Origin: Frigoribacterium sp. PhB116
Lineage (GTDB): Bacteria; Actinomycetota; Actinomycetes; Actinomycetales; Microbacteriaceae
Length of the DNA: 64,000 nt
NCBI RefSeq assembly: GCF_004364285.1
Contig: NZ_SOBE01000002.1
Location: 496,001-560,000, forward strand
Direction: 5' to 3'
The position numbers and the translations under genes are program-made. This document shows positions 1 through 64,000 of this stretch, piece after piece; the first letter of the stretch is position 1; each line of letters starts with the position of its first letter. Below the pieces are notes generated by a model. The model saw only the letters and a list, made by a program, of their open reading frames with translations. It had not been told where the DNA came from and ran no database searches.

Positions 1-47
1 GCGCTGACCTGCGGCGGCGCGCGCCGTCGCCGTCGTCGCCAGCGCGA

Positions 48-109
48 AGCACCCCGTAGTGGACGATGCACCCCGGAACGACGGGGTGCACGGTCCACTA
101 CGGGGTGCT
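48..109. repeat. Nested inverted repeat (long intergenic hairpin)
   Basis: A 17-base arm at 48-64 (AGCACCCCGTAGTGGAC) is perfectly complementary to 93-109. Between them a second hairpin pairs TGCACCCCG (67-75) with CGGGGTGCA (82-90) around a 6-base loop. It lies outside any recognisable gene, downstream of the minus-strand small ORF and Hsp20 gene, so it could end their transcript, although no T-run follows. Its nested, C-rich/G-rich design recurs at 46366-46425 and 63848-63909. Confidence 0.85.
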
Positions 110-131
110 CGAGGTCGAGGCGCGAGACGGG

Positions 132-218
132 TCAGTCGTCGTCGTCCGCCGTCGGGTCCCAGTAGGCCCGGTGCTCACCGACGGTCTCGGCGAGCGCCTG
201 CAGCGCGAACGTGCTCAC
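132..218 (-). CDS. Small acidic protein, 28 aa, coupled to hsp20
   Basis: A 28-codon ORF starts with GTG at 218 and stops at 132. The protein begins MSTFALQALAETV and ends in an acidic tail (WDPTADDDD). A textbook Shine-Dalgarno AGGAGG sits 5 bases before the GTG, and the first bases of that SD form the TAG stop of the upstream Hsp20 gene, so translation is probably coupled. No family is recognised. The start/SD geometry and coding-like third positions argue for a real gene, but short length keeps this tentative. Confidence 0.5.
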   Translation of the reverse strand: MSTFALQALAETVGEHRAYWDPTADDDD

Positions 219-227
219 CCGCGCCTC

Positions 228-728
228 CTACGCACTCGTCGACGCCGCGTCGGCATCGGCGCGAGTCGACTCGGACCCGGCCTGCGTCGTGCCGGCGCCG
301 GACCCGGAGCCCGTCTCGACGGCCGTGGCCGGGCTGGTCGTCACCTCGATCCGGCGCGGGGCGGCCTTCTGCGTCACCGGGATGACGATCGAGAGGACGC
401 CGGCGTCGTAGTGGGCCGAGATGCCGCTCGCGTCGACTCCCTCGCCGAGGCTGAACTGACGGAGGTACGAGCCGTGCGGGCGCTCCTTCGCCAGCCACTG
501 CGCGCCGGTGCGGGCGTCGGCCGTCCGCTGGGCCTTGACGGTGAGCACCTGGCCGTCCACGTCGACGTCGACGCTGCCCGGGTCGACGCCCGGCATGTCG
601 GCGGAGAGCACGTAGCGGTCGCCGTCGCGGTACAGGTCGACGGGCATCTGCCGCGGGCCCTGCCGCGTCGCGAGCAGGCTGCCGGCGAGGCGGTCGAGCT
701 CGGTGAAAGGATCGAAGGTCATTGCCAT
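228..728 (-). CDS. Hsp20/alpha-crystallin small heat-shock protein
   Basis: This 166-residue protein is a cytoplasmic ATP-independent holdase that binds unfolding proteins. The alpha-crystallin domain runs from about residue 28 (MPVDLYRDGDRYVLSADMPG) to about 128 and includes the conserved A-G-V-L motif (AGVLSIVIPV). The N-terminal arm (FDPFTELDRLAGSLL) is typical of actinobacterial Hsp20. The last 30 residues are a low-complexity Gly/Ser/Ala/Thr tail. ATG 728 is preceded by a GA-rich SD (GGAAGGGGA); an alternative ATG lies two codons in. A HAIR-like inverted repeat 45 bases upstream suggests HspR repression. The TAG stop overlaps the SD of a downstream 28-codon ORF. Confidence 0.95.
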   Translation of the reverse strand: MAMTFDPFTELDRLAGSLLATRQGPRQMPVDLYRDGDRYVLSADMPGVDPGSVDVDVDGQVLTVKAQRTADARTGAQWLAKERPHGSYLRQFSLGEGVDASGISAHYDAGVLSIVIPVTQKAAPRRIEVTTSPATAVETGSGSGAGTTQAGSESTRADADAASTSA

Positions 729-772
729 GATGAAGAGTCCCCTTCCGTGACGGATTCACTGTCTCGTGGAGA

Positions 773-793
773 GTTGAGTCGGTGTGGCTCAAC
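773..793. promoter_or_regulatory. HAIR-like HspR operator upstream of hsp20
   Basis: The inverted repeat TTGAGT-N7-GCTCAA (774-779 and 787-792; extended to G/C at 773 and 793) differs by few bases from the HAIR element CTTGAGT-N7-ACTCAAG bound by the heat-shock repressor HspR in actinobacteria. It lies 45-65 bases upstream of the Hsp20 start, where a repressor would cover the promoter. A second feature further upstream is the direct repetition of GCTCGGAG-TCGCTC around 831-866, of unknown meaning. Confidence 0.75.
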
Positions 794-888
794 TCGGTGA
801 CTCGATGGTAGGACGGCGTCACGGCTCATAGCTCGGAGATCGCTCAGATCAGGCTCGGAGTTCGCTCGGAGGAACGACCGGGGGTGCC

Positions 889-1488
889 TCAGGCGCCCCG
901 GACAGCCGCAGCGACCTGGGCCACCGCCTCCTCGACGGCCTTCCGCCGACCCGCGTCGTCGTCGCGCTCGGAGTCGTGCACCCACGCCGTGGCGCCGCGT
1001 CGGGCGCCCACGTAGTCGACGATCCCGTGGCCGACCTGCGTCTCGAGCGCCTGCTCGTAGCCGTGCTTCTCGTAGCTCCCGGCGTCGTCCCCGGCCACGA
1101 GGAGGAGGTGGACCGTGAGCCTGCCGAGGTTGCGTCGCATCCCGCCCTCCCCCTCCGGCCCGCCCACGTCGAACGCCCAGCCGTTCACGAACACCCGGTC
1201 GATCCAGCCCTTGAGCAGGGCCGGCATCGACCACCACCAGACGGGGAGGACGAGCACGAGGTGGTCGGCGGCGTCGAGACGGCGGTGCTCGGCTGCGACG
1301 TCGGCGGGGAACTCGCCCCCCACCCGGTAACTGTGCCTGTCGGCGGCGCCGAACCGCGGGTCGAAGCCCTCGGCGGCGAGATCGGCGATCTCGACCTCGC
1401 CGGGCTCCAGCGCCGCCCGCACCAGCTCGGCTATGCCTGCGGTGAGCGACTCGGGGTCAGGGTGGGCGGTGACGATGAGCGTCTTCAT
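889..1488 (-). CDS. NAD(P)H-dependent flavodoxin-fold oxidoreductase (quinone reductase family)
   Basis: This 199-residue protein belongs to the NQO1/MdaB/KefF-type flavodoxin-like fold family, which reduces quinones or similar acceptors with NAD(P)H using FMN or FAD. The phosphate-binding start is MKTLIVTAHPDPESLT (residues 1-16). The diagnostic LPVWWWSMPALLKGWIDRVF stretch lies near residues 82-101, followed by the FVNGWAFD loop. Length is normal. The GTG/ATG choice is clear because the family begins at this position. It is monocistronic, with no SD as strong as its neighbours. The substrate cannot be told from sequence. Confidence 0.88.
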   Translation of the reverse strand: MKTLIVTAHPDPESLTAGIAELVRAALEPGEVEIADLAAEGFDPRFGAADRHSYRVGGEFPADVAAEHRRLDAADHLVLVLPVWWWSMPALLKGWIDRVFVNGWAFDVGGPEGEGGMRRNLGRLTVHLLLVAGDDAGSYEKHGYEQALETQVGHGIVDYVGARRGATAWVHDSERDDDAGRRKAVEEAVAQVAAAVRGA

Positions 1489-1544
1489 GCCGTCCAGTCA
1501 ACCGGCTCGGGCTGGCCGTCCGCCGCTTCCGGGAGTCCTGCTGA

Positions 1545-1706
1545 CCCGCCAGAGTGGCCGACGAGGGCGAGGAGATCGAGGTGCTCGAGCTGCCCTTCGC
1601 CGAGGCGCTGGCCATGGTCGACGACGGCCGCATCGTCGACGGCAAGACGATCATGCTGCTGCAGTGGGCGGCGCTGCGCCGGCTCACGACGGGCGGCCTC
1701 GGCTAG
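1545..1706 (+). pseudogene. C-terminal remnant of a NUDIX ADP-ribose pyrophosphatase
   Basis: The reading frame after an in-frame TGA at 1542-1544 encodes [20 protein letters not shown] followed by [12 protein letters not shown] and ends at TAG 1704-1706. This is the hallmark C-terminus of NUDIX ADP-ribose/nucleoside-diphosphate-sugar pyrophosphatases. No NUDIX box (GX5EX7REUXEEXGU) or N-terminal half is found upstream; 889-1488 is occupied by another gene on the other strand. A GTG at 1554 could start a 50-residue product, but it would lack the active site. I read it as a deletion remnant. Confidence 0.65.
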
Positions 1707-1724
1707 GGATCGCCGCCGGCGAGG

Positions 1725-2078
1725 TCAGCCCTCGCGCAGCACCTTCGACATGGCGCGCCCGCGTGCGACCTCGTCGACGAGCTTGTCGAGCCGCCGGATC
1801 TGCTGCATCAGCTCGTCGTCGAGCTCCTCGATGCGGACGCCGCAGATCACCCCGGTCACGAGCGACGCCCGCGGGTTCAGCTCGGCCGCCGCGAAGAAGT
1901 CACGGAACGACGTCCGTGCCGCCAGGTGCTCGGCGAGCCGCGTGTCGTCGTAGCCGGTCAGCCACGAGACCACCGTGTCGACCTCGGCCCGCGTGTGCCC
2001 CTTGCGTTCGGCCTTCGCGACGTAGAGCGGGTAGACGTCGGCGAACGCGGTCTCGAAGATGCGGCCGTTGCGGTCCAT
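1725..2078 (-). CDS. DUF2200 family protein
   Basis: This 117-residue protein matches the DUF2200 pattern: an N-terminal RIFETAFADVYPLYVAKAERKG block (about residues 6-27), then the central WLTGYD motif and a C-terminal helical region. The function of the family is unknown. The TAnnnT hexamer TACGCT (minus strand, 2090-2085) is six bases from the ATG, so transcription is probably leaderless and the start is well fixed. A single gene; the next gene in the same direction (GrpB family) lies upstream with a short gap. Confidence 0.85.
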   Translation of the reverse strand: MDRNGRIFETAFADVYPLYVAKAERKGHTRAEVDTVVSWLTGYDDTRLAEHLAARTSFRDFFAAAELNPRASLVTGVICGVRIEELDDELMQQIRRLDKLVDEVARGRAMSKVLREG

Positions 2079-2109
2079 GGCGGCAGCGTAGCTGCGGGAG
2101 CCGCCCCCG

Positions 2110-2703
2110 TCAGCCCTCGCGCGCCTCCCTCGCCCGGCCCTTGATCGCCGAGATGACCTCGGTCTTGGCGTCGGCGTAGTCGTTCATGTCGTCCCAGCTG
2201 CGGGCGAGCAGGTCGCGCTTCGTCCGTTCGTAGAGGGCGCGGTCGTCGTCGTCACGGCGCAGGTGGTCGCGAAGGAGGAGGTACTCGGCCACCGCAGGAG
2301 CCCCGCGGTCGTAGACGTGCACGTGCACGTCCCGCTCCGGGGTGCGCACCAGCCGGTGCCCCGGCTCGCGCACGCGGAGCACGTAGCCGGCGGCCAGCAG
2401 GGGCTCGAGCCAGTCCTCCTCGGCGGTGACGTCGTCGACCGCGACGACGAGGTCGACGATCGGCTTCGCGGCCAGGCCGGGCACGGAGGTCGAGCCGATG
2501 TGCTCCACGTCGGCCTGCGTCCCCGTCGTCGCGAGGGCCGCGACGATGCGCCGCTCGTGCTCGCGGTAGAGCTCGGGCCACCTCGGGTCGGGGTCGTGCA
2601 GCGTGACGGCGATCGCCTCGGGGCCGCCGACCAGGTCGAGCTCGGTCACGTCGGGGCGGCGACGGGTACGGGTACGGGTGCGGGGGCGGGGCTCGTCGGT
2701 CAC
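2110..2703 (-). CDS. GrpB family protein (UPF0157, nucleotidyltransferase fold)
   Basis: The 197-residue product has the family core WPELYREHERRIVAALA, then the nucleotidyltransferase-like EHIGSTSVPGLAAKPIVDLV motif, and a C-terminal YERTKRDLLARSW block. Members have a nucleotidyltransferase fold, but the substrate is not established; some are fused to dephospho-CoA kinase. GTG at 2703 is preferred because a GAGTAT hexamer lies six bases upstream, as at other leaderless starts here. A longer reading frame to 2748 adds an unlikely Arg-rich leader. The N-terminus still carries an Arg/Thr-rich repeat (RTRTRTRRR) encoded by GGTAC-type repeats at 2660-2690. Confidence 0.85.
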   Translation of the reverse strand: MTDEPRPRTRTRTRRRPDVTELDLVGGPEAIAVTLHDPDPRWPELYREHERRIVAALATTGTQADVEHIGSTSVPGLAAKPIVDLVVAVDDVTAEEDWLEPLLAAGYVLRVREPGHRLVRTPERDVHVHVYDRGAPAVAEYLLLRDHLRRDDDDRALYERTKRDLLARSWDDMNDYADAKTEVISAIKGRAREAREG

Positions 2704-2787
2704 CCGGCCATACTCGCAGCCGTCCGCCTCGCGCTGTCTTCTCGGCACACGGCGTCATCTGCCCCCGAGTTCGTCCATGATGGTCCC

Positions 2788-5463
2788 GTGACCGACACCG
2801 ACACCGTGAAGCGACCCGACGGAGCCAGCCGAGACGACGTCCGGGGGGCGGTCGACACCGACCTGCGCGCCGACGTGAGCTTCCTGGGCAGCCTGCTCGG
2901 GCGCGTGCTCACCGAGGCCGGCGGCCCCGACCTCCTGGCCGACGTCGAGCGCCTGCGCGCCGCCGTCATCTCTGCCTACGAGGACGCGACCGCGGGCCAC
3001 GCCGGCAAGACGGACTCCGCCGAGCCGGTCGACCGCGCCGGCGAGATCGTCGCCGAGCTCGACCAGGAGCGCGCCGAGCAGGTCGCCCGGGCCTTCACCG
3101 TGTACTTCCACCTCTCCAACCTCGCCGAGGAGCACCACCGGGTGCGCGTGCTGCGCCGACGCCGCGAGCGCGCCGACTCGCTGCCCGCCGCGGTCGAGCG
3201 GCTCGTCGACGAGCTGGGGGCCGAGGAGGCGTCGGCACGTCTGCAGGCGCTGCGGTTCCAGCCCGTCTTCACCGCGCACCCCACCGAGGCCCGCCGCCGT
3301 GCGGTCGCGAGCACCATCCGCCGCATCAGCGACCTGCTCGACGAGCGCGACGCCGCGCAGAGCACGGCCGACCTGCTCGAGACCGAGCGCCGCCTCCTCG
3401 AGGAGATCGACGTGCTGTGGCGCACCTCGCCGCTCCGCACCACGCGCCCGACCCCGCTCGACGAGGTCCGCACCGCGATGAACGTCTTCGACCAGACGCT
3501 CTTCGAGGTCGTGCCGCACGTCTACCGCGTGCTCGACGACCGCCTCAACGGCGACGCGGCCGGCCGTCAGCCGGTGGCGGCCCCCGCCTTCATGCGCTTC
3601 AGCAGCTGGATCGGCGGCGACCGCGACGGCAACCCGCACGTCACCGCCGAGGTCACCCGCGCCGCCGCCGAGATCGCGTCCGAGCACGTGCTGCTCGGCC
3701 TGCACCGCGCGGCCGGCCGCATCGGCGGCACCCTGACCCTCGACGAGGCCGACACCCCGGCCGACGCCGGCGTCCGCGAGCTCGCCGAGCAGCAGCGCGC
3801 GCTCGACCCCGACACGGCCTCGCGCATCGGCATCCGCTCGCCCAACGAGACCCACCGCCGAGTGCTCCTGTTCGTCGCCGAGCGGATCGACGCCACGCGC
3901 CGCGGCGTCGAGGGCCTCGCCTACGCCGGGCCCGACGACCTGCTCGCCGACCTCCGCACCGTCCAGGCGTCGCTCCGTGCGGCCGGCGCCCACCGCGCGG
4001 CCAACGGCGAGCTGCAGAACCTCGTCTGGCAGGTCGAGACCTTCGGCTTCCACCTCGCGGAGCTCGAGGTGCGCCAGCACTCGCAGGTGCACCGCACCGC
4101 CCTGGAGGAGGCGCGCGCCGGCGGCGAGCTGAGCGCGCAGACCGTCGAGGTGCTCGACGTGTTCCGCACCGTCGCCTCGCTGCAGCAGCGTTTCGGGCGT
4201 CGTGCCGCCTCCCGGTACATCGTGTCGTTCACCCAGTCGTCGGCCGACCTCGCGAACGTCGTCGAGCTGGCCGAGCTCGCCCTCGGCTCGGCCGAGGCGG
4301 CGCCCGTGCTCGACGTCATCCCGCTGTTCGAGACGTTCGCCGACCTCGAGGCGTCGACGCGCATCCTCGACGAGGCCCTGCAGACCGACGCGGTGCAGCG
4401 TCGTCTCGCCGCGACCGGCCGAAAGCTCGAGGTGATGCTCGGCTACTCCGACTCGTCGAAGGACGTCGGCCCCGTCAGCGCCACCTTCGCGCTCTACGAC
4501 GCGCAGGCGCGCATCGCCGAGTGGGCACGGAGCAACGACATCGAGCTGACCCTGTTCCACGGCCGCGGCGGCTCGATGGGCCGCGGCGGCGGACCGGCCC
4601 ACGAGGCCGTCCGAGCCCAGCCGCCCGGGTCGGTCGAGGGCCGGTTCAAGATCACCGAGCAGGGCGAGGTCATCCTCGCGAACTACGGCAACAAGGTGAT
4701 CGCTGCCCGCCACATCGAGCAGATGGCCGCCGCGACCCTGCACGCGTCGACGCCGTCCACGGCCGCCGCGAACGCCGCCTCCGCCGAGCGCTTCGCCCCG
4801 CTGGCCGCGGCCATGGACGCGGCCTCGCGCGACGCCTTCTTCGGCCTGGTCAAGGCCGACGGGTTCGCGACCTGGTTCGCCACGGTCACCCCGATGGAGG
4901 AGGTGGGCCTGCTCGCGCTCGGCTCGCGTCCCGCGCGGCGCGGCCTCTCGGTCGAGTCGCTCGAGGATCTTCGGGCGATCCCGTGGGTCTTCGCGTGGAC
5001 CCAGGCCCGCATCAACCTCGCCGGCTGGTACGGCCTCGGCTCGGCGCTCGCCGCGGTCGGCGACGTGCAGGTGCTGCGCGAGGCCTACGAGGCCTGGCCG
5101 CTGTTCCGCACGATGATCAAGAACGTCGAGCTGTCGCTGGCGAAGACCGACGACCACATCGCCCGCCGCTACCTCGGCCTGGCCGAGCGCGACGACCTCG
5201 CCGACAGGGTGCTGGCCGAGATGGCGCTGACCCGCGAGTGGGTGCTCGCGACGAGCGGGTCGAGCGACGTGCTCGAGGGGCGACCGGTGCTCAGCCGTTC
5301 GGTGCGCCTCCGGAGCCCCTACGTCGACGCGCTGTCGCTGCTGCAGCTGCGGGCGCTGCGGGGCATCCGCCGCTCGGTCGAGAAGGACCCGGCGGACGCC
5401 GACCACCGCCTCCTGCTGCTCACCGTCAACGGCATCGCGGCCGGCCTGCAGAACACGGGCTGA
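2788..5463 (+). CDS. ppc: Phosphoenolpyruvate carboxylase
   Basis: The 891-residue enzyme carboxylates PEP to oxaloacetate with bicarbonate, the anaplerotic input to the TCA cycle. Visible signatures are FTAHPTEARRR (catalytic His at about 164), RFSSWIGGDRDGNPHVT, GYSDSSKDVG (about 552), the glycine-rich FHGRGGSMGRGGGPAH loop (about 590), RHIEQM, and the invariant C-terminus ending NTG. Length is that of complete bacterial PEPC. GTG 2788 is chosen over upstream in-frame codons because CATGAT lies exactly six bases before it and the upstream extension is antisense to the GrpB gene. A palindromic repeat element follows the stop. Confidence 0.97.
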   Translation: MTDTDTVKRPDGASRDDVRGAVDTDLRADVSFLGSLLGRVLTEAGGPDLLADVERLRAAVISAYEDATAGHAGKTDSAEPVDRAGEIVAELDQERAEQVARAFTVYFHLSNLAEEHHRVRVLRRRRERADSLPAAVERLVDELGAEEASARLQALRFQPVFTAHPTEARRRAVASTIRRISDLLDERDAAQSTADLLETERRLLEEIDVLWRTSPLRTTRPTPLDEVRTAMNVFDQTLFEVVPHVYRVLDDRLNGDAAGRQPVAAPAFMRFSSWIGGDRDGNPHVTAEVTRAAAEIASEHVLLGLHRAAGRIGGTLTLDEADTPADAGVRELAEQQRALDPDTASRIGIRSPNETHRRVLLFVAERIDATRRGVEGLAYAGPDDLLADLRTVQASLRAAGAHRAANGELQNLVWQVETFGFHLAELEVRQHSQVHRTALEEARAGGELSAQTVEVLDVFRTVASLQQRFGRRAASRYIVSFTQSSADLANVVELAELALGSAEAAPVLDVIPLFETFADLEASTRILDEALQTDAVQRRLAATGRKLEVMLGYSDSSKDVGPVSATFALYDAQARIAEWARSNDIELTLFHGRGGSMGRGGGPAHEAVRAQPPGSVEGRFKITEQGEVILANYGNKVIAARHIEQMAAATLHASTPSTAAANAASAERFAPLAAAMDAASRDAFFGLVKADGFATWFATVTPMEEVGLLALGSRPARRGLSVESLEDLRAIPWVFAWTQARINLAGWYGLGSALAAVGDVQVLREAYEAWPLFRTMIKNVELSLAKTDDHIARRYLGLAERDDLADRVLAEMALTREWVLATSGSSDVLEGRPVLSRSVRLRSPYVDALSLLQLRALRGIRRSVEKDPADADHRLLLLTVNGIAAGLQNTG

Positions 5464-5478
5464 CCTCTCCTCCCTCAT

Positions 5479-5567
5479 TCAGGAACATCGGTCCTGCGTC
5501 TCGCGGCGGGGGGACCGATGTTCCTGAGTCGTGCACGATGCAGGAACGCGATCGACGGACTTCCTGC
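5479..5567. repeat. Palindromic intergenic element, copy 1 (TCGTGCACGA core)
   Basis: A perfect 16-base stem pairs 5479-5494 (TCAGGAACATCGGTCC) with 5512-5527. Directly after it is the 10-base palindrome TCGTGCACGA (5529-5538), itself flanked by TTCCTGA on the left and GCAGGAA on the right. GCAGGAA (5540-5546) then pairs with TTCCTGC (5561-5567). The same TTCCTGA/TCGTGCACGA/CAGGAA order recurs at 14983-15057 and 44975-45061. The rest of 5464-5655 contains a nested hairpin (5598-5606 with 5629-5637, enclosing 5607-5611 with 5615-5619) just upstream of the histidine kinase promoter. Confidence 0.85.
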
Positions 5568-5655
5568 AGGCTGACGCGCCCGGTCTCGTGCCGCCGGGGC
5601 CACCTCCGACCTTCGGTCGATCCCCGAGGAGGCGGCCCCTCCGTACCCTCGGAGC

Positions 5656-7050
5656 ATGAGCACCGAGACCGTGACCGACGGCAGACCCCGTGGCTGGGCC
5701 CGCGCCTGGGGCGAGACGTGGCGGCTCCTCGTCGCTCTCGTCTTCGGCCTGGTCGTGTCCCTCGCGGTCTGGTTCGGCGACCCGGCCGGTGCCCGCGACG
5801 CCGAGCCGCTCTTCGGCCTCTTCGTGTTCCTCGACGTGCTCGTCGGGCTCACCGTGCTCGTGATGCTGCCGCTGCGGCACCGCGCCCCGTTCGTCCTCAC
5901 CCTGGTGGCGGTCGTGCTCGCGGGCATCTCGCCGTTCGCGTCGTGCGCCGCGTCGCTCATGCTCGTGTCGCTCGCGACCCGTCGGCGTGCGGCCGAGATC
6001 ATCCCCGTGGCACTGGCCTTCGTCGTCGCGAGCGTGCTCGGCGAGGTGCTGTGGTTCCGTTCCGAGCCGGTCCTCCCGCTCTGGCAGACCCTCGTCGCGG
6101 TCGTCGTCGTCACGGCACTGATCGTCGTCGTCGGTCTCTACATCGGCGGTCGTCGTGAGCTGCTGCGCAGCCTGCGCGAGCGTGCCCGCCTCGTCGAGGA
6201 GGAGGAGCACCTCCGCCTGGCCCAGGCCCGCGACCACGAGCGCACCCGGATCGCCCGCGAGATGCACGACGTGCTCGCCCACCGGCTCTCGCTCGTCGCC
6301 CTGCACGCCGGGGCCCTCGAGTACCGCGACGACCTCGACCCGGCCGAGACGCGGGCCACCGCGGGCGTCATCCGGGAGAACGCGCGGACGGCGCTGACCG
6401 AGCTGCGGGACGTGCTCGGGGTGCTCCGCGAGCCCGGTCCCGACGGCGGCACGGTGGCCGCCCCGCCCCAGCCGACCCTGGCCGGGCTGGACGAGCTGCT
6501 CGACGAGGCACGGTCCGCGGGCATGGTCGTCCGGCTCGAGTCGTCGCTCCCCGAGGCCCTGACCGGCGGCCGCGGCGACCCCGCCGCGGCGGACGGCCCG
6601 TCCGAGGAGGCGCCTCCCACGACGACGAGCCGGCACGCGTTCCGCATCGTGCAGGAGTGCCTGACGAACGCCCGCCGGCACGCCCCCGGGCAGCCGGTGA
6701 CGGTGACGCTCGACGGGCGTCCCGGGGACCAGCTCGTCGTCCGGGTGGAGAACGCCCTCGGGGCTGCGTCCAGGGGGGCCGTCCCCGCGTATCCGTCGAG
6801 TCCCGGGGCGCCGTCGCCGGCCCTGTCGGCGGCAGGCTCCCTGCGTGCAGGTGCAGGTGCAGGTGCAGGTGCAGGTGCAGGTGCAGGCGCAGGTGCAGGT
6901 GCAGCCGCAGCTGCTGGTGCGCGTGTCCTGCGCGGCGGCCACGGCCTCGACGGGCTGGCAGAGCGAGCCCGTCTCGCCGGCGGCACCCTGACCCTCGACT
7001 CGTCCGCGGGTCGCCACGTCGTGGAGGCGAGGCTGCCGTGGACCCGGTGA
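5656..7050 (+). CDS. NarL-type sensor histidine kinase with Gly-Ala repeat insert
   Basis: The 464-residue membrane kinase has about five TM segments in residues 22-175, a short coiled region, then a HisKA_3 dimerisation domain with phospho-acceptor His204 in AREMHDVLAHRLSLVALHAG. The HATPase domain has its N box ECLTNARRHA (Asn338) and a late G box GGHGLDGLAERARLAGG. Between N and G boxes lies an insert with a (Gly-Ala) run encoded by a hexanucleotide repeat. TACCCT (5644-5649) sits six bases before ATG, so the mRNA is probably leaderless. The stop overlaps the response-regulator start by GTGA. The stimulus is unknown. Confidence 0.93.
   Translation: MSTETVTDGRPRGWARAWGETWRLLVALVFGLVVSLAVWFGDPAGARDAEPLFGLFVFLDVLVGLTVLVMLPLRHRAPFVLTLVAVVLAGISPFASCAASLMLVSLATRRRAAEIIPVALAFVVASVLGEVLWFRSEPVLPLWQTLVAVVVVTALIVVVGLYIGGRRELLRSLRERARLVEEEEHLRLAQARDHERTRIAREMHDVLAHRLSLVALHAGALEYRDDLDPAETRATAGVIRENARTALTELRDVLGVLREPGPDGGTVAAPPQPTLAGLDELLDEARSAGMVVRLESSLPEALTGGRGDPAAADGPSEEAPPTTTSRHAFRIVQECLTNARRHAPGQPVTVTLDGRPGDQLVVRVENALGAASRGAVPAYPSSPGAPSPALSAAGSLRAGAGAGAGAGAGAGAGAGAAAAAGARVLRGGHGLDGLAERARLAGGTLTLDSSAGRHVVEARLPWTR
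6845..6904 (+). repeat. Hexanucleotide tandem repeat (GTGCAG)10 inside kinase gene
   Basis: Ten consecutive 6-base units, nine GTGCAG and one variant GCGCAG (6887-6892), encode an alternating Gly-Ala run in the ATP-lid region of the histidine kinase. Because the unit is a multiple of three, slippage would change linker length without a frameshift. Confidence 0.95.
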
Positions 7051-7766
7051 CCCGCACCTCCGCCCCGGTCCGCGCCCCCGTGCGTGTCGTCCTCGTCGAC
7101 GACGAGAGGCTCGTCCGGACCGGACTCCGCCTCATCCTCGGCGGCGAGCCGTCCGTCGAGGTGGTGGGCGAGGCCGGCGACGGCGTCGAGGCCGAGCACG
7201 TCATCGCCGAGACCGTTCCCGACGTCGTCCTGATGGACATCCGCATGCCGCGCCGTGACGGGCTCGCCGCGACCGAGCGCGAGCTCGCGCGTCGACCCGA
7301 CCTCGCCGTCCTCGTGCTCACGACCTTCGACGCGGACGACATGGTGCTCGGGGCGCTGCGCCTCGGCGCCCGTGGATTCCTGCTCAAGGACACGCCGCCG
7401 GCCGAGCTGGTGGCGGCGGTCCTCGCGGCGGCGCAGGGCCGGTCGACCCTGTCGCCGAGCGTGCTCGACCGCGTGATCGGAGCCGCGACGGCGTCCGTCC
7501 CCGTGCAGGCCGTCGACGGCAGCGCCGAGGAGGCGGCGGCCGCGGCCGACGAGGCCCGGTCCCGTCTCGCCTCGCTCACCGCCCGCGAGGCCGACGTCGT
7601 GCGCGGGGTCGTGCGCGGCCGGTCGAACGCGCAGATCGGCGCCGAGCTGTACGTCAGCGTCGCGACGGTGAAGACCCACCTCGGCCACGCCTACGACAAG
7701 CTCGGCGTCGACGGCCGGGTGCAGCTCGCGCTGCTGGCGCGGGCGGCGGGGCTCCCCGAGGACTGA
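7047..7766 (+). CDS. NarL/FixJ-family response regulator
   Basis: The 239-residue DNA-binding regulator is the cognate partner of the preceding kinase. The receiver domain shows the acidic pair in VVLVDDERLVRTGLRL, phospho-acceptor Asp64 in VVLMDIRMPRRDG, the switch Thr in LVLTTF and the conserved Lys in FLLKDTPP. The C-terminal LuxR-type HTH is LTAREADVVRGVVRGRSNAQ followed by IGAELYVSVATVKTHLGHAYDKLG. GTG 7047 is chosen because it overlaps the kinase TGA (GTGA), implying translational coupling. The interdomain linker is long and Ala-rich. The target genes are unknown; the BMP lipoprotein gene downstream is one possibility. Confidence 0.93.
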   Translation: MTRTSAPVRAPVRVVLVDDERLVRTGLRLILGGEPSVEVVGEAGDGVEAEHVIAETVPDVVLMDIRMPRRDGLAATERELARRPDLAVLVLTTFDADDMVLGALRLGARGFLLKDTPPAELVAAVLAAAQGRSTLSPSVLDRVIGAATASVPVQAVDGSAEEAAAAADEARSRLASLTAREADVVRGVVRGRSNAQIGAELYVSVATVKTHLGHAYDKLGVDGRVQLALLARAAGLPED

Positions 7767-7898
7767 CGCCGCTCCTCCCCAGGTCACGATTCGACACCGC
7801 CTGTGCCCCCGCACGGCCACGACCCGGTGCCGGCCCGGGCGAGATGCCATGATCATCGGCAGAGCAGCGTCCGCTCGCCGTCCAGGAGGTCATCCGTC

Positions 7899-8999
7899 GT
7901 GTCTGTCCGTGCTGTCGTGCCCGTCCGCGTCGCGTCCCGCCCCGCCCGTCCGCGCCTCCTCGGCGCCGTCGCCGGCCTGGCCGGGCTGGTCCTGCTGTCC
8001 GGGTGTGCGTCGGCACCGTCGGGCGACGGGGGCGCCGCGACGGCCTCGACGCACTGCGCCCGGATGGTGACCAACTCCGGCGGCCTCGAGGACCGCTCGT
8101 TCAACCAGTCGAGCTGGGCCGGGCTGCAGGCTGCCGAGGCCGACGGCGTCGCCGCCCAGGTGCTCGTCTCGACCTCCGAGACCGACCTGGCGCCGAACGT
8201 GACCCAGGCCGTCGAGTCCGGCTGCGGCTTCGTCCTGACCGTCGGCTACGAGCTGGCCGCTGCCACCCAGGAGCAGGCCGCGGCGAACCCCGACGTCGAC
8301 TTCGCCATCGTCGACGAGACCGTCGAGGGCGACAACGTCAAGCCGATCCTGTTCGACACGGCGCAGGCGTCGTACCTCGCCGGCTACCTCGCGGCCGGGG
8401 TCTCGAAGACCGGCGCGGTGGGCACCTTCGGCGGCGGCAACCAGCCGCCCGTGACCCTCTTCATGGACGGCTTCGCGCAGGGCGTCGAGGCCTACAACGC
8501 CGCGCACGGCGCCTCCGTGCGCCTGATCGGCTGGGACCCGGTCGCCCGCGACGGCTCGTTCACCGGCGACTTCGAGGACGTCAACAAGGGCAAGCAGGTC
8601 GCCCAGGCGCTGATCGACCAGGGTGCCGACGTGATCATGCCCGTCGCCGGCCAGGTCGGCGAGGGCGCCGCCTCCGCCGCGCTCGACGCCGGGGGAGTCA
8701 GCGTCATCTGGGTCGACAACGACGGCTACGACACGCTGCCCGAGGCGTACCGCCCGATCCTGCTGACCTCCGTGCTCAAGGACACCGAGCAGGCCGTGCG
8801 GGAGATCGCCGTGTCGACGACCGACGACAGCTTCACGAACGAGCCGTACGTCGGCACCCTCGAGAACGAGGGCGTCGGCCTCGCGCCGTTCCACGACCTC
8901 GAGTCGAGCGTGCCCGCCGACCTCGCCGCCGAGATCGACGCCCTGCGCGACGAGATCGTCGCGGGGACGGTCACGGTCGACTCGCCCGACGCCCCGTAG
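7899..8999 (+). CDS. BMP-family substrate-binding lipoprotein (PnrA/Med-like)
   Basis: The 366-residue protein has a lipoprotein signal peptide with lipobox LLSGC (lipidated Cys36) and a basic-membrane-protein domain. Family signatures are NSGGLEDRSFNQSSWAGLQ near the start of the mature domain, VTQAVESGCGFVLTVGYELA, and the YLAGYLAAGVSKTGAVGTFGG hinge region (read in two parts). BMP proteins usually bind nucleosides for ABC importers of the Nup/Rfu type. No permease or ATPase is nearby, so the partner transporter is elsewhere. GTG 7899 has a clear SD (AGGAGG) nine bases upstream; a longer frame to 7803 would add an untypical leader. Confidence 0.9.
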   Translation: MSVRAVVPVRVASRPARPRLLGAVAGLAGLVLLSGCASAPSGDGGAATASTHCARMVTNSGGLEDRSFNQSSWAGLQAAEADGVAAQVLVSTSETDLAPNVTQAVESGCGFVLTVGYELAAATQEQAAANPDVDFAIVDETVEGDNVKPILFDTAQASYLAGYLAAGVSKTGAVGTFGGGNQPPVTLFMDGFAQGVEAYNAAHGASVRLIGWDPVARDGSFTGDFEDVNKGKQVAQALIDQGADVIMPVAGQVGEGAASAALDAGGVSVIWVDNDGYDTLPEAYRPILLTSVLKDTEQAVREIAVSTTDDSFTNEPYVGTLENEGVGLAPFHDLESSVPADLAAEIDALRDEIVAGTVTVDSPDAP

Positions 9000-9063
9000 G
9001 CGCGGGCGGACGCCGGACGCCGGACGCCGTACCCTCACCCAGCCGCCAGGCGCCCGCCGAGGC

Positions 9064-10374
9064 CTATGGCCGGCTGGCGCGCCGTCCGCGGGTGCGACCA
9101 CCACGTCCGGCGGCTGCAGCTGCAGCGGCAGCGACGAAGCGCTCCGCCCGCTCGACGGTGCGGCCGCGCCCGGCCGCCGCGTCCCACTCGTACACGGTGA
9201 CTCCGCCGATCAGCACGTGCTCCGCACGGCTCATCACGTCGAGCGGGTCGCCCGACCAGATGACGACGTCGCCGTCGAGCCCGGGCGTCAGCGCCCCGAC
9301 GCGGTCGTCGAGCCCGAGCATGCGTGCCGGGTTGATCGTCAGCGCCTCGAGAGCGACGACGGGGTCGAGCCCCTCCTTCACGGCGAACGACGCCTGGTGC
9401 ACCAGGAAGTTGATGGGCACCACCGGGTGGTCGGTGGTGATCGCGACCGTCACTCCGGCGCGGGCCAGGGCGGCGAGGTTCGAGATCGCCCGGTCGCGCA
9501 GCTCGACCTTGGTGCGCGAGGTGAGCATCGGCCCGAAGATCACCGGGACGCCCTTCTCGGCCAGCACGTCGGCCAGCTTGTGGCCCTCGGTGCCGTGGTT
9601 GACGACGAGGCGGTAGCCGAACTCCTCCGACAGCCTGATCGCCGTCGCGATGTCGTCGTGCCGGTGCACGTGCTGGTCCCAGACGAGGGTGCCGTCGAGC
9701 ACGTCGGCGAGCGTCTCGAGCCGCAGGTCGCGTCGGAACGGCTCGCCCCCCACCGCCGCCGCCGCGCGTGACGCCGCGTAGAAGCGGGCGTCCTCGAAGG
9801 CCTGCCGCAGCACGTACGCGACGCCGAGCCGCGTGGAGGGCAGCACGTCGCGGCTGCCGTAGACGCGCTTCGGGTTCTCGCCGAGCGCGGACTTGACGCT
9901 CACGGCCTCCTTGATCACCTGCTCGTCGATCGTGCGGCTGCCCCAGGTCTTGATCGCGACCGTGCGGCCGCCGATCACGTTGCCGCTGCCGGGCTTGACG
10001 ACGACGCTCGTGACGCCGCCCGAGAGCGCGTCGCGGAAGCCCTCGTCGTCGATGTCGATCGCGTCGATCGCCCGCACCCCGGCGGTGTTCGGGTCGGTCA
10101 TCTCGTTGGTGTCGTTGCCGACGGGCCCGTTCGCCTCCTCGCTGATGCCGACGTGGCCGTGCGCCTCGACGAAGCCGGGCAGCACCCAGCGGCCCGTGGC
10201 GTCGACGACCCGGGCGCCCACGGGCACCTCGACGTCGGGGTCGGCGCCCACCACCTCGACCACGCCGTCGCGGATCAGCACCGTGCCGCCCTCGATCGGC
10301 TCGCCCACGACGGGCACCACGCGGCCGCCCGTGATCGCGACGACGACGGACGGGGGCTGCTGCGAACGAGTCAT
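9064..10374 (-). CDS. Amidohydrolase (imidazolonepropionase-like metal-dependent hydrolase)
   Basis: The 436-residue enzyme has the amidohydrolase layout: an N-terminal beta-sandwich (ITGGRVVPVVGEPIEGGTVL), metal ligands in LPGFVEAHGHVG (about residue 66), further histidines in WDQHVHRHDD and VVNHGTEGH, and the catalytic Asp in ITTDHPVVP. The C-terminus has GLDGDVVIWSGDPLD and ends in an Ala/Arg-rich tail. The substrate is unknown; similar proteins are annotated as imidazolonepropionase-like or dipeptidase-like. ATG 10374 has TACGGT six bases upstream, so the start is secure. It follows the nitrilase-family gene by 47 bases, with its own leaderless-type promoter. Confidence 0.9.
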   Translation of the reverse strand: MTRSQQPPSVVVAITGGRVVPVVGEPIEGGTVLIRDGVVEVVGADPDVEVPVGARVVDATGRWVLPGFVEAHGHVGISEEANGPVGNDTNEMTDPNTAGVRAIDAIDIDDEGFRDALSGGVTSVVVKPGSGNVIGGRTVAIKTWGSRTIDEQVIKEAVSVKSALGENPKRVYGSRDVLPSTRLGVAYVLRQAFEDARFYAASRAAAAVGGEPFRRDLRLETLADVLDGTLVWDQHVHRHDDIATAIRLSEEFGYRLVVNHGTEGHKLADVLAEKGVPVIFGPMLTSRTKVELRDRAISNLAALARAGVTVAITTDHPVVPINFLVHQASFAVKEGLDPVVALEALTINPARMLGLDDRVGALTPGLDGDVVIWSGDPLDVMSRAEHVLIGGVTVYEWDAAAGRGRTVERAERFVAAAAAAAAGRGGRTRGRRASRP

Positions 10375-10421
10375 GGACCCACCGTAGGCCCGCCCGCCGA
10401 CACCCCCGAGGAGGTGCGGCG

Positions 10422-11324
10422 TCAGCCCCGCGGACGGTCCGCGACCGCGAAGCGCTGGTTCGCCAGCACGGGCAGGGTGCGCCGCGCCGCCGCCACCTCG
10501 TCCAGGTCGAGGTCGACGACGAGGAGCCCCGGCTCGGCGCCGAGCTCGGCGACCACGGCCCCGAACGGCGAGGCGACGAGGCTGTGCCCGACGCCGGTCG
10601 GCGACGCGCTCGCCGCCGCGGCCGTCGCGTCGCGCTCGGTCTCGGCGTCGCCGGAGACCCTGGCCGCCGCCGCGACCGCCGCGGGGTCGGCCTGCCCGAC
10701 GGCCACGACGAAGGTCGTGCTGTCGGCGGCGCGCGCACGGGTCAGCAGCTGCCACTGGTCGACCTTGCCGGGGCCGTCGCCCCACGACGCGGCGACGACG
10801 CTGACCTCGGCGCCCGACGCGGCGTTCGCGAGGAACAGCGCGGGGAACCGCACGTCGTAGCAGGTGGCCAGGCCCACGACGGCACCACGGCCGGCGTCGT
10901 CGCCGCCCCCGTCGCCGCTCCCGACGGCCACGGTGACGGCCTCGTCGCCGCCCTCCACCGAGTCGGACTCCGCGTGGCCGAACGCGTCGAAGAGGTGCAC
11001 CTTGTCGTAGCTCGCGGCCAGCTCGCCGCCCGGGCCGGCCACGAGGAGGGTGTTCCGCACCGTGTTCTCCTGCCCCGGCGTGAAGGTGCCGGCGACGATC
11101 GTGACGCCGAGCCGCCCGGCGAGGCCGAGCACGGCCGAGGCCCAGGGGCCGTCGAGCGGCTCGGCCGACGCGGCGAGGTCGGAGCCGAACGCGGTCATGG
11201 CCGCCTCGGGGAACACGACCAGCTCGGCTCCCTCGGCTGCCGCCTCCTCGGCTGCCCGCTCGACCTCACGGAGGTTGCGGGCCGGATCACGGGTGCTCCA
11301 GATCTGGGCGAGGGCGATGCGCAT
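10422..11324 (-). CDS. Carbon-nitrogen hydrolase (nitrilase superfamily)
   Basis: The 300-residue cytoplasmic amidase-like enzyme has the Glu-Lys-Cys catalytic triad: Glu in VVFPEAAMTAF, Lys in SYDKVHLFDAFG and Cys in GLATCYDVRFPALF. The layout fits the Nit1/Nit2 omega-amidase branch, which hydrolyses alpha-keto or deaminated amides, but substrate assignment is inference. An Ala-rich insert (about residues 215-245) is unusual. TAGGTT (minus strand, 11336-11331) precedes ATG by six bases. It is divergent from the OHCU-decarboxylase-like gene. Confidence 0.9.
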   Translation of the reverse strand: MRIALAQIWSTRDPARNLREVERAAEEAAAEGAELVVFPEAAMTAFGSDLAASAEPLDGPWASAVLGLAGRLGVTIVAGTFTPGQENTVRNTLLVAGPGGELAASYDKVHLFDAFGHAESDSVEGGDEAVTVAVGSGDGGGDDAGRGAVVGLATCYDVRFPALFLANAASGAEVSVVAASWGDGPGKVDQWQLLTRARAADSTTFVVAVGQADPAAVAAAARVSGDAETERDATAAAASASPTGVGHSLVASPFGAVVAELGAEPGLLVVDLDLDEVAAARRTLPVLANQRFAVADRPRG

Positions 11325-11424
11325 GCGCCCAACCTAGCCACGCGCGCCGCCGCGCCGGGGCCGGGCCCTGCCCCGCACCAGCCGCGCGGGGCCGCGCGGG
11401 CCTCCGCCGGATACAGTTCACGGC

Positions 11425-11964
11425 ATGATCGACCTCCCCGAAGGCGAGCTGCGCGAGCGGCTGGCCACCGCCCTGTCCGTGCCTCGCTGGGTCGACGAGG
11501 TGGCCGGTCAGGCGCCGTTCGACGACGTCGACGCCCTGATCGCCGTCGCACGCCGCGCCGGGTCGCTCACGTCCGACGAGGTCGACCAGGCGCTCGAGCA
11601 CCACGACCTCGTCGCTGAGCCCGCGACCGGCGACGCGGGCGCCGACGAGTACGGGCGTCGCGAGGAGCGCGCCTCCCACGAGACCGACGACCCGCAGCTC
11701 GTCAAGGCCCTGGCCGAGGGAGGCGCGGTGTACGAGGAGCGCTTCGGCCGCGCCTTCGTCATCCGCACGGCCGGCCGCAGCCGCGACGAGGTCGTCGAGG
11801 AGCTCGACCGTCGGCTCAAGCTCGACGACGAGGCCGAGAAGCAGGAGGTGGGGGCCCAGCTGGTCGAGATCGCCGTCGTCCGCCTCCGCCAGGTCTTCGC
11901 GTCCCGCACGGCCGAGACGGGTCGCGGCGCCGAGACCGCGTCGCCGGCGCGGCCGCTCGCCTGA
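11425..11964 (+). CDS. OHCU-decarboxylase-like protein (UraD family)
   Basis: The 179-residue protein resembles 2-oxo-4-hydroxy-4-carboxy-5-ureidoimidazoline decarboxylase, the last step of urate to allantoin. The N-terminal part (ALSVPRWVDEVAG) and the C-terminal GGAVYEERFGRAFVIRTAGR / VEELDRRLKLDDEAEKQEV blocks fit the family well. The usual HPRIG active-site motif is altered: ALEHH is retained but followed by DLVAEPAT, so activity is uncertain. No other urate genes are nearby. TACAGT lies seven bases before ATG (leaderless type). The C-terminus adds about 20 untypical residues. Confidence 0.75.
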   Translation: MIDLPEGELRERLATALSVPRWVDEVAGQAPFDDVDALIAVARRAGSLTSDEVDQALEHHDLVAEPATGDAGADEYGRREERASHETDDPQLVKALAEGGAVYEERFGRAFVIRTAGRSRDEVVEELDRRLKLDDEAEKQEVGAQLVEIAVVRLRQVFASRTAETGRGAETASPARPLA

Positions 11965-12064
11965 CCTGCTCACCTGACCCGCTCGCCTGACCCGGGCGGT
12001 GGACGCGCGCACGGTGAGGAGCGACTCGGACGGGCCCCGAGGGGGCCGAGCGTACGATGGGCGC

Positions 12065-12319
12065 ATGTCCGACGCAGCCCCCGACCGCATCCTCATGTTC
12101 GGCGCCGAGTGGTGCCGTGACTGCCGCCGCTCGAAGGCCCTGCTCGACCGCGAGGGCGTGGCCTACGACTACGTCGACCTCGAGTCGGTCGACGACGGGG
12201 CTGACCGCGCGTTCGCGATCAGCGGCCGTACGCAGATCCCCGTGGTCGTGTTCCCCGACGGCAGCCACCTCGTGGAGCCGTCCGACGCCGAGCTCTCCGC
12301 GAAGCTCCCGCTCGACTGA
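12065..12319 (+). CDS. Glutaredoxin/mycoredoxin-like protein
   Basis: The 84-residue thioredoxin-fold redox protein has a CxxC active site (FGAEWCRDCRRSKALLDREG, Cys at about residues 18 and 21), a cis-Pro in TQIPVVVFPDG, and the C-terminal GSHLVEPSDAEL segment. The WCRDC sequence places it with actinobacterial mycoredoxin-like glutaredoxins that work with mycothiol. It is distinct from the NrdH at 40948. TACGAT (12053-12058) is exactly six bases before ATG, a clear leaderless arrangement. A hairpin follows the stop. Confidence 0.93.
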   Translation: MSDAAPDRILMFGAEWCRDCRRSKALLDREGVAYDYVDLESVDDGADRAFAISGRTQIPVVVFPDGSHLVEPSDAELSAKLPLD

Positions 12320-12329
12320 CGTCGGCGCC

Positions 12330-12396
12330 AGCGGAGGTTCGGACCGAAAGGGACGAAAGAGCCGTGGGCCCGCGGTTCTGACGTCCCTTCTCCGCT
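12330..12396. terminator. Imperfect hairpin between convergent genes
   Basis: AGCGGAG (12330-12336) pairs with CTCCGCT (12390-12396) and AAGGGACG (12348-12355) with CGTCCCTT (12382-12389), enclosing a smaller AGAGCCG/CGGTTCT hairpin. It lies between the convergent glutaredoxin and TIGR01777 genes and probably ends one or both transcripts. GCCCC repeats follow to 12423. Confidence 0.6.
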
Positions 12397-12430
12397 AGGA
12401 AGCCCCGCCCCGCCCCGCCCCGGCCAGGCC

Positions 12431-13396
12431 TCAGCGGCGGCGGCGCTCCGCGACGATCTGCTTCACGGTCTCGTCGAGGTGCGGGTGCACGAACTCGTAG
12501 CCGCCCTCGACCAGTCGCTCGGGCACGACCCAGCGGCTCTTGAGCACGAGCTCGGTCTCGGTCCGCAGCACGGCGGTGCCGAGCTCGAGCATCCATCGCG
12601 TCGCGGGGAGCCCGATCGGCATGCCCACCGCACGGCGCACGATCCCCATCATCGTCCGGTCGTCGCTCGGGTTCGGCGACGACAGGTTCACGACCCCGTC
12701 GACATCGTCGTGCTCGCGCAGCCAGTCGATCGAGCCGAGCACGTCGTCGACGTGGATCCAACTGAACTTCTGGCGACCGCCTCCGGCGCCCTGATGGTGG
12801 TGGGTGCCGGCCGCGAGCCGCGCCTTCGTCGCCGGCCAGGGCCCGTCGAGCTGCGGCCCGCCGAGGCCGACCCGGGCGAGGGCCATCAGCGGCACCAGGG
12901 CGCTGCCGTCGCCGAGCACGATCGCCATCCGCAGGGCGACACGGCGCGTGCCGGGCAGCTCGCCCTCGAAGAACTCGCGCTCCCAGCTCGTGGCGACGTC
13001 GACGGAGAAGCCCCGCCCGAGCTCGCCCGTCGACTCCGTCATCGGGCGGTCCTCGGCGTGCCGGTAGATCGTCGCGGTCGACGAGTTCAGCCAGAGCCGA
13101 GGAGGCGCGGCGCAGGCGAGCACCGCCTCCCTCAGCTCCCGGGTCGTCTCGACCCGGGACCGCATGATCTCGGCGCGGTTCGCCGGGCCGTAGCGGCAGT
13201 TCACGCTCTTGCCCGCGAGGTTGACGAGCAGGTCGGCGCCGTCGAGCAGGCGGGTGATCGCGGCGGTGTCGCCCCAGCGGGCGTCGGGGCCGGATCGGCC
13301 GATCTCGCTGACGCGCGCGCCGCGGGCGCGCCAGGCGGCGGCGAGGTGCTGGCCGATGAAGCCGGACGCGCCGGCGATGACGATGTGGTCGGTCAC
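12431..13396 (-). CDS. TIGR01777 family epimerase (extended SDR with DUF1731 C-terminus)
   Basis: The 321-residue NAD(P)-binding protein starts HIVIAGASGFIGQHLAAAWR (GxxGxxG Rossmann motif) and has LLVNLAGKSVNCRY, the STATIYRHAED region, the FSWIHVDDVLGSIDWL motif, and ends in the DUF1731-type block (ELVLKSRWVVPERLVEGGYE). Members are related to SulA-like epimerases of unknown substrate. GTG 13396 overlaps the stop of the DUF4166 gene by four bases, so the pair is translationally coupled. DUF4166 domains are often fused to or beside this family, which supports a shared function. Confidence 0.9.
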   Translation of the reverse strand: MTDHIVIAGASGFIGQHLAAAWRARGARVSEIGRSGPDARWGDTAAITRLLDGADLLVNLAGKSVNCRYGPANRAEIMRSRVETTRELREAVLACAAPPRLWLNSSTATIYRHAEDRPMTESTGELGRGFSVDVATSWEREFFEGELPGTRRVALRMAIVLGDGSALVPLMALARVGLGGPQLDGPWPATKARLAAGTHHHQGAGGGRQKFSWIHVDDVLGSIDWLREHDDVDGVVNLSSPNPSDDRTMMGIVRRAVGMPIGLPATRWMLELGTAVLRTETELVLKSRWVVPERLVEGGYEFVHPHLDETVKQIVAERRRR

Positions 13397-14046
13397 GATG
13401 CTGTTCCCCCTGTGTCGTCGGGCTCGACCGAGTAGTCGAAGTGGCCCGTGTACTCGTAGATCCGGCCGACGAGCGGCGCGTCGAGGATCACCGAGACCCG
13501 TTGTCGACCGACGGCCTCGTCGAACTCCTCGCGCAGCGACACCCGGGGCGACACGGCGGCGGGCACCGCGACGGAACGCCGGCCGACGCGCAGGCGCATC
13601 GTGCCCGACGTCATCGACAGGGCCCCGTCGCGGGCGTGCGCGACGAGGTCGGCCGACCAGCGCCTCCGGTGCCCCAGGTGGTCGACGAGCCCCGTCGGCG
13701 ACGCGCTGACGGCGTCGACCATGTGGCGCTCGCCCGACGCGAAGCGGAACGTGCGGACCGCCCGGACCACGGGAGCACCCGAGTCGTCGACGTCCGGTCG
13801 GTTGGTCACGGTGAAGGGCACGTCGTGCTGCCAGGCGGCGAAGAGCACTCCCTGCCGACCGAGCACCCACAGCACGGGCCAGAGCCAGCGCCGAGGTGTG
13901 CCCGCCCGGGCGAAGACGCCCTGGCCGCGTCCGACGGAACCGGCCGGGATCGCCCGGAAGTACGGCAGGAGGCGCGGGTGCAGCCCCGAGAGCGCCTCGC
14001 CCGCGGCGGCCTCCCACGGAGACTGCGGGGCGGGAGCGTCGGGCAC
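13393..14046 (-). CDS. DUF4166 domain protein
   Basis: The 217-residue protein matches DUF4166: LHPRLLPYFRAIPAGSVGRG near the start, a central WQHDVPFTVTNRP block and a C-terminal YEYTGHFDYSVE motif. One hydrophobic segment (WLWPVLWVLGRQGVLFAAW, about residues 53-71) may be a membrane or buried helix. The function is unknown. TAGGCT is six bases upstream of GTG 14046 on the minus strand, giving a leaderless start. It leads a two-gene operon with the TIGR01777 epimerase. Confidence 0.85.
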   Translation of the reverse strand: MPDAPAPQSPWEAAAGEALSGLHPRLLPYFRAIPAGSVGRGQGVFARAGTPRRWLWPVLWVLGRQGVLFAAWQHDVPFTVTNRPDVDDSGAPVVRAVRTFRFASGERHMVDAVSASPTGLVDHLGHRRRWSADLVAHARDGALSMTSGTMRLRVGRRSVAVPAAVSPRVSLREEFDEAVGRQRVSVILDAPLVGRIYEYTGHFDYSVEPDDTGGTAS

Positions 14047-14080
14047 GACCCGAGCCTAGGCCCGGGGCTACCCTCGCGGC

Positions 14081-14959
14081 ATGGACACCGCCGACACCGC
14101 CGACCGCACCTCCGCGCCGCACCCCCTCGTCTCCGTCGCCGAGCTGGAGCGGTCGCTCCGGGGCGATCGGCCGCCGCGCCTCCTCGACGTGCGCTGGCGG
14201 CTGGACCGTCCCGACGGCCGGCCGGCGCACCGCGAGGGCCACCTGCCGGGGGCCGTCTACGTCGACCTCGGCTCCGAGCTCGCCGGGCACGGCCTGGCGG
14301 CGACGGAGGGGCGTCACCCCCTGCCCGCGCCCGACGACCTGCAGCGGTCCGCCCGCAGCTGGGGGCTGCGCGAGGGCGAGCCGGTCGTGGTCTACGACGA
14401 CCTGGGCGGCCAGTCCGCGGCGCGGGCGTGGTGGTTGCTGCGGGCTGCCGGCCTCGCCGACGTGCGGCTGCTCGACGGCGGGCTCGGAGCGTGGACCGCG
14501 GCCGGCCTGACGGTCGAGACCGGGGACGTGCGTCCGGAGCCCGGAGACGTCGTCCTCGGCTCGGGTCGGCTGCCGACGATCGACGCGGAGGAGGCCGCCG
14601 CGTTCCCGGCGCACGGCACCCTCGTGGACAGCCGCGCCGGAGAGCGCTACCGCGGCGAGGTCGAGCCCGTCGACCCGCGGGCCGGTCACGTGCCGGGCGC
14701 CGTGAGCGTCCCGACCGCGGGCAACCTCGACGCCTCGGGCCTGTTCCTCGATGCGGACGCGCTGCGGGCGAGGTACGAGGAGGCGGGCGTCCGGCCGGGC
14801 GAGCCCGTCGCGGTCTACTGCGGCTCGGGCGTCACCGCCGCGCACGCCGCCGTCGCGCTCACGGTCGTCGGCTACGACCCCGTGCTGTTCCCGGGGTCGT
14901 GGAGCGCGTGGTCGTCCGACCCCGGCCGCCTCGTCGCGACGGGCGCCGAGCCCGGCTGA
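14081..14959 (+). CDS. sseA: Thiosulfate/3-mercaptopyruvate sulfurtransferase
   Basis: The 292-residue protein has two tandem rhodanese domains. The first (about 10-140) is catalytically inactive: VVVYDDLGGQSAARAWWLLR has Asp where the Cys would be. The second (about 160-290) carries the active loop VAVYCGSGVTAAHAAVAL with its persulfide-forming Cys. It transfers sulfur from thiosulfate or 3-mercaptopyruvate to cyanide or thiol acceptors. The CGSGVT loop fits mercaptopyruvate-type enzymes. TACCCT lies six bases before ATG (leaderless). It is followed by the second palindromic element copy. Confidence 0.93.
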   Translation: MDTADTADRTSAPHPLVSVAELERSLRGDRPPRLLDVRWRLDRPDGRPAHREGHLPGAVYVDLGSELAGHGLAATEGRHPLPAPDDLQRSARSWGLREGEPVVVYDDLGGQSAARAWWLLRAAGLADVRLLDGGLGAWTAAGLTVETGDVRPEPGDVVLGSGRLPTIDAEEAAAFPAHGTLVDSRAGERYRGEVEPVDPRAGHVPGAVSVPTAGNLDASGLFLDADALRARYEEAGVRPGEPVAVYCGSGVTAAHAAVALTVVGYDPVLFPGSWSAWSSDPGRLVATGAEPG

Positions 14960-14982
14960 CTCACGAACTCGCCCGGGTGTCC

Positions 14983-15057
14983 TCCTGACTCGTGCACGAC
15001 TCAGGACGCGCACTCCCCCCGCCGCGCAGCTCAGGACTCGTCTTCCTGAACGAAGAC
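14983..15057. repeat. Palindromic intergenic element, copy 2 (TCGTGCACGA core)
   Basis: TCCTGACTCGTG (14983-14994) and CACGACTCAGGA (14995-15006) form a near-perfect 24-base palindrome around TGCA. A second hairpin pairs TCAGGA (15031-15036) with TCCTGA (15044-15049), overlapped by GTCTTC/GAAGAC (15040-15045 and 15052-15057). The core and its TCAGGA arms match copies 1 and 3. It sits between convergent sulfurtransferase and DUF1508 genes. Confidence 0.85.
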
Positions 15058-15075
15058 GGGGGCAGGAGGCGCGGG

Positions 15076-15282
15076 TCAGTCGGCGTGCGTCGGCGAGGGC
15101 TCCAGGGTGCGGTCGTCGACGATCGCGTCGACCGCGGTCCGGCGCACGGAGTCGATCCCGTTGAGCGCGGACCCCTTCTGCCGGTACCCCTCCGAGGTCG
15201 CGATCACCTCGCCGTTCGCGGCGGTGAGCACGAAGCGGTACTCGCCCGACTCGCCCTGCGTGACGATGAACTTGCCGGCCAT
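15076..15282 (-). CDS. DUF1508 (YegP-like) small protein
   Basis: The 68-residue protein is a single DUF1508 unit: GKFIVTQGESGEYRFVLTAA, then NGEVIATSEGYRQKGSALNG and a C-terminal SVRRTAVDAIVDD. YegP homologues usually carry two such units; this one-unit form is common in actinobacteria. The function is unknown. The ATG has a strong SD (GAGGAGG) upstream. Its TGA stop is immediately abutted by the AGGAGGCGC repeat nonamer (15064-15072, opposite strand). Confidence 0.9.
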   Translation of the reverse strand: MAGKFIVTQGESGEYRFVLTAANGEVIATSEGYRQKGSALNGIDSVRRTAVDAIVDDRTLEPSPTHAD

Positions 15283-15496
15283 GGCGTCCTCCTCGCGTCC
15301 GGGGAGCGGCGTCTGCGCGCTCCGCGTCGCGTCAGCATAGGCAGCGCGTGTTTCGTCCGTGTCACGGGGCCGCGACATGACGCCGCGCGACGAGCGACGC
15401 GCGTCGCGACGTGCACGAGGCCGCGTCGAGCGCAGCAGCAGCCCCCGCTGCCGCCGCGCTCGCCGCGGCCTGGCCACCCGGCTCTGCCGGGGTCGG

Positions 15497-15943
15497 TCAG
15501 TCGCCGACGAGCACGCCGATGGCGGCCTTGAGCGTGTCGCGGTCGCGACGGAGCTTGGCGACCTCGGCCTCGAGCTCCGCGAGGCGATCGGCGGACGCCT
15601 GGTCGGCGCCGTCGCCGCCCTTGGCGCTGGCGCCGCTGCCGGGCGGACGACCGCGTCGGGGCGCGGGCGCGGCGGCCGGCTCCTCCTGCGCGTCACCGTC
15701 GGTGCGCACGGCCGAGCCGTCGTCGGCGGTGTCGGCCGCCTCCTCGGCGATGACGGACGCCGCGGGGGCGTTCGCCTTCTCCCAGGCGCGGATCCAGCCA
15801 CGGAGCGACTGCTCGCCGACCTCGAACTGCTCGGCGGTCTCACGGATGATGGCGCGGTTGCCGGGCTCCGCCTCGCGGCGCTCCAGGACGCGGGCGAGCG
15901 ACTGCTCGCGCGTCTCGTCGGTGTACTTCTGCTCGAAGGGCAT
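15497..15943 (-). CDS. IS3 OrfA-like HTH protein with AT-hook-like motif
   Basis: The 148-residue protein begins with a transposase-type HTH (EQKYTDETREQSLARVLERR then FEVGEQSLRGWIRAWEK, about residues 4-60), as in IS3 OrfA. A low-complexity acidic/Ala region leads to PRRGRPPGSG (about 96-105), an AT-hook-like R-G-R-P core, and the protein ends in a coiled coil (LAELEAEVAKLRRDRDTLKA). No OrfB/DDE integrase partner or terminal inverted repeats are seen, so it looks like a domesticated single-gene DNA-binding protein. It is divergent from the helicase-like gene across an AT-rich spacer it might bind. Confidence 0.75.
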   Translation of the reverse strand: MPFEQKYTDETREQSLARVLERREAEPGNRAIIRETAEQFEVGEQSLRGWIRAWEKANAPAASVIAEEAADTADDGSAVRTDGDAQEEPAAAPAPRRGRPPGSGASAKGGDGADQASADRLAELEAEVAKLRRDRDTLKAAIGVLVGD

Positions 15944-16357
15944 GTCGTGTCTCCGGTCGTGAGGAGGGCGGGGGAGCAGCCACGTGGTGACGGCGCATCC
16001 GTCGTCACCACAGGACCGTTGACGCCGACGGTACTGCACTCTCACCTCACATGAGTAGATATAGATAGAAATATGTGATGACGAGCACGGTCTCGCTCGT
16101 TCCGTGACCACGCGAGGCCTGCCGCGCCGTACACATGAGCCGACGCGGACGGCGCGGCACATATGAGGACGTGTCATCATGATGCGCAGCACGCGGCGCA
16201 CGACGTGGCGCACCACGTCCGATGACATGACCACACGTGTCGCGCGTCGACCGTGTCGACCACGACGGCGACCCGGCGCGCAGGAGGCGGTCGTCCAGTC
16301 GCCGCCGACCCGCCCGTCCTGAGGCGGATCACGGTGACGACGGCTTAAGGTGGCCGT
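15944..16357. promoter_or_regulatory. AT-rich divergent spacer with repeated CACAT(AT)GAG motifs
   Basis: This 414-base gene-free stretch separates the HTH gene and the helicase-like gene. It contains an AT-rich block (about 16050-16079) flanked by TCACAT/ATGTGA half-sites, three CACATGAG or CACATATGAG motifs (near 16047, 16132 and 16157), the palindrome ACGTGG-CGCA-CCACGT near 16210, and GTGGTGAC/GTCACCAC near 15993-16012. TAAGGT (16346-16351) is a leaderless-type -10 for the helicase gene. The density of symmetric sites suggests regulator binding. Confidence 0.5.
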
Positions 16358-19300
16358 GTGTGGCGCGCCGACAGACAGCATGACGACGACGACGACGGGA
16401 CCAGTCCCGGCGTCGCCCCGACGGGTGCGCCCGGGGGAGCAGCGTCCCCGGGCACGGTCAGCCTCGGCGACCCCGGCCTCGCGGTGGGCAACGTGGCCGA
16501 GCCGTCCCGCACCGGGTGGCGCGACCAGCTGAGCGTCGTGGGCGGCACCTCCACCCTGCTGCACTTCGGCGACGAGCAGCGGGCCCGCATCGAGCTCAGC
16601 ACCACCCACCCCGGCGGCCTCGCCCAGTTCATCACCGGCAAGACGACCCTGCTGTCGAGCCTCATCCGCGACGACCTCGCGCTCCGGACCGCCCGCGTCG
16701 CCGCCGGCGAGATCGCCGCGAAGGGCCTCGAGCTGAGCACCGTGCGCGGCATCGACGCCGTCCACCTCGCCATCGGCGTCGCCGCGTGGTCGTTCGCCGG
16801 CCGCGACCACCGCGCCCCCGTCCTGCTCCGCCCGCTCGCCATCCGGCGCCACGGCCGCGACTTCGAGGTCAAGCTGCTGGGCGAGCCGTTCCTCAACCCC
16901 GCGCTCTCCGACGCGCTGCACGACCAGTTCGACATCTCGCTCGACGCCGACGCGTTCGTCGCGCTCGCCGGCCGCGAGGGCGCGTTCACGCCCAACCCCG
17001 TGATCGACCGCCTCCGCGGCCTCACGGCGCACCTCGACTGGTTCACCGTGCAGCCGCGCCTCGTGGTGTCGACCTTCGCCGAGGTCTCGACCGAGATGGC
17101 CCTCGACGCCCGCGAGCTCGGCCACCCCGTGCTCGACGCGCTCGGCGGCAACGCCATGGCGATCCGCCAGGTGCAGGAGGGGTACCGCCCGACCACGGCG
17201 ACCCCCCAGGACGAGCGCAGCCCCGAGACCGATACCCTGCTGCTCGACGCCGACCCCGAGCAGGAGAACGTCGTCGCGCAGATCGCGGCCGGCGCCTCGG
17301 TCGTGGTCAAGACGCTGCCGGGCACCGGCGGCACGCAGACCATCGTCAACGCGATCGGCCGACTCGTGTCGCAGAACAAGCGGGTGCTCGTCGTCAGCGC
17401 TCGCCGCGCCTCCCTGCGAGGCATCACCGCCCGCCTCGCCGACATCGGCCTGCCCGGCGTCGCAGTCTCGCCGACCACGCTGCGCCGCGACGTCATCCGC
17501 GCCATCAGCCGCGACGAGAAGGCCACCCACCCGCAGATGGGCGAGGTCGACGACGCGCTCGTGCGCCTCCGCAAGGTGCTCGTCGACTACCGCGGCGCGC
17601 TGAGCCGACGTGACGACGGGCTCCGCGTGTCGGTGCTCGACTGCCTCACCGAGCTGTCGCGGCTCGCCCTGCTGCCCGCGCCTCCCGCGACCACCGCGCG
17701 CCTCAGCCGCCGCAGCGTCGAGGCGATGGTCGACGGCCGTCGCCGCGTCGCCGAGACGATGGTCAACGCCGCCAACCTCGGCGAGTTCCGCTACGGCCCG
17801 GGCGACTCGCCCTGGTACGGCGCGCGCTTCACCGACTCGTTCGGCGCCGGCGACGCCCACCAGCTCGCCAAGAACCTGCACCACCGCGACCTGCCCCGCC
17901 TGCTCGAGCGAGCGCAGGAGGTGATCGGCAGCACCCGGATGCGCCCCTTCGAATCGGTGGCCGAGCTGGGCGTCTACCTGCGCCTCCTCATCGAGATCCG
18001 CGACACGCTCGACAAGTTCCAGCCCGTGGTGTTCGACCGCTCCGTCGCCGAGCTCGTCGCGGCGACCGCGCCGAAGCGCGAGGCGCCCGACATGTCGAGC
18101 GCCAACCGCCGCCGCCTCAAGAAGCTCGCGAAGGAATACGTGCGGCCCGGGGTGCACATCGCCGACCTGCACAGCGCCCTGCAGCGCATCCAGCAGCAGC
18201 GCATCGCCTGGCAGCGCTACGTGGTCGCGGGCACGCCGCCCGAGGTGCCCACGGGGATCGCCGACGCGCACGTGCTGCACCAGCAGGTCAGCCAAGATCT
18301 GGAGCGCCTCGACTCGCCCCTCGGCCTCCGCGGCGACGACAGCCTGACCGAGATCGGCGTGGCCGAGCTCGGCCCGAAGCTGCGCGACCTCGCCGCTGAG
18401 AGCGACGTGCTGCAGAACCTGCAGGAGCGCACCGAGCTCATGACGACCCTGCGCGACCTCGAGCTTGCGCCGCTCATCACCGACCTCGCGAACCGCCACG
18501 TGCCCGAGCAGCAGGTCGCCGCCGAGCTCGAGCTCGCCTGGTGGCGCTCGGCGCTCGAGTCGCTGCTCGAGGCCGACCGTGCGCTGCTCGGGGCCAACAC
18601 CGCCATGCTCGACCGCCTCGAGGCCGACTTCAGGCTCGTCGACGAGGCGCACGCGGCCGGCAGCGCCCAGCTGCTCGGCTGGCAGCTGGCTGAGAACTGG
18701 AAGATCGGTCTCGTCGACTGGCCGGAGGAGGCGTCCGCCCTCAAGGCCCTGCTGCGCCAGCCGCACCTCACCGCCCGCCTGCTGCACGACGCCGCGCCGC
18801 ACCTCTCGCGCGCCATCGCCCCGGTCTGGCTGGCCTCGCCCTACGAGGTGCACACCATCGCCGACACGGTGCCGTTCGACACGGTCGTGCTCGTCGACGC
18901 CGGCGCGACGACCATCGCCGAGAACGTCGGGGCGATCCGCCGGGGCAAGCAGACGGTGGCCTTCGGCGACCCCGTGACGCAGACGCCCTCAGAGTTCGAC
19001 ATCGCCGTGACGCCCGGCAAGCAGCCGCCTCGTCACGACGAGGCGGAGCTCGACGCCCTGCACGCCGACAGCGCCCTCGCCCGCCTGTCCACCCTGCTGC
19101 CGACCCTCTCGCTGACCCGCAGCTACCGCGCCGGCGGAGAAGACCTCGCCGAGCTCGTCAACCGCCGCTTCTACGGCGGGCGCATCGAGTCGCTGCCCTG
19201 GGCGGGCAGCTTCCTCGGGCACGGCAGCATCGCGCTCGACTACGTCTCCGGCGGCACGGCCGTGCCCGACCCCGAGTCCGGTGCCGTCGAGAGCGTCGAC

Positions 19301-20125
19301 GCCGAGGTCGACCGCGTCGTCTCGCTCGTCGTCGAGCACGCGCGCACCCGACCGGCCGAGTCGCTCATGGTCATCACCGCGAGCGCGAAGCACGCCGTGC
19401 GCGTGCAGCAGGCCGTGCTCACGGCGGTGTCCGGCCACAAGGACCTGACGGAGTTCGTCGTCGGCGACCGGGGCGAGCCGTTCATGGTCGCCACGCTCGA
19501 GCAGAGCGTCGCCCAGAGCCGCGACCACGTGATCTTCTCGATCGGCTACGGGCGCACCCCGCACGGCCGCGTGCTCAGCGACTTCGGGCCGCTCGGCCAG
19601 CCCGGCGGGGAGCGTCTGCTCGCCGTCGCCATGACGCGGGCGCGTCGCTCGATGATCATCGTCACCTGCTTCCAGCCCGACGACATCGACGGCGGACGCA
19701 TGGGCCACGGCACCGTCGCGCTGTCCGAGATCCTCACCGAGGTCCAGGCGCGCACCAGCGCCGAGCACGTGCCGGACGACTCCGACCCGATGCTCGTCGA
19801 CCTGGCGCGGCGCCTCGAGGCGAAGGGCATCCCCGTCGCCCTCGGGCACCGCGGCAAGCTCGGGCTGGTCGCCGCCCACGACGGCGTCTGCGTGACCATC
19901 GAGACCGACACGACGCTGTCGCGCACGAGCCTCCGCGAGTCGCTGCGGGCCCGGCCGGAGACGCTGCGCCGCCTCGGCTGGCACTACGTCCGGGTGCACG
20001 CCTTCCAGCTGTTCACCGATCCCGACTCCGTGGCCGCACGGGTCGCCGAGGTGCTGGGGATCGACGGGACGCGCACGCAGGAGGTCCCGACGCTGTCGGC
20101 CCGCCAGCACGTCAACCGGCTCTGA
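16358..20125 (+). CDS. Large SF1-helicase-like protein with degenerate ATPase motifs and nuclease-like C-terminus
   Basis: The 1255-residue protein has an SF1/AAA_11-12-like framework: a Walker A-like LPGTGGTQT (about 320-328) in which the usual Lys is Gly-Thr-Gln, a Walker B-like VVLVDAGATT (about 843-852) with Ala in place of the Glu, and an intact-looking motif VI (VAMTRARRSMIIV, about 1090). The C-terminus (LRRLGWHYVRVHAFQLFTDP) resembles the REase_MTES_1575 endonuclease-like domain found behind such helicases. Related proteins occur across actinobacteria. GTG 16358 has TAAGGT six bases upstream. The partly lost ATPase residues suggest a binding rather than unwinding role, which is inference. 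Confidence 0.8.
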   Translation: MWRADRQHDDDDDGTSPGVAPTGAPGGAASPGTVSLGDPGLAVGNVAEPSRTGWRDQLSVVGGTSTLLHFGDEQRARIELSTTHPGGLAQFITGKTTLLSSLIRDDLALRTARVAAGEIAAKGLELSTVRGIDAVHLAIGVAAWSFAGRDHRAPVLLRPLAIRRHGRDFEVKLLGEPFLNPALSDALHDQFDISLDADAFVALAGREGAFTPNPVIDRLRGLTAHLDWFTVQPRLVVSTFAEVSTEMALDARELGHPVLDALGGNAMAIRQVQEGYRPTTATPQDERSPETDTLLLDADPEQENVVAQIAAGASVVVKTLPGTGGTQTIVNAIGRLVSQNKRVLVVSARRASLRGITARLADIGLPGVAVSPTTLRRDVIRAISRDEKATHPQMGEVDDALVRLRKVLVDYRGALSRRDDGLRVSVLDCLTELSRLALLPAPPATTARLSRRSVEAMVDGRRRVAETMVNAANLGEFRYGPGDSPWYGARFTDSFGAGDAHQLAKNLHHRDLPRLLERAQEVIGSTRMRPFESVAELGVYLRLLIEIRDTLDKFQPVVFDRSVAELVAATAPKREAPDMSSANRRRLKKLAKEYVRPGVHIADLHSALQRIQQQRIAWQRYVVAGTPPEVPTGIADAHVLHQQVSQDLERLDSPLGLRGDDSLTEIGVAELGPKLRDLAAESDVLQNLQERTELMTTLRDLELAPLITDLANRHVPEQQVAAELELAWWRSALESLLEADRALLGANTAMLDRLEADFRLVDEAHAAGSAQLLGWQLAENWKIGLVDWPEEASALKALLRQPHLTARLLHDAAPHLSRAIAPVWLASPYEVHTIADTVPFDTVVLVDAGATTIAENVGAIRRGKQTVAFGDPVTQTPSEFDIAVTPGKQPPRHDEAELDALHADSALARLSTLLPTLSLTRSYRAGGEDLAELVNRRFYGGRIESLPWAGSFLGHGSIALDYVSGGTAVPDPESGAVESVDAEVDRVVSLVVEHARTRPAESLMVITASAKHAVRVQQAVLTAVSGHKDLTEFVVGDRGEPFMVATLEQSVAQSRDHVIFSIGYGRTPHGRVLSDFGPLGQPGGERLLAVAMTRARRSMIIVTCFQPDDIDGGRMGHGTVALSEILTEVQARTSAEHVPDDSDPMLVDLARRLEAKGIPVALGHRGKLGLVAAHDGVCVTIETDTTLSRTSLRESLRARPETLRRLGWHYVRVHAFQLFTDPDSVAARVAEVLGIDGTRTQEVPTLSARQHVNRL

Positions 20126-20130
20126 CCGCG

Positions 20131-20382
20131 ATGACGGAGGTGACGAGCCCGCGCGACCCCGACTCAGGTCCCGCAGGAGGAGCGGGTCGGCCCGCCGACG
20201 ACCCCGCGGTCGTCGAGGCGATCGCGTCGGCCCCGCTCGTGGTGCGGCGTCGCGGCGGCCGGCGGGTCTCGACCGAACCGGTGCCCGGCAGCGATCCTGC
20301 TCCTGCACCCGAGCCTCCTCGGCACGCGTCGGGGGAGAACGACCGTCAGCTCCGCGACGACGTGCCGCCGCACTGGGGCTGA
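20131..20382 (+). CDS. Small conserved-type hypothetical protein (83 aa)
   Basis: The gene starts five bases after the helicase-like stop, so it is probably co-transcribed. The 83-residue product is disordered-looking (Pro/Gly/Asp-rich) apart from a central AVVEAIASAPLVVRRRGGRR segment and ends PPHWG. Proteins of this shape follow this helicase family in related actinobacteria as far as I recall, but no function is known. A strong bidirectional hairpin follows the stop. Confidence 0.65.
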   Translation: MTEVTSPRDPDSGPAGGAGRPADDPAVVEAIASAPLVVRRRGGRRVSTEPVPGSDPAPAPEPPRHASGENDRQLRDDVPPHWG

Positions 20383-20402
20383 CCCCCTAGCTCCCCGCAC
20401 GC

Positions 20403-20447
20403 GACGACGGCCCGCCGCTCCCGGTGAGGGAGTGGCGGGCCGTCGTC
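20403..20447. terminator. Strong bidirectional terminator hairpin
   Basis: GACGACGGCCCGCC (20403-20416) pairs perfectly with 20434-20447, and the stem continues with GCTCCC/GGGAGT around a GGTGA loop, giving about 20 pairs. It lies between the convergent 83-residue gene and mscL and is placed to stop transcription from both sides. Confidence 0.85.
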
Positions 20448-20466
20448 GTCGTGCGGAGCCGGGAGC

Positions 20467-20973
20467 TCAGCGGCTGCCGAGCGGTCCGTTCCCGAGGTTG
20501 ACGCTGCCGCTCGGGGTCGGGTCGGCGGCGTGGCTGCCGTGACCGGCGACGCCGGAGTCGACGCCCGACTGCGCCCGCAGCAGGTCTCGGATCTCGCTCA
20601 GCAGCTCGACGTCGGTCGGCGGCACGTCCGCCGGCGGCACGGTCTCGTCCGACTGCTTCGCGAAGGTGCGCTTCAGCAGGCTGTTCACCGGGAGCACGAG
20701 GCAGAAGTACACGACGGCGGCGATGATCAGGAAGTTGATCAGGGCACCGAGCACGGCACCGAACTTGAGCTCGGCTTCGGCGCCGCTCACCGTGGGGATG
20801 CTCACGATCAGGGCCTTGTCGAGCATCGACGCGTTGAACGCCGCACCGATCAGGGGGTTGAAGATGTTGGTCACGAGCGAGGTGACGATCGCGGTGAACG
20901 CGGCTCCGATGACCACGGCGACAGCCAGGTCGATCACGTTGCCGCGCAGGACGAATTCTTTGAAGCCCTTCAC
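20467..20973 (-). CDS. mscL: Large-conductance mechanosensitive channel MscL
   Basis: The 168-residue inner-membrane channel opens under membrane tension to release solutes during hypo-osmotic shock. TM1 is in GNVIDLAVAVVIGAAFTAIV with the pore-lining pattern, TM2 in ALINFLIIAAVVYFCLVLPV, and the C-terminal helix is VELLSEIRDLLRAQ. The final 30 residues are a Gly/Ser/Pro tail not needed for gating. GTG 20973 has an SD (GAAGGAG). It forms a same-strand block with the FmdB and 5-formyl-THF cyclo-ligase genes, a conserved actinobacterial arrangement. Confidence 0.96.
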   Translation of the reverse strand: MKGFKEFVLRGNVIDLAVAVVIGAAFTAIVTSLVTNIFNPLIGAAFNASMLDKALIVSIPTVSGAEAELKFGAVLGALINFLIIAAVVYFCLVLPVNSLLKRTFAKQSDETVPPADVPPTDVELLSEIRDLLRAQSGVDSGVAGHGSHAADPTPSGSVNLGNGPLGSR

Positions 20974-21052
20974 AGGTGCGCTCCTTCGGGTCGAGGGGTG
21001 GTCGTCGTCGCCGACAACTCAACCACTCCTCGCCCGGTCACGCAGACCGGGG

Positions 21053-21418
21053 TCAGGAGGAGGAGCCGGAGCTCCCCGACGAGGAGCCGCCCGAGGACGA
21101 GCTCGACGACCCGCCCGAGGACGAGCCCGACCCGGTGGACGACGCGCCGCCTCCTGCGCTCTTCTCCTTCGCGCCCGACGACTTCTTGTCGGAGGACGAC
21201 GACGAGGTCGACGACGAGCTGGTCGAGGAGCTGCCGCTCCCGCTCCGGGAGTCGGTGCGGTAGAAGCCCGACCCGTTGAAGGTGACGCCCACGGGGCTGA
21301 ACACCTTGCGGAGCACGCCCTGGCAGACGGGGCAGACCGTCAGCGAGTCGTCGGTGAACGACTGGACGACGTCGAAGGCGTTGCCGCACTCGGTGCAGCG
21401 GTACGAGTAGGTGGGCAC
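21053..21418 (-). CDS. FmdB family zinc-ribbon regulatory protein
   Basis: The 121-residue protein starts MPTYSYRCTECGNAFDVVQS and continues to CPVCQGVLRKVFSPVG. The two CxxC pairs (residues 8/11 and about 29/32) form an FmdB-type zinc ribbon. The C-terminal half is a Ser/Gly/Lys low-complexity tail of about 65 residues, almost all Ser in places. FmdB-like proteins are putative regulators; the exact role is unknown. It lies 40 bases downstream of the cyclo-ligase gene and upstream of mscL. Confidence 0.92.
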   Translation of the reverse strand: MPTYSYRCTECGNAFDVVQSFTDDSLTVCPVCQGVLRKVFSPVGVTFNGSGFYRTDSRSGSGSSSTSSSSTSSSSSDKKSSGAKEKSAGGGASSTGSGSSSGGSSSSSSGGSSSGSSGSSS

Positions 21419-21457
21419 GGGCGTCCTAGCTGTGGGTCGAGGAGGCGGCCTGCGAGC

Positions 21458-22036
21458 TCAGAACTCGTGGATGCCGCTGGGCGTGACGACGCCGTCGACG
21501 GGCTGGTCGTGACGCTCGCACGGCACCTGCTCCACGTACTCGGAATCGAACACCACAGCATAGACCGGCGGTCGCTTCTCCATCGATCCGAGGGTCTTGT
21601 CGAAGTAGCCTCGGCCCCAGCCCATCCGCATCCCCGTGTGGTCGACGGAGGCGGCCGGCACGATGATGAGGTCGACGTCGTTGATCGCCATCGGGCTGAG
21701 CACCTCGCCGACCGGCTCGGGCAGGTCGAACAGCCCGAGCGTCTCGGTCTCGCCGTCGCCGACGGCCCAGTCGAGCAGCCCGTCGGGACGGGAGATGGGG
21801 AACAGGACGCGGACGTCGTTCTCGTAGGCCCAGTTGAGGAACGGCCGGGTGTTCGGCTCGTCCGCGGTGGAGAGGTAGGCCGACACCGACCGGACGGAGA
21901 GCCCGGACGCGAGGTCGACCAGGTGCCTCGTCAGGCCCGCGGTCGCCTGGTCACGAGCGTGGTCGCCCTGGTTGCGGCGCCGCTGTCGCAGCTCCGCCCG
22001 GAGTGCGCGCTTGGCGTTGCCGACCTCGTCCGTCAT
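21458..22036 (-). CDS. 5-formyltetrahydrofolate cyclo-ligase
   Basis: The 192-residue enzyme converts 5-formyl-THF to 5,10-methenyl-THF with ATP in one-carbon metabolism. Visible features are the basic N-terminus AKRALRAELRQRR, VSAYLSTADEPNTRPFL, LIIVPAASVDHTGMRMGWGR (the conserved P-A-x-D-x-x-G-x-R-x-G-x-G-x-G-Y-Y/F-D motif, ending GYFDKTL) and a C-terminal HDQPVDGVVTP. ATG 22036 has TACCAT seven bases upstream, and the divergent galU start is 67 bases away, so the two share a compact promoter region. Confidence 0.94.
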   Translation of the reverse strand: MTDEVGNAKRALRAELRQRRRNQGDHARDQATAGLTRHLVDLASGLSVRSVSAYLSTADEPNTRPFLNWAYENDVRVLFPISRPDGLLDWAVGDGETETLGLFDLPEPVGEVLSPMAINDVDLIIVPAASVDHTGMRMGWGRGYFDKTLGSMEKRPPVYAVVFDSEYVEQVPCERHDQPVDGVVTPSGIHEF

Positions 22037-22102
22037 GTCCCCGATGGTACGGGCACGAAATGTGCCCCCCGCGGAACGCCGCGGGTGGATACGCTGAGCG
22101 GC

Positions 22103-22996
22103 ATGGGCTTCACGATCAGCAAAGCAGTCATCCCCGCCGCCGGCCTGGGTACCCGATTCCTCCCCGCGACCAAAGCAATGCCGAAGGAGATGCTCCCCGT
22201 CGTCGACAAGCCGGCGATCCAGTACGTCGTCGAGGAGGCCGTGAACGCGGGCCTCACCGACGTCCTCATGATCACCGGGCGCAACAAGAACGCCCTCGAG
22301 AACCACTTCGACCACGTGTCCGAGCTCGAGGAGACCCTGAAGAAGAAGGGCGACCACGACAAGCTCGCCAAGGTCAACCAGTCGACCGACCTGGCCGACA
22401 TGCACTACGTCCGCCAGGGCGACCCGCTGGGCCTCGGCCACGCGGTGCTCCGCGCCAAGATGCACGTCGGCCGTGAGCCGTTCGCCGTCCTGCTCGGCGA
22501 CGACATCATCGACGCCCGCGACCCGCTGCTGACGCGCATGGTCGAGGTGCAGGGGCAGAAGAACGCGACCGTGATCGCCCTGCTCGAGGTCGACCCCTCG
22601 CAGACCCACCTCTACGGCATCGCCACGGTCGAGGAGACCGACGAGGACGACGTCGTCAAGGTCACCGGCCTGGTCGAGAAGCCGGCACAGGGCGAATCGC
22701 CCTCGAACCTGGCCATCATCGGTCGCTACGTCATCCGTCCCGAAGTCTTCGACGTGCTCGAGAAGCAGGAGCCGGGCAAGGGCGGCGAGATCCAGCTGAC
22801 CGACGCCCTGATGAAGATGGCCGGCGCAGAGGAGTGGACCGGCGGCGTGTACGGCGTCGTCTTCCGCGGCCGCCGGTACGACACGGGCGACAAGCTCGAC
22901 TACATCAAGGCCATCGTGCAGCTCGCGAGCGACCGGGAGGACCTCGGCGACGAGCTCCGCCCGTGGCTCAAGGAGTTCACGGCAGGGCTGGAGTAG
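22103..22996 (+). CDS. galU: UTP--glucose-1-phosphate uridylyltransferase
   Basis: The 297-residue enzyme makes UDP-glucose from UTP and glucose-1-phosphate for cell-envelope glycans. The nucleotide-binding start is AVIPAAGLGTRFLPATKAMP with KEMLPVVDKPAIQYVVEEA next, then FAVLLGDDIID, VEKP and the C-terminal GRRYDTGDKLDYIKA motif. TACGCT is seven bases before ATG (leaderless). It is followed 11 bases later by rimJ. In mycobacteria and corynebacteria a moeA/glp gene lies between these; here it is absent. Confidence 0.97.
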   Translation: MGFTISKAVIPAAGLGTRFLPATKAMPKEMLPVVDKPAIQYVVEEAVNAGLTDVLMITGRNKNALENHFDHVSELEETLKKKGDHDKLAKVNQSTDLADMHYVRQGDPLGLGHAVLRAKMHVGREPFAVLLGDDIIDARDPLLTRMVEVQGQKNATVIALLEVDPSQTHLYGIATVEETDEDDVVKVTGLVEKPAQGESPSNLAIIGRYVIRPEVFDVLEKQEPGKGGEIQLTDALMKMAGAEEWTGGVYGVVFRGRRYDTGDKLDYIKAIVQLASDREDLGDELRPWLKEFTAGLE

Positions 22997-23007
22997 GCGA
23001 CCACCAC

Positions 23008-23655
23008 GTGAGCAGCATCCCCACGCTGGCGGAGGGGCGGGTCGTCATCCGGCCCCTCCGCCTGCGTGACACCCGCGACCTCGACCAAGCGCTGGCTGAG
23101 AACCGCTCGTGGCTCCGGCAGTGGGAGGCCACCAACCCGAACGGGTTCACGAGCCACGACGTCCGCGGCAGCATCCGCTCCCTCCAGGTGAACGCCCGCG
23201 CCGGCCTCGGCCTGCCGTTCGCCATCGAGCTCGACGGCCGCTTCGTCGGGCAGCTCAACGTCAGCGGCATCACCTACGGCTCGCTCGGCTCGGCGACGAT
23301 CGGCTACTGGGTCACGCAGTCGGCAGCCGGGAACGACGCGACCCCGATCGCGGTCGCGCTGGCCACCGACCACTGCTTCCGTGCCCTCGGCCTGCACCGG
23401 ATGGAGATCTGCATCCGCCCCGAGAACGGTCCGAGCCTCCGCGTGGTCGAGAAGCTCGGCTTCCGCTACGAGGGGCTCCGGCGTCGCTACATCCACATCA
23501 ACGGCATGTGGCGTGACCACTTCTGCTTCGCGCTGGTGGCCGAGGAGGTGCCCGAGGGCGTCCTGCACCGGTGGCGGTCGGGCACGGTCCCGGTCGGGCA
23601 GGGCAGCGTGCCGCCCGACGCGCTGGCGGAGGCCGAGCGGCAGCTGCCGCTCTAG
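23008..23655 (+). CDS. rimJ: GNAT acetyltransferase, RimJ/RimL type
   Basis: The 215-residue protein has the GNAT fold of ribosomal-protein N-terminal acetyltransferases: IRPLRLRDTRDLDQALAENR at the start, FAIELDGRFVGQLNVSGITYG, YWVTQSAAG, and the acetyl-CoA segment HRMEICIRPENGPSLRVVEK followed by LGFRYEGLRRRY. GTG 23008 is the start consistent with family length. It sits in the galU-rimJ-GlpR order seen in other actinobacteria, where the rimJ name is conventional. Its real acceptor is not known. Confidence 0.85.
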   Translation: MSSIPTLAEGRVVIRPLRLRDTRDLDQALAENRSWLRQWEATNPNGFTSHDVRGSIRSLQVNARAGLGLPFAIELDGRFVGQLNVSGITYGSLGSATIGYWVTQSAAGNDATPIAVALATDHCFRALGLHRMEICIRPENGPSLRVVEKLGFRYEGLRRRYIHINGMWRDHFCFALVAEEVPEGVLHRWRSGTVPVGQGSVPPDALAEAERQLPL

Positions 23656-23766
23656 GCGGGTCTGCTGGAGATCTGCCCGGATCTGGCCTGGATCCGCGCA
23701 GAACTGGGCGAGACACACCCCACGACATGGCCGACGCGCCGTGCCGCCGCTCATACCCTCGTCAGC

Positions 23767-24804
23767 ATGGACATCGGGTCGTGGGGCGGGGGCCTCGTGC
23801 TGGCGCTCGTCGCCGTGCTCTGGCTCGTCTACCTCGTGCCCACCTGGCAGCGCCGTCGCGAGTACCTCGCCACCGAGCGCAACGCCGTGCGCCTGCAGCA
23901 GACCCTCCGCATCCTCGCCCAGACGGCCGAGCTGCCGGAGGAGGTGCGGATCGAGGCCAACGCTCGGTCCGTCGCCGACGCGCAGCGCATCCTCGCCCGC
24001 GAGGAGACGAAGCGTGAGGCCCTCCGCCGGGCCCACGAGGCCGCTCGTCAGCGTGCCGTCACCCGCGAGCTGGCCGCAGCGGCACCCGTGCTCCGTGCCG
24101 CCGACCACGATCCCGCCCTGGCCGCCCGCCGCCTCCGTCGTTCGCGTCTCGTCTCGACCGTCGTGCTCGTGCTCGGGGCGGTCGCGATCGTCGCGGGCAT
24201 CGCGACCTCGTTCTGGGTCGCCTCGATCGCGGGGCTCGTCTTCGGGGCCGGAGCGGTCGCGATGCTCGCCCAGCTGGCCGCGGTGTCACGGGCGCGGGCG
24301 CGGCGTCAGGTCGCCTCCGCTCCTCGCGTCGGCCAGCCGCTCAAGGACTTCTCCTCGTCGCTCGCCGACCCCGAGGCAGAGGTCGAGGCCGAGTCGCGGG
24401 AGTGGACCCCGGTCCCCGTGCCGACGCCCCTGTACCTGCGCCGCGGACGCCAGCGACCCGCGTCCCGGCCCGCAGCCACGGCGGCGGCGTCGGCTCCCGC
24501 CGCGGAGTCGCCCGCAGACGACCTGCGACGTCAGTCGGAACGCTCCGTCCAGGCGCTGAGGGAGTCCCAGCGGGCACAGCACCAGGCGCTGCGCGAGGCC
24601 GCTCGGGCCGAGGCGGCCCTCTCCGCGCCCCGGGCGGTGCCGGCGCCCGCGACGTCGAGGGCACCTGCCGCGCAGACGGCGGCTGCCCCCCCGCCGCCGC
24701 CTCCCGCCGCCCCCAGCCGCTTCGCGCGCATGGGCATCGTCGACGACCTCGGCGAGCCGAGCTTCCGCCTCGACGAGGCGCTCGAGCGACGCCGCGCGGT
24801 CTGA
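23767..24804 (+). CDS. GlpR-like divisome membrane protein (Rv0996-type)
   Basis: The 345-residue protein has an N-terminal TM helix (about 5-25, LVLALVAVLWLVYLVPTW), a basic helical region (about 30-130), two closely spaced TM helices (about 139-185), and a long Ala/Pro-rich cytoplasmic-looking tail with PPPPPP and a conserved-looking end (MGIVDDLGEPSFRLDEALE). This layout and position after galU-rimJ match mycobacterial Rv0996 and corynebacterial GlpR, the membrane receptor of the gephyrin-like division protein Glp. That identity rests on topology and synteny only. TACCCT is seven bases before ATG. Confidence 0.65.
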   Translation: MDIGSWGGGLVLALVAVLWLVYLVPTWQRRREYLATERNAVRLQQTLRILAQTAELPEEVRIEANARSVADAQRILAREETKREALRRAHEAARQRAVTRELAAAAPVLRAADHDPALAARRLRRSRLVSTVVLVLGAVAIVAGIATSFWVASIAGLVFGAGAVAMLAQLAAVSRARARRQVASAPRVGQPLKDFSSSLADPEAEVEAESREWTPVPVPTPLYLRRGRQRPASRPAATAAASAPAAESPADDLRRQSERSVQALRESQRAQHQALREAARAEAALSAPRAVPAPATSRAPAAQTAAAPPPPPPAAPSRFARMGIVDDLGEPSFRLDEALERRRAV

Positions 24805-24879
24805 GCCGCCTCGGGGAGGCGGGCGTCGCGTCGATTCGGACCGGCGCCTCCTCGGGTGCTATCGTTGCGGAGCAGGTCT

Positions 24880-24955
24880 GGGGCTATGGCGCAGTTGGTA
24901 GCGCGTCTCGTTCGCAATGAGAAGGTCAGGGGTTCGAATCCCCTTAGCTCCACCA
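24880..24955 (+). tRNA. tRNA-Ala (anticodon CGC)
   Basis: The cloverleaf is complete: acceptor GGGGCTA (24880-24886) pairs with TAGCTCC (24945-24951), the anticodon stem TCTCG/TGAGA encloses loop TTCGCAA with anticodon CGC, and the T arm is AGGGG-TTCGAAT-CCCCT. The discriminator A is followed by an encoded CCA (24953-24955). It reads GCG Ala codons, very common in this genome. A Rho-independent terminator follows, and the low-G+C island begins just beyond it. Confidence 0.96.
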
Positions 24956-24961
24956 TCAGAC

Positions 24962-24997
24962 AGCCGGTTAGGCACGAGGGATCGTGCTTAACCGGCT
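24962..24997 (+). terminator. Rho-independent terminator of tRNA-Ala
   Basis: AGCCGGTTAGGCACGA (24962-24977) pairs with 24982-24997 over 16 positions with one G-T pair and a GGGA loop, followed by TTTCTT. This is a classical intrinsic terminator, rare in this G+C-rich window, and marks the end of the tRNA transcript. Confidence 0.9.
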
Positions 24998-25349
24998 TTC
25001 TTCGTCGGGTTCGGTGCGCCCACGACTGCAGCTACGTTCGTCGAATGCGCCTCACTTGGGGGGCGTCAGCATTCATGTTGGCGACTCCTATGGGCACCCC
25101 GGATTCAGCGTGTCCGAATCCCTACCCGCTCTCTACCTCCAAGTTTGGCGTCTTGATGCATGAGGTGCCTCGGTCGGCGCAGATCTAAGGGTCGCGGAAC
25201 GACGTTGAGAGCCACCGGATGGTCGTCGTGTTTAGTCAGTCACGCCACCATTAGCCCCTGTGACCTCGCTTGTCATGAGTGGCGTCCATCGCAATACCGA
25301 AAAAAGTTCGCCACGGCTCCGCAGGCGGGGGTGTTGCCGAGAGCCGAGC
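24998..25349. other. Gene-free left flank of the island
   Basis: This roughly 350-base stretch lies between the tRNA terminator and the end of the large island gene. Short open frames on both strands have no recognisable similarity, atypical composition and no credible SD. I see no integrase fragment and no repeat of the tRNA end. Confidence 0.6.
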
Positions 25350-28300
25350 TTATGCGTCGTCGGAACGCCTCTCAGAGTCGGCATCGTGGTGTTCCGCCTC
25401 GCGCGCGAAGTCCTCAGCAATACCGCGAAGAATCCTTGCCGTGCGGGGCCACTTGTTGGTGATCTGCGCTGACCATGCTCGGTAAGTTTCTTCCAACGTC
25501 CTTTCCTGGGTTCCGCCGTCAAAAAGATCCCGAGAGTGCACACCACGCTGGTTGTAGCGGCCGATCGCGAGGCCCGCGTCGAGCCGGGCGCTGCCGACGT
25601 TTTCGATGATCTCGCGCACTGGCTCGGCAGGCCAGGCGCCATCGGTACCGGTAGGGCTCGTGGCGAGAACCTCACCAATGACCTCGTCACCGATAGACAT
25701 CCGCGCGGTCTCAGAGAAGGCGAGCCGTGCCGCTCGGACCCAAGTCGTGAGATGGTTCACGTCGACCGTGCCGTCAGGTCGCCCACCAGGAATCGCGCTC
25801 CATTCGTGCAGCACACTCCACGAAAGGTGCGCTCGCGCTTGATCTTGGGCGGACGGATCGCCAGCTGGCTCGTTCTCGCCTCGGTAGACCATGCTGACGA
25901 GCGCGACGAACTCTGTTGGGTCCTCGTTCAGGAGCCCGTAAAGGGCTGCTGATGGCCGATGATCATGGAGAAGCTCAAAAAAGGTGAACTCGAACGCCGG
26001 CAGTCGTGGGTGATCAGGTGCCTCCTGCTCTAGGAAGGTGAGTACCTGTTCCAAGTGGTGCGACGTTGCCTGATGGTCCGTTAGTGGTTCGTGCGTCATG
26101 ACGAGTGCATCCACAACGAATTCGACGATGGAGATTCCTGGCTTAGGTTCCGAGGTCAACGAAGCCGAAAGTAAGTCGAGCGCTCGCCAAGGACGCTCGT
26201 GTCCACAGAGAAGCCGGAGGGCTTCCTCGAGTTCTCCCGGCTCCACGTGAAAAGGGCGGACGCTCTTCCAGTAGCTGTCTCGAAGCGGAGCTTCAAGAGT
26301 CGAAGCCCATTCCCACTGGGCTCGCCCAAACGGAAGCGTGCCCAAGACATTTACCTGGGCGCGCTCACTCTCGACGTGACCGGAACTGAGAATTGTCTCA
26401 GCTTCTGACAAGCCGTTCTCGGCAATGCGGCTCCCTACAAAAGCGACTGCAACCTGGGCAAGGTTCTGCTGATCGCTATCGAGCCAGTCGAGGAGTTGGC
26501 CGTCAGGCGCATCGTTTCGAGCGCCCAGAACGGTGCCCAGCGATCGTGCGTCTTCGACTGCGAGGGCGAGCCTAGTGAGCGCATTTATTCCCTGCGAAAG
26601 AACAGCTTCCACCGCGTTGCGCTGCAGACGGTCTCGCTCGATTCGGTACTTGTCGGTTGACCGAGGTGTACCCGGAATCGGGGCCCGCCATCCGAAGGCG
26701 CTGACAAAACGCATTGGATCGTCGGCTGGCTCGATGACAGCAGCGATGGCCTCGAGACGTCGCAAGTGTTTTTCAGGCATCGCCCACTGACTCGTGCTGA
26801 ACTCACGATGCTGGAGAGTCTCGTTCTCGATCGTCTGCCAGACGGCGGTTCGTTCGGCTTGTGACCAGGTACCCTCTAGCGCAGCCCGCTCGAGTGCGTC
26901 AAGAGACCCGTCTCGAAAGGCCGGCGGTAGCTCGTCGATCTTCGGGATGAGGTCACGCCATCGATCGGCATTGGCTCCGGCAGCGTCTGTGGACAGAGCT
27001 GTCATAGCTTCCGTGAAACGGCCCCAGTCCGCCCACGTCACCGACTCCCTCGTGGCGGTCCAATCCCGGTGCTTCGGCTTCTGCGGCGTTAGTGCCGTCG
27101 CATGGCGAGAGGGCAATAGGGCGAGGATGAGCTTCCACCCAACCTGCGGGTCTCGGAGATGGAGCTGGCGAGCAAACTCGACCTTGTCGTCGACGCTCGC
27201 ACCGCTATTCATAAGCCAGCCGAGTTCGACACTTGCGAGACTCTCGGCAGGACGGTTGCTAAGTCGTCCACCCGGGTCGATGTGTGTCAGCTTGGCTAGC
27301 ACCGATGCGCTGCGAGAGAAGTAGACGGGGGACCAACAGAGCAGTTCGAGCGCCCAGAGAAGATTGGGGTGAGGGGACGATGGGCCCCAGAAGTCGCCGG
27401 ACTTGTCTTGGAAGAGGTCCGCTGACTGCGGTTCTGCGGCACCGAGATCACTGTCCACGAAATCCAGAAAGATATCCGGTGACGCCTCGGCCAGAGCGGC
27501 AAACGATCTTGAGAGTTGACTCCAGCCAGAACCCCTGCGGGTGCTCGCCTCTGTTAGTAGTCGGTGAACGATCTGGTCGATCTGACGTTGTATCTGCAAG
27601 GTGGGTAAATCTTCGCTGGTGGCTGCCGCGAGGGTGAGGGCGTTTGCCATTCCACGCTTCAGAGTCTCGGAAGTTTTTGGCCGTGTCCCGCTCGCCTGGG
27701 CCTGCATGCGCTCGAAACTGCCCATGCCGTCGTATGGGTCTACTTCAAGAAGCACCTTCGTCACGACGTCGGACCAGACTCGGTAGTGGTCCGGGCTTAG
27801 CTTGGGGAGGAGGCTGAGCGCCGCCTCCGCGGGCGACGCGAGAGTCCAGTTCCCACCAGAGCGCACGAACGGGGGATCCGGTTTGGTGGCGAGCGAACTC
27901 AGGAGGAGTTCGATCTGCGCCCTAGGTATTCCGGTGAGTTGTTCGATGACCGCTTGGTCGCCTTCCGAGGCCGTCCATGAGCCAGCGGAAATCAGCGGCG
28001 CAAGAACTGCGGCTGTATCTGCGTGTTCAACCCAGGGAGGAAGCTGGTATCTAGACTCGCGCCCGATCCGTCGGAACAAGGCTGGCATGCTCCGGCGAGC
28101 GAGGGCCACGAGGCTCGCTCGGTCCTGATCAGGAACTTCGCTCAATGCTGCCGCGCCCTCCACGCGTCCGATTCGTGGGAGGGCTATGTGACGGTCTCCC
28201 CGCACGATGTCGGCCGTTCCTGCTGGAAGAATCACCTGGTGGCCGCGATCAATCGCAGCACCCAGATCGAGGCCATCCCTATGAAGGGGAATCAGGATCA

Positions 28301-29288
28301 GCTGCTCGCGCGATTCGGAGATGCGCTGCCATGAAGACTCGTCTTGTACGACGACCATTCGCTCGCGAGCATGGTCGACATGTGCGATCGCGGCGTAGGC
28401 AAAGGCGATGACCTCGTCGACCCACGGGGAAGAGATCGTTATGGGCTCAGCGTTCGTCCCCGCCCTGAGGAAGCTTTCTAGCTTCTCCACTTCGGACTCG
28501 CGACCGGCGATGAAAAAGCTCTCTGGAAGTCTCGGGCTGGTGCGTGACGTGAACCGATCCCACCATGTCGTGATGGTGTATGCGTCGCGCGGCCGGTAGC
28601 CCAGGCGTTCGGACAGCCAATAGTGGACGGCTGGTGCTGTGAGCAACCATGCCTCTATCGAGTGAGCGTCTAGTGCGCGCACCCCTGCGAAGTGTCCGTC
28701 GCGAGCTCGCTCGGCGGCCCAGTCTTGACCTCCTGCCCAATTTCGCGGCGTTATGAACACGAAGGTCGCGCGGCAGTCCTCAGCAGATGGAGGGACTCGC
28801 TTGTCGTAATCGCTTTGCGCTTTCTGTCTCGGTTTTGCGTCCGTGCCGAGCTCGAATCGAAGCGGTCCGTTCGGCAGAACCAGCGCGCTGATTGAGGCAG
28901 CGGTGCCGTCCCACCCAGGTGCCGCCACGCCCTCATGGGCACGCATCTCCAGATCCGTGACACCGGGCGTGCTGGCGAGGAGGCGGCGTACGAGGTCAGG
29001 GAACGCGCCCTTAGCATCGAGCGTGGCGCCCCATCGATCAATGTCTAGCGCGCGAGCAAGCTCTGGCCCGATGGTGCTGAAGGAAGGGGCGGCCACGGAC
29101 TTCGATTCGCCCCGCTCTCGAGCTACTCGTTCGACGTACAGGCGTGAGAATCGGTGTGCCGAGGATCCAGGCACTCGGGAAGACACCAAGACTCCCGATT
29201 TCACCCAATTGCGGACGGTGTTCACGTGAACACCAAGAGCCATGGCTGTCTGTCGCACGTTCAGAAATTCGCCCGCTTCGTCATTCAT
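25350..29288 (-). CDS. Large HTH-nuclease-STAND-like protein, candidate defence effector (1312 aa)
   Basis: Residues 8-60 form a MerR/excisionase-type HTH (FLNVRQTAMALGVHVNTVRN followed by WVKSGVL). Residues 80-220 look like a PD-(D/E)xK nuclease: Asp127 in APGWDG, Glu146 in LRFELGTDAKPRQKA with Lys152 and Lys156, then DYDKR and TFVFITPRNW. From about 255 (FFIAGRESEVEKLESFLRAG) the start resembles STAND/NACHT-type modules, but the Walker A position reads ITISSPWVDEV and lacks GxxGxGK[ST]. About 900 mainly helical, repeat-like residues follow. TAGGTT is six bases before ATG. No family name is recognised. A nuclease joined to a large sensor-like region in an island fits antiphage proteins, which is inference. 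Confidence 0.8.
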   Translation of the reverse strand: MNDEAGEFLNVRQTAMALGVHVNTVRNWVKSGVLVSSRVPGSSAHRFSRLYVERVARERGESKSVAAPSFSTIGPELARALDIDRWGATLDAKGAFPDLVRRLLASTPGVTDLEMRAHEGVAAPGWDGTAASISALVLPNGPLRFELGTDAKPRQKAQSDYDKRVPPSAEDCRATFVFITPRNWAGGQDWAAERARDGHFAGVRALDAHSIEAWLLTAPAVHYWLSERLGYRPRDAYTITTWWDRFTSRTSPRLPESFFIAGRESEVEKLESFLRAGTNAEPITISSPWVDEVIAFAYAAIAHVDHARERMVVVQDESSWQRISESREQLILIPLHRDGLDLGAAIDRGHQVILPAGTADIVRGDRHIALPRIGRVEGAAALSEVPDQDRASLVALARRSMPALFRRIGRESRYQLPPWVEHADTAAVLAPLISAGSWTASEGDQAVIEQLTGIPRAQIELLLSSLATKPDPPFVRSGGNWTLASPAEAALSLLPKLSPDHYRVWSDVVTKVLLEVDPYDGMGSFERMQAQASGTRPKTSETLKRGMANALTLAAATSEDLPTLQIQRQIDQIVHRLLTEASTRRGSGWSQLSRSFAALAEASPDIFLDFVDSDLGAAEPQSADLFQDKSGDFWGPSSPHPNLLWALELLCWSPVYFSRSASVLAKLTHIDPGGRLSNRPAESLASVELGWLMNSGASVDDKVEFARQLHLRDPQVGWKLILALLPSRHATALTPQKPKHRDWTATRESVTWADWGRFTEAMTALSTDAAGANADRWRDLIPKIDELPPAFRDGSLDALERAALEGTWSQAERTAVWQTIENETLQHREFSTSQWAMPEKHLRRLEAIAAVIEPADDPMRFVSAFGWRAPIPGTPRSTDKYRIERDRLQRNAVEAVLSQGINALTRLALAVEDARSLGTVLGARNDAPDGQLLDWLDSDQQNLAQVAVAFVGSRIAENGLSEAETILSSGHVESERAQVNVLGTLPFGRAQWEWASTLEAPLRDSYWKSVRPFHVEPGELEEALRLLCGHERPWRALDLLSASLTSEPKPGISIVEFVVDALVMTHEPLTDHQATSHHLEQVLTFLEQEAPDHPRLPAFEFTFFELLHDHRPSAALYGLLNEDPTEFVALVSMVYRGENEPAGDPSAQDQARAHLSWSVLHEWSAIPGGRPDGTVDVNHLTTWVRAARLAFSETARMSIGDEVIGEVLATSPTGTDGAWPAEPVREIIENVGSARLDAGLAIGRYNQRGVHSRDLFDGGTQERTLEETYRAWSAQITNKWPRTARILRGIAEDFAREAEHHDADSERRSDDA

Positions 29289-29556
29289 GACACGAACCTA
29301 GCTAATTGTGGACTTTGTGTGTACAGCGATCAGGGCGCTTATCGCTGCCCAGAGGATTCGGCGTCAGGCAGCCTCGGCTGCATTGAGTAAGGAGGCGTCC
29401 CATTCGAGTGCGCCGACGTCTCTGTTCACTGCTCCAAAGTGAACTCGAAGGCGCGGGCCACGCCCGCCAGGCAGCCTGCCGGACATCCTCGCGCGCGGGT
29501 CTTAACGCCCTGGCCGGATTGCGGCACGCCGACGAATCAAGAAGGCCGCGACTGGA
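29289..29556. promoter_or_regulatory. Promoter region of the large island gene
   Basis: On the minus strand the gene is preceded by AATTAGCTAGG then TTCGTGTC directly before ATG 29288, giving a -10 TAGGTT with a six-base spacer. CACAA occurs twice just upstream (29304-29322 region). The remainder to 29556 holds no gene I can support. Confidence 0.5.
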
Positions 29557-30669
29557 CTATCCGCTCAGGCCACGAACGGACTTATTGCTTGTGCGGCCGC
29601 AAATCCCCCACCGCCAACAAGCAGCAACCGTAACCCGCCACCAGCCAAGTAGCGGCAGGAGAAGACTCCCTAGGATCCCCGCCAAAACGCCCCAGAAGAA
29701 AGTCACCCGGCCGGCATCTCGTTCCGCCCTCGAATCAGTGATGGTGCCGGATGGGGTCAGAGTCGCGCGAGATGTTTCGACCCACGTCAATGGTTCACGC
29801 GTGATTGGCTCGATGGACACCGACTCGAGCCGGTCTGCAGGGGAGAGTCGTCCGTAGCTGACGGTGATCGACAAAGGACTAGGAACCTTCAGCCCTGTGA
29901 AATCGTCGATAACAATTTCGGCCTCGTCACCGATCGTGGCCGGCAAGTAGGTCGTTCCGACGGTGGGTAGCTGGAACACTTCAGTTTGGCCTGACTTGAC
30001 GAGCGTCGATGCATAGGCCGAGATGTCGAGGTACGCGATTCCGCCACCATGTTCGCCGACGGGCTTGAGTCGCCCGGATACGACGACGATGTCTTCCTTA
30101 ACCTCGTTTGAGGCCCAGGCGGAATCGGGTGAGCCGCTGGTCTCGATACAGGCCAGCTCCGGAACCGCGCTAACAGTCGCCGATGAACATCTGCCATTCG
30201 AGCTCTGTCGGTCACTCTGATCTGCAAGGTCGTCTCGCGGAAGAGCGGATCCACCAAGTGCTATGAAAAACGTTGGCATGTCATTCTGGTCGAGGCCTTC
30301 GGCCAGGACGCGAACGACGTACGCATCTGAGGCGTAGTCCTCATTCTCCATTGTCGCCAAGGCCGAGGTGACCTCAACGTTGAGCTGAGCTCTAACGTCG
30401 GGACGATCAAAGTAGAGATTGATCGATCCAGGCGGCGGAGGATCGCCGATCGTCGGCAGAGCGGCGTCGAACTGATTTACGAGCCCCACAGTCCCGAGAC
30501 CAAGAGCCACGGTCCCCAGGACTGCGATCACCAACCTTGTCGTTGGAAACCGCGGCGGAGCGGCCGAGCTGGCCGGTCCCGAAATGGTTGCCGCGGGCGT
30601 CCTGACCAGACACCGTGCTAGCGGGAGTAGTAGCAAACCTCGAACGAGTTTGGAGGTCTTTGAAGACAC
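29557..30669 (-). CDS. Two-TM envelope protein of unknown function (island gene)
   Basis: The predicted 370-residue product has one TM helix at about 46-64 (VIAVLGTVALGLGTVGLV), an extracytoplasmic beta-rich region of about 250 residues with two Cys (RCSSAT and ELACIETSG), and a second TM helix near the C-terminus (VTFFWGVLAGILGSLLLPLL), followed by a short Arg/Trp-rich tail. No domain is recognised. The start is uncertain: GTG 30669 lies only two bases after TATACT, so a leaderless mRNA would begin downstream, and TTG at codon 12 or GTG at codon 47 are alternatives. It shares promoter sequence with the next island gene. Confidence 0.7.
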   Translation of the reverse strand: MSSKTSKLVRGLLLLPLARCLVRTPAATISGPASSAAPPRFPTTRLVIAVLGTVALGLGTVGLVNQFDAALPTIGDPPPPGSINLYFDRPDVRAQLNVEVTSALATMENEDYASDAYVVRVLAEGLDQNDMPTFFIALGGSALPRDDLADQSDRQSSNGRCSSATVSAVPELACIETSGSPDSAWASNEVKEDIVVVSGRLKPVGEHGGGIAYLDISAYASTLVKSGQTEVFQLPTVGTTYLPATIGDEAEIVIDDFTGLKVPSPLSITVSYGRLSPADRLESVSIEPITREPLTWVETSRATLTPSGTITDSRAERDAGRVTFFWGVLAGILGSLLLPLLGWWRVTVAACWRWGICGRTSNKSVRGLSG

Positions 30670-30853
30670 GAAGTATAAGCTAGCGGATGGGCTGTCGTGC
30701 GCATTTAGTTAGGGGCAGATGCTCCGCCACGGGACGTAGTTCGGAGACTCCCTTGCAGCGCAGGCACGGCGTGGCGGCGGCCAGCGTGGGGCGTCTGGCG
30801 CGACTGGGCCGTGCGGGCAGACGGGCCGACCGCTGGTCCGCGAAGATGGAGTC

Positions 30854-32422
30854 GTGCCCCTCGACTCCCGTGACCCTGACCTGCTCGCGCGCCTCCGGGC
30901 CGACCTCGCGTCCTCCGACTTCACGGTCGACCGGCTGACGGGGCCCGACGCCTGGGGCGCGAGCGCGGGCGCGGCACTGTTCCGGGGAGAGCGCGTCGCG
31001 GCCCGTCGTGCGCTCGTGAGGAGCGCCTCCCGCGTGCCGTCGCTCCGTCCGGCGGCGACGCTGGCGTCGCTGCTCATCCTGGGATGGCCGCAGCCGCTCG
31101 CCGACGTGGAGGCGGCGCTGCCGACCCTGGGGGCGGCAGGCGCTGCCGCGCTCGGCCTGATCGAGGCCTCCGACGACGAGGTGCGCGCGCTGGTCGACCT
31201 GCGGCCGTACGCGTTCGTCGACGCGTCCGGCGAGGCCAGCTGGTGGATCGCCTCCGACCTCGGCGAGCTGGCCCTCGGGGGCGCGCTCCGCGAGGACCAC
31301 GTGCTGGGGGTCGGCGGGGCGTCGGCGACGCTGGCCGGGCTGATGATCCCGCGCACCGTCGACAGCGCGCTCGACCTCGGCACGGGCTGCGGCATCCAGG
31401 CGCTGCACGTCGCCCGGCACGCCCGCCGGGTCGTCGCCACCGACATCTCGCAGCGCGCCCTCGACTTCGCGGCCTTCAACGCCGCCCTCAACCTCGTCGA
31501 CGGCATCGAGTTCCGGCTCGGCAGCCTCTTCGAGCCCGTCGAGGGCGAGTTCTTCGACCACGTCGTCTCGAACCCGCCGTTCGTCATCACGCCCCGGGCC
31601 GAGGGCGTGCCCGAGTACGAGTACCGCGACGGCGGCATGGTCGGCGACGACCTCGTCGCGTCCGTCGTGTCGCAGGTCGGCGCCCACCTCACGCCGGGAG
31701 GCGTCGCGCAGCTGCTCGGGAACTGGGAGACAGGAGGGGCGGACGCGGCTGCCGGGAAGCGCGGGGCGTACTCGGTGGCCGACTGGGTCGCCCGCGGCGG
31801 CGTCCCGCTCGACGTGTGGGTGGTCGAGCGCGAGCTGCAGGACCCGGCCGCCTACGCCGAGACCTGGATCCGCGACGGCGGCACCCGTGCGGGCACCGCC
31901 GACTTCGAGCGGCTCTACGAGGCCTGGCTCGGCGACTTCGAGCAGCGGGGCGTCGTCGAGGTCGGCTTCGGCTACGTGACCCTGAGGCGACCTCTCGACG
32001 CGGCGACGGAGCCCGTGGTCCGCACGGAGCGCCTCCTCGGGGGCCTCGGCTCGAACGACGTCGGCCTCGGTCGGCACCTCGGGGCGACGCTCGACGCCGT
32101 CGACCTGCTCCGCTCGCTCGACGACGACGCCCTGCTGGGCACCCGTCTCACGGTCGCCGGCGACGTCACGGAGGAGCGGCACTACTGGCCCGGCAACGAC
32201 GACCCCACGGTCATCACGCTGAGGCAGGGAGGCGGCTTCGCCCGGTCGGTCGAGTCGGGCACGGCCCTCTCGGCGCTGGTGGGCGCCTGCGACGGCGAGC
32301 TCAGCGTCGGCGCGATCGTGGGCGCGCTCGCCCACCTGCTCGAGGCCGACGAGGGCGCGCTCACGGCCGAGCTCCTGCCCCGGGTGCGCGAGCTCGTGAC
32401 GACGGGGATGCTCCGCGCCTGA
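30854..32422 (+). CDS. Class I SAM-dependent methyltransferase (MTS/HemK-like)
   Basis: The 522-residue protein has a long N-terminal helical domain, then a Rossmann methyltransferase core with motif I DSALDLGTGCGIQALHVARH (about 170-190) and the catalytic signature VVSNPPFVIT (about 238-247), the NPPF type seen in RsmC/PrmC-like enzymes that methylate amide or exocyclic amino nitrogens. A C-terminal domain of about 170 residues follows. Similar full-length proteins are common in actinobacteria; the substrate is unknown. GTG 30854 has GAAGAT six bases upstream. It is the first core gene after the island. Confidence 0.9.
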   Translation: MPLDSRDPDLLARLRADLASSDFTVDRLTGPDAWGASAGAALFRGERVAARRALVRSASRVPSLRPAATLASLLILGWPQPLADVEAALPTLGAAGAAALGLIEASDDEVRALVDLRPYAFVDASGEASWWIASDLGELALGGALREDHVLGVGGASATLAGLMIPRTVDSALDLGTGCGIQALHVARHARRVVATDISQRALDFAAFNAALNLVDGIEFRLGSLFEPVEGEFFDHVVSNPPFVITPRAEGVPEYEYRDGGMVGDDLVASVVSQVGAHLTPGGVAQLLGNWETGGADAAAGKRGAYSVADWVARGGVPLDVWVVERELQDPAAYAETWIRDGGTRAGTADFERLYEAWLGDFEQRGVVEVGFGYVTLRRPLDAATEPVVRTERLLGGLGSNDVGLGRHLGATLDAVDLLRSLDDDALLGTRLTVAGDVTEERHYWPGNDDPTVITLRQGGGFARSVESGTALSALVGACDGELSVGAIVGALAHLLEADEGALTAELLPRVRELVTTGMLRA

Positions 32423-32466
32423 TCGCCGAGCGGGCAGGGCCGCGGTGCCCGCTCGGCTCCGACGGG

Positions 32467-33417
32467 CTAGAGGTCGTCGCCCGTCTCGTCGTCGGCCGCC
32501 GCTGCCTCCTGCTTGCCGACCCGGTCGCCCCAGGTGCGCCAGCTGTACTCGGGCACGAAGCCGAGCAGGTCGCGGGCCTTGTCGCTGCTGAGCAGGGAGT
32601 CCGTGCCCTCGACGGCGGCCCGGCGCTCGACGGTCGGCCAGAACTGGTCGGCGAGCAGGGCGGTGGGCGTGTTCATGACCGTGTCGGTCGCGGCGATGAT
32701 GAACGCCTCGAAGCCGACGAGGTCGCTCTCGAGCGCCTTCCGCACGGCCTGGGCACCGTCGCGGGCGTCGATGTACGAGAAGAGGTTGAACGTCTTCTTC
32801 TCGGGGGTCTCGTCCCAGGGGTACTCGGAGTAGTCGCCGTCGTCCATGACGTTCGAGAAGCGGAGGCCGATCATCTTCAGCTGGCGGTCCCAGCGGGTGA
32901 AGTGGCGGGCCATCTCCTCGTCGAGGGCCTTGCCGAGCGAGTACGACGACTCGGGCCGCACGGCGTACTCCTCGTCGAGGGGCAGGTAGGGCGGGTCGAG
33001 GTCGAACGGGATGCCGAGCAGGGTCTCGCTCGAGGCCCAGACGACGTTGCGGATGTGGGCCGCACGGGCTGCGGCGAACACGTTGTAGCTGCCGGTGACG
33101 TTGTTGTGGAAGAGGGTCGCGTTCGGCACGAGCCCGGGCGCCGGGATCGCCCCGAGGTGCACGACGGCGTCGATCGAGTCGTAGCGGTCGTCGACGTGGG
33201 TGAGCGCCTGCAGCACCTGGCCGTAGTCGGACAGGTCGACCTGCACGTACGTGACGCCCTCGACCGGGTCGGGGCTCGGCACGCGGTCGAGCAGCACGAC
33301 CTCCCAGCCGTGGGCGGCGAGGTCGCGGACGACGGCTCGGCCGAGCTTGCCGCTGCCTCCGGTGACTGCGACGCGGAGGGCCGCGGGGGACGGGGTGGAT
33401 GACGACATCGTCTGCAC
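32467..33417 (-). CDS. NAD(P)-dependent epimerase/dehydratase (extended SDR)
   Basis: The 316-residue enzyme begins with the Rossmann motif LRVAVTGGSGKLGRAVVRDL and has VDLSDYGQV, VVHLGAIPAPG, the Ser/Tyr/Lys catalytic set (WASSET and SYSLGKALDEE) and the EYSWRTWGDRVGKQE C-terminus. It acts on an unidentified sugar-nucleotide or similar substrate; uronate dehydrogenase-like activity is possible. The ATG is preceded by AGGAAGA. It is a single gene convergent with the methyltransferase gene. Confidence 0.9.
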   Translation of the reverse strand: MQTMSSSTPSPAALRVAVTGGSGKLGRAVVRDLAAHGWEVVLLDRVPSPDPVEGVTYVQVDLSDYGQVLQALTHVDDRYDSIDAVVHLGAIPAPGLVPNATLFHNNVTGSYNVFAAARAAHIRNVVWASSETLLGIPFDLDPPYLPLDEEYAVRPESSYSLGKALDEEMARHFTRWDRQLKMIGLRFSNVMDDGDYSEYPWDETPEKKTFNLFSYIDARDGAQAVRKALESDLVGFEAFIIAATDTVMNTPTALLADQFWPTVERRAAVEGTDSLLSSDKARDLLGFVPEYSWRTWGDRVGKQEAAAADDETGDDL

Positions 33418-33571
33418 TCTTCCTGGGGTCGGGGCGGCGCTCGGTGCGCCTGCTCCTGTCTACCGTGTCGGCGCTGGACGTGCGCGACGGAGCCGCGGGT
33501 ACGGTCGTGCGGGACGGGGCCGTCCGGGCCCCTCCGCCGCCACGGCGACGGACGACACGAGGAGGCGCCCC

Positions 33572-33760
33572 ATGAGCGACACCCAGAGCCACGACCCCGC
33601 AGACCACGACGTCGACCCCCGCCACGACTCGGCCGCCGTGCACGGGGACGACCCGGCGCCCGTCGAGGAGCACGCCGGCTCGGCCGCCGACGACGCCGCT
33701 CGCGAGGGCGCCGTCGAGCAGGTGGACGACACGCTCGGCGGGCACATCCCGCTGCGCTGA
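33572..33760 (+). CDS. Small acidic hypothetical protein (62 aa)
   Basis: The 62-residue product is strongly acidic and His/Asp-rich (MSDTQSHDPADHDVDPRHDS at the start, GGHIPLR at the end) and probably disordered. ATG 33572 has a perfect SD: AGGAGG with a six-base spacer, in this case part of an AGGAGGCGC nonamer used as a genuine ribosome-binding site. A small GCGGAGC/GCTCCGC hairpin (33772-33788) follows the stop. No family is recognised. Confidence 0.65.
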   Translation: MSDTQSHDPADHDVDPRHDSAAVHGDDPAPVEEHAGSAADDAAREGAVEQVDDTLGGHIPLR

Positions 33761-34134
33761 GCCCGTTGGCCGCGGAGCGCAGCTCCGCAGCCCCTCGGTG
33801 CCCCCAGTTCTAGTCGGACGCATGAATCACCCGCCGTTCACCCCACCGCGCCGAAGAGGCGCGGGCTACAGTGCAGTGTGCTCACCGGCTGGTTACCGGG
33901 GCACATCGCGCCCGTCATCGTCGACGTGCGACCGAGCGTGGTCTCCTGATCCGATCCCGCCCGGCCCCGTCCGAGGGCGCGACCGCACGCCTCCGCCCGA
34001 GCCCTGCTCGGCCACGGGGGCGTGTGCTGTCTCGGGACTCGCCGTCTCGCCCCTCCCGCGTGCCCGGACCGGTGCCGACCGCCTCCGGCCCGCCTCGCCT
34101 CGCTGTCGCTGGCATGGGGCAGGATCGACACATC
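33761..34134. other. Leader region of the Ski2-like helicase gene
   Basis: This 374-base stretch holds a GCGGAGC-GCA-GCTCCGC hairpin (33772-33788), a possible leaderless mini-ORF at 33878-33949, and CG-rich sequence with no supported gene. In-frame upstream extension of the helicase to 33871 has poor coding character. Confidence 0.5.
33878..33949 (+). CDS. Possible leaderless 23-aa peptide (leader ORF)
   Basis: TACAGT (33867-33872) lies five bases before a GTG that opens a 23-codon frame (MLTGWLPGHIAPVI, ending RPSVVS) upstream of the helicase gene. The promoter geometry equals that of genes in this window believed to be leaderless, and the frame contains a rare TTA codon. It could be a regulatory uORF or chance. 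Confidence 0.25.
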   Translation: MLTGWLPGHIAPVIVDVRPSVVS

Positions 34135-36714
34135 ATGTCGCCCGCCCCCTCCGCACCGCTGTCCGCCCTGCTGCCCGAGAACCCGGGGCCCGAGTCGTAC
34201 GACCAGGACACGGCCTACGCCGACTTCGCGGAGTGGGCCGAGAACCGGGGCCTGCCGCTGTACCCGGCGCAGGACGAGGCGATGATGGAGCTCGTCTCCG
34301 GCGCCTCGGTCGTGCTCAGCACGCCGACCGGCACCGGCAAGTCGCTGGTCGCCGCAGGCGCGCACTTCGTCGCCCTCTCGCAGGGCAAGCGCACCTACTA
34401 CACCGCGCCCATCAAGGCCCTGGTCAGCGAGAAGTTCTTCGCCCTGGTCGAGCTGTTCGGGCCGGAGCAGGTGGGCATGGTCACGGGCGACTCGTCGGTC
34501 AACGCCGACGCGCCGATCATCTGCTGCACCGCCGAGATCCTCGCGAACCTCGCCCTGCGCCACGGCTCGGACGCCGACGTCGACCAGGTCGTGATGGACG
34601 AGTTCCACTTCTACGGCGACCAGTCGCGCGGCTGGGCCTGGCAGGTGCCGCTGCTGCTGCTCGACCGTGCGCAGTTCCTCCTCATGTCGGCGACCCTCGG
34701 CGACGTCACGCGCCTCGTCGACGACCTGTCGCGCCGCACCGGGCGCCCGGTCGCCCGGGTGACCGGCGTCGAGCGCCCGGTGCCGCTGCACTACTCGTAC
34801 GCCCAGACCCCCGTGCAGGAGACGGTCGAAGAACTGCTCTCCACCGGCGAGGCCCCCGTCTACGTCGTGCACTTCTCGCAGGCCGCCGCGCTCGAGCGCG
34901 CGCAGGCCCTGTCGAGCATCAAGGTGGCCAGCCGTGAGCAGCGCGACGAGATCGCCGAGCTGATCGGCGGGTTCCGCTTCAGCACCGGCTTCGGCAAGAC
35001 CCTCAGCCGACTGGTGCGCTCGGGCATCGGCGTGCACCACGCGGGCATGCTGCCCAAGTACCGGCGCCTCGTCGAGCAGCTCGCCCAGCGGGGGCTGCTC
35101 CGCGTCATCTGCGGCACCGACACCCTCGGCGTGGGCATCAACGTGCCGATCCGCACCGTCCTGCTCACCGCGCTCACGAAGTTCGACGGCACCCGGATGC
35201 GACAGCTGACGGCGCGGGAGTTCCACCAGGTCGCGGGTCGCGCCGGCCGCGCCGGCTACGACACCTCGGGCACCGTCGTGCTGCAGGCGCCGGAGCACGA
35301 GATCGACAACCTGAAAGCGATCGAGAAGGCGGGCGACGACCCGAAGAAGAAGCGCAAGATCGTCCGCAAGAAGGCGCCGGAGGGATTCGTCTCGTGGGGC
35401 GAGCCCAGCTTCCACAAGCTGATCGCCGCCGAGCCGGAGGCGCTGGTCTCGCACATGCAGATCACCCACGCCATGCTGCTCAACGTCATCGGCCGCGGGG
35501 GCGACGTCTTCGCGAACGTGCGCTCGCTCGTGTTCGACAACCACGAACCCCGGTCGGCGCAGTACGCGATGGCGCGCCAGGCCATCTCGATCTACCGCAC
35601 GCTCCGCACCGCGGAGGTCGTCGTGCAGGAGGCGAGCCACGACGGAGGCGCGCCCACCATCCGCCTGACGGTCGACCTCCAGGCGAACTTCGCCCTGAAC
35701 CAGCCGCTCTCGCCGTTCGCCCTGGCGACCTTCGACGTGCTCGACCAGGAGTCGCCGAGCTACGCGCTCGACGTCGTCTCCGTCGTGGAGGCGACCCTCG
35801 ACGACCCGCGCCCGATCCTCTCGCAGCAGCAGTTCAAGGCCCGCGGCGAGGCCGTGGCCGAGATGAAGCGCGAGGGCGTCGAGTACGACCAGCGGATGGA
35901 GCTGCTCGAGGGCGTCACCTGGCCGAAGCCCCTCGACGAGCTCCTGACCGCGCTGTTCGAGACGTACGCGGCGTCCCAGCCGTGGATCGGCGACTTCGCG
36001 CTGAGCCCCAAGTCGGTCGTGCGCGACCTGTACGAGCGCGCGATGACGTTCGGCGACTACGTGGCCTTCTACGGTCTCGCGCGCTCGGAGGGCCTCGTGC
36101 TCCGGTACCTCTCCGACGCGTTCCGGGCCCTGCGCCAGACCGTTCCCGACGAGGCCAAGACCGACGAGCTGGCCGACCTGATCGAGTGGCTCGGCGAGCT
36201 GGTGCGCCAGGTCGACTCGTCGCTGCTCGACGAGTGGGAGGAGATGCTCAACCCCCGCGAGGTCGAGGCCCATGACGAGATCGTGCCGCCGGTGCTCCGC
36301 CGCTTCACGGCGAACGACCGCGCGTTCCGCATCGCGGTCCGCAACGAGATGTTCCGCCGGGTGCAGCTGATGGCCCGGGACGACGCCGAGGGGCTGGGTC
36401 AGCTCGACGCCTCCTCGGGGTGGGACACCGACCGCTGGGGCCAGGCCCTCGACCGCTACTTCGACGAGTACGACACGATCGGCACCGACACCGACGCGCG
36501 CGGGCCGCACATGCTGCAGATCGAGCAGCTGCCGACCGTGTGGCGCGTGCGGCAGATCCTGGCCGACCCCGACGGCGACCACGACTTCGGCATCTCGGCC
36601 GTCGTCGACCTCGCGTCGAGCGACGAGCGGGGGGAGGCGGTGGTCACGGTCACGGCCGTCGGCCCGGCCTCCGAGCGCGCCGGCGGCAGCGGAGGCAGGG
36701 TCGTCGAGGAGTAA
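34135..36714 (+). CDS. Ski2-like DEAD/DEAH-box helicase with DUF3516 C-terminus
   Basis: The 859-residue protein is an SF2 RNA/DNA helicase. Motif I is STPTGTGKSLVAAG, motif II VVMDEFHFYGD (DEFH box), motif III LMSATLGD, then GVHHAGMLPKYRRLVEQLAQ, CGTDTLGVGINVPIRTV and motif VI HQVAGRAGRAGYD. After a basic linker (DDPKKKRKIVRKK, about residue 400-415) comes the actinobacterial DUF3516 region. Its role in RNA turnover or repair is inferred from Ski2/Mtr4 relatives. ATG 34135 gives normal length; an ATG seven codons upstream (34114) is possible. It is probably monocistronic. Confidence 0.92.
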   Translation: MSPAPSAPLSALLPENPGPESYDQDTAYADFAEWAENRGLPLYPAQDEAMMELVSGASVVLSTPTGTGKSLVAAGAHFVALSQGKRTYYTAPIKALVSEKFFALVELFGPEQVGMVTGDSSVNADAPIICCTAEILANLALRHGSDADVDQVVMDEFHFYGDQSRGWAWQVPLLLLDRAQFLLMSATLGDVTRLVDDLSRRTGRPVARVTGVERPVPLHYSYAQTPVQETVEELLSTGEAPVYVVHFSQAAALERAQALSSIKVASREQRDEIAELIGGFRFSTGFGKTLSRLVRSGIGVHHAGMLPKYRRLVEQLAQRGLLRVICGTDTLGVGINVPIRTVLLTALTKFDGTRMRQLTAREFHQVAGRAGRAGYDTSGTVVLQAPEHEIDNLKAIEKAGDDPKKKRKIVRKKAPEGFVSWGEPSFHKLIAAEPEALVSHMQITHAMLLNVIGRGGDVFANVRSLVFDNHEPRSAQYAMARQAISIYRTLRTAEVVVQEASHDGGAPTIRLTVDLQANFALNQPLSPFALATFDVLDQESPSYALDVVSVVEATLDDPRPILSQQQFKARGEAVAEMKREGVEYDQRMELLEGVTWPKPLDELLTALFETYAASQPWIGDFALSPKSVVRDLYERAMTFGDYVAFYGLARSEGLVLRYLSDAFRALRQTVPDEAKTDELADLIEWLGELVRQVDSSLLDEWEEMLNPREVEAHDEIVPPVLRRFTANDRAFRIAVRNEMFRRVQLMARDDAEGLGQLDASSGWDTDRWGQALDRYFDEYDTIGTDTDARGPHMLQIEQLPTVWRVRQILADPDGDHDFGISAVVDLASSDERGEAVVTVTAVGPASERAGGSGGRVVEE

Positions 36715-36817
36715 CGTTGTCGGCGGCCCGGCCGACCACGGCTGCCCGTCACCCCCGGAGCGACCCTCCGGTGCACCGCCCCCGGCGACCCGTCGCCGGG
36801 CCCCCCGAGGAGGACCC

Positions 36818-37579
36818 ATGTCTCGCCTGTCCGGCAAAGTCGCGATCGTCACGGGAGCCGCCTCGGGCATCGGCGAGGCCATCGTCCGCCGCTTCGCCGA
36901 CGAGGGGGCGCAGGTCGTCGCGACCGACATCCTCGACGGATCGGCCGTCGCGGCCGAGGCCGGCGCGGAGTTCATCCAGCACGACGTCGCCAACGGCGGC
37001 GACTGGAAGCGCGTGATGGACAGGGTGGCCGACCACTACGGGCACCTCGACGTGCTCGTCAACAACGCGGGCATCGTCTCGGGACAGTCGATCGACGTGA
37101 CGCAGCTCGAGAGCTGGAACCGCGTCTTCGCCGTCAACGTCACGGGCGTCATGCTCGGCACGCGGTTCGCGATCGAGCAGATGCGCGCCAACCCCGAGCG
37201 GTCGGGCGGCTCGATCATCAACCTGGCGCCGGCGACGTCGTTCCTCGGCTTCGGCGACGACGCGGCCTACACCGCCAGCAAGCACGCCCTGGTCGGCCTC
37301 ACCCGCTCGAGCGCCGCGCACGCCGCCCAGGAGGGCTGGGACATCCGCATCAACTCGCTGCACCCCGGGCCGACCGACACGGCGCTGTTCCGACGTCAGG
37401 TCGAGGCCCAGCCCGCCCTGCTCGACGCGTTCCGCACGATGAGCCCCCGCGGGCGGCTGGCCATGCCGGAGGAGGTGGCCGGGCTCGCCCTGCACCTCGC
37501 GTCCGACGACTCCGCGTTCTCGACGGGCGCGCAGTTCGTCGTCGACGGCGGGCTGTCGAGCACGCACCCCTCGATGTAG
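36818..37579 (+). CDS. Short-chain dehydrogenase/reductase
   Basis: The 253-residue classical SDR has the cofactor motif AIVTGAASGIGEAIVRRFAD, the NNAG motif (VLVNNAGIVSGQS), a Tyr-x-x-x-Lys pair in AAYTASKHALVGL, and the family C-terminus FVVDGGLSSTHPSM. The catalytic Ser position reads INLAPATSFLG, with Ala/Thr where Ser is usual, so the triad may be shifted. Asp in VATDILDG suggests NAD(H) preference. SD GAGGAGG precedes ATG 36818. The substrate is unknown. Confidence 0.92.
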   Translation: MSRLSGKVAIVTGAASGIGEAIVRRFADEGAQVVATDILDGSAVAAEAGAEFIQHDVANGGDWKRVMDRVADHYGHLDVLVNNAGIVSGQSIDVTQLESWNRVFAVNVTGVMLGTRFAIEQMRANPERSGGSIINLAPATSFLGFGDDAAYTASKHALVGLTRSSAAHAAQEGWDIRINSLHPGPTDTALFRRQVEAQPALLDAFRTMSPRGRLAMPEEVAGLALHLASDDSAFSTGAQFVVDGGLSSTHPSM

Positions 37580-37665
37580 CGCGCCGCGCCGCGGCTCGCC
37601 GCACCGCGTCCCGTGCGCTGCGCCGGGTCCAGGCGCGGTGCGGTGCACGAGACCCGGTGCGATGC

Positions 37666-38190
37666 CTAGAAGAGGGTGGCGGGCGGCTCGGGCGGCGCCG
37701 CGACCGGCGACGTCGTCGCGACGGGCGCGCCGGGCCAGCCGGGGCCTGAGGGTACGTCGGTGCGGTTCTGGAACGCGGTGGCGGCACCCCGGGCGCGGAC
37801 GTCGGCCGCCTCGTTCATCTCGTGCCCGACGTGGCCGCGGACCCACTCGAAGGTGACCTCGCGCCCGGCGAGGGCGTCGTCGAGCTCCTTGAGGATCTCG
37901 ACGTTCAGCACCGGCTTGCCGTCGGCTTTGCGCCAGCCCTTGCGCTTCCAGCCGGGCATCCACTCGGTGCACGCCTTGATCGTGTACTGGCTGTCGCACA
38001 GGATGTGCACCGGCTCGCCGGCGTCGGCCGTGGCCCGCAGCAGCTCGAGCACGGCCGTGAGCTCGCCCTGGTTGTTCGTCGCGCGGGGCCAGCCGCCCGC
38101 TGCCCAGCGGTCGTCGTCGACGTACCAGGCCCAGCCGGCGGGGCCGGGGTTGCCGAGGGCGGATCCGTCAGCGGCGGCGACGATCGTCAT
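37666..38190 (-). CDS. rnhA: Ribonuclease HI
   Basis: The 174-residue enzyme degrades the RNA strand of RNA-DNA hybrids. The active-site residues are present: Asp in VAAADGSALGNPGPAGWAW, Glu in NNQGELTAVLELL, Asp in HILCDSQYTIKACTEW and Asp in VRGHVGHEMNEAADVRAR. The basic handle (WKRKGWRKADGKPV) is also there. An unstructured Pro/Ala tail of about 30 residues follows the core. ATG 38190 has SD AAGGAG. The gene stands alone, convergent with the SDR gene. Confidence 0.94.
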   Translation of the reverse strand: MTIVAAADGSALGNPGPAGWAWYVDDDRWAAGGWPRATNNQGELTAVLELLRATADAGEPVHILCDSQYTIKACTEWMPGWKRKGWRKADGKPVLNVEILKELDDALAGREVTFEWVRGHVGHEMNEAADVRARGAATAFQNRTDVPSGPGWPGAPVATTSPVAAPPEPPATLF

Positions 38191-38306
38191 GGGTGCTCCT
38201 TGCTCGTGATGTGCGCCCACCACGGTACGCGAGCGGCGCGCGCCCCTCGACCTGCGCCTCCCCGGTGCTGCCGGGGCAGGCCTCTCTCGTCTCGTCTCGG
38301 TCGATG

Positions 38307-38412
38307 TCGGCGGGTTCCCGCAGCCCGCGGCGGGTCGGCGCCCACCCGCCGGCGGGCACTGCAACCCGCCGCACGTGACAGGAACCCGCTGGGGGTGACG
38401 GGAACCCGCCGA
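38307..38412. repeat. Intergenic hairpin with repeated GGGAACCCGCC units
   Basis: TCGGCGGGTTCCCG (38307-38320) is perfectly complementary to CGGGAACCCGCCGA (38399-38412). Inside are further GGCGGGT/ACCCGCC pairs and direct AACCCGC repeats at about 38372, 38393 and 38404. It lies between rnhA and the aldo/keto reductase gene on the same strand. Confidence 0.75.
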
Positions 38413-38449
38413 CTCGAGCGAGAAAGAATGACGAGAGAGAGAGGAGAGG

Positions 38450-39280
38450 TCAGCCGACCTGGTCGGGGTGCGAGCCGGAGCGCTCGCCGCTGTCGAGCGC
38501 GGCGATCGTGGCGAGGTCGTCGTCGTCGAGCTCGAAGCCGAACACGTCGAGGTTCGACGCCAGCCGGCGCGCGTCCACGGTCTTGGGGATCACCACGAGC
38601 CCCTGCTGCAGGTGCCAGCGGATGACGGCCTGCGCGGGCTCGACGCCGTGCTTCGCCGCGATCCGGCCGATCGCGGCGTCGTCGAGCACGCGACCGCGGG
38701 CGAGCGGCGACCAGGCCTCGACGGCGATGCCCCGGGCCGCGCAGAACTCGCGCAGCTCGTGCTGCTGCAGCCACGGGTGGGCCTCGACCTGGTCGATGAC
38801 CGGCACGACGCTCGTCTCGCCGAGCAGCCGCTCGAGGTGGTGCACCTGGAAGTTGCTGACGCCGATCGACCGGGCCCGCCCCTCCTCGGCGATCCGCTCG
38901 AGCGCACGCCAGGTGTCGACGTACTTGTCCTGCGTGGGGGCCGGCCAGTGGATCAGGTAGAGCTCGACGTGGTCGGTGCCGAGGCGGTCGAGGCTCGCGT
39001 CGAAGGCGCGCAGCGTCTCGTCGAAGCCCTGCTCGGTGTTCCACACCTTGGTCGTGACGAAGACCTCGTCCCGCGGCACGTCGGAGGCACGCAGTGCCTG
39101 CCCCACGCCGACCTCGTTGCCGTAGAACGACGCCGTGTCGACGTGGCGGTACCCGAGATCGAGGGCGGTGGCGACGACTGTGCGCGCCTCGTCGTCGGCG
39201 ACCTTGTAGACGCCGAGGCCGAGCTGGGGGATGCGGGCTCCGTCGGAGAGCGCGACGGACGGGACGCTGATGTCGGACAT
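38450..39280 (-). CDS. Aldo/keto reductase (2,5-diketo-gluconate reductase-like)
   Basis: The 276-residue TIM-barrel NADPH-dependent reductase has the catalytic tetrad: Asp and Tyr in HVDTASFYGNEVGVG, Lys in FVTTKVWNTEQG and His in LYLIHWPAPTQDKYVDTW. The cofactor-binding IPKTVDARRLASNLDVF loop lies near residue 235. The overall pattern fits the AKR5-type branch that reduces small carbonyl compounds. GAGGAT is six bases upstream of ATG 39280 on the minus strand. It follows the MFS gene by 95 bases and may share regulation with it. Confidence 0.94.
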   Translation of the reverse strand: MSDISVPSVALSDGARIPQLGLGVYKVADDEARTVVATALDLGYRHVDTASFYGNEVGVGQALRASDVPRDEVFVTTKVWNTEQGFDETLRAFDASLDRLGTDHVELYLIHWPAPTQDKYVDTWRALERIAEEGRARSIGVSNFQVHHLERLLGETSVVPVIDQVEAHPWLQQHELREFCAARGIAVEAWSPLARGRVLDDAAIGRIAAKHGVEPAQAVIRWHLQQGLVVIPKTVDARRLASNLDVFGFELDDDDLATIAALDSGERSGSHPDQVG

Positions 39281-39375
39281 GCCCCGATCCTCCCATCCGC
39301 GATCACGGCCGGGCCGAGGAGGTCCGGGCCGGCAGACGAGGAGGCACGGGCCGGGCGACGAGGAGGAGGCGCCGG

Positions 39376-40584
39376 TCAGCTGGCCTGGACGGGGACCGGC
39401 TCCGTGTCGGGCAGCGGGCTCGCGTCGCGCCCCCGGAGGTCGGGCAGCGAGCGGTGGAACACGAGTCCGACGATCACCCCCACGAACGCGAACGCGGCGG
39501 CGACCACGAGGCCGCCCTGCCCGCCGATGCGGTCGATCCAGAAGCCGGCGATCGCCGAGCCGAGGGCCGAGCCGATCAGCTGGCCGGTGCCGGCCCAGCC
39601 GTAGGCCTCGGCGGTGTCGCTGAACTTGACGCTCGACGAGACGATGGCGAACATCACGGCGAGGGCCGGCGCGATGCCGACCCCGGCGACGAGGAGGGCG
39701 CCGCTGATCGGCAGGAGTCCCGTGGCGAAGATCGCGAGCACCATGCCGACGAACACGATCGCGAGGCGGCGGCCGAGCGCCCAGGGGCCGACGGGCACGT
39801 GCCCGAGTGCGAGACCGCCGACGAGCGAGCCGGCGGCGAAGACGGCCAGGGCGATGCCCGAGTCGGCGCTGCCCTCGCCGAAGAGCGCCACGACGCCGGC
39901 CTCGACCGCGGCGCACGCGCCGATGAGCAGGAAGCCCGCGACGGTGGCGAGCAGCACGGTGGGCCGGGCGAGCACCTTGCCGAACGAGCGCTTGCTGCGC
40001 GGGATGCGCACACGGCCGACCTCAGGCGAGGCGATGAACCAGATGCCGCCGCCGACGAGGAAGAGCGCGGCCAGCCAGATCGCCTCGCGGGTGCCCACCT
40101 GCGTCCCGACGAAGGTGGTGATGACCGGACCGGCGACCCAGATGATCTCCTGGGCGGAGGCGTCGAGCGAGAAGAGGGGAGTCAGCTGCGACGAGTTGAC
40201 CATCTTCGGGTAGATCGTGCGGACGGCGGGCTGCACGGGCGGCACGCTGAGGCCGGTGACGAAGCCGAGCGCCATGAAGGCGGGCACCGAGAAGTCGTAG
40301 GCGGTGAACGCGAGCATCGTGACGAGGCAGACGCTGAGCGTCAGGAGCAGCACGGGGCGCATGCCCCAGCGGCCCATCCAGCGGCTGGTGAGCGGTCCGG
40401 AGATCGCCTGGCCGATGCTCGTCGCGGCGAGCACGAGCCCGGCTGCCGCGTAGGAGTGGTGCACGTGCTCGACGTGCAGCAGGAACGCGAGCGAGAGCAT
40501 CCCGAAGGGGAACCGCGCGGTCAGCTGGGCCGCGATGATGCGCCCCACGCCGGGGGTCTTCAGGAGGGACGAATAGGTGCTCAC
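39376..40584 (-). CDS. MFS transporter
   Basis: The 402-residue protein has the 12-TM layout of the major facilitator superfamily with a motif-A-like loop (GPLTSRWMGRWGMRPVLLL, about 63-81) between TM2 and TM3 and a central cytoplasmic loop (GRVRIPRSKRSFGKVLARP). The family resembles drug/sugar-efflux-type carriers. GTG 40584 is the first start matching the N-terminal MFS pattern. The TGA stop is abutted by AGGAGGCGC at 39364-39372 on the opposite strand. The substrate is unknown. Confidence 0.93.
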   Translation of the reverse strand: MSTYSSLLKTPGVGRIIAAQLTARFPFGMLSLAFLLHVEHVHHSYAAAGLVLAATSIGQAISGPLTSRWMGRWGMRPVLLLTLSVCLVTMLAFTAYDFSVPAFMALGFVTGLSVPPVQPAVRTIYPKMVNSSQLTPLFSLDASAQEIIWVAGPVITTFVGTQVGTREAIWLAALFLVGGGIWFIASPEVGRVRIPRSKRSFGKVLARPTVLLATVAGFLLIGACAAVEAGVVALFGEGSADSGIALAVFAAGSLVGGLALGHVPVGPWALGRRLAIVFVGMVLAIFATGLLPISGALLVAGVGIAPALAVMFAIVSSSVKFSDTAEAYGWAGTGQLIGSALGSAIAGFWIDRIGGQGGLVVAAAFAFVGVIVGLVFHRSLPDLRGRDASPLPDTEPVPVQAS

Positions 40585-40703
40585 GAGAGGTCGAGTCTAC
40601 GGAGGCGCGGGCGCGTGCGGCAGCCCCGTCCCGACACGCCGCGACACGCCGTGGCCCCGAACTGGGGACGACGCCGTCGCGATGTCGGAGGTGGGGAGGA
40701 ACA

Positions 40704-40776
40704 TGTGCACAACCGCCAGATCCTGGGGGCAACTCCGCCAGATCTGTGCAGAACTTGGGGGAACTCCTGTGGAGAA
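40704..40776. promoter_or_regulatory. DnaA-box-like sites and direct repeats upstream of nrdHIEF
   Basis: TGTGCACAA (40704-40712; TTGTGCACA on the other strand) and TGTGGAGAA (40768-40776; TTCTCCACA) resemble DnaA boxes (TTWTNCACA/TTGTCCACA). Between them CGCCAGATC is repeated (40714-40722, 40736-40744), as is GGGGG(C)AACTCC (40725-40736, 40757-40767). DnaA is known to control ribonucleotide reductase genes in several bacteria, so a link to replication is plausible. Confidence 0.5.
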
Positions 40777-40806
40777 CTCGCCCGACAGAACTACACGCCT
40801 GTAACA

Positions 40807-40851
40807 CCGCATCTAGTTGTGGGCCCGAGTCCGGGCCACAAGATGTAGTAT
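40807..40851. promoter_or_regulatory. Pair of NrdR-box-like sites upstream of nrdH
   Basis: CCACAAGATGTAGTAT (40836-40851) agrees well with the NrdR box acaCwAtATaTwGtgt. A weaker, oppositely oriented CCGCATCTAGTTGTGG lies at 40807-40822. NrdR boxes normally come in pairs a few helical turns apart, as here (centres 29 bases apart). The remaining gene-free region 40585-40947 contains no other gene. Confidence 0.65.
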
Positions 40852-40947
40852 CGAGGAGTTGCCGCAGGCACTACGCCCGCTGCCCCAGACCCGCATCAGA
40901 ACCACCGCGTCCGACCCCCGCGTCGGCCCGAGAACACAGGGGAAACC

Positions 40948-41181
40948 ATGGCCATCACCGTCTACACCAAGCCGTCCTGCGTCCAGTGCACGGCCACCTA
41001 CCGCGCCCTCGACAACAAGGGCATCGAGTACGAAGTCCTCGATGTCACCGCCGACGACGCCGCGCTCGAGACCGTCAAGGCGCTCGGCTACCTGCAGGCG
41101 CCCGTCGTCATCGCCGACGACGACCACTGGAGCGGCTTCCGCCCCGACAAGATCGCCGGCCTGGCCGCCCGCGTCTCCTGA
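40948..41181 (+). CDS. nrdH: Glutaredoxin-like electron donor NrdH
   Basis: The 77-residue redoxin reduces the class Ib ribonucleotide reductase NrdE. The active site is KPSCVQCTATYRALDNKG (Cys11 and Cys14), and the C-terminal WSGFRPDKI motif is the NrdH signature separating it from glutaredoxins. The ATG has SD GGGGAA. It is the first gene of nrdHIEF behind NrdR-like sites. TGA is followed directly by CCC and GCGCCTCCT, the complement of the AGGAGGCGC repeat. Confidence 0.97.
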   Translation: MAITVYTKPSCVQCTATYRALDNKGIEYEVLDVTADDAALETVKALGYLQAPVVIADDDHWSGFRPDKIAGLAARVS

Positions 41182-41268
41182 CCCGCGCCTCCTCGTGACG
41201 GGTGCGGGCCACAGCCCGTTCCCGTCGCCGGAGGCACAGCACCACGAGCAGAGGAGGCGGTCGTCACC

Positions 41269-41685
41269 GTGACCCATCTCGTCTACTTCTCCAGCGTCTC
41301 GGGCAACACGCACCGGTTCGTCGAGAAGCTCGGGGTGCCGGCTGAGCGCATCCCGCTCTTCCCCTCCGAGCCCCCGCTCCACGCCCGTGACCCCTTCGTC
41401 CTCGTCCTGCCGACCTACGGCGGCGGCGAGGGCAGAGGCGCCGTCCCGAAGCAGGTCATCCGGTTCCTCAACGACGAGGGCAACCGCAGCCTCATCCGAG
41501 GCGTGGTCGCGGCGGGCAACACCAACTTCGGAGAGGGGTACTGCCTGGCCGGCGACATCGTCGCCGCCAAGTGCGACGTGCCTCTGCTCTACCGGTTCGA
41601 GGTCTTCGGCACCCCGGACGACGTCTCAGCAGTACAGAACGGATTGGAAGAATTTTGGACGCAGCAGTCGACGATCTCGAAGTGA
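41269..41685 (+). CDS. nrdI: Flavodoxin-like NrdI
   Basis: The 138-residue flavoprotein generates the oxidant needed to assemble the dimanganese-tyrosyl cofactor of NrdF. The FMN-binding start is [19 protein letters not shown], followed by [19 protein letters not shown] and [22 protein letters not shown] 41269 has SD GGAGG. The 3' end overlaps the start of nrdE by 31 bases, suggesting coupled translation. Confidence 0.96.
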
Positions 41686-43817
41686 TCGCAGCACCCGGGC
41701 AGGGCATGAGCATGGACTACCACTCGCTCAACGCGATGCTGAACCTGTACGGCCCGTCGGGCGAGATCCAGTTCGACAAGGACAGGGAGGCGGCCAAGCA
41801 GTACTTCCTGCAGCACGTCAACCAGAACACGGTCTTCTTCCACAACCTGCGTGAGCGTCTCGACTACCTCGTCGAGAACGAGTACTACGAGCTCGCCACC
41901 ATCGAGCAGTACGACTTCGCCTTCATCGAGCGCCTGAACGACCTGGCCTACTCGAAGAAGTTCCGGTTCCAGACCTTCCTCGGCGCGTTCAAGTACTACA
42001 CCTCGTACACGCTCAAGACGTTCGACGGCAAGCGCTACCTCGAGCGCTTCGAAGACCGAGTCGTGATGACCGCCCTCGGCCTGGCCCAGGGCGACGAGCA
42101 GCTCGCGATCGACCTCGTCGAGGAGATCATCGGCGGCCGCTTCCAGCCGGCCACCCCCACGTTCCTCAACACCGCGAAGGCCCAGCGAGGCGAGCTCGTC
42201 AGCTGCTTCCTGCTGCGCATCGAGGACAACATGGAGTCGATCTCGCGCGGCATCAACTCGTCGCTGCAGCTGTCGAAGCGCGGCGGCGGCGTCGCGCTGT
42301 CGCTCTCGAACATCCGCGAGGCCGGCGCCCCGATCAAGCAGATCGAGAACCAGTCGTCGGGCATCATCCCCGTCATGAAGCTCCTCGAGGACAGCTTCAG
42401 CTACGCGAACCAGCTGGGTGCCCGCCAGGGCGCCGGTGCCGTGTACCTCAGCGCGCACCACCCCGACATCATGCGGTTCCTCGACACCAAGCGCGAGAAC
42501 GCCGACGAGAAGATCCGCATCAAGACGCTGTCCCTCGGCGTCGTCGTGCCCGACATCACGTTCGAGCTCGCCAAGAACAACGAGGACATGTACCTCTTCT
42601 CGCCGTACGACGTCGAGAAGGTCTACGGCGTCCCCTTCGGCGACGTGGCGATCAGCGAGAAGTACCGCGAGATGGTGGCCGACGGCCGCATCAAGAAGAC
42701 CAAGATCAAGGCGCGCGACTTCTTCCAGACGATCGCCGAGATCCAGTTCGAGTCGGGCTACCCCTACATCGTCTTCGAGGACACGGTCAACAAGGCGAAC
42801 CCCATCAAGGGCCGCATCAACATGTCGAACCTGTGCTCGGAGATCCTGCAGGTCAACACCCCGACCACGTTCAACGAAGACCTGTCGTACAACGAGATCG
42901 GCAAGGACATCTCGTGCAACCTCGGGTCGATGAACATCGCGCTGTCGATGGACGCCCCCGACTTCGGCAAGACCGTCGAGACCGCGATCCGCGGCCTCAG
43001 CGCGGTCAGCGACATGAGCCACATCCAGTCGGTCCGCTCGATCGAGGTCGGCAACGACCAGTCGCACGCCATCGGCCTCGGCCAGATGAACCTGCACGGC
43101 TACCTCGCTCGTGAGCGGGTCCACTACGGCAGCGAAGAAGCGATCGACTTCACGAACATCTACTTCTACACGGTGCTGTTCCACGCCCTGCGTGCCTCGA
43201 ACACGATCGCGATCGAGCGCGGCGTGACCTTCGGCGGCTTCGAGGACTCGAAGTACGCCTCCGGCGAGTTCTTCGACAAGTACACCGAGCAGGAGTGGGT
43301 GCCCAGCACCGAGCGCGCGGCCGGCCTCTTCGCCGCGTCGGGCGTCGCCATCCCCACGCAAGAGGATTGGCGTCAGCTCAAGGCCAGCGTCATGCAGCAC
43401 GGCCTGTACAACCAGAACCTGCAGGCGGTGCCCCCGACCGGCTCGATCTCGTACATCAACCACTCGACCTCGTCGATCCACCCGATCGCGTCGAAGATCG
43501 AGATCCGCAAGGAAGGCAAGCTCGGCCGCGTCTACTACCCGGCGCCGTTCATGACGAACGACAACCTGGAGTACTACACCGACGCGTACGAGATCGGCCC
43601 CGAGAAGATCATCGACACCTACGCCGCGGCCACGCAGCACGTCGACCAGGGCCTCTCGCTCACCCTGTTCTTCAAGGACACCGCGACGACCCGCGACATC
43701 AACAAGGCCCAGATCTACGCATGGCGCGCGGGCATCAAGACGATCTACTACATCCGTCTGCGCCAGCTGGCCCTCGAGGGCACCGAGGTCGACGGCTGCG
43801 TCAGCTGCATGTTGTAG
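41655..43817 (+). CDS. nrdE: Ribonucleoside-diphosphate reductase alpha subunit, class Ib
   Basis: The 720-residue catalytic subunit reduces NDPs to dNDPs. Visible are the active-site cysteines in [15 protein letters not shown] and [16 protein letters not shown], the radical-transfer region, and the redox-active C-terminal pair in VDGCVSCML. The ATP-cone of class Ia is missing, as expected. The start is probably TTG 41655, which has SD GGAAG and gives normal length; GTG 41689 or the ATG codons near 41706 are alternatives. It lies between nrdI and nrdF in one operon. Confidence 0.96.
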
Positions 43818-43890
43818 GTCGCACGACCCAGGCCTGAGGGCCACCCGGCGGGGGCCGGTCTCGACGACCGGCCCCCGCCTCCTGAACTGA

Positions 43891-44949
<1,059 letters not shown>

Positions 44950-44974
44950 CCCGCCCGGCTCTGCTGCACCACTC

Positions 44975-45061
44975 AGGAACCCGCGTCCTGATCCTCCACG
45001 GATCAGGACGCGGGTTCCTTCGTCGTGCACGGATCAGGAACGCGAGACGAGCTGTTCCTGA
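44975..45061. repeat. Palindromic intergenic element, copy 3 (TCGTGCACG core)
   Basis: AGGAACCCGCGTCCTGATC (44975-44993) pairs perfectly over 19 bases with 45001-45019 around a CTCCACG loop. TCGTGCACG follows (45023-45031), then TCAGGAA (45034-45040) pairs with TTCCTGA (45055-45061). The order of parts matches copy 1. It lies just after nrdF, where it can act as a terminator. Confidence 0.88.
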
Positions 45062-45212
45062 GATGTGCGCGCTCGACGGTCGAGCAGGTCGGGCAGGTCG
45101 GGCCGAGCGGAGGAGGCGCGGGTCGGCTGGTCGGAGGAGGCGCAGGCCCGCCGCGCACGCGACCATGGAGCAGACCCCTGCCACGAGGCCCGAGCTGACC
45201 GACGGAGCAACG

Positions 45213-46343
45213 ATGACGACGAACCCCTCCTCCCGGCCGCCCGCGCACGGATGGACGGCACCTGGCGGCGAGCGGGTCGACGACGTGGATGCCGACGCGT
45301 GCGACCTCGACGAGTCGACGACCGCCGAGTGGCAGCCGGTCGCGGCGCACGTGGCTGGTGACCGGTACCTGCCTGCCGACTCGGCCGACGCCTCCACCGG
45401 CTCGATCGTCGTGGGGCTGAGGGTCTCGTGGTGGCCGATCGCCGCCTTCGTGCTGATCGCGTTCGGCCTCGCCTGGCTCGTCTGCCTGCCGCTCTGGCTC
45501 GGCGACGGCCTCGCCAGCCCGCTGCTGGGCGTCTGCGCGGTCGCGATGATGGCGACGCCCGCGATCGGGGCCCTGCTCGTCAGCCGGTTCGTCGACCGAC
45601 CGGCCTCCATCCCGGGGGCCCTCGGGCTGTGGCCACTGCGCCCTGTCGGACGACTGCTCGCGTACCTCGGCCTGGGGCTCGTCGTGCCCGTCGCGCTCGT
45701 GCTCGTCGCCCTGCCGATCGGTGCCGCACTCGGCTCCTACCCGGCCGACGTCACCGGGTTCTCGGCGTTCCGAGAGCTGACCGAGCAGCAGGTGGCCCAG
45801 GCGACCGCGGGCCTCGGCGATCCGGGGCCGCTGCCGCCGATCGGCCTGCTCGTCGCCCTGCAGCTCGTGTCGATCCCGATCGGCGCGTTCGTCAACACCG
45901 TGCCCGCGCTGGGGGAGGAGCTCGGCTGGCGGGGCTTCCTGCTGCCGCGCCTCCTGCCCCTCGGCACCGCGCCTGCCGTCCTGCTCAGCGGCGTCGCGTG
46001 GGGGCTCTGGCACACGCCGTTGATCCTGCTCGGGTACAACTACGGAGTCCAGACGCCGGGGTGGCTCGGCGTGCTGATGATGACCGGGACGTGCGTGGTG
46101 GTCGGGGCCGTCTTCGCCTGGCTGCGGCTGCGGTCGGCCAGCGTCTGGCCGGCCGCCCTGGCGCACGGCGCGTTCAACGCCGCAGCCGGGTCGTCCCTGC
46201 TCTTCGCCGCGGCGGGCGAGCGGATCGACCTCGTGCAGGGCACGATCCTCGGCTGGTCGGGCTGGATCGTCCCCGTGCTGCTCGTCGCGGTGCTCGCCGC
46301 CACGGGCCGGTTCCGTCGACCGGGCGCCTCCCGCCGCCGCTGA
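45213..46343 (+). CDS. CPBP-family intramembrane metalloprotease
   Basis: The 376-residue membrane protein has about eight TM helices and the three CPBP/Abi motifs: LGEELGWRGFLLPRLLP (EExxxR), GVAWGLWHTPLIL (tryptophan-rich with the catalytic His) and LAHGAFNAAAG (HxxxN). Such proteins are prenyl-protease-like glutamic intramembrane proteases; the substrate is unknown. The N-terminal 75 residues are hydrophilic and disordered-looking. ATG 45213 has SD GGAG; ATG 45165 is an in-frame alternative. A long hairpin follows the stop. Confidence 0.9.
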   Translation: MTTNPSSRPPAHGWTAPGGERVDDVDADACDLDESTTAEWQPVAAHVAGDRYLPADSADASTGSIVVGLRVSWWPIAAFVLIAFGLAWLVCLPLWLGDGLASPLLGVCAVAMMATPAIGALLVSRFVDRPASIPGALGLWPLRPVGRLLAYLGLGLVVPVALVLVALPIGAALGSYPADVTGFSAFRELTEQQVAQATAGLGDPGPLPPIGLLVALQLVSIPIGAFVNTVPALGEELGWRGFLLPRLLPLGTAPAVLLSGVAWGLWHTPLILLGYNYGVQTPGWLGVLMMTGTCVVVGAVFAWLRLRSASVWPAALAHGAFNAAAGSSLLFAAAGERIDLVQGTILGWSGWIVPVLLVAVLAATGRFRRPGASRRR

Positions 46344-46365
46344 CGACACGTCGTGCGAAGACGAA

Positions 46366-46425
46366 ACACCCCCGAGCCAGCACTACACCCCCAGTTCTGC
46401 GGGTGTAGTGCTGGTTCGGGGGTGT
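46366..46425. repeat. Long inverted repeat between convergent genes
   Basis: The 25-base arm 46366-46390 (ACACCCCCGAGCCAGCACTA then CACCC) is complementary to 46401-46425 except for one G-T pair, around a 10-base loop. It separates the convergent CPBP and beta-galactosidase genes and can end both transcripts. Its C5/G5 tract and length resemble the hairpins at 48-109 and 63848-63909. Confidence 0.88.
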
Positions 46426-46455
46426 AGCTCGGCAGGACGGGCCCCGCGAGCGGGG

Positions 46456-48339
46456 CTACTGCTCGGTGTGCCCGAGGTCGGGGTCGGCCACGAACGACAC
46501 GACCGGGGCCGCCGCGGCACCCGTCTCGAAGACCACGAGGTCGTTCTCGCCCGCGCGCAGCTGCTCACCGGGCACGTAGAGCGTGTGCTGTGGCCCGCGC
46601 GTCCAGTACCGGCCGAGCGCGAAGCCGTTGACGAACGCGACGCCCTTGCCCCACGACCGTGTGTCGAGGAACAGGTCAGCGGGCTCGTCGAGCGTCACCG
46701 TCGCGTGCGCGAACACCGGGCCGTCGAGCGTCGTCACGGCGGAGTCCGACGCCGACCCCGAGGAGGCGCCGGCCGCGCCGCCCGACTGGGTCGCGCCGCC
46801 CGACTGGGCCGCGCCGCCCGACTGGGTCGCGCCGCCCGACTGGGTCGCGTCGCCGGACAGGGTCGCGACGACCGCCCCCAGGTCGAGCGGCGTGCTGCGC
46901 CAGCCGGTCAGCGCGGCGCCGTCCAGCAGCGCCGGCCCGACGAGGCCCTTCGCCTCGCCGATGCGGACGCCGTAGTTGACGCGTCCCTGGTCCTCGACCA
47001 GCACCTCCAGCACGCGGCCCGGCGGCACCGTGATCGCGCGCTCGTGCTGGTCGCGCTGGAGGACGCCCACCCGGCGACCGTCGACGGAGACGACGGCGCG
47101 GTCGCGCACACCCGCGAACGACAGCACCCGGGGCTCGTCGCCGGCCGGCAGGTCGACACGGTGCAGGGCGAAGCCGCGGTAGCTGCCGAGCGCGTCCATG
47201 GTGGGAACGTCCTCGGTCGCGGTCCAGCCCGAGGCTCCGACGCCGAGGTCTCCGCCGACGGCCGGTCGCGTGCCGAGGTCCCCGACCACGTCGACCAGCC
47301 GCACGCTCCGGTCGAACGTCGTCGACAGCACGGGCGACGGCGACCGCCGCGCGGGCAACTCGTCGGGCACCGGCAGATGCCGCGCGATGACCTCGCGGAA
47401 CGCGAAGAACTTGTCGGTCGGCCAGCCGGCCTCGTCGAGGGGAGCGTCGTAGTCGTACGAGGTCACGTGCGACTGGTACGTGCCCTTGTGGTTGGCGCCG
47501 TTCGTGAAGCCGAAGTTCGTGCCGCCGTGGAACATGTAGATGTTGACCGACGCGCCCGCCGTCAGCAGCGCGTCCAGCTCGCGCGCCGCCTCCTCGACCG
47601 GGGTCGTGTGGTGGTGCTCGCCCCAGTGGTCGAACCAGCCGTCCCAGAACTCCGAGCACATCAGGGGCCCCGTCGGCTGGTGACGGCGCAGGGTGGCGAG
47701 CCTCTCCTCCGCGCGCGACCCGAAGCTCCCGGTCTTGTGCAGCTCGGGCAGGCTGCCCGCCGCGAGCATCTCGTCGGTGGGCTGGTCGACCGTCGTCAGG
47801 GGCACCACCACGCCGGAGGCGCGGGTGAGGTCGACGAGGTGCCGCAGGTACCCGGAGTCGTCGCCGTACGCGCCGTACTCGTTCTCGATCTGGACGAGCA
47901 CGACGGGCCCGCCGTGGTCGATCTGCCGGGGCACGACGACCTCGTAGACGCGCTCGAGGAACTCGTCGACGGCAGCGAGGTAGAGCGGCTCGCTGCGGCG
48001 GACGCCGACGGCCGGGTCGTCGAAGAGCCAGCCGGGCAGGCCGCCGCCGTCCCACTCGGCGCAGATGTAGGGGCCAGGGCGCACGATCGCGTGCATGCCC
48101 TCGGCGGCGACGAGGTCGAGGAACCGGCCGAGGTCGAGGCCGGCGCTCGTGTCGAAGTCGCCGCGGCGCGGGGAGTGCGCGTTCCAGGCGACGTACGTCT
48201 CGATGGTGTTGAGGCCCATCAGCCTGGCCTTGTGGATCCGGTCGGCCCACTGGTCGGGGTGCACCCGGAAGTAGTGCAGGGCGCCGGCGACGACACGGTG
48301 GGGGGCGCCGTCGAGCTCGAAGTGGTCGGGGCCGATCAC
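46456..48339 (-). CDS. Beta-galactosidase, GH35
   Basis: The enzyme (627 residues from GTG 48339) removes terminal beta-galactose from galactosides. GH35 features: FRVHPDQWADRIHKARLMGL, IRPGPYICAEWDGGGLPGWL, acid/base Glu in VLVQIENEYGAYG and nucleophile Glu in LMCSEFWDGWFDHWGE. C-terminal beta-sandwich domains contain an 18-bp minisatellite encoding (TQSGGA)n. No signal peptide is seen, so it is cytoplasmic. GTG 48339 has no SD. Thirteen residues upstream in frame an AUC codon (48375-48373) sits five bases behind a perfect SD (GGAGGA) and would give MSSSTAPTSTRFVIG. It follows the sugar-uptake genes in one cluster. Confidence 0.94.
   Translation of the reverse strand: MIGPDHFELDGAPHRVVAGALHYFRVHPDQWADRIHKARLMGLNTIETYVAWNAHSPRRGDFDTSAGLDLGRFLDLVAAEGMHAIVRPGPYICAEWDGGGLPGWLFDDPAVGVRRSEPLYLAAVDEFLERVYEVVVPRQIDHGGPVVLVQIENEYGAYGDDSGYLRHLVDLTRASGVVVPLTTVDQPTDEMLAAGSLPELHKTGSFGSRAEERLATLRRHQPTGPLMCSEFWDGWFDHWGEHHHTTPVEEAARELDALLTAGASVNIYMFHGGTNFGFTNGANHKGTYQSHVTSYDYDAPLDEAGWPTDKFFAFREVIARHLPVPDELPARRSPSPVLSTTFDRSVRLVDVVGDLGTRPAVGGDLGVGASGWTATEDVPTMDALGSYRGFALHRVDLPAGDEPRVLSFAGVRDRAVVSVDGRRVGVLQRDQHERAITVPPGRVLEVLVEDQGRVNYGVRIGEAKGLVGPALLDGAALTGWRSTPLDLGAVVATLSGDATQSGGATQSGGAAQSGGATQSGGAAGASSGSASDSAVTTLDGPVFAHATVTLDEPADLFLDTRSWGKGVAFVNGFALGRYWTRGPQHTLYVPGEQLRAGENDLVVFETGAAAAPVVSFVADPDLGHTEQ
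46775..46864. repeat. 18-bp minisatellite in beta-galactosidase gene
   Basis: Five consecutive 18-base units (GCGCCGCCCGACTGGGTC type; the second has GGCC, the fifth is degenerate) encode repeated Thr/Ala-Gln-Ser-Gly-Gly-Ala in a surface linker. The multiple-of-three unit preserves frame. Confidence 0.9.
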
Positions 48340-48467
48340 GAAACGGGTGCTCGTGGGGGCGGTGCTGCTGCTGATGGTGTTCCTCCGGTGGGGCGAGGGG
48401 ACGTAGCGACGGGGAGGCGCGACGTGCGTCGCGCCTCCCCGCTGCGGTGGTCAGGCGGTGCTGCGGT

Positions 48468-48515
48468 GGTGCTGGTGCTGGTGCTGGTGCTGGTGCTGGT
48501 GCTGGTGCTGGTGCT
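48468..48515. repeat. Intergenic hexanucleotide repeat (GGTGCT)8
   Basis: Eight exact GGTGCT units followed by a partial, permuted extension to 48530 lie between the binding-protein stop and the beta-galactosidase start. On the transcribed strand it reads AGCACC, in the 5' leader of the beta-galactosidase part of the message. Confidence 0.95.
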
Positions 48516-48550
48516 GCTGGTGGTGCTGGTCGTGCGTGTGCTGCGAGGCC

Positions 48551-49906
48551 CTACTTGGTCTCGACCGTGAAGCCCTGCTGCTCACCGTACGAGGCGGTGG
48601 CCTTCGCCCACTCCTCGAGCACCGGGTCGAGCGAGGTGCCGTTGGTGTAGGCCGACGACGCGCTGTCGCTGAAGATGCTGTTCGCGTAGACCTGGAAGGG
48701 CAGGTACTGCCAGTCGGGCAGCACGTCCTGCGCGGCCTGGCCGAGCACCTCGTTGATCTTCTGGCCGCCGAAGTACTCGGGTGCCTCGGAGAGGAACTCG
48801 GGGTCGGTGAGGTCGGCCGTGGTGGACGGGAAGCCGCCGGCGTCGAACGAGATCTGGCGCCCCTCTTCCTCGGCGGTGGCGAACTTGGCGAACTCGGCGG
48901 CGACGAGCTTGTTCTGCGACTGCTCCATCACGGCGATCGACGATCCGCCGTTCTCGGCGGTCGCGGTGTCGCCCTCCTCGTACTGGGGCATCGGGGCGAC
49001 GCGCCACTGGCCGGAGCCGTCGGCGGCCTGGGCCTCGAGGTTGCCGGGCATCCAGGCGCCGGTGAGCATCGTCGCGATCGAGCCGTCGCCGAGGGCGCGG
49101 AACCACTCGTCGGTCCAGCCGGGGGTCTGTGCGAGCGAGCCGTTCTCGACGAGGGTGTTCCAGGTCGAGGTCCACTTCTTGGCGCCCTCGTCCTGCAGGT
49201 CGATCGAGACGGTGTCGCCGTCGACCGAGTAGGGGTGCCCGCCGGCCTGCCAGATCATGCTGGTCGTGAAGCCCGCGTCGCCGGTGTCGCCCGCGATGAA
49301 CTGGTTCGGGTCGGCGGCGTGCATGGTCTCGGCCGCGGCGACGTACTCGTCCCACGTCGTGGGGACGGCGATGCCGTACTTGTCGAAGACGTCCTGGCGG
49401 TAGAACATCGCCATGGGGCCGGAGTCCTGGGGCAGGGCGTAGACGGCGTCGCCGTCGGTGACGGAGTTCCACGTCGAGGCGGTGAAGTCGTCCTCGAGGT
49501 CGCCGTAGCCGTAGCCGCTCAGGTCGGCGAGCGAGTCGCCGAGCGAGAACTGGGGGACGGCGAAGTACTCGACCTGGGCGACGTCGGGGGCGCCCTTGCC
49601 GGCCTTGATCGCGTTCTGCAGCTTCGTGTACTGGTCGGCGCCGGTGCCGACGTTCTGCACGTCGACGGTGATGTCGGGGTGCGCCTTCTCGAAGGCCTCG
49701 GCGATGGGCTCGACGGCGGGGGCCCAGGCCCACACCGTGATCGAGGACTTCTCCTCGAGAGCCGCGGCGAGCTCGTCGCTGGTCGCGGTGTCGGCGCTGG
49801 CGCCGCCTCCGGAGCCGGAGGAGCAGGCGGCCAGCGAGCCGGCCAGGGCGATGCCGAGACCGAGAGCGACGACGCGCTTCGCGGTGCGGGGGAGGTTACG
49901 GGACAT
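48551..49906 (-). CDS. ABC sugar-binding lipoprotein (galactoside module)
   Basis: The 451-residue solute-binding protein has a lipoprotein signal (RVVALGLGIALAGSLAACSS; lipobox LAAC, Cys about 28). The mature part is a family-1 (MalE-like) fold with ITVWAWAPAVEPIAEAFEKA, VYALPQDSGPMAMFYRQDVF and ATMLTGAWMPGNL. The neighbouring beta-galactosidase suggests galacto-oligosaccharide uptake. It is downstream of the two permease genes and upstream of the enzyme gene, an order less usual than binding protein first. ATG 49906 has an SD GGCACC-type weak site only. Confidence 0.93.
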   Translation of the reverse strand: MSRNLPRTAKRVVALGLGIALAGSLAACSSGSGGGASADTATSDELAAALEEKSSITVWAWAPAVEPIAEAFEKAHPDITVDVQNVGTGADQYTKLQNAIKAGKGAPDVAQVEYFAVPQFSLGDSLADLSGYGYGDLEDDFTASTWNSVTDGDAVYALPQDSGPMAMFYRQDVFDKYGIAVPTTWDEYVAAAETMHAADPNQFIAGDTGDAGFTTSMIWQAGGHPYSVDGDTVSIDLQDEGAKKWTSTWNTLVENGSLAQTPGWTDEWFRALGDGSIATMLTGAWMPGNLEAQAADGSGQWRVAPMPQYEEGDTATAENGGSSIAVMEQSQNKLVAAEFAKFATAEEEGRQISFDAGGFPSTTADLTDPEFLSEAPEYFGGQKINEVLGQAAQDVLPDWQYLPFQVYANSIFSDSASSAYTNGTSLDPVLEEWAKATASYGEQQGFTVETK

Positions 49907-49950
49907 GGGTGGTGCCTTTCACTTCATCGTGGAGGTGGGACGGGGGCGTG

Positions 49951-49984
49951 GCTGTGGTGCGGGAGGGGCTGTGGTGCGGGAGGG
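49951..49984. repeat. 17-bp tandem duplication
   Basis: GCTGTGGTGCGGGAGGG occurs at 49951-49967 and again at 49968-49984 in the short gap between the second permease gene and the binding-protein gene. It lies in the leader of the binding-protein message. Confidence 0.85.
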
Positions 49985-50019
49985 GACGAGGAGGGGCGGG
50001 CCGGCAGTGCCGACGCGCG

Positions 50020-50967
50020 TCAGGCCTTGACGCCGCCGGCCGAGAGGCCGGACTGCCAGTAGCGCTGGAGGAAGAGGAACGCCACGACGATCGGGATGAT
50101 CGCGAGGAACGATCCCGTGATGACGAGGTTGTAGATCGGATCGCCGCCGACGGTCGTCGACTGCGCGTTCCACTGGTTCAGGCCGACCGTCAGGGGGTAC
50201 CAGCGCGAGTCGCTCAGCATGATCAGCGGCAGGAAGTAGTTGTTCCAGGTCGCGACGATCGAGAAGAGCAGCACGGTGATGAGGCCGGGGCTGAGGAGGC
50301 GGAGGCTGATGGTGAAGAACGTGCGGACCTCGCTCGAGCCGTCCATGCGCGCGGCCTCGAGGATCTCGGTCGGCACGGAGTCGACGGCGTAGGTCCAGAT
50401 CAGGTAGAGGCCGAAGGGGCTGATCAGCGAGGGCAGGATGATCGCCCACGGGGTGTTGGTCAGGCCCATCTGGCTGAACATCAGGAAGGTCGGGACGGCG
50501 AGGGCGGTGCCGGGGATGGCGACCGCGCCCAGCACGACCGCGAAGACGGCCTTCTTGCCCGGGAAGTCGAACTTGGCCAGGCCGTAGCCGGCCAGCGTGG
50601 CCAGCAGGGTCGCGCCTCCTGCGCCCACCACCACGTAGAGCAGGGTGTTGCCGAGCCAGCGGACGAACTCGCCGTCGCCGTAGGTGAAGACGCCCTCGAT
50701 GTTGTCGACCAGCGCGAAGTCGCCGCTGAACCAGAGGCCGAACGAGCTGAACAGCGCCTCCTGCGTCTTGGTCGAGTTGACGAGCAGCCAGAAGAGCGGC
50801 AGCACCGAGTAGACGAGCAGCAGGGCCATCACGACGGTGAGCAGCACGCTGCGCTTGTCGCGGGGGGCGCCGGCGCGGCGCTTCCTGGAGGTGGCTGCAC
50901 GGCTCGGCGTGACGGTGGGCGTCCCTGCGTCGGGCGCGGCGATCGGGGTTCCGGTGAGGGTCGACAT
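50020..50967 (-). CDS. ABC sugar permease, MalG type (galactoside module)
   Basis: The 315-residue inner-membrane permease has six TM helices and the EAA loop EILEAARMDGSSEVRTFFTI (EAA---G near residue 210) that contacts the ATPase. A 40-residue disordered basic N-terminus precedes TM1 (SVLLTVVMALLLVYSVLPLF). ATG 50967 overlaps the TGA of the upstream permease gene (ATGA). No ATP-binding gene is nearby, so a shared MsiK-type ATPase is likely. Confidence 0.94.
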   Translation of the reverse strand: MSTLTGTPIAAPDAGTPTVTPSRAATSRKRRAGAPRDKRSVLLTVVMALLLVYSVLPLFWLLVNSTKTQEALFSSFGLWFSGDFALVDNIEGVFTYGDGEFVRWLGNTLLYVVVGAGGATLLATLAGYGLAKFDFPGKKAVFAVVLGAVAIPGTALAVPTFLMFSQMGLTNTPWAIILPSLISPFGLYLIWTYAVDSVPTEILEAARMDGSSEVRTFFTISLRLLSPGLITVLLFSIVATWNNYFLPLIMLSDSRWYPLTVGLNQWNAQSTTVGGDPIYNLVITGSFLAIIPIVVAFLFLQRYWQSGLSAGGVKA

Positions 50968-51923
50968 CAGTGGTCCTTCCGGGTGCCGACGAGCTGGACC
51001 ACGTAGGCGACGACCATCGTCAGGACGCCCATGATGATCGCGATGGCGGCGGAGTAGTTGAACTGCTGGCCCGCGAACGACAGGTTGTAGGCGTACATGT
51101 TCGGGGTGAAGAAGGTGCTGATCGCGTTGGGCGCCAGCGTCTGCAGGATGTTCGGTTCGTTGAAGAGCTGGAAGCTGCCGATGATCGAGAAGATGATGCC
51201 GATGACGATCGCTCCGCGGATGGCGGGCAGCTTGATGTTCCGCACGATGCGGAACGGGCCGGCGCCGTCGAGCTCGGCGGCCTCGTACAGGTCGGGCGAG
51301 ATGACGCGCAGGGCGGCGTAGAACAGCAGCATGTTGTAGCCGACGAACTCCCACGTGACGATGTTGCCGATCGACGCGAGCACCCAGCTCTGCGAGAGCA
51401 GGTCGGGGAGGTCCCATCCCGTGGCGTCCTCGAGGTTGCCGACGAGGCCGAAGCGGTTGCCGTAGATGAAGCCCCACATCAGGGCCGCGACGACCGCGGG
51501 CACGGCGTAGGGCAGGAAGATCGAGATGCGGAAGAACGCCGTGAAGTGCAGCCGGGCCGAGTCGAGGGCGAGGGCGGCGGCCAGGGCGACGACCAGCATG
51601 ATCGGCACCTGCACCACGAGGAACAGCGCGACGCGGCCGAGCGCGTCCCAGAAGTTCGGGTCGGTGAGCGCGCGGACGTAGTTGTCGGCGCCGACGAACG
51701 AGTTGCCGCCGATCATCTGCTCCTGGAACAGGCTCAGGTAGATCGCGTAGACCACGGGGGCCACGAGCACGAGTGCGAAGACGACGAGGAACGGGAGCAC
51801 GAAGCCCCAGCCTGTCCAGCGTCGCTTGTCTCGACGGATCTGCGAGCTGCTGCGGGGCGACGGTGCGGTCGCCTCCGAGCGGGTCGCGGGTGTCGACGTC
51901 GTCGTCATGTCCATCCACTTCAT
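50967..51923 (-). CDS. ABC sugar permease, MalF type (galactoside module)
   Basis: The 318-residue permease has six TM helices, starting GWGFVLPFLVVFALVLVAPV, and the EAA loop DLYEAAELDGAGPFRIVRNI. It pairs with the MalG-type permease. The start is uncertain: ATG 51923, 51914 and 51908 are all in frame and none has a strong SD; 51908 (MTTTSTPATR) gives the most typical N-terminus. It is the first gene of the module, divergent from the LacI regulator across a perfect operator. Confidence 0.93.
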   Translation of the reverse strand: MKWMDMTTTSTPATRSEATAPSPRSSSQIRRDKRRWTGWGFVLPFLVVFALVLVAPVVYAIYLSLFQEQMIGGNSFVGADNYVRALTDPNFWDALGRVALFLVVQVPIMLVVALAAALALDSARLHFTAFFRISIFLPYAVPAVVAALMWGFIYGNRFGLVGNLEDATGWDLPDLLSQSWVLASIGNIVTWEFVGYNMLLFYAALRVISPDLYEAAELDGAGPFRIVRNIKLPAIRGAIVIGIIFSIIGSFQLFNEPNILQTLAPNAISTFFTPNMYAYNLSFAGQQFNYSAAIAIIMGVLTMVVAYVVQLVGTRKDH

Positions 51924-51963
51924 CGGGGTGAGGAGCCGTGAACACGCTGCCCGTGAGGGTGTG

Positions 51964-51977
51964 TGTTTACGTAAACA
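51964..51977. promoter_or_regulatory. LacI-type operator in divergent promoter region
   Basis: TGTTTACGTAAACA is a perfect 14-base palindrome with a central CG, the hallmark of LacI/CcpA-family operators. It lies between the permease gene (start 51923 or 51908, minus) and the LacI gene (start 51984, plus) and overlaps the probable -10 of the regulator, so it can control both. Confidence 0.85.
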
Positions 51978-51983
51978 TCTGGG

Positions 51984-53048
51984 ATGCTCGCAACCATGAC
52001 ACCTCCGCCGTCCGAAATCAAGTCGGCATCTCGACGCGCCCCGCGGACCCGTACGGTGTCGATGGCCGACGTCGCCGCACGCGCCGGCGTCTCGTCGCAG
52101 ACCGTCTCGCGCGTCTCGAACGGCGCGCAGAACGTCGAGGACGGCACCCGCCAGAAGGTGCTCGACGCGATGGCCGCGCTCGACTACCGGCCGAACAGCG
52201 CGGCCAGGGCGCTGAAGACGGGTCGTTTCCGCAGCGTCGGCGTGATCATGTTCACGCTGTCGACCCTCGGGAACATGCGCACCCTCGATGCGATCGTGAC
52301 CGCCGCCTCCGGCGCCGGCTACACGATCACGCTGATGCCCGTCGCCCAGCCCACCGAGGGCGAGGTGGCCGGCGCCTTCAGTCGCCTGCAGGAGGAGGCG
52401 GTCGACGGAGTCGTCATCATCATCGAGGCGCACATGCTCGACCGGGCCGACGTGATCATCCCGAGCGGGCTGCCCGTCGTGATCATCGACTCGGACGCGG
52501 GCGACCCCTTCGTCGTGGTCGACACCGACCAGGAGCAGGGCACCCGCCTCGCGACCCAGCACCTGATCGACCTCGGGCACACGCGCATCGTGCACATCGC
52601 CGGCCCCGACACGTCGTACTCGGCGACCCGGCGCTCGGCGTCGTGGCACGCGACGATGCGCGACGCGGGCCTCGAGCCGGAGGCGCCGCTCAAGGGGGAC
52701 TGGACGACCGCCTCCGGCCACCGCCTCGGCCACGCGATCGCCAGCCGCGACGACGTGACGGCCGTCGTCGCCGCGAACGACCAGATGGCGCTCGGCGTCA
52801 TGCACGCCCTGCACGAGCGCGGACGGTCCATCCCGGGCGAGATCAGCGTGGTGGGCTTCGACGACACCGACGAGTCGGGCTCGTTCTGGCCGCCGCTGAC
52901 CACCGTGCACCAGGACTTCGGCGAGATCGGCGCCCGCTCGATGCGGGTGCTGCTCGAGCTGCTCGAGGGGCGGCCGGCGTCGGGCGACCGCATCGTGCCG
53001 ACGCGGCTCGTGGTGCGCGAGAGCGCCGGGCCGGCGCCGGCTGGCTGA
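51984..53048 (+). CDS. LacI-family transcriptional regulator of galactoside module
   Basis: The 354-residue repressor has an N-terminal LacI HTH and hinge helix (SMADVAARAGVSSQTVSRVS, about 27-46, then LDYRPNSAARALKTGR). The periplasmic-binding-protein-like core shows VGVIMFTLSTLGNMRTLDAI and VVAANDQMALGVMHALHERG, and the end is RLVVRESAGPAPAG. ATG 51984 follows the palindromic operator by six bases; a second ATG at 51996 is possible. Divergent orientation to the permease genes supports local repression relieved by a galactoside. Confidence 0.94.
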   Translation: MLATMTPPPSEIKSASRRAPRTRTVSMADVAARAGVSSQTVSRVSNGAQNVEDGTRQKVLDAMAALDYRPNSAARALKTGRFRSVGVIMFTLSTLGNMRTLDAIVTAASGAGYTITLMPVAQPTEGEVAGAFSRLQEEAVDGVVIIIEAHMLDRADVIIPSGLPVVIIDSDAGDPFVVVDTDQEQGTRLATQHLIDLGHTRIVHIAGPDTSYSATRRSASWHATMRDAGLEPEAPLKGDWTTASGHRLGHAIASRDDVTAVVAANDQMALGVMHALHERGRSIPGEISVVGFDDTDESGSFWPPLTTVHQDFGEIGARSMRVLLELLEGRPASGDRIVPTRLVVRESAGPAPAG

Positions 53049-53078
53049 GCCCCGGGCCGTGAGCGCAGGAGGCGCGGG

Positions 53079-54398
53079 TCAGCCCTGCTGCAGCGCCTCG
53101 CGGATCGCGGCCACCCCGACGCGCACCTCGTCGAAGGTGGTGCTGAGCGGCGAGAGGCCGATGCGCAGGGCGTCGGGGCCGCGGAAGTCCGGCACCACCC
53201 CCTCCTGCCAGAGCGTCGCCACGACCTCGCGGAACCGCGGGTGCCGCACCGTCACGTGGCTGCCCCGGCGCTCGTGCTCGCGCGGCGTCGCCGTCGTGAC
53301 GCCGAGGGGCGCGAGCCAGGCGTCGACGAGGTCGAACGCGTAGTCGGTGAGCGCGAGCGACTTGTCGCGGATGGCCTCGAGCCCGGCCTCCTCGATCGCG
53401 TCGAGCATGTCCTGCATCGCGAGCATGCCGACGACGGGCGGGGTGCCGCTGATGAACTTGCGGATGCCGGTGTCGGGCACGTAGCCCTCGGCCATCGCGA
53501 ACACGTCGGCGGCGCCCATCCAGCCCTGGACCGGCTGCTCGAGCTCCGGCAGCAGGTCGGCGCGGGCGTAGAGGAACGCCGGCGCGCCCGGCCCGCCGTT
53601 CAGGTACTTGTAGGTGCAGCCGACGGCGACGTCGACGCCCCACGCGTCGAGCTCGGTCGGCACGACGCCGACGGAGTGGCAGAGGTCGGCGACGAGCAGC
53701 GCCCCGGCCTCGTGCACGATCTCGGTGATCGCGGGCAGGTCGGCGAGGAACCCCGACCGGTACGACACGTGGTTGACGAGCACGACGGCGGTGTCGGGCC
53801 CGACCACGTCGCGGACCTGCTCGGGCGTCACCCCCCGGGTCTCGTCGACCGCGAGCCAGCGGACGGTCGCGCCGCGCTCGCGGGCGATCCCCTCGACGAC
53901 GAAGCGGTCGGTCGGGAACTGGTCGTCGTCGATGACGATCTCGTGCCGGCCGGGACGAGCCGCCAAGGAGGCGCGGATCGCCTTGTAGAGCAGCACCGTC
54001 GTCGAGTCGGCCACGACGGTCTGCCCCGGGGCCGCTCCGAGGGCGGCGGCGCCGATCCGGTCGCCGAGCTCGGTGGGGAGCTGCATCCAGCGCTCGTCCC
54101 ACGAGCGGATCAGGCGCGTGCCCCAGTCGCCGCGCACGAACGCGTCGAGACGGGCCGGCGTCGCCGCCATCGGCCGGCCGAGGGAGTTGCCGTCGAGGTA
54201 CGAGACCACGTCGCCCGCGGGCAGGAACAGGGCCGTGTGGTGCGCGAGCGGGTCGGCCGCGTCGCGCTGCGCACTCGCCAGCGGGTCGTCGAGCTCGGCC
54301 GGGTCGACGGGCGGGGCGGCCGGCCCGAACGAGGTGGTCGGGGTCGTCGAGGCAGGGGACGCCGAGGCGGCGGCGGGCGAGTCGGAGGCGGTGGTCAC
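53079..54398 (-). CDS. kynU: Kynureninase
   Basis: The 439-residue PLP enzyme cleaves kynurenine to anthranilate and alanine in tryptophan degradation. Features: LDGNSLGRP near the start, VVLVNHVSYRSGFLADLPAI, VADLCHSVGVVP, and the PLP lysine in AVGCTYKYLNGGPGAPAFLY; DFRGPDALRIGLSPL is the C-terminal signature. A 45-residue low-complexity N-terminal extension precedes the core. GTG 54398 overlaps the upstream amidohydrolase stop (GTGA). The stop is abutted by AGGAGGCGC (53067-53075, opposite strand). Confidence 0.95.
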   Translation of the reverse strand: MTTASDSPAAASASPASTTPTTSFGPAAPPVDPAELDDPLASAQRDAADPLAHHTALFLPAGDVVSYLDGNSLGRPMAATPARLDAFVRGDWGTRLIRSWDERWMQLPTELGDRIGAAALGAAPGQTVVADSTTVLLYKAIRASLAARPGRHEIVIDDDQFPTDRFVVEGIARERGATVRWLAVDETRGVTPEQVRDVVGPDTAVVLVNHVSYRSGFLADLPAITEIVHEAGALLVADLCHSVGVVPTELDAWGVDVAVGCTYKYLNGGPGAPAFLYARADLLPELEQPVQGWMGAADVFAMAEGYVPDTGIRKFISGTPPVVGMLAMQDMLDAIEEAGLEAIRDKSLALTDYAFDLVDAWLAPLGVTTATPREHERRGSHVTVRHPRFREVVATLWQEGVVPDFRGPDALRIGLSPLSTTFDEVRVGVAAIREALQQG

Positions 54399-55447
54399 GG
54401 GAGCAGCTCCTGCAGGGTCGAGGCGGTGAGGACGGAGGCGCGGGCCAGCCACGCGGGATCGTCGCGCTCGTCGTCCGGCGGCGGCTGGGGCACCCACGAC
54501 GCGCGCGGTGTCCAGTGTGCGCCGTCCTGCCCGGCGTCGAGCGAGTCGTCGCTGCCGAGTGCGGCGAGCAGCGCCTCGCGGCCGAGGCCGACGCGCTGCA
54601 GCGCCCGCAGCTCTCGCTCGTTCACCCCGACCGGCAGGTCGCCGTTGCCGAGGTCGGTGCCGTAGAGGACGTGGCCGCCCCGCTCGCGGAACCCGCGCAG
54701 GTTCGCGATCGCCACCTCCTGCGCCTCGTCTCCGCGGTGGATGTCGAGCGTGCTGATCCACGTGCCGTCGGCCGCGCGGTCGAGCAGGTCGTCGGGCAGC
54801 AGCTCGCTGAACGGGGTGTGCGCGAACCGGAGCAGTCCGGCGTCGAGCGCGCGGCCCACCTGCCCGGCACCCTGCACGTGCGCCACGGTCAGCAGCCCGA
54901 CCCGATCGGCCGCGACCGCGATCGACCGCAGCACGTCGTCGTCGAAGACGGGCCCGACGTCGCTGTTGAGGGTCAGCTTGACGACGGAGGCGCCGAGGTC
55001 GCGCATCCGCACGACGGCCCGCTCGGCGTCGGCGGCGTCGGCCACGACGACGGACGCGTCGCCCGGCGCCCAGCCCGCCCGCGACGGGTAGCCGCCGGGA
55101 GGGCAGAGCAGGCCGCCCGCGACCTGCACCTCGGGCCAGCCGGCGTCGACCCGGCCCCGTTCGGGCCAGAGCGCGGCGACGTCGGGGCTCCAGCCGAGGT
55201 CGAGCACGCGGCCGACGCCGCCCCGCACGAGCTGCTCGGGGTCGACCAGGCCGAGGTGCACGTGCGAGTCGGTGAAGGGCGAGAACAGCGCGCCGGGCAG
55301 GTGGGGCAGGTCGGCGTCCTCGCCGTGGCCGGGGTCGACCGCCCCGACGAGGTGGATCGCGGTCGGCGACACGCGCACGACGCTCGGGCCGTGCCACCTG
55401 CCCGACCAGACCCGGTCGACGGTGACGAGTCGCGCCTCCTGCTGCAT
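54395..55447 (-). CDS. Amidohydrolase-like protein coupled to kynU
   Basis: The 350-residue protein has an amidohydrolase-like metal centre: FTDSHVHLGLVDPEQ (HxH), VVKLTLNSDVGP (carboxylated Lys candidate), VAHVQGAGQ, FAHTPFSE and VLYGTDLGNGDLPVG (catalytic Asp). The start is fixed by TACGGT six bases before ATG 55447. Its stop overlaps the kynureninase start, so the two act together. Because the classical formylkynurenine formamidase (KynB) is absent here, this enzyme could hydrolyse N-formylkynurenine; that is inference from coupling only. Confidence 0.85.
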   Translation of the reverse strand: MQQEARLVTVDRVWSGRWHGPSVVRVSPTAIHLVGAVDPGHGEDADLPHLPGALFSPFTDSHVHLGLVDPEQLVRGGVGRVLDLGWSPDVAALWPERGRVDAGWPEVQVAGGLLCPPGGYPSRAGWAPGDASVVVADAADAERAVVRMRDLGASVVKLTLNSDVGPVFDDDVLRSIAVAADRVGLLTVAHVQGAGQVGRALDAGLLRFAHTPFSELLPDDLLDRAADGTWISTLDIHRGDEAQEVAIANLRGFRERGGHVLYGTDLGNGDLPVGVNERELRALQRVGLGREALLAALGSDDSLDAGQDGAHWTPRASWVPQPPPDDERDDPAWLARASVLTASTLQELLP

Positions 55448-55470
55448 GCCCCCACCGTAGGGCCGGCGGG

Positions 55471-56244
55471 TCAGCCCGGCAGCACCGCCCGGCTGGCCCG
55501 GGTCACGTACGGCAGGCGGATGAGGTCAGCTCGGCGGGTGTCCGGGTGCGTGTCGAGCAGCTGGCCGACGTCGCGGAGCACCTGGGCGCGGTCGTCCTCG
55601 GGCAGCGTGATGACGTAGCTGCGCGACGCGATCATGGCGAGCAGCTCGTCGCGGCCGAGCTCGTGCACCCACGGGAAGTCGCGACGCTCGATCGGGGCGA
55701 AGGGCTCGCCGACCGTCGGGGCGTCGGACGACATGTCGCGCTCGGCGGGGGAGTGCATCACCTGCGACAGCTCGGCCAGCCACGGCACGGTCTCGTCGCG
55801 GATGTTCCAGAGCAGGCCGAGCGTGCCGCCCGGACGCAGCACCCGGGCGACCTCGGGAACGGCAGCCCGCGGGTCGACCCAGTGCCAGGCCTGGGCCACG
55901 AAGACCGCGTCGACCGACGAGTCGTCGAGCGGCATCGACTCCGCCGACCCGGGGAGCGACCGGGCCTCGGGCACGGCCTGTTCGAGCACGGAGCGCATGC
56001 CCTCGCTGGGCTCGACGGCGGTGACCTGCTCGGCACGCGGCACGAGGACGCGGGTGAGCTTGCCGGTGCCCGCGCCGAGGTCGACGACGTGCCGTGCGCC
56101 CTGCGGCAGCAGCCACTCGACGGCGTCGACGGGGTAGGAGGGGCGGCCGCGTTCGTAGACGTCCGCCGCCTGGCCGAACGAGGAGGCGAGGGTGCTGAGG
56201 GGGTCGGCCGGATCGGGGCCGTGCGCGTGCGTGGTCGGGTTCAC
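55471..56244 (-). CDS. Class I SAM-dependent methyltransferase (Methyltransf_11)
   Basis: The 257-residue enzyme has motif I HVVDLGAGTGKLTRVLVPRA (about 50-70), the acidic SAM-ribose residue in VTAVEPSEGM, motif II VDAVFVAQAWHWVD and motif III LRPGGTLGLLWN. It belongs to the small-molecule methyltransferases of unknown substrate common in actinobacteria. GTG 56244 has GACAGT six bases upstream, so a leaderless start. It is divergent from the FMN reductase gene. Confidence 0.92.
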   Translation of the reverse strand: MNPTTHAHGPDPADPLSTLASSFGQAADVYERGRPSYPVDAVEWLLPQGARHVVDLGAGTGKLTRVLVPRAEQVTAVEPSEGMRSVLEQAVPEARSLPGSAESMPLDDSSVDAVFVAQAWHWVDPRAAVPEVARVLRPGGTLGLLWNIRDETVPWLAELSQVMHSPAERDMSSDAPTVGEPFAPIERRDFPWVHELGRDELLAMIASRSYVITLPEDDRAQVLRDVGQLLDTHPDTRRADLIRLPYVTRASRAVLPG

Positions 56245-56315
56245 GCGACCACTGTCGCATGACTCACGGCGTCACACGGCTTCGTTACGCGCCGTCTCCG
56301 GAGCACCATGGCTGC

Positions 56316-56975
56316 ATGACGCAGACACCTCCGCAGCCGCTCCGTGTCGTCGCCGTGTCGGGCACGCTGAGCTCGCCCTCGAAGACGGACGCGCTCGTCG
56401 ACGCCGTCCTCGACGAGCTCGCCCTCGTGCTGCCGATCGAGCGGCACGTGATCCGGGTGAGCGAGCTCGGGCCGCTCTTCGCCGGCGCGCTGACCCGGGA
56501 CCAGCTCGACGAACGGGTCGAGCGCGAGCTCCGTGCCGTCGAGGGCGCCGACCTGCTGATCGCGGCCTCGCCGGTCTACCGCGCCTCCTTCACGGGGCTC
56601 TTCAAGCACTTCTTCGACTTCGTCGAGCAGTACGCGCTGGTCGACGTGCCGGTGCTGCTCGCGGCGACGGGCGGCAGCGAGCGGCACGCGCTGATCCTCG
56701 AGCACTCGCTGCGGCCGCTGTTCGGCTTCTTCCAGGCACTGACGCTGCCCCTCGGCGTCTACGCGCACGCCAGCGACTTCACCGATCGCCGCGTGACGGC
56801 GCCGCTGCTGCAGGAGCGCATCCGGGCCGCCATCGCCCGGGGCCTGCCCCTGATCCGGTCGAGCGTCGACGAGAAGCGTCGCATCGAGCGTGCGGTCAGC
56901 GGCGAGGTCGACGGGCTCGACGCACTGCCGACGCCGACCGCTCACGACGCGGCGCCGGTCCGGCTCTACAGCTGA
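56316..56975 (+). CDS. NADPH-dependent FMN reductase (MsuE-like)
   Basis: The 219-residue flavodoxin-fold reductase has the FMN phosphate motif VVAVSGTLSSPSKTDALVDA (about 10-29), the PVYRASFTGLFKHFFD motif and LLAATGGSERHAL. It supplies FMNH2 to two-component monooxygenases, in this branch often alkanesulfonate monooxygenases (MsuE). No such monooxygenase is in the window. ATG 56316 is consistent with family length; an ATG five codons upstream is out of frame. Confidence 0.9.
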   Translation: MTQTPPQPLRVVAVSGTLSSPSKTDALVDAVLDELALVLPIERHVIRVSELGPLFAGALTRDQLDERVERELRAVEGADLLIAASPVYRASFTGLFKHFFDFVEQYALVDVPVLLAATGGSERHALILEHSLRPLFGFFQALTLPLGVYAHASDFTDRRVTAPLLQERIRAAIARGLPLIRSSVDEKRRIERAVSGEVDGLDALPTPTAHDAAPVRLYS

Positions 56976-57026
56976 CGGCCCGCTCTGGGGGAGGTGGCCC
57001 TCGGCATCGTGTGCTTAGGGTGGAGC

Positions 57027-57449
57027 GTGCCTGACGAGACCCCGACTCCCGAGACCACGCCCCGCGACGTCGCCGTCGCCCGCGCCGAGATCCGCGACGA
57101 CGAGGCCAAGCGCGTCATCGGCATGCTCGCTGCCGGCGAGCTGCCGAGCCGGGCCGCCCAGTGGGTCGCCGACGGGATCGACGACGACGCGGCACGTGAG
57201 CTCGCCGCCGCGACCGGGCGCACCGAGGAGGAGCGGGTCGGCCTCCTGGAGCGCCTCGCCGCCGCCCAGGGCCTCGGCTTCCCGACCGCGCGCGAGGCCC
57301 GCGCGCACCACGGCCAGAGCGTGATCGCGTCGATGACCGCGTCGTCCGCGGCGGGCGACTCGCTGTCGTTCTCGAACTCGTTCAGCGACACGATCGAGGA
57401 GTCGGTGCGCGACTCGATCTCACGGCTGTTCCCGCGTCGCAAGAAGTAG
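57027..57449 (+). CDS. Conserved-type hypothetical protein (140 aa)
   Basis: The 140-residue protein is acidic and mostly helical: a helix-rich centre (AKRVIGMLAAGELPSRAAQW and ARELAAATGRTEEERVGLLE), a Ser-rich stretch (SLSFSNSFSDTIEE), and a basic end (RLFPRRKK). No domain is recognised. TAGGGT lies five bases before GTG 57027, a leaderless-type start. It ends before the arabinofuranosidase terminator in a convergent arrangement. Confidence 0.7.
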   Translation: MPDETPTPETTPRDVAVARAEIRDDEAKRVIGMLAAGELPSRAAQWVADGIDDDAARELAAATGRTEEERVGLLERLAAAQGLGFPTAREARAHHGQSVIASMTASSAAGDSLSFSNSFSDTIEESVRDSISRLFPRRKK

Positions 57450-57524
57450 GGCCGGGGGCCGTCCCCCGAAGCGAGACAGATCGGCGTCCCGAGCGTTCGT
57501 GAACGCTGATGCTGCGGCTCTCGA

Positions 57525-57562
57525 CGGAAGGACCCCTCTCAAATTCGAGAGGGATCCTTCCG
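57525..57562. terminator. Terminator hairpin after arabinofuranosidase gene
   Basis: CGGAAGGACCCCTCTC (57525-57540) pairs with 57547-57562 with one mismatch and an AAATTC loop. A smaller AGCGTTC/GAACGCT hairpin lies at 57492-57507 and GGGGGCCGTCCCCC nearby (57455-57468). They fill the gap between convergent genes. Confidence 0.8.
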
Positions 57563-57571
57563 CTGCACGGC

Positions 57572-59107
57572 TCAGGCCTTCGCGACCTCGAGCTCGACGA
57601 CGGCCCACGACAGGGCCGGCAGGGTCAGGCGGACGCTGCCGCCGTCGACCGCGACGCCGTCGAGGGGCACGAGGCCGACCGCGTCCTGCGCCTGCTCGGT
57701 GTTGGCGGTGAAGCGGTCGCCGCCCTCCGGCACCGCCAGCACCTCGGAGCGGACGACCCGGGCGTCCGCGAAGCCGCGGAGGACGAGCTCGACGTCCGCC
57801 GCCTCCTCGAGTCCGCGGTTGGCGAGGAAGAACGCGATGCGCCCCGTCTCCTCGTCCCACGTCGAGCTGACGTCGACGAGGTCGGCGTCGCCGTACTTCG
57901 GGGTGTCGATCTTGTCGCTGGTGACCTGCGTGCGGAGGATCTCGCCCTGGGCCAGCGCCGCCATGCGGGCGAACGGCCAGAAGATCGTCTGGCGCCAGGC
58001 CGGCCCGCCCTGCTCGCTGCGGATCGGGGCGATCACGTTGACGAGCTGGGCCTGGTTGGCGATCTTGACCCTGTCGCCGTGGCGCAGCAGCGAGTTGAGG
58101 AACGTGCCGACGACGACCGCGTCGGTGACGTTGTACTGGTCCTCGATGAGGCGCGGGTGCTCGACCCAGCCCTTCGAGACGTTGTGCGGCTGGTCGTCGG
58201 TGTCGAGGCCCGTCTGGTACCAGACGTTCCACTCGTCGAACGAGATGTGCACCTGCTTGTCGTGCTTGCCCGCGGCCTTGACGCCGTCGATCGTCGAGAC
58301 GACCTCCTCGATGAAGGCGTCCATGTCGACCGCCGTCGCGAGGAAGCTCGTCGCGTCGCCGTCGTGCTCCTGGTAGTAGGCGTGCATCGAGACGTAGTCG
58401 ACCTCGTCGTAGGCGTGGGTGAGCACCTCGTGCTCCCACGTGCCGAAGGTCGGCATGCCGCGGCCCGAGCTGCCGACCGCGACGAGCTCGATGCTCGGGT
58501 CGACGAACTTCATCGCCTTGGCGGCCTCCTGGGCGAGGCGGCCGTACTCGGTGGCCGTCTTGTGCCCGATCTGCCAGGGGCCGTCGAGCTCGTTGCCGAG
58601 GCACCAGAGCTTGATGTCGAACGGGTCGGCCGCGCCGTTGGCGATGCGGCGGTCGCTGAGGGCCGTGCCGCCGGGGTGGTTGGCGTACTCGACGAGCTCG
58701 CGGGCCGCGTCGACGCCGCGGGTGCCGAGGTTGACGGCCTCCATCACCTCGACCTCGGCGAGCTTCGACCACTCGACGAACTCGTGCAGGCCGAACGCGT
58801 TCGACTCGACGGTGTGCCACGCGCCGTCGAGGCGGCGGGGGCGCTGGTCGACCGGCCCGACGCCGTCCTCCCAGTTGTAGCCGGAGACGAAGTTGCCGCC
58901 GGGGTAGCGGACGACGGTCGCGCCGAGCTCCTTGGTGAGGGCGAGGACGTCGCGACGGAAGCCTTTCTCGTCGGCGGTCTCGTGGCCGGGCTCGTAGATG
59001 CCGGTGTACACGCACCGGCCCATGTGCTCGACGAACGAGCCGAACAGGCGGCGCGGCACGGTGCCGATCGTGAACTCGCGGTCGACGGTGATGCGGGCGG
59101 TGGTCAT
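57572..59107 (-). CDS. abfA: Alpha-L-arabinofuranosidase, GH51
   Basis: The 511-residue intracellular enzyme releases arabinose from arabinoxylan or arabinan oligosaccharides. GH51 features: RLFGSFVEHMGRCVYTGIYE, VVRYPGGNFVSGYNWEDGVG, acid/base Glu in KLWCLGNELDGPWQIGHK and nucleophile Glu in VHISFDEWNVWYQTG; the C-terminal beta domain starts near 380. No signal peptide. ATG 59107 has SD AGGAGAACC. It is the last gene of the arabinoside uptake cluster. Confidence 0.96.
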   Translation of the reverse strand: MTTARITVDREFTIGTVPRRLFGSFVEHMGRCVYTGIYEPGHETADEKGFRRDVLALTKELGATVVRYPGGNFVSGYNWEDGVGPVDQRPRRLDGAWHTVESNAFGLHEFVEWSKLAEVEVMEAVNLGTRGVDAARELVEYANHPGGTALSDRRIANGAADPFDIKLWCLGNELDGPWQIGHKTATEYGRLAQEAAKAMKFVDPSIELVAVGSSGRGMPTFGTWEHEVLTHAYDEVDYVSMHAYYQEHDGDATSFLATAVDMDAFIEEVVSTIDGVKAAGKHDKQVHISFDEWNVWYQTGLDTDDQPHNVSKGWVEHPRLIEDQYNVTDAVVVGTFLNSLLRHGDRVKIANQAQLVNVIAPIRSEQGGPAWRQTIFWPFARMAALAQGEILRTQVTSDKIDTPKYGDADLVDVSSTWDEETGRIAFFLANRGLEEAADVELVLRGFADARVVRSEVLAVPEGGDRFTANTEQAQDAVGLVPLDGVAVDGGSVRLTLPALSWAVVELEVAKA

Positions 59108-59173
59108 GGTTCTCCTAGGTAGAGGGGGAGCGGCGTGCTGGCGGGTGGTCGGTCGGTCAGGAGGTGCGGATCG

Positions 59174-59224
59174 AGGAGGCGCGGCGTGCGCCCCGAGGAG
59201 GCGCCGGCCGCGCAGAGGAGGCGC
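59174..59224 (+). repeat. Three regularly spaced AGGAGGCGC nonamers
   Basis: AGGAGGCGC occurs at 59174-59182, 59196-59204 and 59216-59224, spaced 22 and 20 bases (about two helical turns), in the 123-base gap between the permease stop and the arabinofuranosidase start. All three are on the plus strand, antisense to the operon, so they are not ribosome-binding sites. Confidence 0.85.
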
Positions 59225-59230
59225 TGGTCG

Positions 59231-60178
59231 CTACTGCCCCCCGAAGCCGGTGGTCGAGATGCCCTTGATGATCTGCCGCTGGAAGAACAGGAACACCAGG
59301 ATGAGCGGGAGCGCCGCCAAGATCGCCGCGGCCATGTTCTGCGCGTACTGGATGCCGTACGCGCTCTTGATGGTCTGCAGCCCGACGGGCAGCGTGAGCA
59401 GCGACGCGTCGTTCGTCACGATGAAGGGCCAGAGGAAGTTGTTCCAGGCTCCGATGAACACGAAGATCGACACCGCGCCGAGGATGGGCCGCGACAGGGG
59501 CAGCAGGATCGTGAAGAAGACCCGGATGCGCCCGGCGCCGTCGACGCGGGCCGCGTCCTCGAGCTCGATCGGCACCTGGTCGAAGAACTTCTTGAGCACG
59601 AACACCATGGCGGGCGCGATGGCCTGCGGAAGGATGATGCCCCAGTACGTGTCGACCATGTCGAAGGCGAGCATCTGGTAGAACAGCGGCACGATCAGAA
59701 CCTGCGGCGGGACGATGATCGACGCGATCGTCGCCACGTAGAGCCACTTCTTGCCGCGGAAGTCGAGCCGCGAGAACGCGTAGGCCACGAGGGCCGACGT
59801 CGCCACGACGATCAGCGTGATGGCGATCGACGTGAGCAGGCTGTTGAAGAGCCAGGTGGGGATGTTCCCCTGCTCGAGGATCGCCCGGTAGGCCTGCAGC
59901 GTGAAGCCGCCCGCGGGCAGCCAGGTCTGGGGCGTCGCCGCGGCGTCGGCCTCGCTCTTGAACGACGTGGCCAGCGACCAGAGGAACGGCAGCAGCCACA
60001 GCACGGCCAGCACGACGAGGACGACGATGCTGAGGACGCCCATGACGCCGAAGCGCTGCTTGCCGGGTGCGTGGCCGTGGCTGCCGCCTCCTCGGCTCGC
60101 GCCTCGGCCGCGCTCGGCGGTGGGGGCTCGGAGGTCGCCGCCGGGCGCTGCGGCGGGGGCGACGGCAGGTGCGGTCAT
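59231..60178 (-). CDS. ABC sugar permease, MalG type (arabinoside module)
   Basis: The 315-residue permease has six TM helices (first: VLSIVVLVVLAVLWLLPFLW) and the EAA loop PIELEDAARVDGAGRIRVFF. The N-terminal 45 residues are a Gly/Ala/Arg-rich disordered stretch. ATG 60178 overlaps the stop of the MalF-type permease gene (ATGA). As in the galactoside module, no ATPase gene is present. The substrate is inferred from the adjacent GH51 enzyme. Confidence 0.94.
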   Translation of the reverse strand: MTAPAVAPAAAPGGDLRAPTAERGRGASRGGGSHGHAPGKQRFGVMGVLSIVVLVVLAVLWLLPFLWSLATSFKSEADAAATPQTWLPAGGFTLQAYRAILEQGNIPTWLFNSLLTSIAITLIVVATSALVAYAFSRLDFRGKKWLYVATIASIIVPPQVLIVPLFYQMLAFDMVDTYWGIILPQAIAPAMVFVLKKFFDQVPIELEDAARVDGAGRIRVFFTILLPLSRPILGAVSIFVFIGAWNNFLWPFIVTNDASLLTLPVGLQTIKSAYGIQYAQNMAAAILAALPLILVFLFFQRQIIKGISTTGFGGQ

Positions 60179-61170
60179 CGCTGGGCTCCCTTGCGGTTGC
60201 GGGCCGTGATCGAGAACTGGGCGACCGAGATGACCACGATCACGGCGAAGAAGATGTACGAGATGGCGCTGGAGTAGCCGAAGCGGTAGCCGGTGAAGCC
60301 CGACTCGAAGATGTACTGGACGGTGGAGCGCGTGGTGCCCGCCGGCCCGCCGTTGGTCATCTGGTAGATCTGGTCGAAGACCTTGAGCGACGCGAGCACC
60401 TGCAGGATGACGATCAGGCCGGTGGTCGGGCCGAGCTGCGGGATCGTGATCGACCAGAGCGAGCGCCAGCGGCCGGCGCCGTCGAGCGAGGCCGCCTCGT
60501 ACTGCTGGTCGGGGATGTTCTGCAGGGCCGCGAGGTACAGCAGGAAGTTGAAGCCGACCGTCCACCAGACCGTCGTGGCGACGACGGCGATCATGGCCGT
60601 GTCCGGGTCCTGCAGCCAGGCGGGCTGCGGCAGCCCGAGGGTGGCCAGCACGTTGTTGATCGGGCCGAGCGTCGGGCTGTACAGCTGGATCCAGAACAGC
60701 GACACGACGGTCGACGCCAGCAGGTACGGCAGGAAGAAGCTGAGCCGCCAGAGCCACTGGCCCGGCAGGCCCGTGTTGACCAGCAGCGCGAGCACGAGCG
60801 CCACCGCGACGAGCGGGATCGTGCTGAGGATCGTGAACCAGAACGTGTTGAGCATCGAGCGCCACATGGCGCCGTCGGCGAAGGCCTCGGCGTAGTTGGC
60901 GACGCCGATCAGCTCGCCGCCCTGGCCCGTGAGGCTCTGCCCGGTGAAGCTCAGGTACAGGCCGTGCAGGAGGGGCCACACGAGGAAGAGGGCGAACAGG
61001 ATCGTGAACGGGGCGGCGAAGCCCCAGCCGATGCGGTTCTCCTTGTGGGCGCCGGGGCGCAGGCGGGTGGTCGTCCCGCCGCCGGTGCCGCCGGCGCGGG
61101 CGCGCCTGCCGGCGGTGGCAGGGCTCCGGTCGGCGGGGGCCGCCGGGGTCGTGACCGTCGTGGTCGTCAC
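60175..61170 (-). CDS. ABC sugar permease, MalF type (arabinoside module)
   Basis: The 331-residue permease has six TM helices (first: IGWGFAAPFTILFALFLVWP) and the EAA loop QQYEAASLDGAGRWRSLWSI followed by QLGPTTGLIVILQVLASLKV. The 45-residue N-terminus is Thr/Pro/Arg-rich. GTG 61170 is chosen by length and has SD GAAGGAG. It lies 65 bases downstream of the binding-protein gene and overlaps the next permease gene. Confidence 0.94.
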   Translation of the reverse strand: MTTTTVTTPAAPADRSPATAGRRARAGGTGGGTTTRLRPGAHKENRIGWGFAAPFTILFALFLVWPLLHGLYLSFTGQSLTGQGGELIGVANYAEAFADGAMWRSMLNTFWFTILSTIPLVAVALVLALLVNTGLPGQWLWRLSFFLPYLLASTVVSLFWIQLYSPTLGPINNVLATLGLPQPAWLQDPDTAMIAVVATTVWWTVGFNFLLYLAALQNIPDQQYEAASLDGAGRWRSLWSITIPQLGPTTGLIVILQVLASLKVFDQIYQMTNGGPAGTTRSTVQYIFESGFTGYRFGYSSAISYIFFAVIVVISVAQFSITARNRKGAQR

Positions 61171-61235
61171 AGATCGACTCCTTCGTCGTCGTGCAGGGCT
61201 GGGTCGTCAGGGAGGGGGAGGAGGAGCTGCTCGGC

Positions 61236-62699
61236 TCACACCGGGGCGGGGCGGCCGAGCTGCGTGTTCACCCGGTCGACGAACCGCTTCATGCCCGTCG
61301 CGGCGTCGTCCTTCGCGAGGATGACCGACTGGATGCTGTCGAGGAAGTACGTCTGGAAGTCCGACCCCGAGCCGGTGAACCAGGCCGGCGGGTCGTAGTT
61401 CAGGTACTCGGCCGCCTCGGCGTAGTGCGCCTGGGGGATCAGGTCGGCGTACTCGCTGCTGTCGACCACGGGCCCGTACGCGGGGATGTGCCCGGCCTCG
61501 GCCCACGAGATCGAGTCCTTGAGGATCGTCGAGACCATCTTGTAGACGTCCTCGCGCTTGGTCTCGTCCACGGTGCTCTGCCGGGGCAGCACGAACGCGT
61601 GCGAGTCGGCGTAGACGGCGGGGGTGCCGAACAGAGTGGGGATGATGCTCGCGTCGTAGGGGATGCCCGACGCGGCGGCGCTCGGCACCTCCCACACGCC
61701 GGTGAAGAGCATGCCGCTCTCGCCCGAGACGAACTCGGCGATGCCCGACTGGATGTCGCTCGCCTCGGCCATCACGGTGCCGTCCGTCATCTGCTGCATG
61801 AACTCGAGGGCGGTGACGGCCGCTTCCTCGTCGTACTCGACGGTCCCGCCCTCGCGGAGCTCCATGTCGGCGCCCTGCTGCTTGTAGAACGTGTAGAACA
61901 TGCGCCAGAGCTGGGCGCCGTCGTTGAGGTACCCCCACGAGGCGCCGTGCTTGCCGGTGACGGCCTGCATCGCGGTCGCGACCTCGAGGAACTGCGCGGG
62001 GCTCGTGATCTCGGCGAGCTGCCCGTCGGGGCCGAGGACGCCGGCCTGGGCGGCGATGTCGGTGTTGTACAGCAGGATGAACGGGTGCGAGTCGAGCGCG
62101 ACCGAGTACAGCTGGTCGCCGCTGAAGCCGGCCTTCCAGACCGCCGGTGCGAAGTCCTCTTCTCGGAGGTCGTACGAGGCGAGCTTCTCGACGTCCCACG
62201 CGTCGAGCAGACCGCCGGGCGCGTAGCCGGGCACGCGCGACGCGTGCATGATCGCGACGTCCGGGGCGCGGCCGCCGGCCGACGCCATGGCGAGCTTCGT
62301 GTAGTACGGCGTGCCCCAGGCGAGCACGGTCTGCGTCGCGTGGAACTCGGGGTTCTGCTCGTTGGCCTGGTCGACGAGGGCGGACATCTTCACGCCGTCG
62401 CCCCCGCTCAGCAGGTGCCAGAACTTGAGCTGCTCGACCGTCGCGCCGGAGGCGGTGGTCGCGCCAGTCGCGCAGCCCGAGAGGGCGGTGGCCGCGAACG
62501 CGGTGCCGAGCAGGGCCGCGCCGCCGACGAGGACGCCGCGGCGGCTCAGGCCTGAGCCGATGCCGGCAGTGCCGGCAGTGCCGGCGGTGTCGGCGGTGTC
62601 GGCGCGGGTGCGGCTGTCGCGGGCGCCGTGGCGGCGGGTGGCGGGCGGGCCGGCCTCGGCGCCTGGACGGCTGCGAGCGGGGTGGTCGGGCAGGGTCAT
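61236..62699 (-). CDS. ABC sugar-binding Tat lipoprotein (arabinoside module)
   Basis: The 487-residue binding protein has a Tat-type lipoprotein signal: twin Arg in GLSRRGVLVGGAALLGTAFA and a lipobox ALSGC at about residue 75. An unusually long 50-residue N-region with (ADT/AGT)n repeats precedes the twin Arg, encoded by 9-bp repeats at about 62560-62600. The mature domain is MalE-like (VEQLKFWHLLSGGDG, DSHPFILLYNTDIAAQAG, ESGMLFTGVWEVPS). ATG 62699 has SD GAAGGAG. First gene of the cluster; an operator-like palindrome lies 35-50 bases upstream. Confidence 0.93.
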   Translation of the reverse strand: MTLPDHPARSRPGAEAGPPATRRHGARDSRTRADTADTAGTAGTAGIGSGLSRRGVLVGGAALLGTAFAATALSGCATGATTASGATVEQLKFWHLLSGGDGVKMSALVDQANEQNPEFHATQTVLAWGTPYYTKLAMASAGGRAPDVAIMHASRVPGYAPGGLLDAWDVEKLASYDLREEDFAPAVWKAGFSGDQLYSVALDSHPFILLYNTDIAAQAGVLGPDGQLAEITSPAQFLEVATAMQAVTGKHGASWGYLNDGAQLWRMFYTFYKQQGADMELREGGTVEYDEEAAVTALEFMQQMTDGTVMAEASDIQSGIAEFVSGESGMLFTGVWEVPSAAASGIPYDASIIPTLFGTPAVYADSHAFVLPRQSTVDETKREDVYKMVSTILKDSISWAEAGHIPAYGPVVDSSEYADLIPQAHYAEAAEYLNYDPPAWFTGSGSDFQTYFLDSIQSVILAKDDAATGMKRFVDRVNTQLGRPAPV

Positions 62700-62733
62700 C
62701 TTCACTCCTTCGTGACGTGTGACTGCTCGCACT

Positions 62734-62749
62734 ATTCCATCGTTGTAAT
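62734..62749. promoter_or_regulatory. LacI-type operator-like site upstream of arabinoside module
   Basis: ATTCCATCGTTGTAAT is a 16-base inverted repeat with a central CG and six of eight paired positions, in a conspicuously AT-richer patch just before the binding-protein gene. The LacI-family gene whose 3' end is at 63928 is a likely binder. Confidence 0.55.
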
Positions 62750-62855
62750 CCAGGCGCAAGAGGCAGCCGGCAGGTCGTCGCGCATCGGCCCGGCACGGCC
62801 AGCGACTGCCGGGTGGACCTTGCCCGGAGGAGGCGTCCGCCGGGACAGTGGTGCG

Positions 62856-63812
62856 GTGACCGTTCCCCGCGTGCCGACGACCGCCTCCTCGACCGACGTG
62901 CTGCGGCTGACTGCGTTCGCCGACGGGCCGGGCGGGGGCAACCCTGCCGGTGTGGTGCTCGACGCGTCCAGGCTCGACGACCTGCAGATGCAGGTGATCG
63001 CCGCCGAGGTCGGCTACGCCGAGACCGCGTTCGTCGTCGACGGAGCCGTCGGCGGCGACGACCGAGTCGTGCGCACCCGCTACTTCTCACCGATCGCCGA
63101 GGTGCCGTTCTGCGGGCACGCGACCATCGCGACCGCCGTGGCGCTCGCCGACGAGCGCGGCCCCGGGCTGTTCCGCTTCGAGACGGCCGTCGGGCCGGTC
63201 GTCATCGAGACCACGCAGGTGGCGGTGGCCGGGGGAGAGAGCGAGCTGCGCGCCTCCTTCACGAGCGTCGAGCCGCGCACACGTCCCCTGGGCGACGCCG
63301 TCGGCGACGAGCTGCTCGGCCTGCTCGCGCTCGACCGCGACGACCTCGACCCGGCGTGGCCGCTCGCCGAGGCGTTCGCCGGCAACTGGCACCCGGTCGT
63401 CGCGGTGCGGTCGCTCGCGGTGTTCGACTCGTTCGAGTTCGACCCCGGTGCGGTGCGCGAGGTGATGGACCAGCAGGGCTGGTCGGGCACCGTCACGGTC
63501 GTCTGCACGGAGGGTGTCGACCTCGACCTCGACCTCGCCGCTGTCGTCGCGACCCGCGGAGCCGACGCCGAGCTGCCCGCGATCGAGGCTCGCAACCTGT
63601 TCCCCGTCGGCGACATCACCGAGGACCCGGCCACGGGATCGGCGGCCGCCGCCCTCGGGGCGTACCTGCGGGCTGGCGGCCTGCTCGCGCCTCCTGCGCG
63701 GTTCGCGGTGCGGCAGGGCCGGCACGTCGGGCGTCCGAGCCTGCTCGTGGTCGACGTCCCCGTGGTCGGCGGCATCACGGTCAGCGGCACTGCGGCCCTG
63801 ATCGTCGAGTGA
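62856..63812 (+). CDS. PhzF family phenazine-biosynthesis-like isomerase
   Basis: The 318-residue protein has the PhzF/diaminopimelate-epimerase fold: FADGPGGGNPAGVVLDAS, the catalytic Glu region VGYAETAFVV, RYFSPIAEVPFCGHATIAT and the mirror-half motif GDITEDPATGSAAAALGAYL. Most members are not phenazine enzymes and have unknown substrates. GTG 62856 has GACAGT six bases upstream (leaderless type). It sits between the arabinoside module and a LacI gene without obvious relation to either. Confidence 0.92.
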   Translation: MTVPRVPTTASSTDVLRLTAFADGPGGGNPAGVVLDASRLDDLQMQVIAAEVGYAETAFVVDGAVGGDDRVVRTRYFSPIAEVPFCGHATIATAVALADERGPGLFRFETAVGPVVIETTQVAVAGGESELRASFTSVEPRTRPLGDAVGDELLGLLALDRDDLDPAWPLAEAFAGNWHPVVAVRSLAVFDSFEFDPGAVREVMDQQGWSGTVTVVCTEGVDLDLDLAAVVATRGADAELPAIEARNLFPVGDITEDPATGSAAAALGAYLRAGGLLAPPARFAVRQGRHVGRPSLLVVDVPVVGGITVSGTAALIVE

Positions 63813-63847
63813 CGCGCCTGCCGTCCGCGGACACTTCGGTCGCGTGA

Positions 63848-63909
63848 CACACCCCGGACGGTGCACCGCACCCCCGAATTCGGGGGTGCGGTGCCTTGGA
63901 GGGGGTGTG
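63848..63909. repeat. Nested palindrome between phzF-like and LacI genes
   Basis: A perfect 32-base palindrome (63863-63894; half-site GCACCGCACCCCCGAA) is enclosed by CACACCCC (63848-63855) paired with GGGGTGTG (63902-63909). It separates convergent genes and probably terminates both. The nested C-run/G-run design equals that of 48-109 and 46366-46425. Confidence 0.88.
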
Positions 63910-63927
63910 ACTAGGGCAGTCCGAGCG

Positions 63928-64000
63928 TCAGCTCGAGCGCGCGGCGGCCGTGCTCTCGCGCCGCACGATCTCGTGCGGGATGATCGCGAGCTCGGGCGGC
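63928..64000 (-). CDS. LacI-family regulator, C-terminal fragment (cut by window edge)
   Basis: The minus-strand frame from the window edge reads PELAIIPHEIVRRESTAAAR followed by SS and TGA at 63930-63928. The IIPHEIVRRESTA pattern is the usual C-terminus of LacI-family regulators. The rest of the gene lies beyond the window. Its position upstream of the arabinoside module makes it that module's candidate repressor. Confidence 0.7.
   Translation of the reverse strand, partial: PPELAIIPHEIVRRESTAAARSS

Follow-up and report, generated by a model that had tools for sequence, protein, structure and literature searches.

The window analysed is a 64,000-nucleotide stretch of Frigoribacterium sp. 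PhB116 (Actinomycetales, Microbacteriaceae; contig NZ_SOBE01000002.1, positions 496,001 to 560,000), in which a long gene for a helicase-like protein, hereafter the pseudo-helicase, is followed by a small open reading frame (the follower) and by the genes for mscL, an FmdB-type protein and 5-formyltetrahydrofolate cyclo-ligase (5-FCL) (Table 1). The follower starts 5 bases past the helicase stop codon, without overlap. A divergent HTH gene (15497-15943), whose match to Pfam HTH_Tnp_1 was just below the cut-off, was found at 3 of the 26 family loci shown, all of Frigoribacterium (L033, L036, and L108), and at 0 of the 39 other order loci shown; because of this restriction, it was rejected as a component of the small system in which the original prediction had included it as an HTH/AT-hook gene. 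No upstream gene was conserved across the order when 54 representatives were clustered. The widest upstream clusters among these representatives comprised a universal-stress-protein-like gene (9 loci) and a second cluster (7 loci).

Table 1. Positions in the window of the pseudo-helicase gene, its domains and motifs, and the downstream genes.
Feature	Position	Strand	Remarks
Pseudo-helicase gene	16358..20125	+	1255 aa, GTG start
DUF4011-like / 1B region, N-terminal	16493..17212	+	Residues 46-285 (approximate bounds); sub-threshold Pfam DUF4011, AF2
RecA1-like domain	17213..17557	+	Residues 286-400 (approximate bounds)
Motif I (Walker A), LPGTGGTQT	17315..17341	+	Residues 320-328; Lys to Gly, scaffold intact
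All-helical insert between RecA domains	17558..18727	+	Residues 401-790
Insert core	17945..18277	+	Residues 530-640; relative constraint up in pseudo lineages
RecA2-like domain	18728..19717	+	Residues 791-1120 (approximate bounds)
Motif II, VVLVDAGATTI	18884..18916	+	Residues 843-853; catalytic Glu to Ala
Motif III-like, VAFGDPVTQTP	18956..18988	+	
Motif VI, LLAVAMTRARRSMI	19616..19657	+	Arginines retained
Vsr-like REase (MTES_1575) remnant	19790..20062	+	Residues 1145-1235; E-x-D retained, upstream Asp lost
Follower microprotein	20131..20382	+	83 aa; ends NDRQLRDDVPPHWG (tail 20338-20379)
mscL	20467..20973	-	First conserved downstream neighbour; synteny marker
FmdB-type zinc-ribbon protein	21053..21418	-	Synteny marker
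5-FCL	21458..22033	-	Synteny marker

The AF2 model of the pseudo-helicase (pLDDT 91.6, pTM 0.81) was matched best by Ighmbp2 (4b3g_B; Z 20.5, rmsd 4.4, 507 residues), and also by Upf1 (2xzp; Z 20.3, rmsd 4.5, 506 residues) and Dna2 (Z 19.6). The two RecA lobes and the 1B region of the model adopt the UPF1/IGHMBP2 arrangement, which places the protein among the UPF1-like SF1B helicases, and the core fold is held in common with UPF1, IGHMBP2, DNA2, and SEN1 (Z 16.9-20.5 over 422-521 residues); among the solved entries of these proteins are complexes of working helicases with nucleotide or nucleic acid, whereas the pseudo-helicase has neither the Walker A Lys nor the motif II Glu. The N-terminal Pfam DUF4011 match (residues 130-185) was sub-threshold, and the syntenic orthologue L171 scored above the gathering score.

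Motif columns were fixed by alignment to relatives carrying PPGTGKSQT and DEASQ. At these columns the pseudo-helicase has Gly and Ala in place of the Lys and Glu of an active SF1 helicase, as had been read from its GTGGTQT and DAGA strings. In the family alignment (138 rows, one of them gapped at each of the two columns; the rows are not independent species, since the 16358-20125 gene was entered twice, as q and L001, and L095 is a MAG titled Acidobacteria), the Lys column of the Microbacteriaceae rows was composed of G112, A8, Y7, S6, V2, I1, and T1 (Lys in 0/137), and the Glu column of A136 and S1 (Glu in 0/137). The missing residues are therefore not a matter of chance, and the alignment proposed as a check found the substitutions fixed in the Microbacteriaceae. 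Motif VI (LLAVAMTRARR, from residue 1087) is kept, as predicted, with near-invariant arginines in the family (first Arg in 130 and second Arg in 136 of the 137 rows with a residue). Together with the predicted fold, this family-wide fixation backs the reading as a pseudo-helicase, a protein homologous to helicases with intact motifs whose own motifs are lost and whose gene is retained; its ATPase activity would be lost as well. A P-loop string of PROSITE type (AQFITGKT, residues 89-96) was considered as a possible true Walker A at another place and was rejected as a coincidence, because it falls within the N-terminal portion outside the RecA domains, at a point where the AF2 model has a helix end followed by coil, and because outside the family the segment is mostly of the AQLLAGRxTRL type; some such string occurs in 75/138 family rows (ungapped count).

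Across the Microbacteriaceae rows, identity is 97% or more at residues P321, G322, G324, T326, and Q327, as it is at an upstream D..Q pair (D299, Q302) that resembles a Q motif. This conservation of the PGTGxTQT loop, which does not extend to the altered column and is weaker in the flanks, would suit a nucleotide still bound, or slowly hydrolysed, at a non-canonical site, but the uniform absence of Lys and Glu in the family and the loss of the GxGxTQT pattern in rows of f3, f4, f9, f10, f14, and f20 make this improbable. Retention of the motif VI arginines, the P-loop scaffold and the whole fold alongside lost catalytic residues is also what a pseudo-subunit might look like, one that pairs with and regulates a working helicase or nuclease from another locus, as pseudokinases do; however, no dedicated active paralogue adjoins the gene, and the one other match listed in its own genome is a short ORF that resembles a canonical relative's C-terminal half, so that this alternative is considered unlikely.

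The C-terminus of the pseudo-helicase matched Pfam REase_MTES_1575 at 22.6 bits, under the gathering score of 38.2, and the assignment holds because the syntenic orthologue L171 reaches 73.9 bits. LGLVA stands where IDLAV is expected, and E-x-D is intact as IETD; we take the Asp of the IDLAV strand and the E-x-D to be the active-site residues of this family. The nuclease-like tail of the original prediction is thus present with a degraded active site. The family takes its name from MTES_1575 of Microbacterium testaceum, in which an SF-I helicase and a Vsr-type REase are joined in one protein (PMC3710099); it is a different and much longer protein, with transglutaminase, HEPN, and two wHTH parts and the REase at residues 1810-1990.

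The best PADLOC profile was PDC-S37 (PDLC05009; 307.7 bits, E 4.5e-92, in two stretches, the best being 628-1233, no cut-off being shown), which also ranked first for two orthologues of canonical type (825.2 and 819.0 bits). The pseudo-helicase differs from this phage-defence candidate in three respects: its catalytic motifs are dead, as a core gene it is near-universal, and its helical insert bears a motif specific to the order. Long partial matches over helicase and tail were obtained with the anti-phage protein ProA (NCBIfam NF058533; 294.6 bits, far below the curated 1500; 798 bits for L171) and with Hhe (NCBIfam NF042953; 127.2 bits, far below the curated 2000; PADLOC profile PDLC02194, E 1.6e-35), whose models comprise 1903 and 1797 positions, respectively; the catalytic residues are lost in the pseudo-helicase. 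Hhe has been assigned to SF1_Upf1 by others (PMC10925250). Plasmid-borne distant relatives amounted to 312 records, all below 60% identity. A phage origin was considered and rejected, one weak phage record having been found.

Matches to the pseudo-helicase were present in 197 of 199 Microbacteriaceae genomes (85/85 genera) and in 236 of 248 genomes of the order (18 of them Microbacteriaceae), these tallies being of matches, so that a single genome may hold a paralogue or fragment (e.g., G124, best E 7.4e-27). The order search left 12 genomes without a match, two of which were re-examined and both proved to match; a second search of chosen genomes gave 20/20 and 27/27 matches at E 1e-20. The Microbacteriaceae label (f1) was derived from named matches, including MAGs with vague or odd titles, and the Actinomycetaceae label from a single named record, of Actinomyces oris. 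Among the matching genomes are near-complete ones of 0.8-0.9 Mb (G015, G249, and G372), and the open frames are long across the order, with one stop in a few matches. mscL, FmdB or 5-FCL adjoins the gene in 33/39 and 24/25 of the order loci shown with flanks (57/64), usually in the downstream order microprotein, mscL, FmdB, 5-FCL. The gene is a chromosomal core gene and has apparently been passed on vertically, at one site, through the order; the patchy distribution and variable location of a mobile or accessory defence gene were not observed. Another, different large DUF4011 gene is core in Pseudomonas aeruginosa (PMC10250203). It could be supposed that the protein is domesticated yet still immune, sensing phage or foreign DNA without ATP and, for example, triggering another effector, and the defence proteins among its closest models and the plasmid-borne relatives are in keeping with this; near-universality, mostly at one chromosomal site, and retention in very small genomes, unlike accessory defence genes, make such a role rather unlikely.

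The condition under which the original prediction would fail, canonical motifs at the same columns, does not occur within the family and does occur outside it, in 12 distinct syntenic orthologues of families f5 and f18 that retain Lys and Glu. Their existence does not imply that the Frigoribacterium protein is active. Since canonical orthologues occupy the same site in these two other families, the inactivation is most likely secondary, and it looks repeated as judged from the trees (IQ-TREE, 54 rows; FastTree, 145 rows; SH-like support only). The Lys/Glu state changed at least 4 times, once outside the order, in counts that do not separate loss from gain and with long branches in play, and the AU test against one single clade gave p=0.0173; some f18 forks were weak in the FastTree tree (0.24-0.37).

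Across 11 Microbacteriaceae pairs, dN/dS was 0.016-0.157, and the pseudo-helicase is maintained whole under strong purifying selection. Slow decay, in which an eroding helicase is retained by chance alone, would find some agreement in the longer branches of the rows without Lys and in the higher dN/dS of f3/f14, f9, and f14 pairs (0.55 for L164/L193, 0.40 for L182/L183, and 0.31 for L192/L193), and some pseudo lineages do look relaxed by this measure. Against it stand the long open frames, the low dN/dS of the family pairs, retention in reduced genomes and the rising relative constraint on the insert; decay, already graded unlikely, is the most improbable of the explanations considered.

Relative constraint shifts from the RecA domains to the helical insert. 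The ratio of insert-core to RecA identity stood at 0.46 for canonical outgroups and 0.85 for canonical orthologues, and at 1.07 for Microbacteriaceae, 1.16 for other pseudo families and 1.31 for f18 pseudo rows, the intervals of Microbacteriaceae (0.96-1.20) and canonical orthologues (0.73-0.96) touching. A Foldseek search with the insert returned nothing at E 0.001, and the best VIA-align match (Z 6.9) was within chance level for helical models, although the insert may still have a known fold. No convincing solved relative was thus found, and any function proposed for the insert is a guess.

The strict tail PPH[WYF] adjoins the gene in 184 of 196 distinct order loci, a deduplicated count that replaces a first tally of 232 order loci in which duplicates and L002 were counted and the tail pattern was looser. 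Among the 12 loci failing the strict pattern, 6 lack a tail and the other 6 carry a variant one; PPH tails of other form or place are seen at L070, L177, L167, and L285. Such a tail was found at 0 of 21 outgroup and distant loci (14 distinct), and the microprotein is absent at all 4 distinct f20 loci and in a 0.93 Mb genome. The commonest spacing between helicase and microprotein was a 4-base overlap (54 of the 151 loci tallied), these spacings being approximate because starts were taken as the longest open reading. In the class, a microprotein match was obtained in 90 of 148 genomes (40 candidates per genome scored, limit E 0.01) and a helicase match in 28 of 148, at least 62 of the 90 being without a helicase match; in the DNA of 28 chosen class loci, the PPH tail was present in 28/28. 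No Pfam or NCBIfam model was matched by the microprotein members tested. The follower itself has a basic patch and a PPHW tail. The follower is thus a real conserved family without a name, ending in PPH[WYF] and present across the class. Of the "small system" originally proposed, the follower is upheld as a neighbour that is conserved and, in relatives, often overlaps the helicase gene by 4 bases, and a complex of the two is hypothetical; the adjacency may be inherited synteny and not partnership, because the microprotein occurs in many class genomes without a helicase match.

The explanation that we consider most likely, at about even odds, is that a helicase-nuclease of defence type gave rise to the pseudo-helicase, which would now act as a scaffold that binds nucleic acid independently of ATP. 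Its ancestor would have combined a UPF1-like helicase, still active, with a Vsr-like nuclease in one protein, as in PDC-S37, ProA, and Hhe; in the lineage of the Frigoribacterium gene, the ATPase is dead by sequence (Lys replaced by Gly, Glu by Ala), and the site of the nuclease is broken. Both RecA-like lobes, together with the 1B region and the nuclease-like tail, may then form a passive clamp, and a nucleic-acid clamp, also part of the original prediction, is plausible. The conserved helical insert might serve as the working surface touching a partner, with the microprotein as a candidate partner or adaptor that may bind it.

A tentative wider reading, held with clearly less confidence than the scaffold, is that Actinomycetes possess a core machine, so far undescribed, that works independently of ATP. 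In this view, a helicase-nuclease of defence type would have become fixed beside a microprotein of ancient origin with a PPH[WYF] tail and turned to housekeeping; the essential function would have moved to the new helical insert, the ATPase being shed in parallel in at least 4 lineages and the protein remaining indispensable; and the microprotein tail would be a general docking peptide, working also in Actinomycetes without the helicase.

Pseudo-helicases are rarely described in the literature, and PriA, an SF2 helicase, provides one case. The PriA pseudohelicase of Deinococcus radiodurans has no ATPase or unwinding activity and retains DNA binding (PMC4504706); it is likewise a bacterial helicase with lost motifs still kept in the genome. 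PriA is a replication-restart protein, whereas the present one is of the SF1B DUF4011 type with catalytic residues lost several times. The literature searches found no report of this pseudo-helicase family and no paper mentioning PDC-S37; among the 8 of 36 papers listed for inactive helicases in Actinobacteria, none dealt with it, judging by titles and the beginnings of abstracts. The word 'helicase' is absent from the main text of a Bifidobacterium breve essential-gene paper (PMC5514069).

The pseudo-helicase is near-universal in its order, its catalytic residues have been lost repeatedly, and other families still carry canonical orthologues at this locus. The locus is thus a natural experiment in the passage from enzyme to scaffold, and in how a defence-type gene may turn to housekeeping. 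Near-universal conservation, usually beside the microprotein, suggests an undescribed, ATP-free housekeeping role, and the PPH[WYF] family offers a direct way into the search for the pathway.

The window protein belongs to the UPF1-like SF1B group; it carries a large helical insert and ends in a Vsr-like tail. All its Pfam matches (MTES_1575, AAA_12, DUF4011 and AAA_11) were sub-threshold, but strong partial matches were obtained to anti-phage helicase-nuclease models, namely ProA (E 1.4e-87) and Hhe (E 4.3e-37) of NCBIfam, in each case far under the curated cut-off, and PADLOC PDC-S37 (E 4.5e-92; no cut-off given for this model). The ProA and Hhe curated scores were also not reached by the canonical orthologues L171 and L198 (L, G and f denote loci, genomes and families, respectively; f1, Microbacteriaceae). 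A domesticated immune sensor is conceivable, if unlikely. The MTES_1575 type protein (PMC3710099) differs from the window protein and is long. A profile of relatives matched the solved structures of SMUBP-2/IGHMBP2, DNA2, NAM7/UPF1 and SEN1, and an AlphaFold2 model of residues 46-1245 built from 62 sequences (pLDDT 91.6, pTM 0.81) was nearest to Ighmbp2 (Z 20.5), Upf1 (20.3) and Dna2 (19.6), in agreement with the original prediction of a pseudo-helicase.

Features of the window and their positions
Feature	Position	Strand	Description
Pseudo-helicase gene	16358-20125	+	single open frame, 1255 codons, GTG start
Follower microprotein gene (83 aa)	20131-20382	+	
Three very long ORFs (1312, 1047 and 1051 aa) and one of 370 aa	25350-36993	-	open frames

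Among the four minus-strand ORFs, the 1312-aa frame gave a weak, sub-threshold Pfam match to HTH_17 and the remaining three gave no Pfam match; PADLOC matched none of the four at E 1e-5.

Motifs I and II read LPGTGGTQT and VDAGAT in the window, and PPGTGKSQT and DEASQ at the aligned columns of relatives. Residues were counted in 138 family rows (one gapped per column; the window gene included twice). The Lys column held Gly (112), Ala (8), Tyr (7), Ser (6), Val (2), Ile (1) and Thr (1), and the Glu column Ala (136) and Ser (1), preceded by Asp (136) or Gly (1). Loss of both catalytic residues, suspected from the single sequence, is thus fixed in the family, since neither occurred in any of 137 rows; the motif VI arginines, predicted to be kept, were present in 130/137 and 136/137 rows. 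P321, G322, G324, T326 and Q327 were at least 97% identical across the family, so that the loop is conserved around an absent catalytic residue. Residual nucleotide use is regarded as improbable. In the nuclease-like tail of the window protein, E-x-D is present as IETD and the upstream Asp is lost, as in every f1 row displayed. Most f5, f6, f7 and f18 rows retained this Asp and the Glu (exceptions include L136, L140, L174, L178 and L201), and the Glu was lost in rows of f3, f4, f9, f10, f14 and f20. Judged from its sequence and model, the window protein is probably ATPase-dead and nuclease-damaged, with the predicted SF1B fold intact.

Matches were obtained in 197 of 199 family genomes and all 85 genera (Frigoribacterium, Curtobacterium, Cryobacterium, Agreia, further Microbacteriaceae and MAGs among the relatives, 80 of which were kept from 122 found), in 236/248 order genomes at E 1e-30 (18 of these from Microbacteriaceae) and in 19/246 genomes of a phylum sample at E 1e-15. 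Two of the 12 order misses (G216 and G419) matched on re-examination at E 1e-20, and a second search of chosen genomes matched 20/20 and 27/27, the near-complete 0.8-0.9 Mb genomes G015, G249 and G372 included. Because these tallies are best matches and may include paralogues, orthology was argued from synteny. The conserved block consists of helicase (+), small gene (+), mscL (-), FmdB (-) and 5-formyltetrahydrofolate cyclo-ligase (5-FCL, -), with mscL inverted in L164 and L193. One or more of the markers mscL, FmdB and 5-FCL adjoined the helicase in 33/39 and 24/25 order loci displayed (the latter set including five family genomes) and in 0/10 outgroup loci (L254-L263, several of them short). 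In f4 loci L169, L277 and L283, an FHA-like gene, read from sequence, abuts or overlaps the pseudo-helicase start. In Actinomyces oris (NZ_CP116225.1, 373016-392264), the block runs from a universal stress protein through 'DNA helicase' WP_271289505.1 and hypothetical WP_271289504.1 (terminal sequence from DNA, NDARLRRDVPPHWG) to mscL, SAF, 5-FCL, glp and GNAT; the replicon, of 415 kb, bears the label plasmid, but may well be a chromid or part of a chromosome.

Canonical orthologues occupied the same site in f5 (L171 and L172) and f18 (L198, L199, L200, L202, L264, L265, L267, L269, L287 and L288; rows L226 and L225 come from the genomes listed as L267 and L269, respectively). All 12 carry Lys in GKSQT or GKTQT and Glu in DEAS and adjoin mscL and FmdB, and L171 exceeded the Pfam gathering scores for AAA_11, AAA_12, DUF4011 and MTES_1575. 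The site thus most likely held an active enzyme ancestrally. Canonical motifs at the same columns, named in the original prediction as evidence against it, thus occur in homologues outside the family and in none within it. Trees were built with FastTree (145 rows) and IQ-TREE (54 rows under a C20 mixture, with the columns of motifs I and II excluded). Degenerate L201, L268 and L230+L266 grouped with canonical f18 rows, outside a large clade of the other sampled order families, and the Lys state required at least four changes over all 54 rows, their direction being inferred from canonical outgroups. A single group of all 33 Lys-less order rows was rejected (p-AU 0.0173), which is moderate evidence for repeated inactivation, since the group was chosen after tree inspection and long branches are involved. 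L229 (PPGTGATQT; a fragmentary f5 genome, absent from the 54-row tree) may be a further loss. Outside the order, f95 and f83 genomes showed Lys to Arg with motif II changed. The Arg appears as GRTQT/GRSQT in L306, L308 and L315 (f95) and L307 (f83), and in f95 loci with flanks (L340, L342, L343 and L346) the homologue adjoins the same microprotein-mscL block. Separately, a 378-aa ORF of the window's own genome (L002, G000:C1:42702-43808, -) aligns with one canonical relative over the C-terminal half of the latter, retains HYRS and QGDERD, and may be what is left of a gene like ProA or Hhe.

dN/dS was calculated for 27 chosen pairs by the Nei-Gojobori method with our own script. Values were 0.016-0.157 in the family (11 pairs, besides L221/L223 at 0.030 with saturated dS and L216/L217, which was not computable), 0.040-0.205 in f6 (four pairs), 0.096 in f20, 0.073 (saturated) and 0.203 in f4, and 0.131-0.263 for canonical pairs (n=4); higher values were found in f14 (0.312), f9 (0.401) and f3 versus f14 (0.548). 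Selection may be relaxed in some other lineages; the window's lineage is not decaying, and decay is held to be a very improbable explanation. The pseudo-helicase is near-universal in the family and retained by selection, at a site that in other families holds canonical orthologues.

For the insert core (residues 530-640), mean identity divided by that of both RecA regions was 0.46 (0.38-0.55) in canonical outgroups (7 rows), 0.85 (0.73-0.96) in canonical order rows (n=10), 1.07 (0.96-1.20) in the family (8 rows), 1.16 (1.02-1.35) in other pseudo rows (n=21) and 1.31 (1.15-1.53) in f18 pseudo rows (n=4), the column-bootstrap intervals being too narrow as the rows are related. By these ratios, relative constraint shifts to the insert after catalytic losses. 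The insert motif RRRL..A.E..RPG...DLH.AL....QR..W was present in canonical and degenerate order rows (partial in L303), and so is older than the losses; it was mostly missing from outgroups L254, L256, L258 and L259. Folded alone, the insert gave pLDDT 92.9, with no convincing relative among the solved structures searched.

The 83-aa follower proved to be a real gene and not a spacer, with conserved small proteins (about 50-120 residues) encoded directly 3' of the helicase throughout the order; most contain a stretch rich in arginine and end in a tail resembling ND.RL....PPHW. The strict PPH[WYF] tail occurred in 184/196 distinct loci after deduplication. For comparison, among 35639 stop-to-stop frames (at least 40 aa, all loci), 226 had it in the last 14 residues, and the majority of those are presumably the microprotein genes themselves. 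Most commonly the gene overlaps the helicase stop by 4 bases (54/151 tallied); the window's gene starts 5 bases past that stop. The microprotein accompanied 12/12 distinct canonical orthologues, 0/4 distinct f20 loci and 0/21 (14 distinct) outgroup and distant loci, and was missing in L211/L278 (0.93 Mb genome). Its profile A3 matched 90/148 class genomes at E 0.01 and a canonical helicase query 28/148 at E 1e-30, leaving at least 62 of the 90 without a helicase match. In 28 loci read from this set (L322-L343 and L346-L351), tails resembled DD.RLL.ERPPHWG, in many preceded by LP.QTSDD.D.GWGE, and mscL or FmdB lay nearby in 21. The family is therefore spread across class Actinomycetes more widely than the helicase and partly independently of it. 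Class-wide, the tail is PPH plus an aromatic residue or His. No NCBIfam model matched seven members (the window's included) and no Pfam model five; the window's had a single sub-threshold Pfam match.

A physical partnership of pseudo-helicase and microprotein is hypothesized. With about an even chance of being right, the pseudo-helicase would bind nucleic acid passively, in a clamp-like manner, and offer its helical insert for contact with a partner, and the microprotein is a candidate for the adaptor between them; the pseudo-helicase is unlikely to be a regulatory pseudo-subunit. Binding without ATPase has a precedent in D. radiodurans PriA (PMC4504706). No description of this family was found in the literature searched, subscription journals lying largely outside its coverage. 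Pseudo-helicases are known as a kind, Utp25 reportedly being another; unusual here is one that is order-wide, syntenic with canonical orthologues and repeatedly inactivated.
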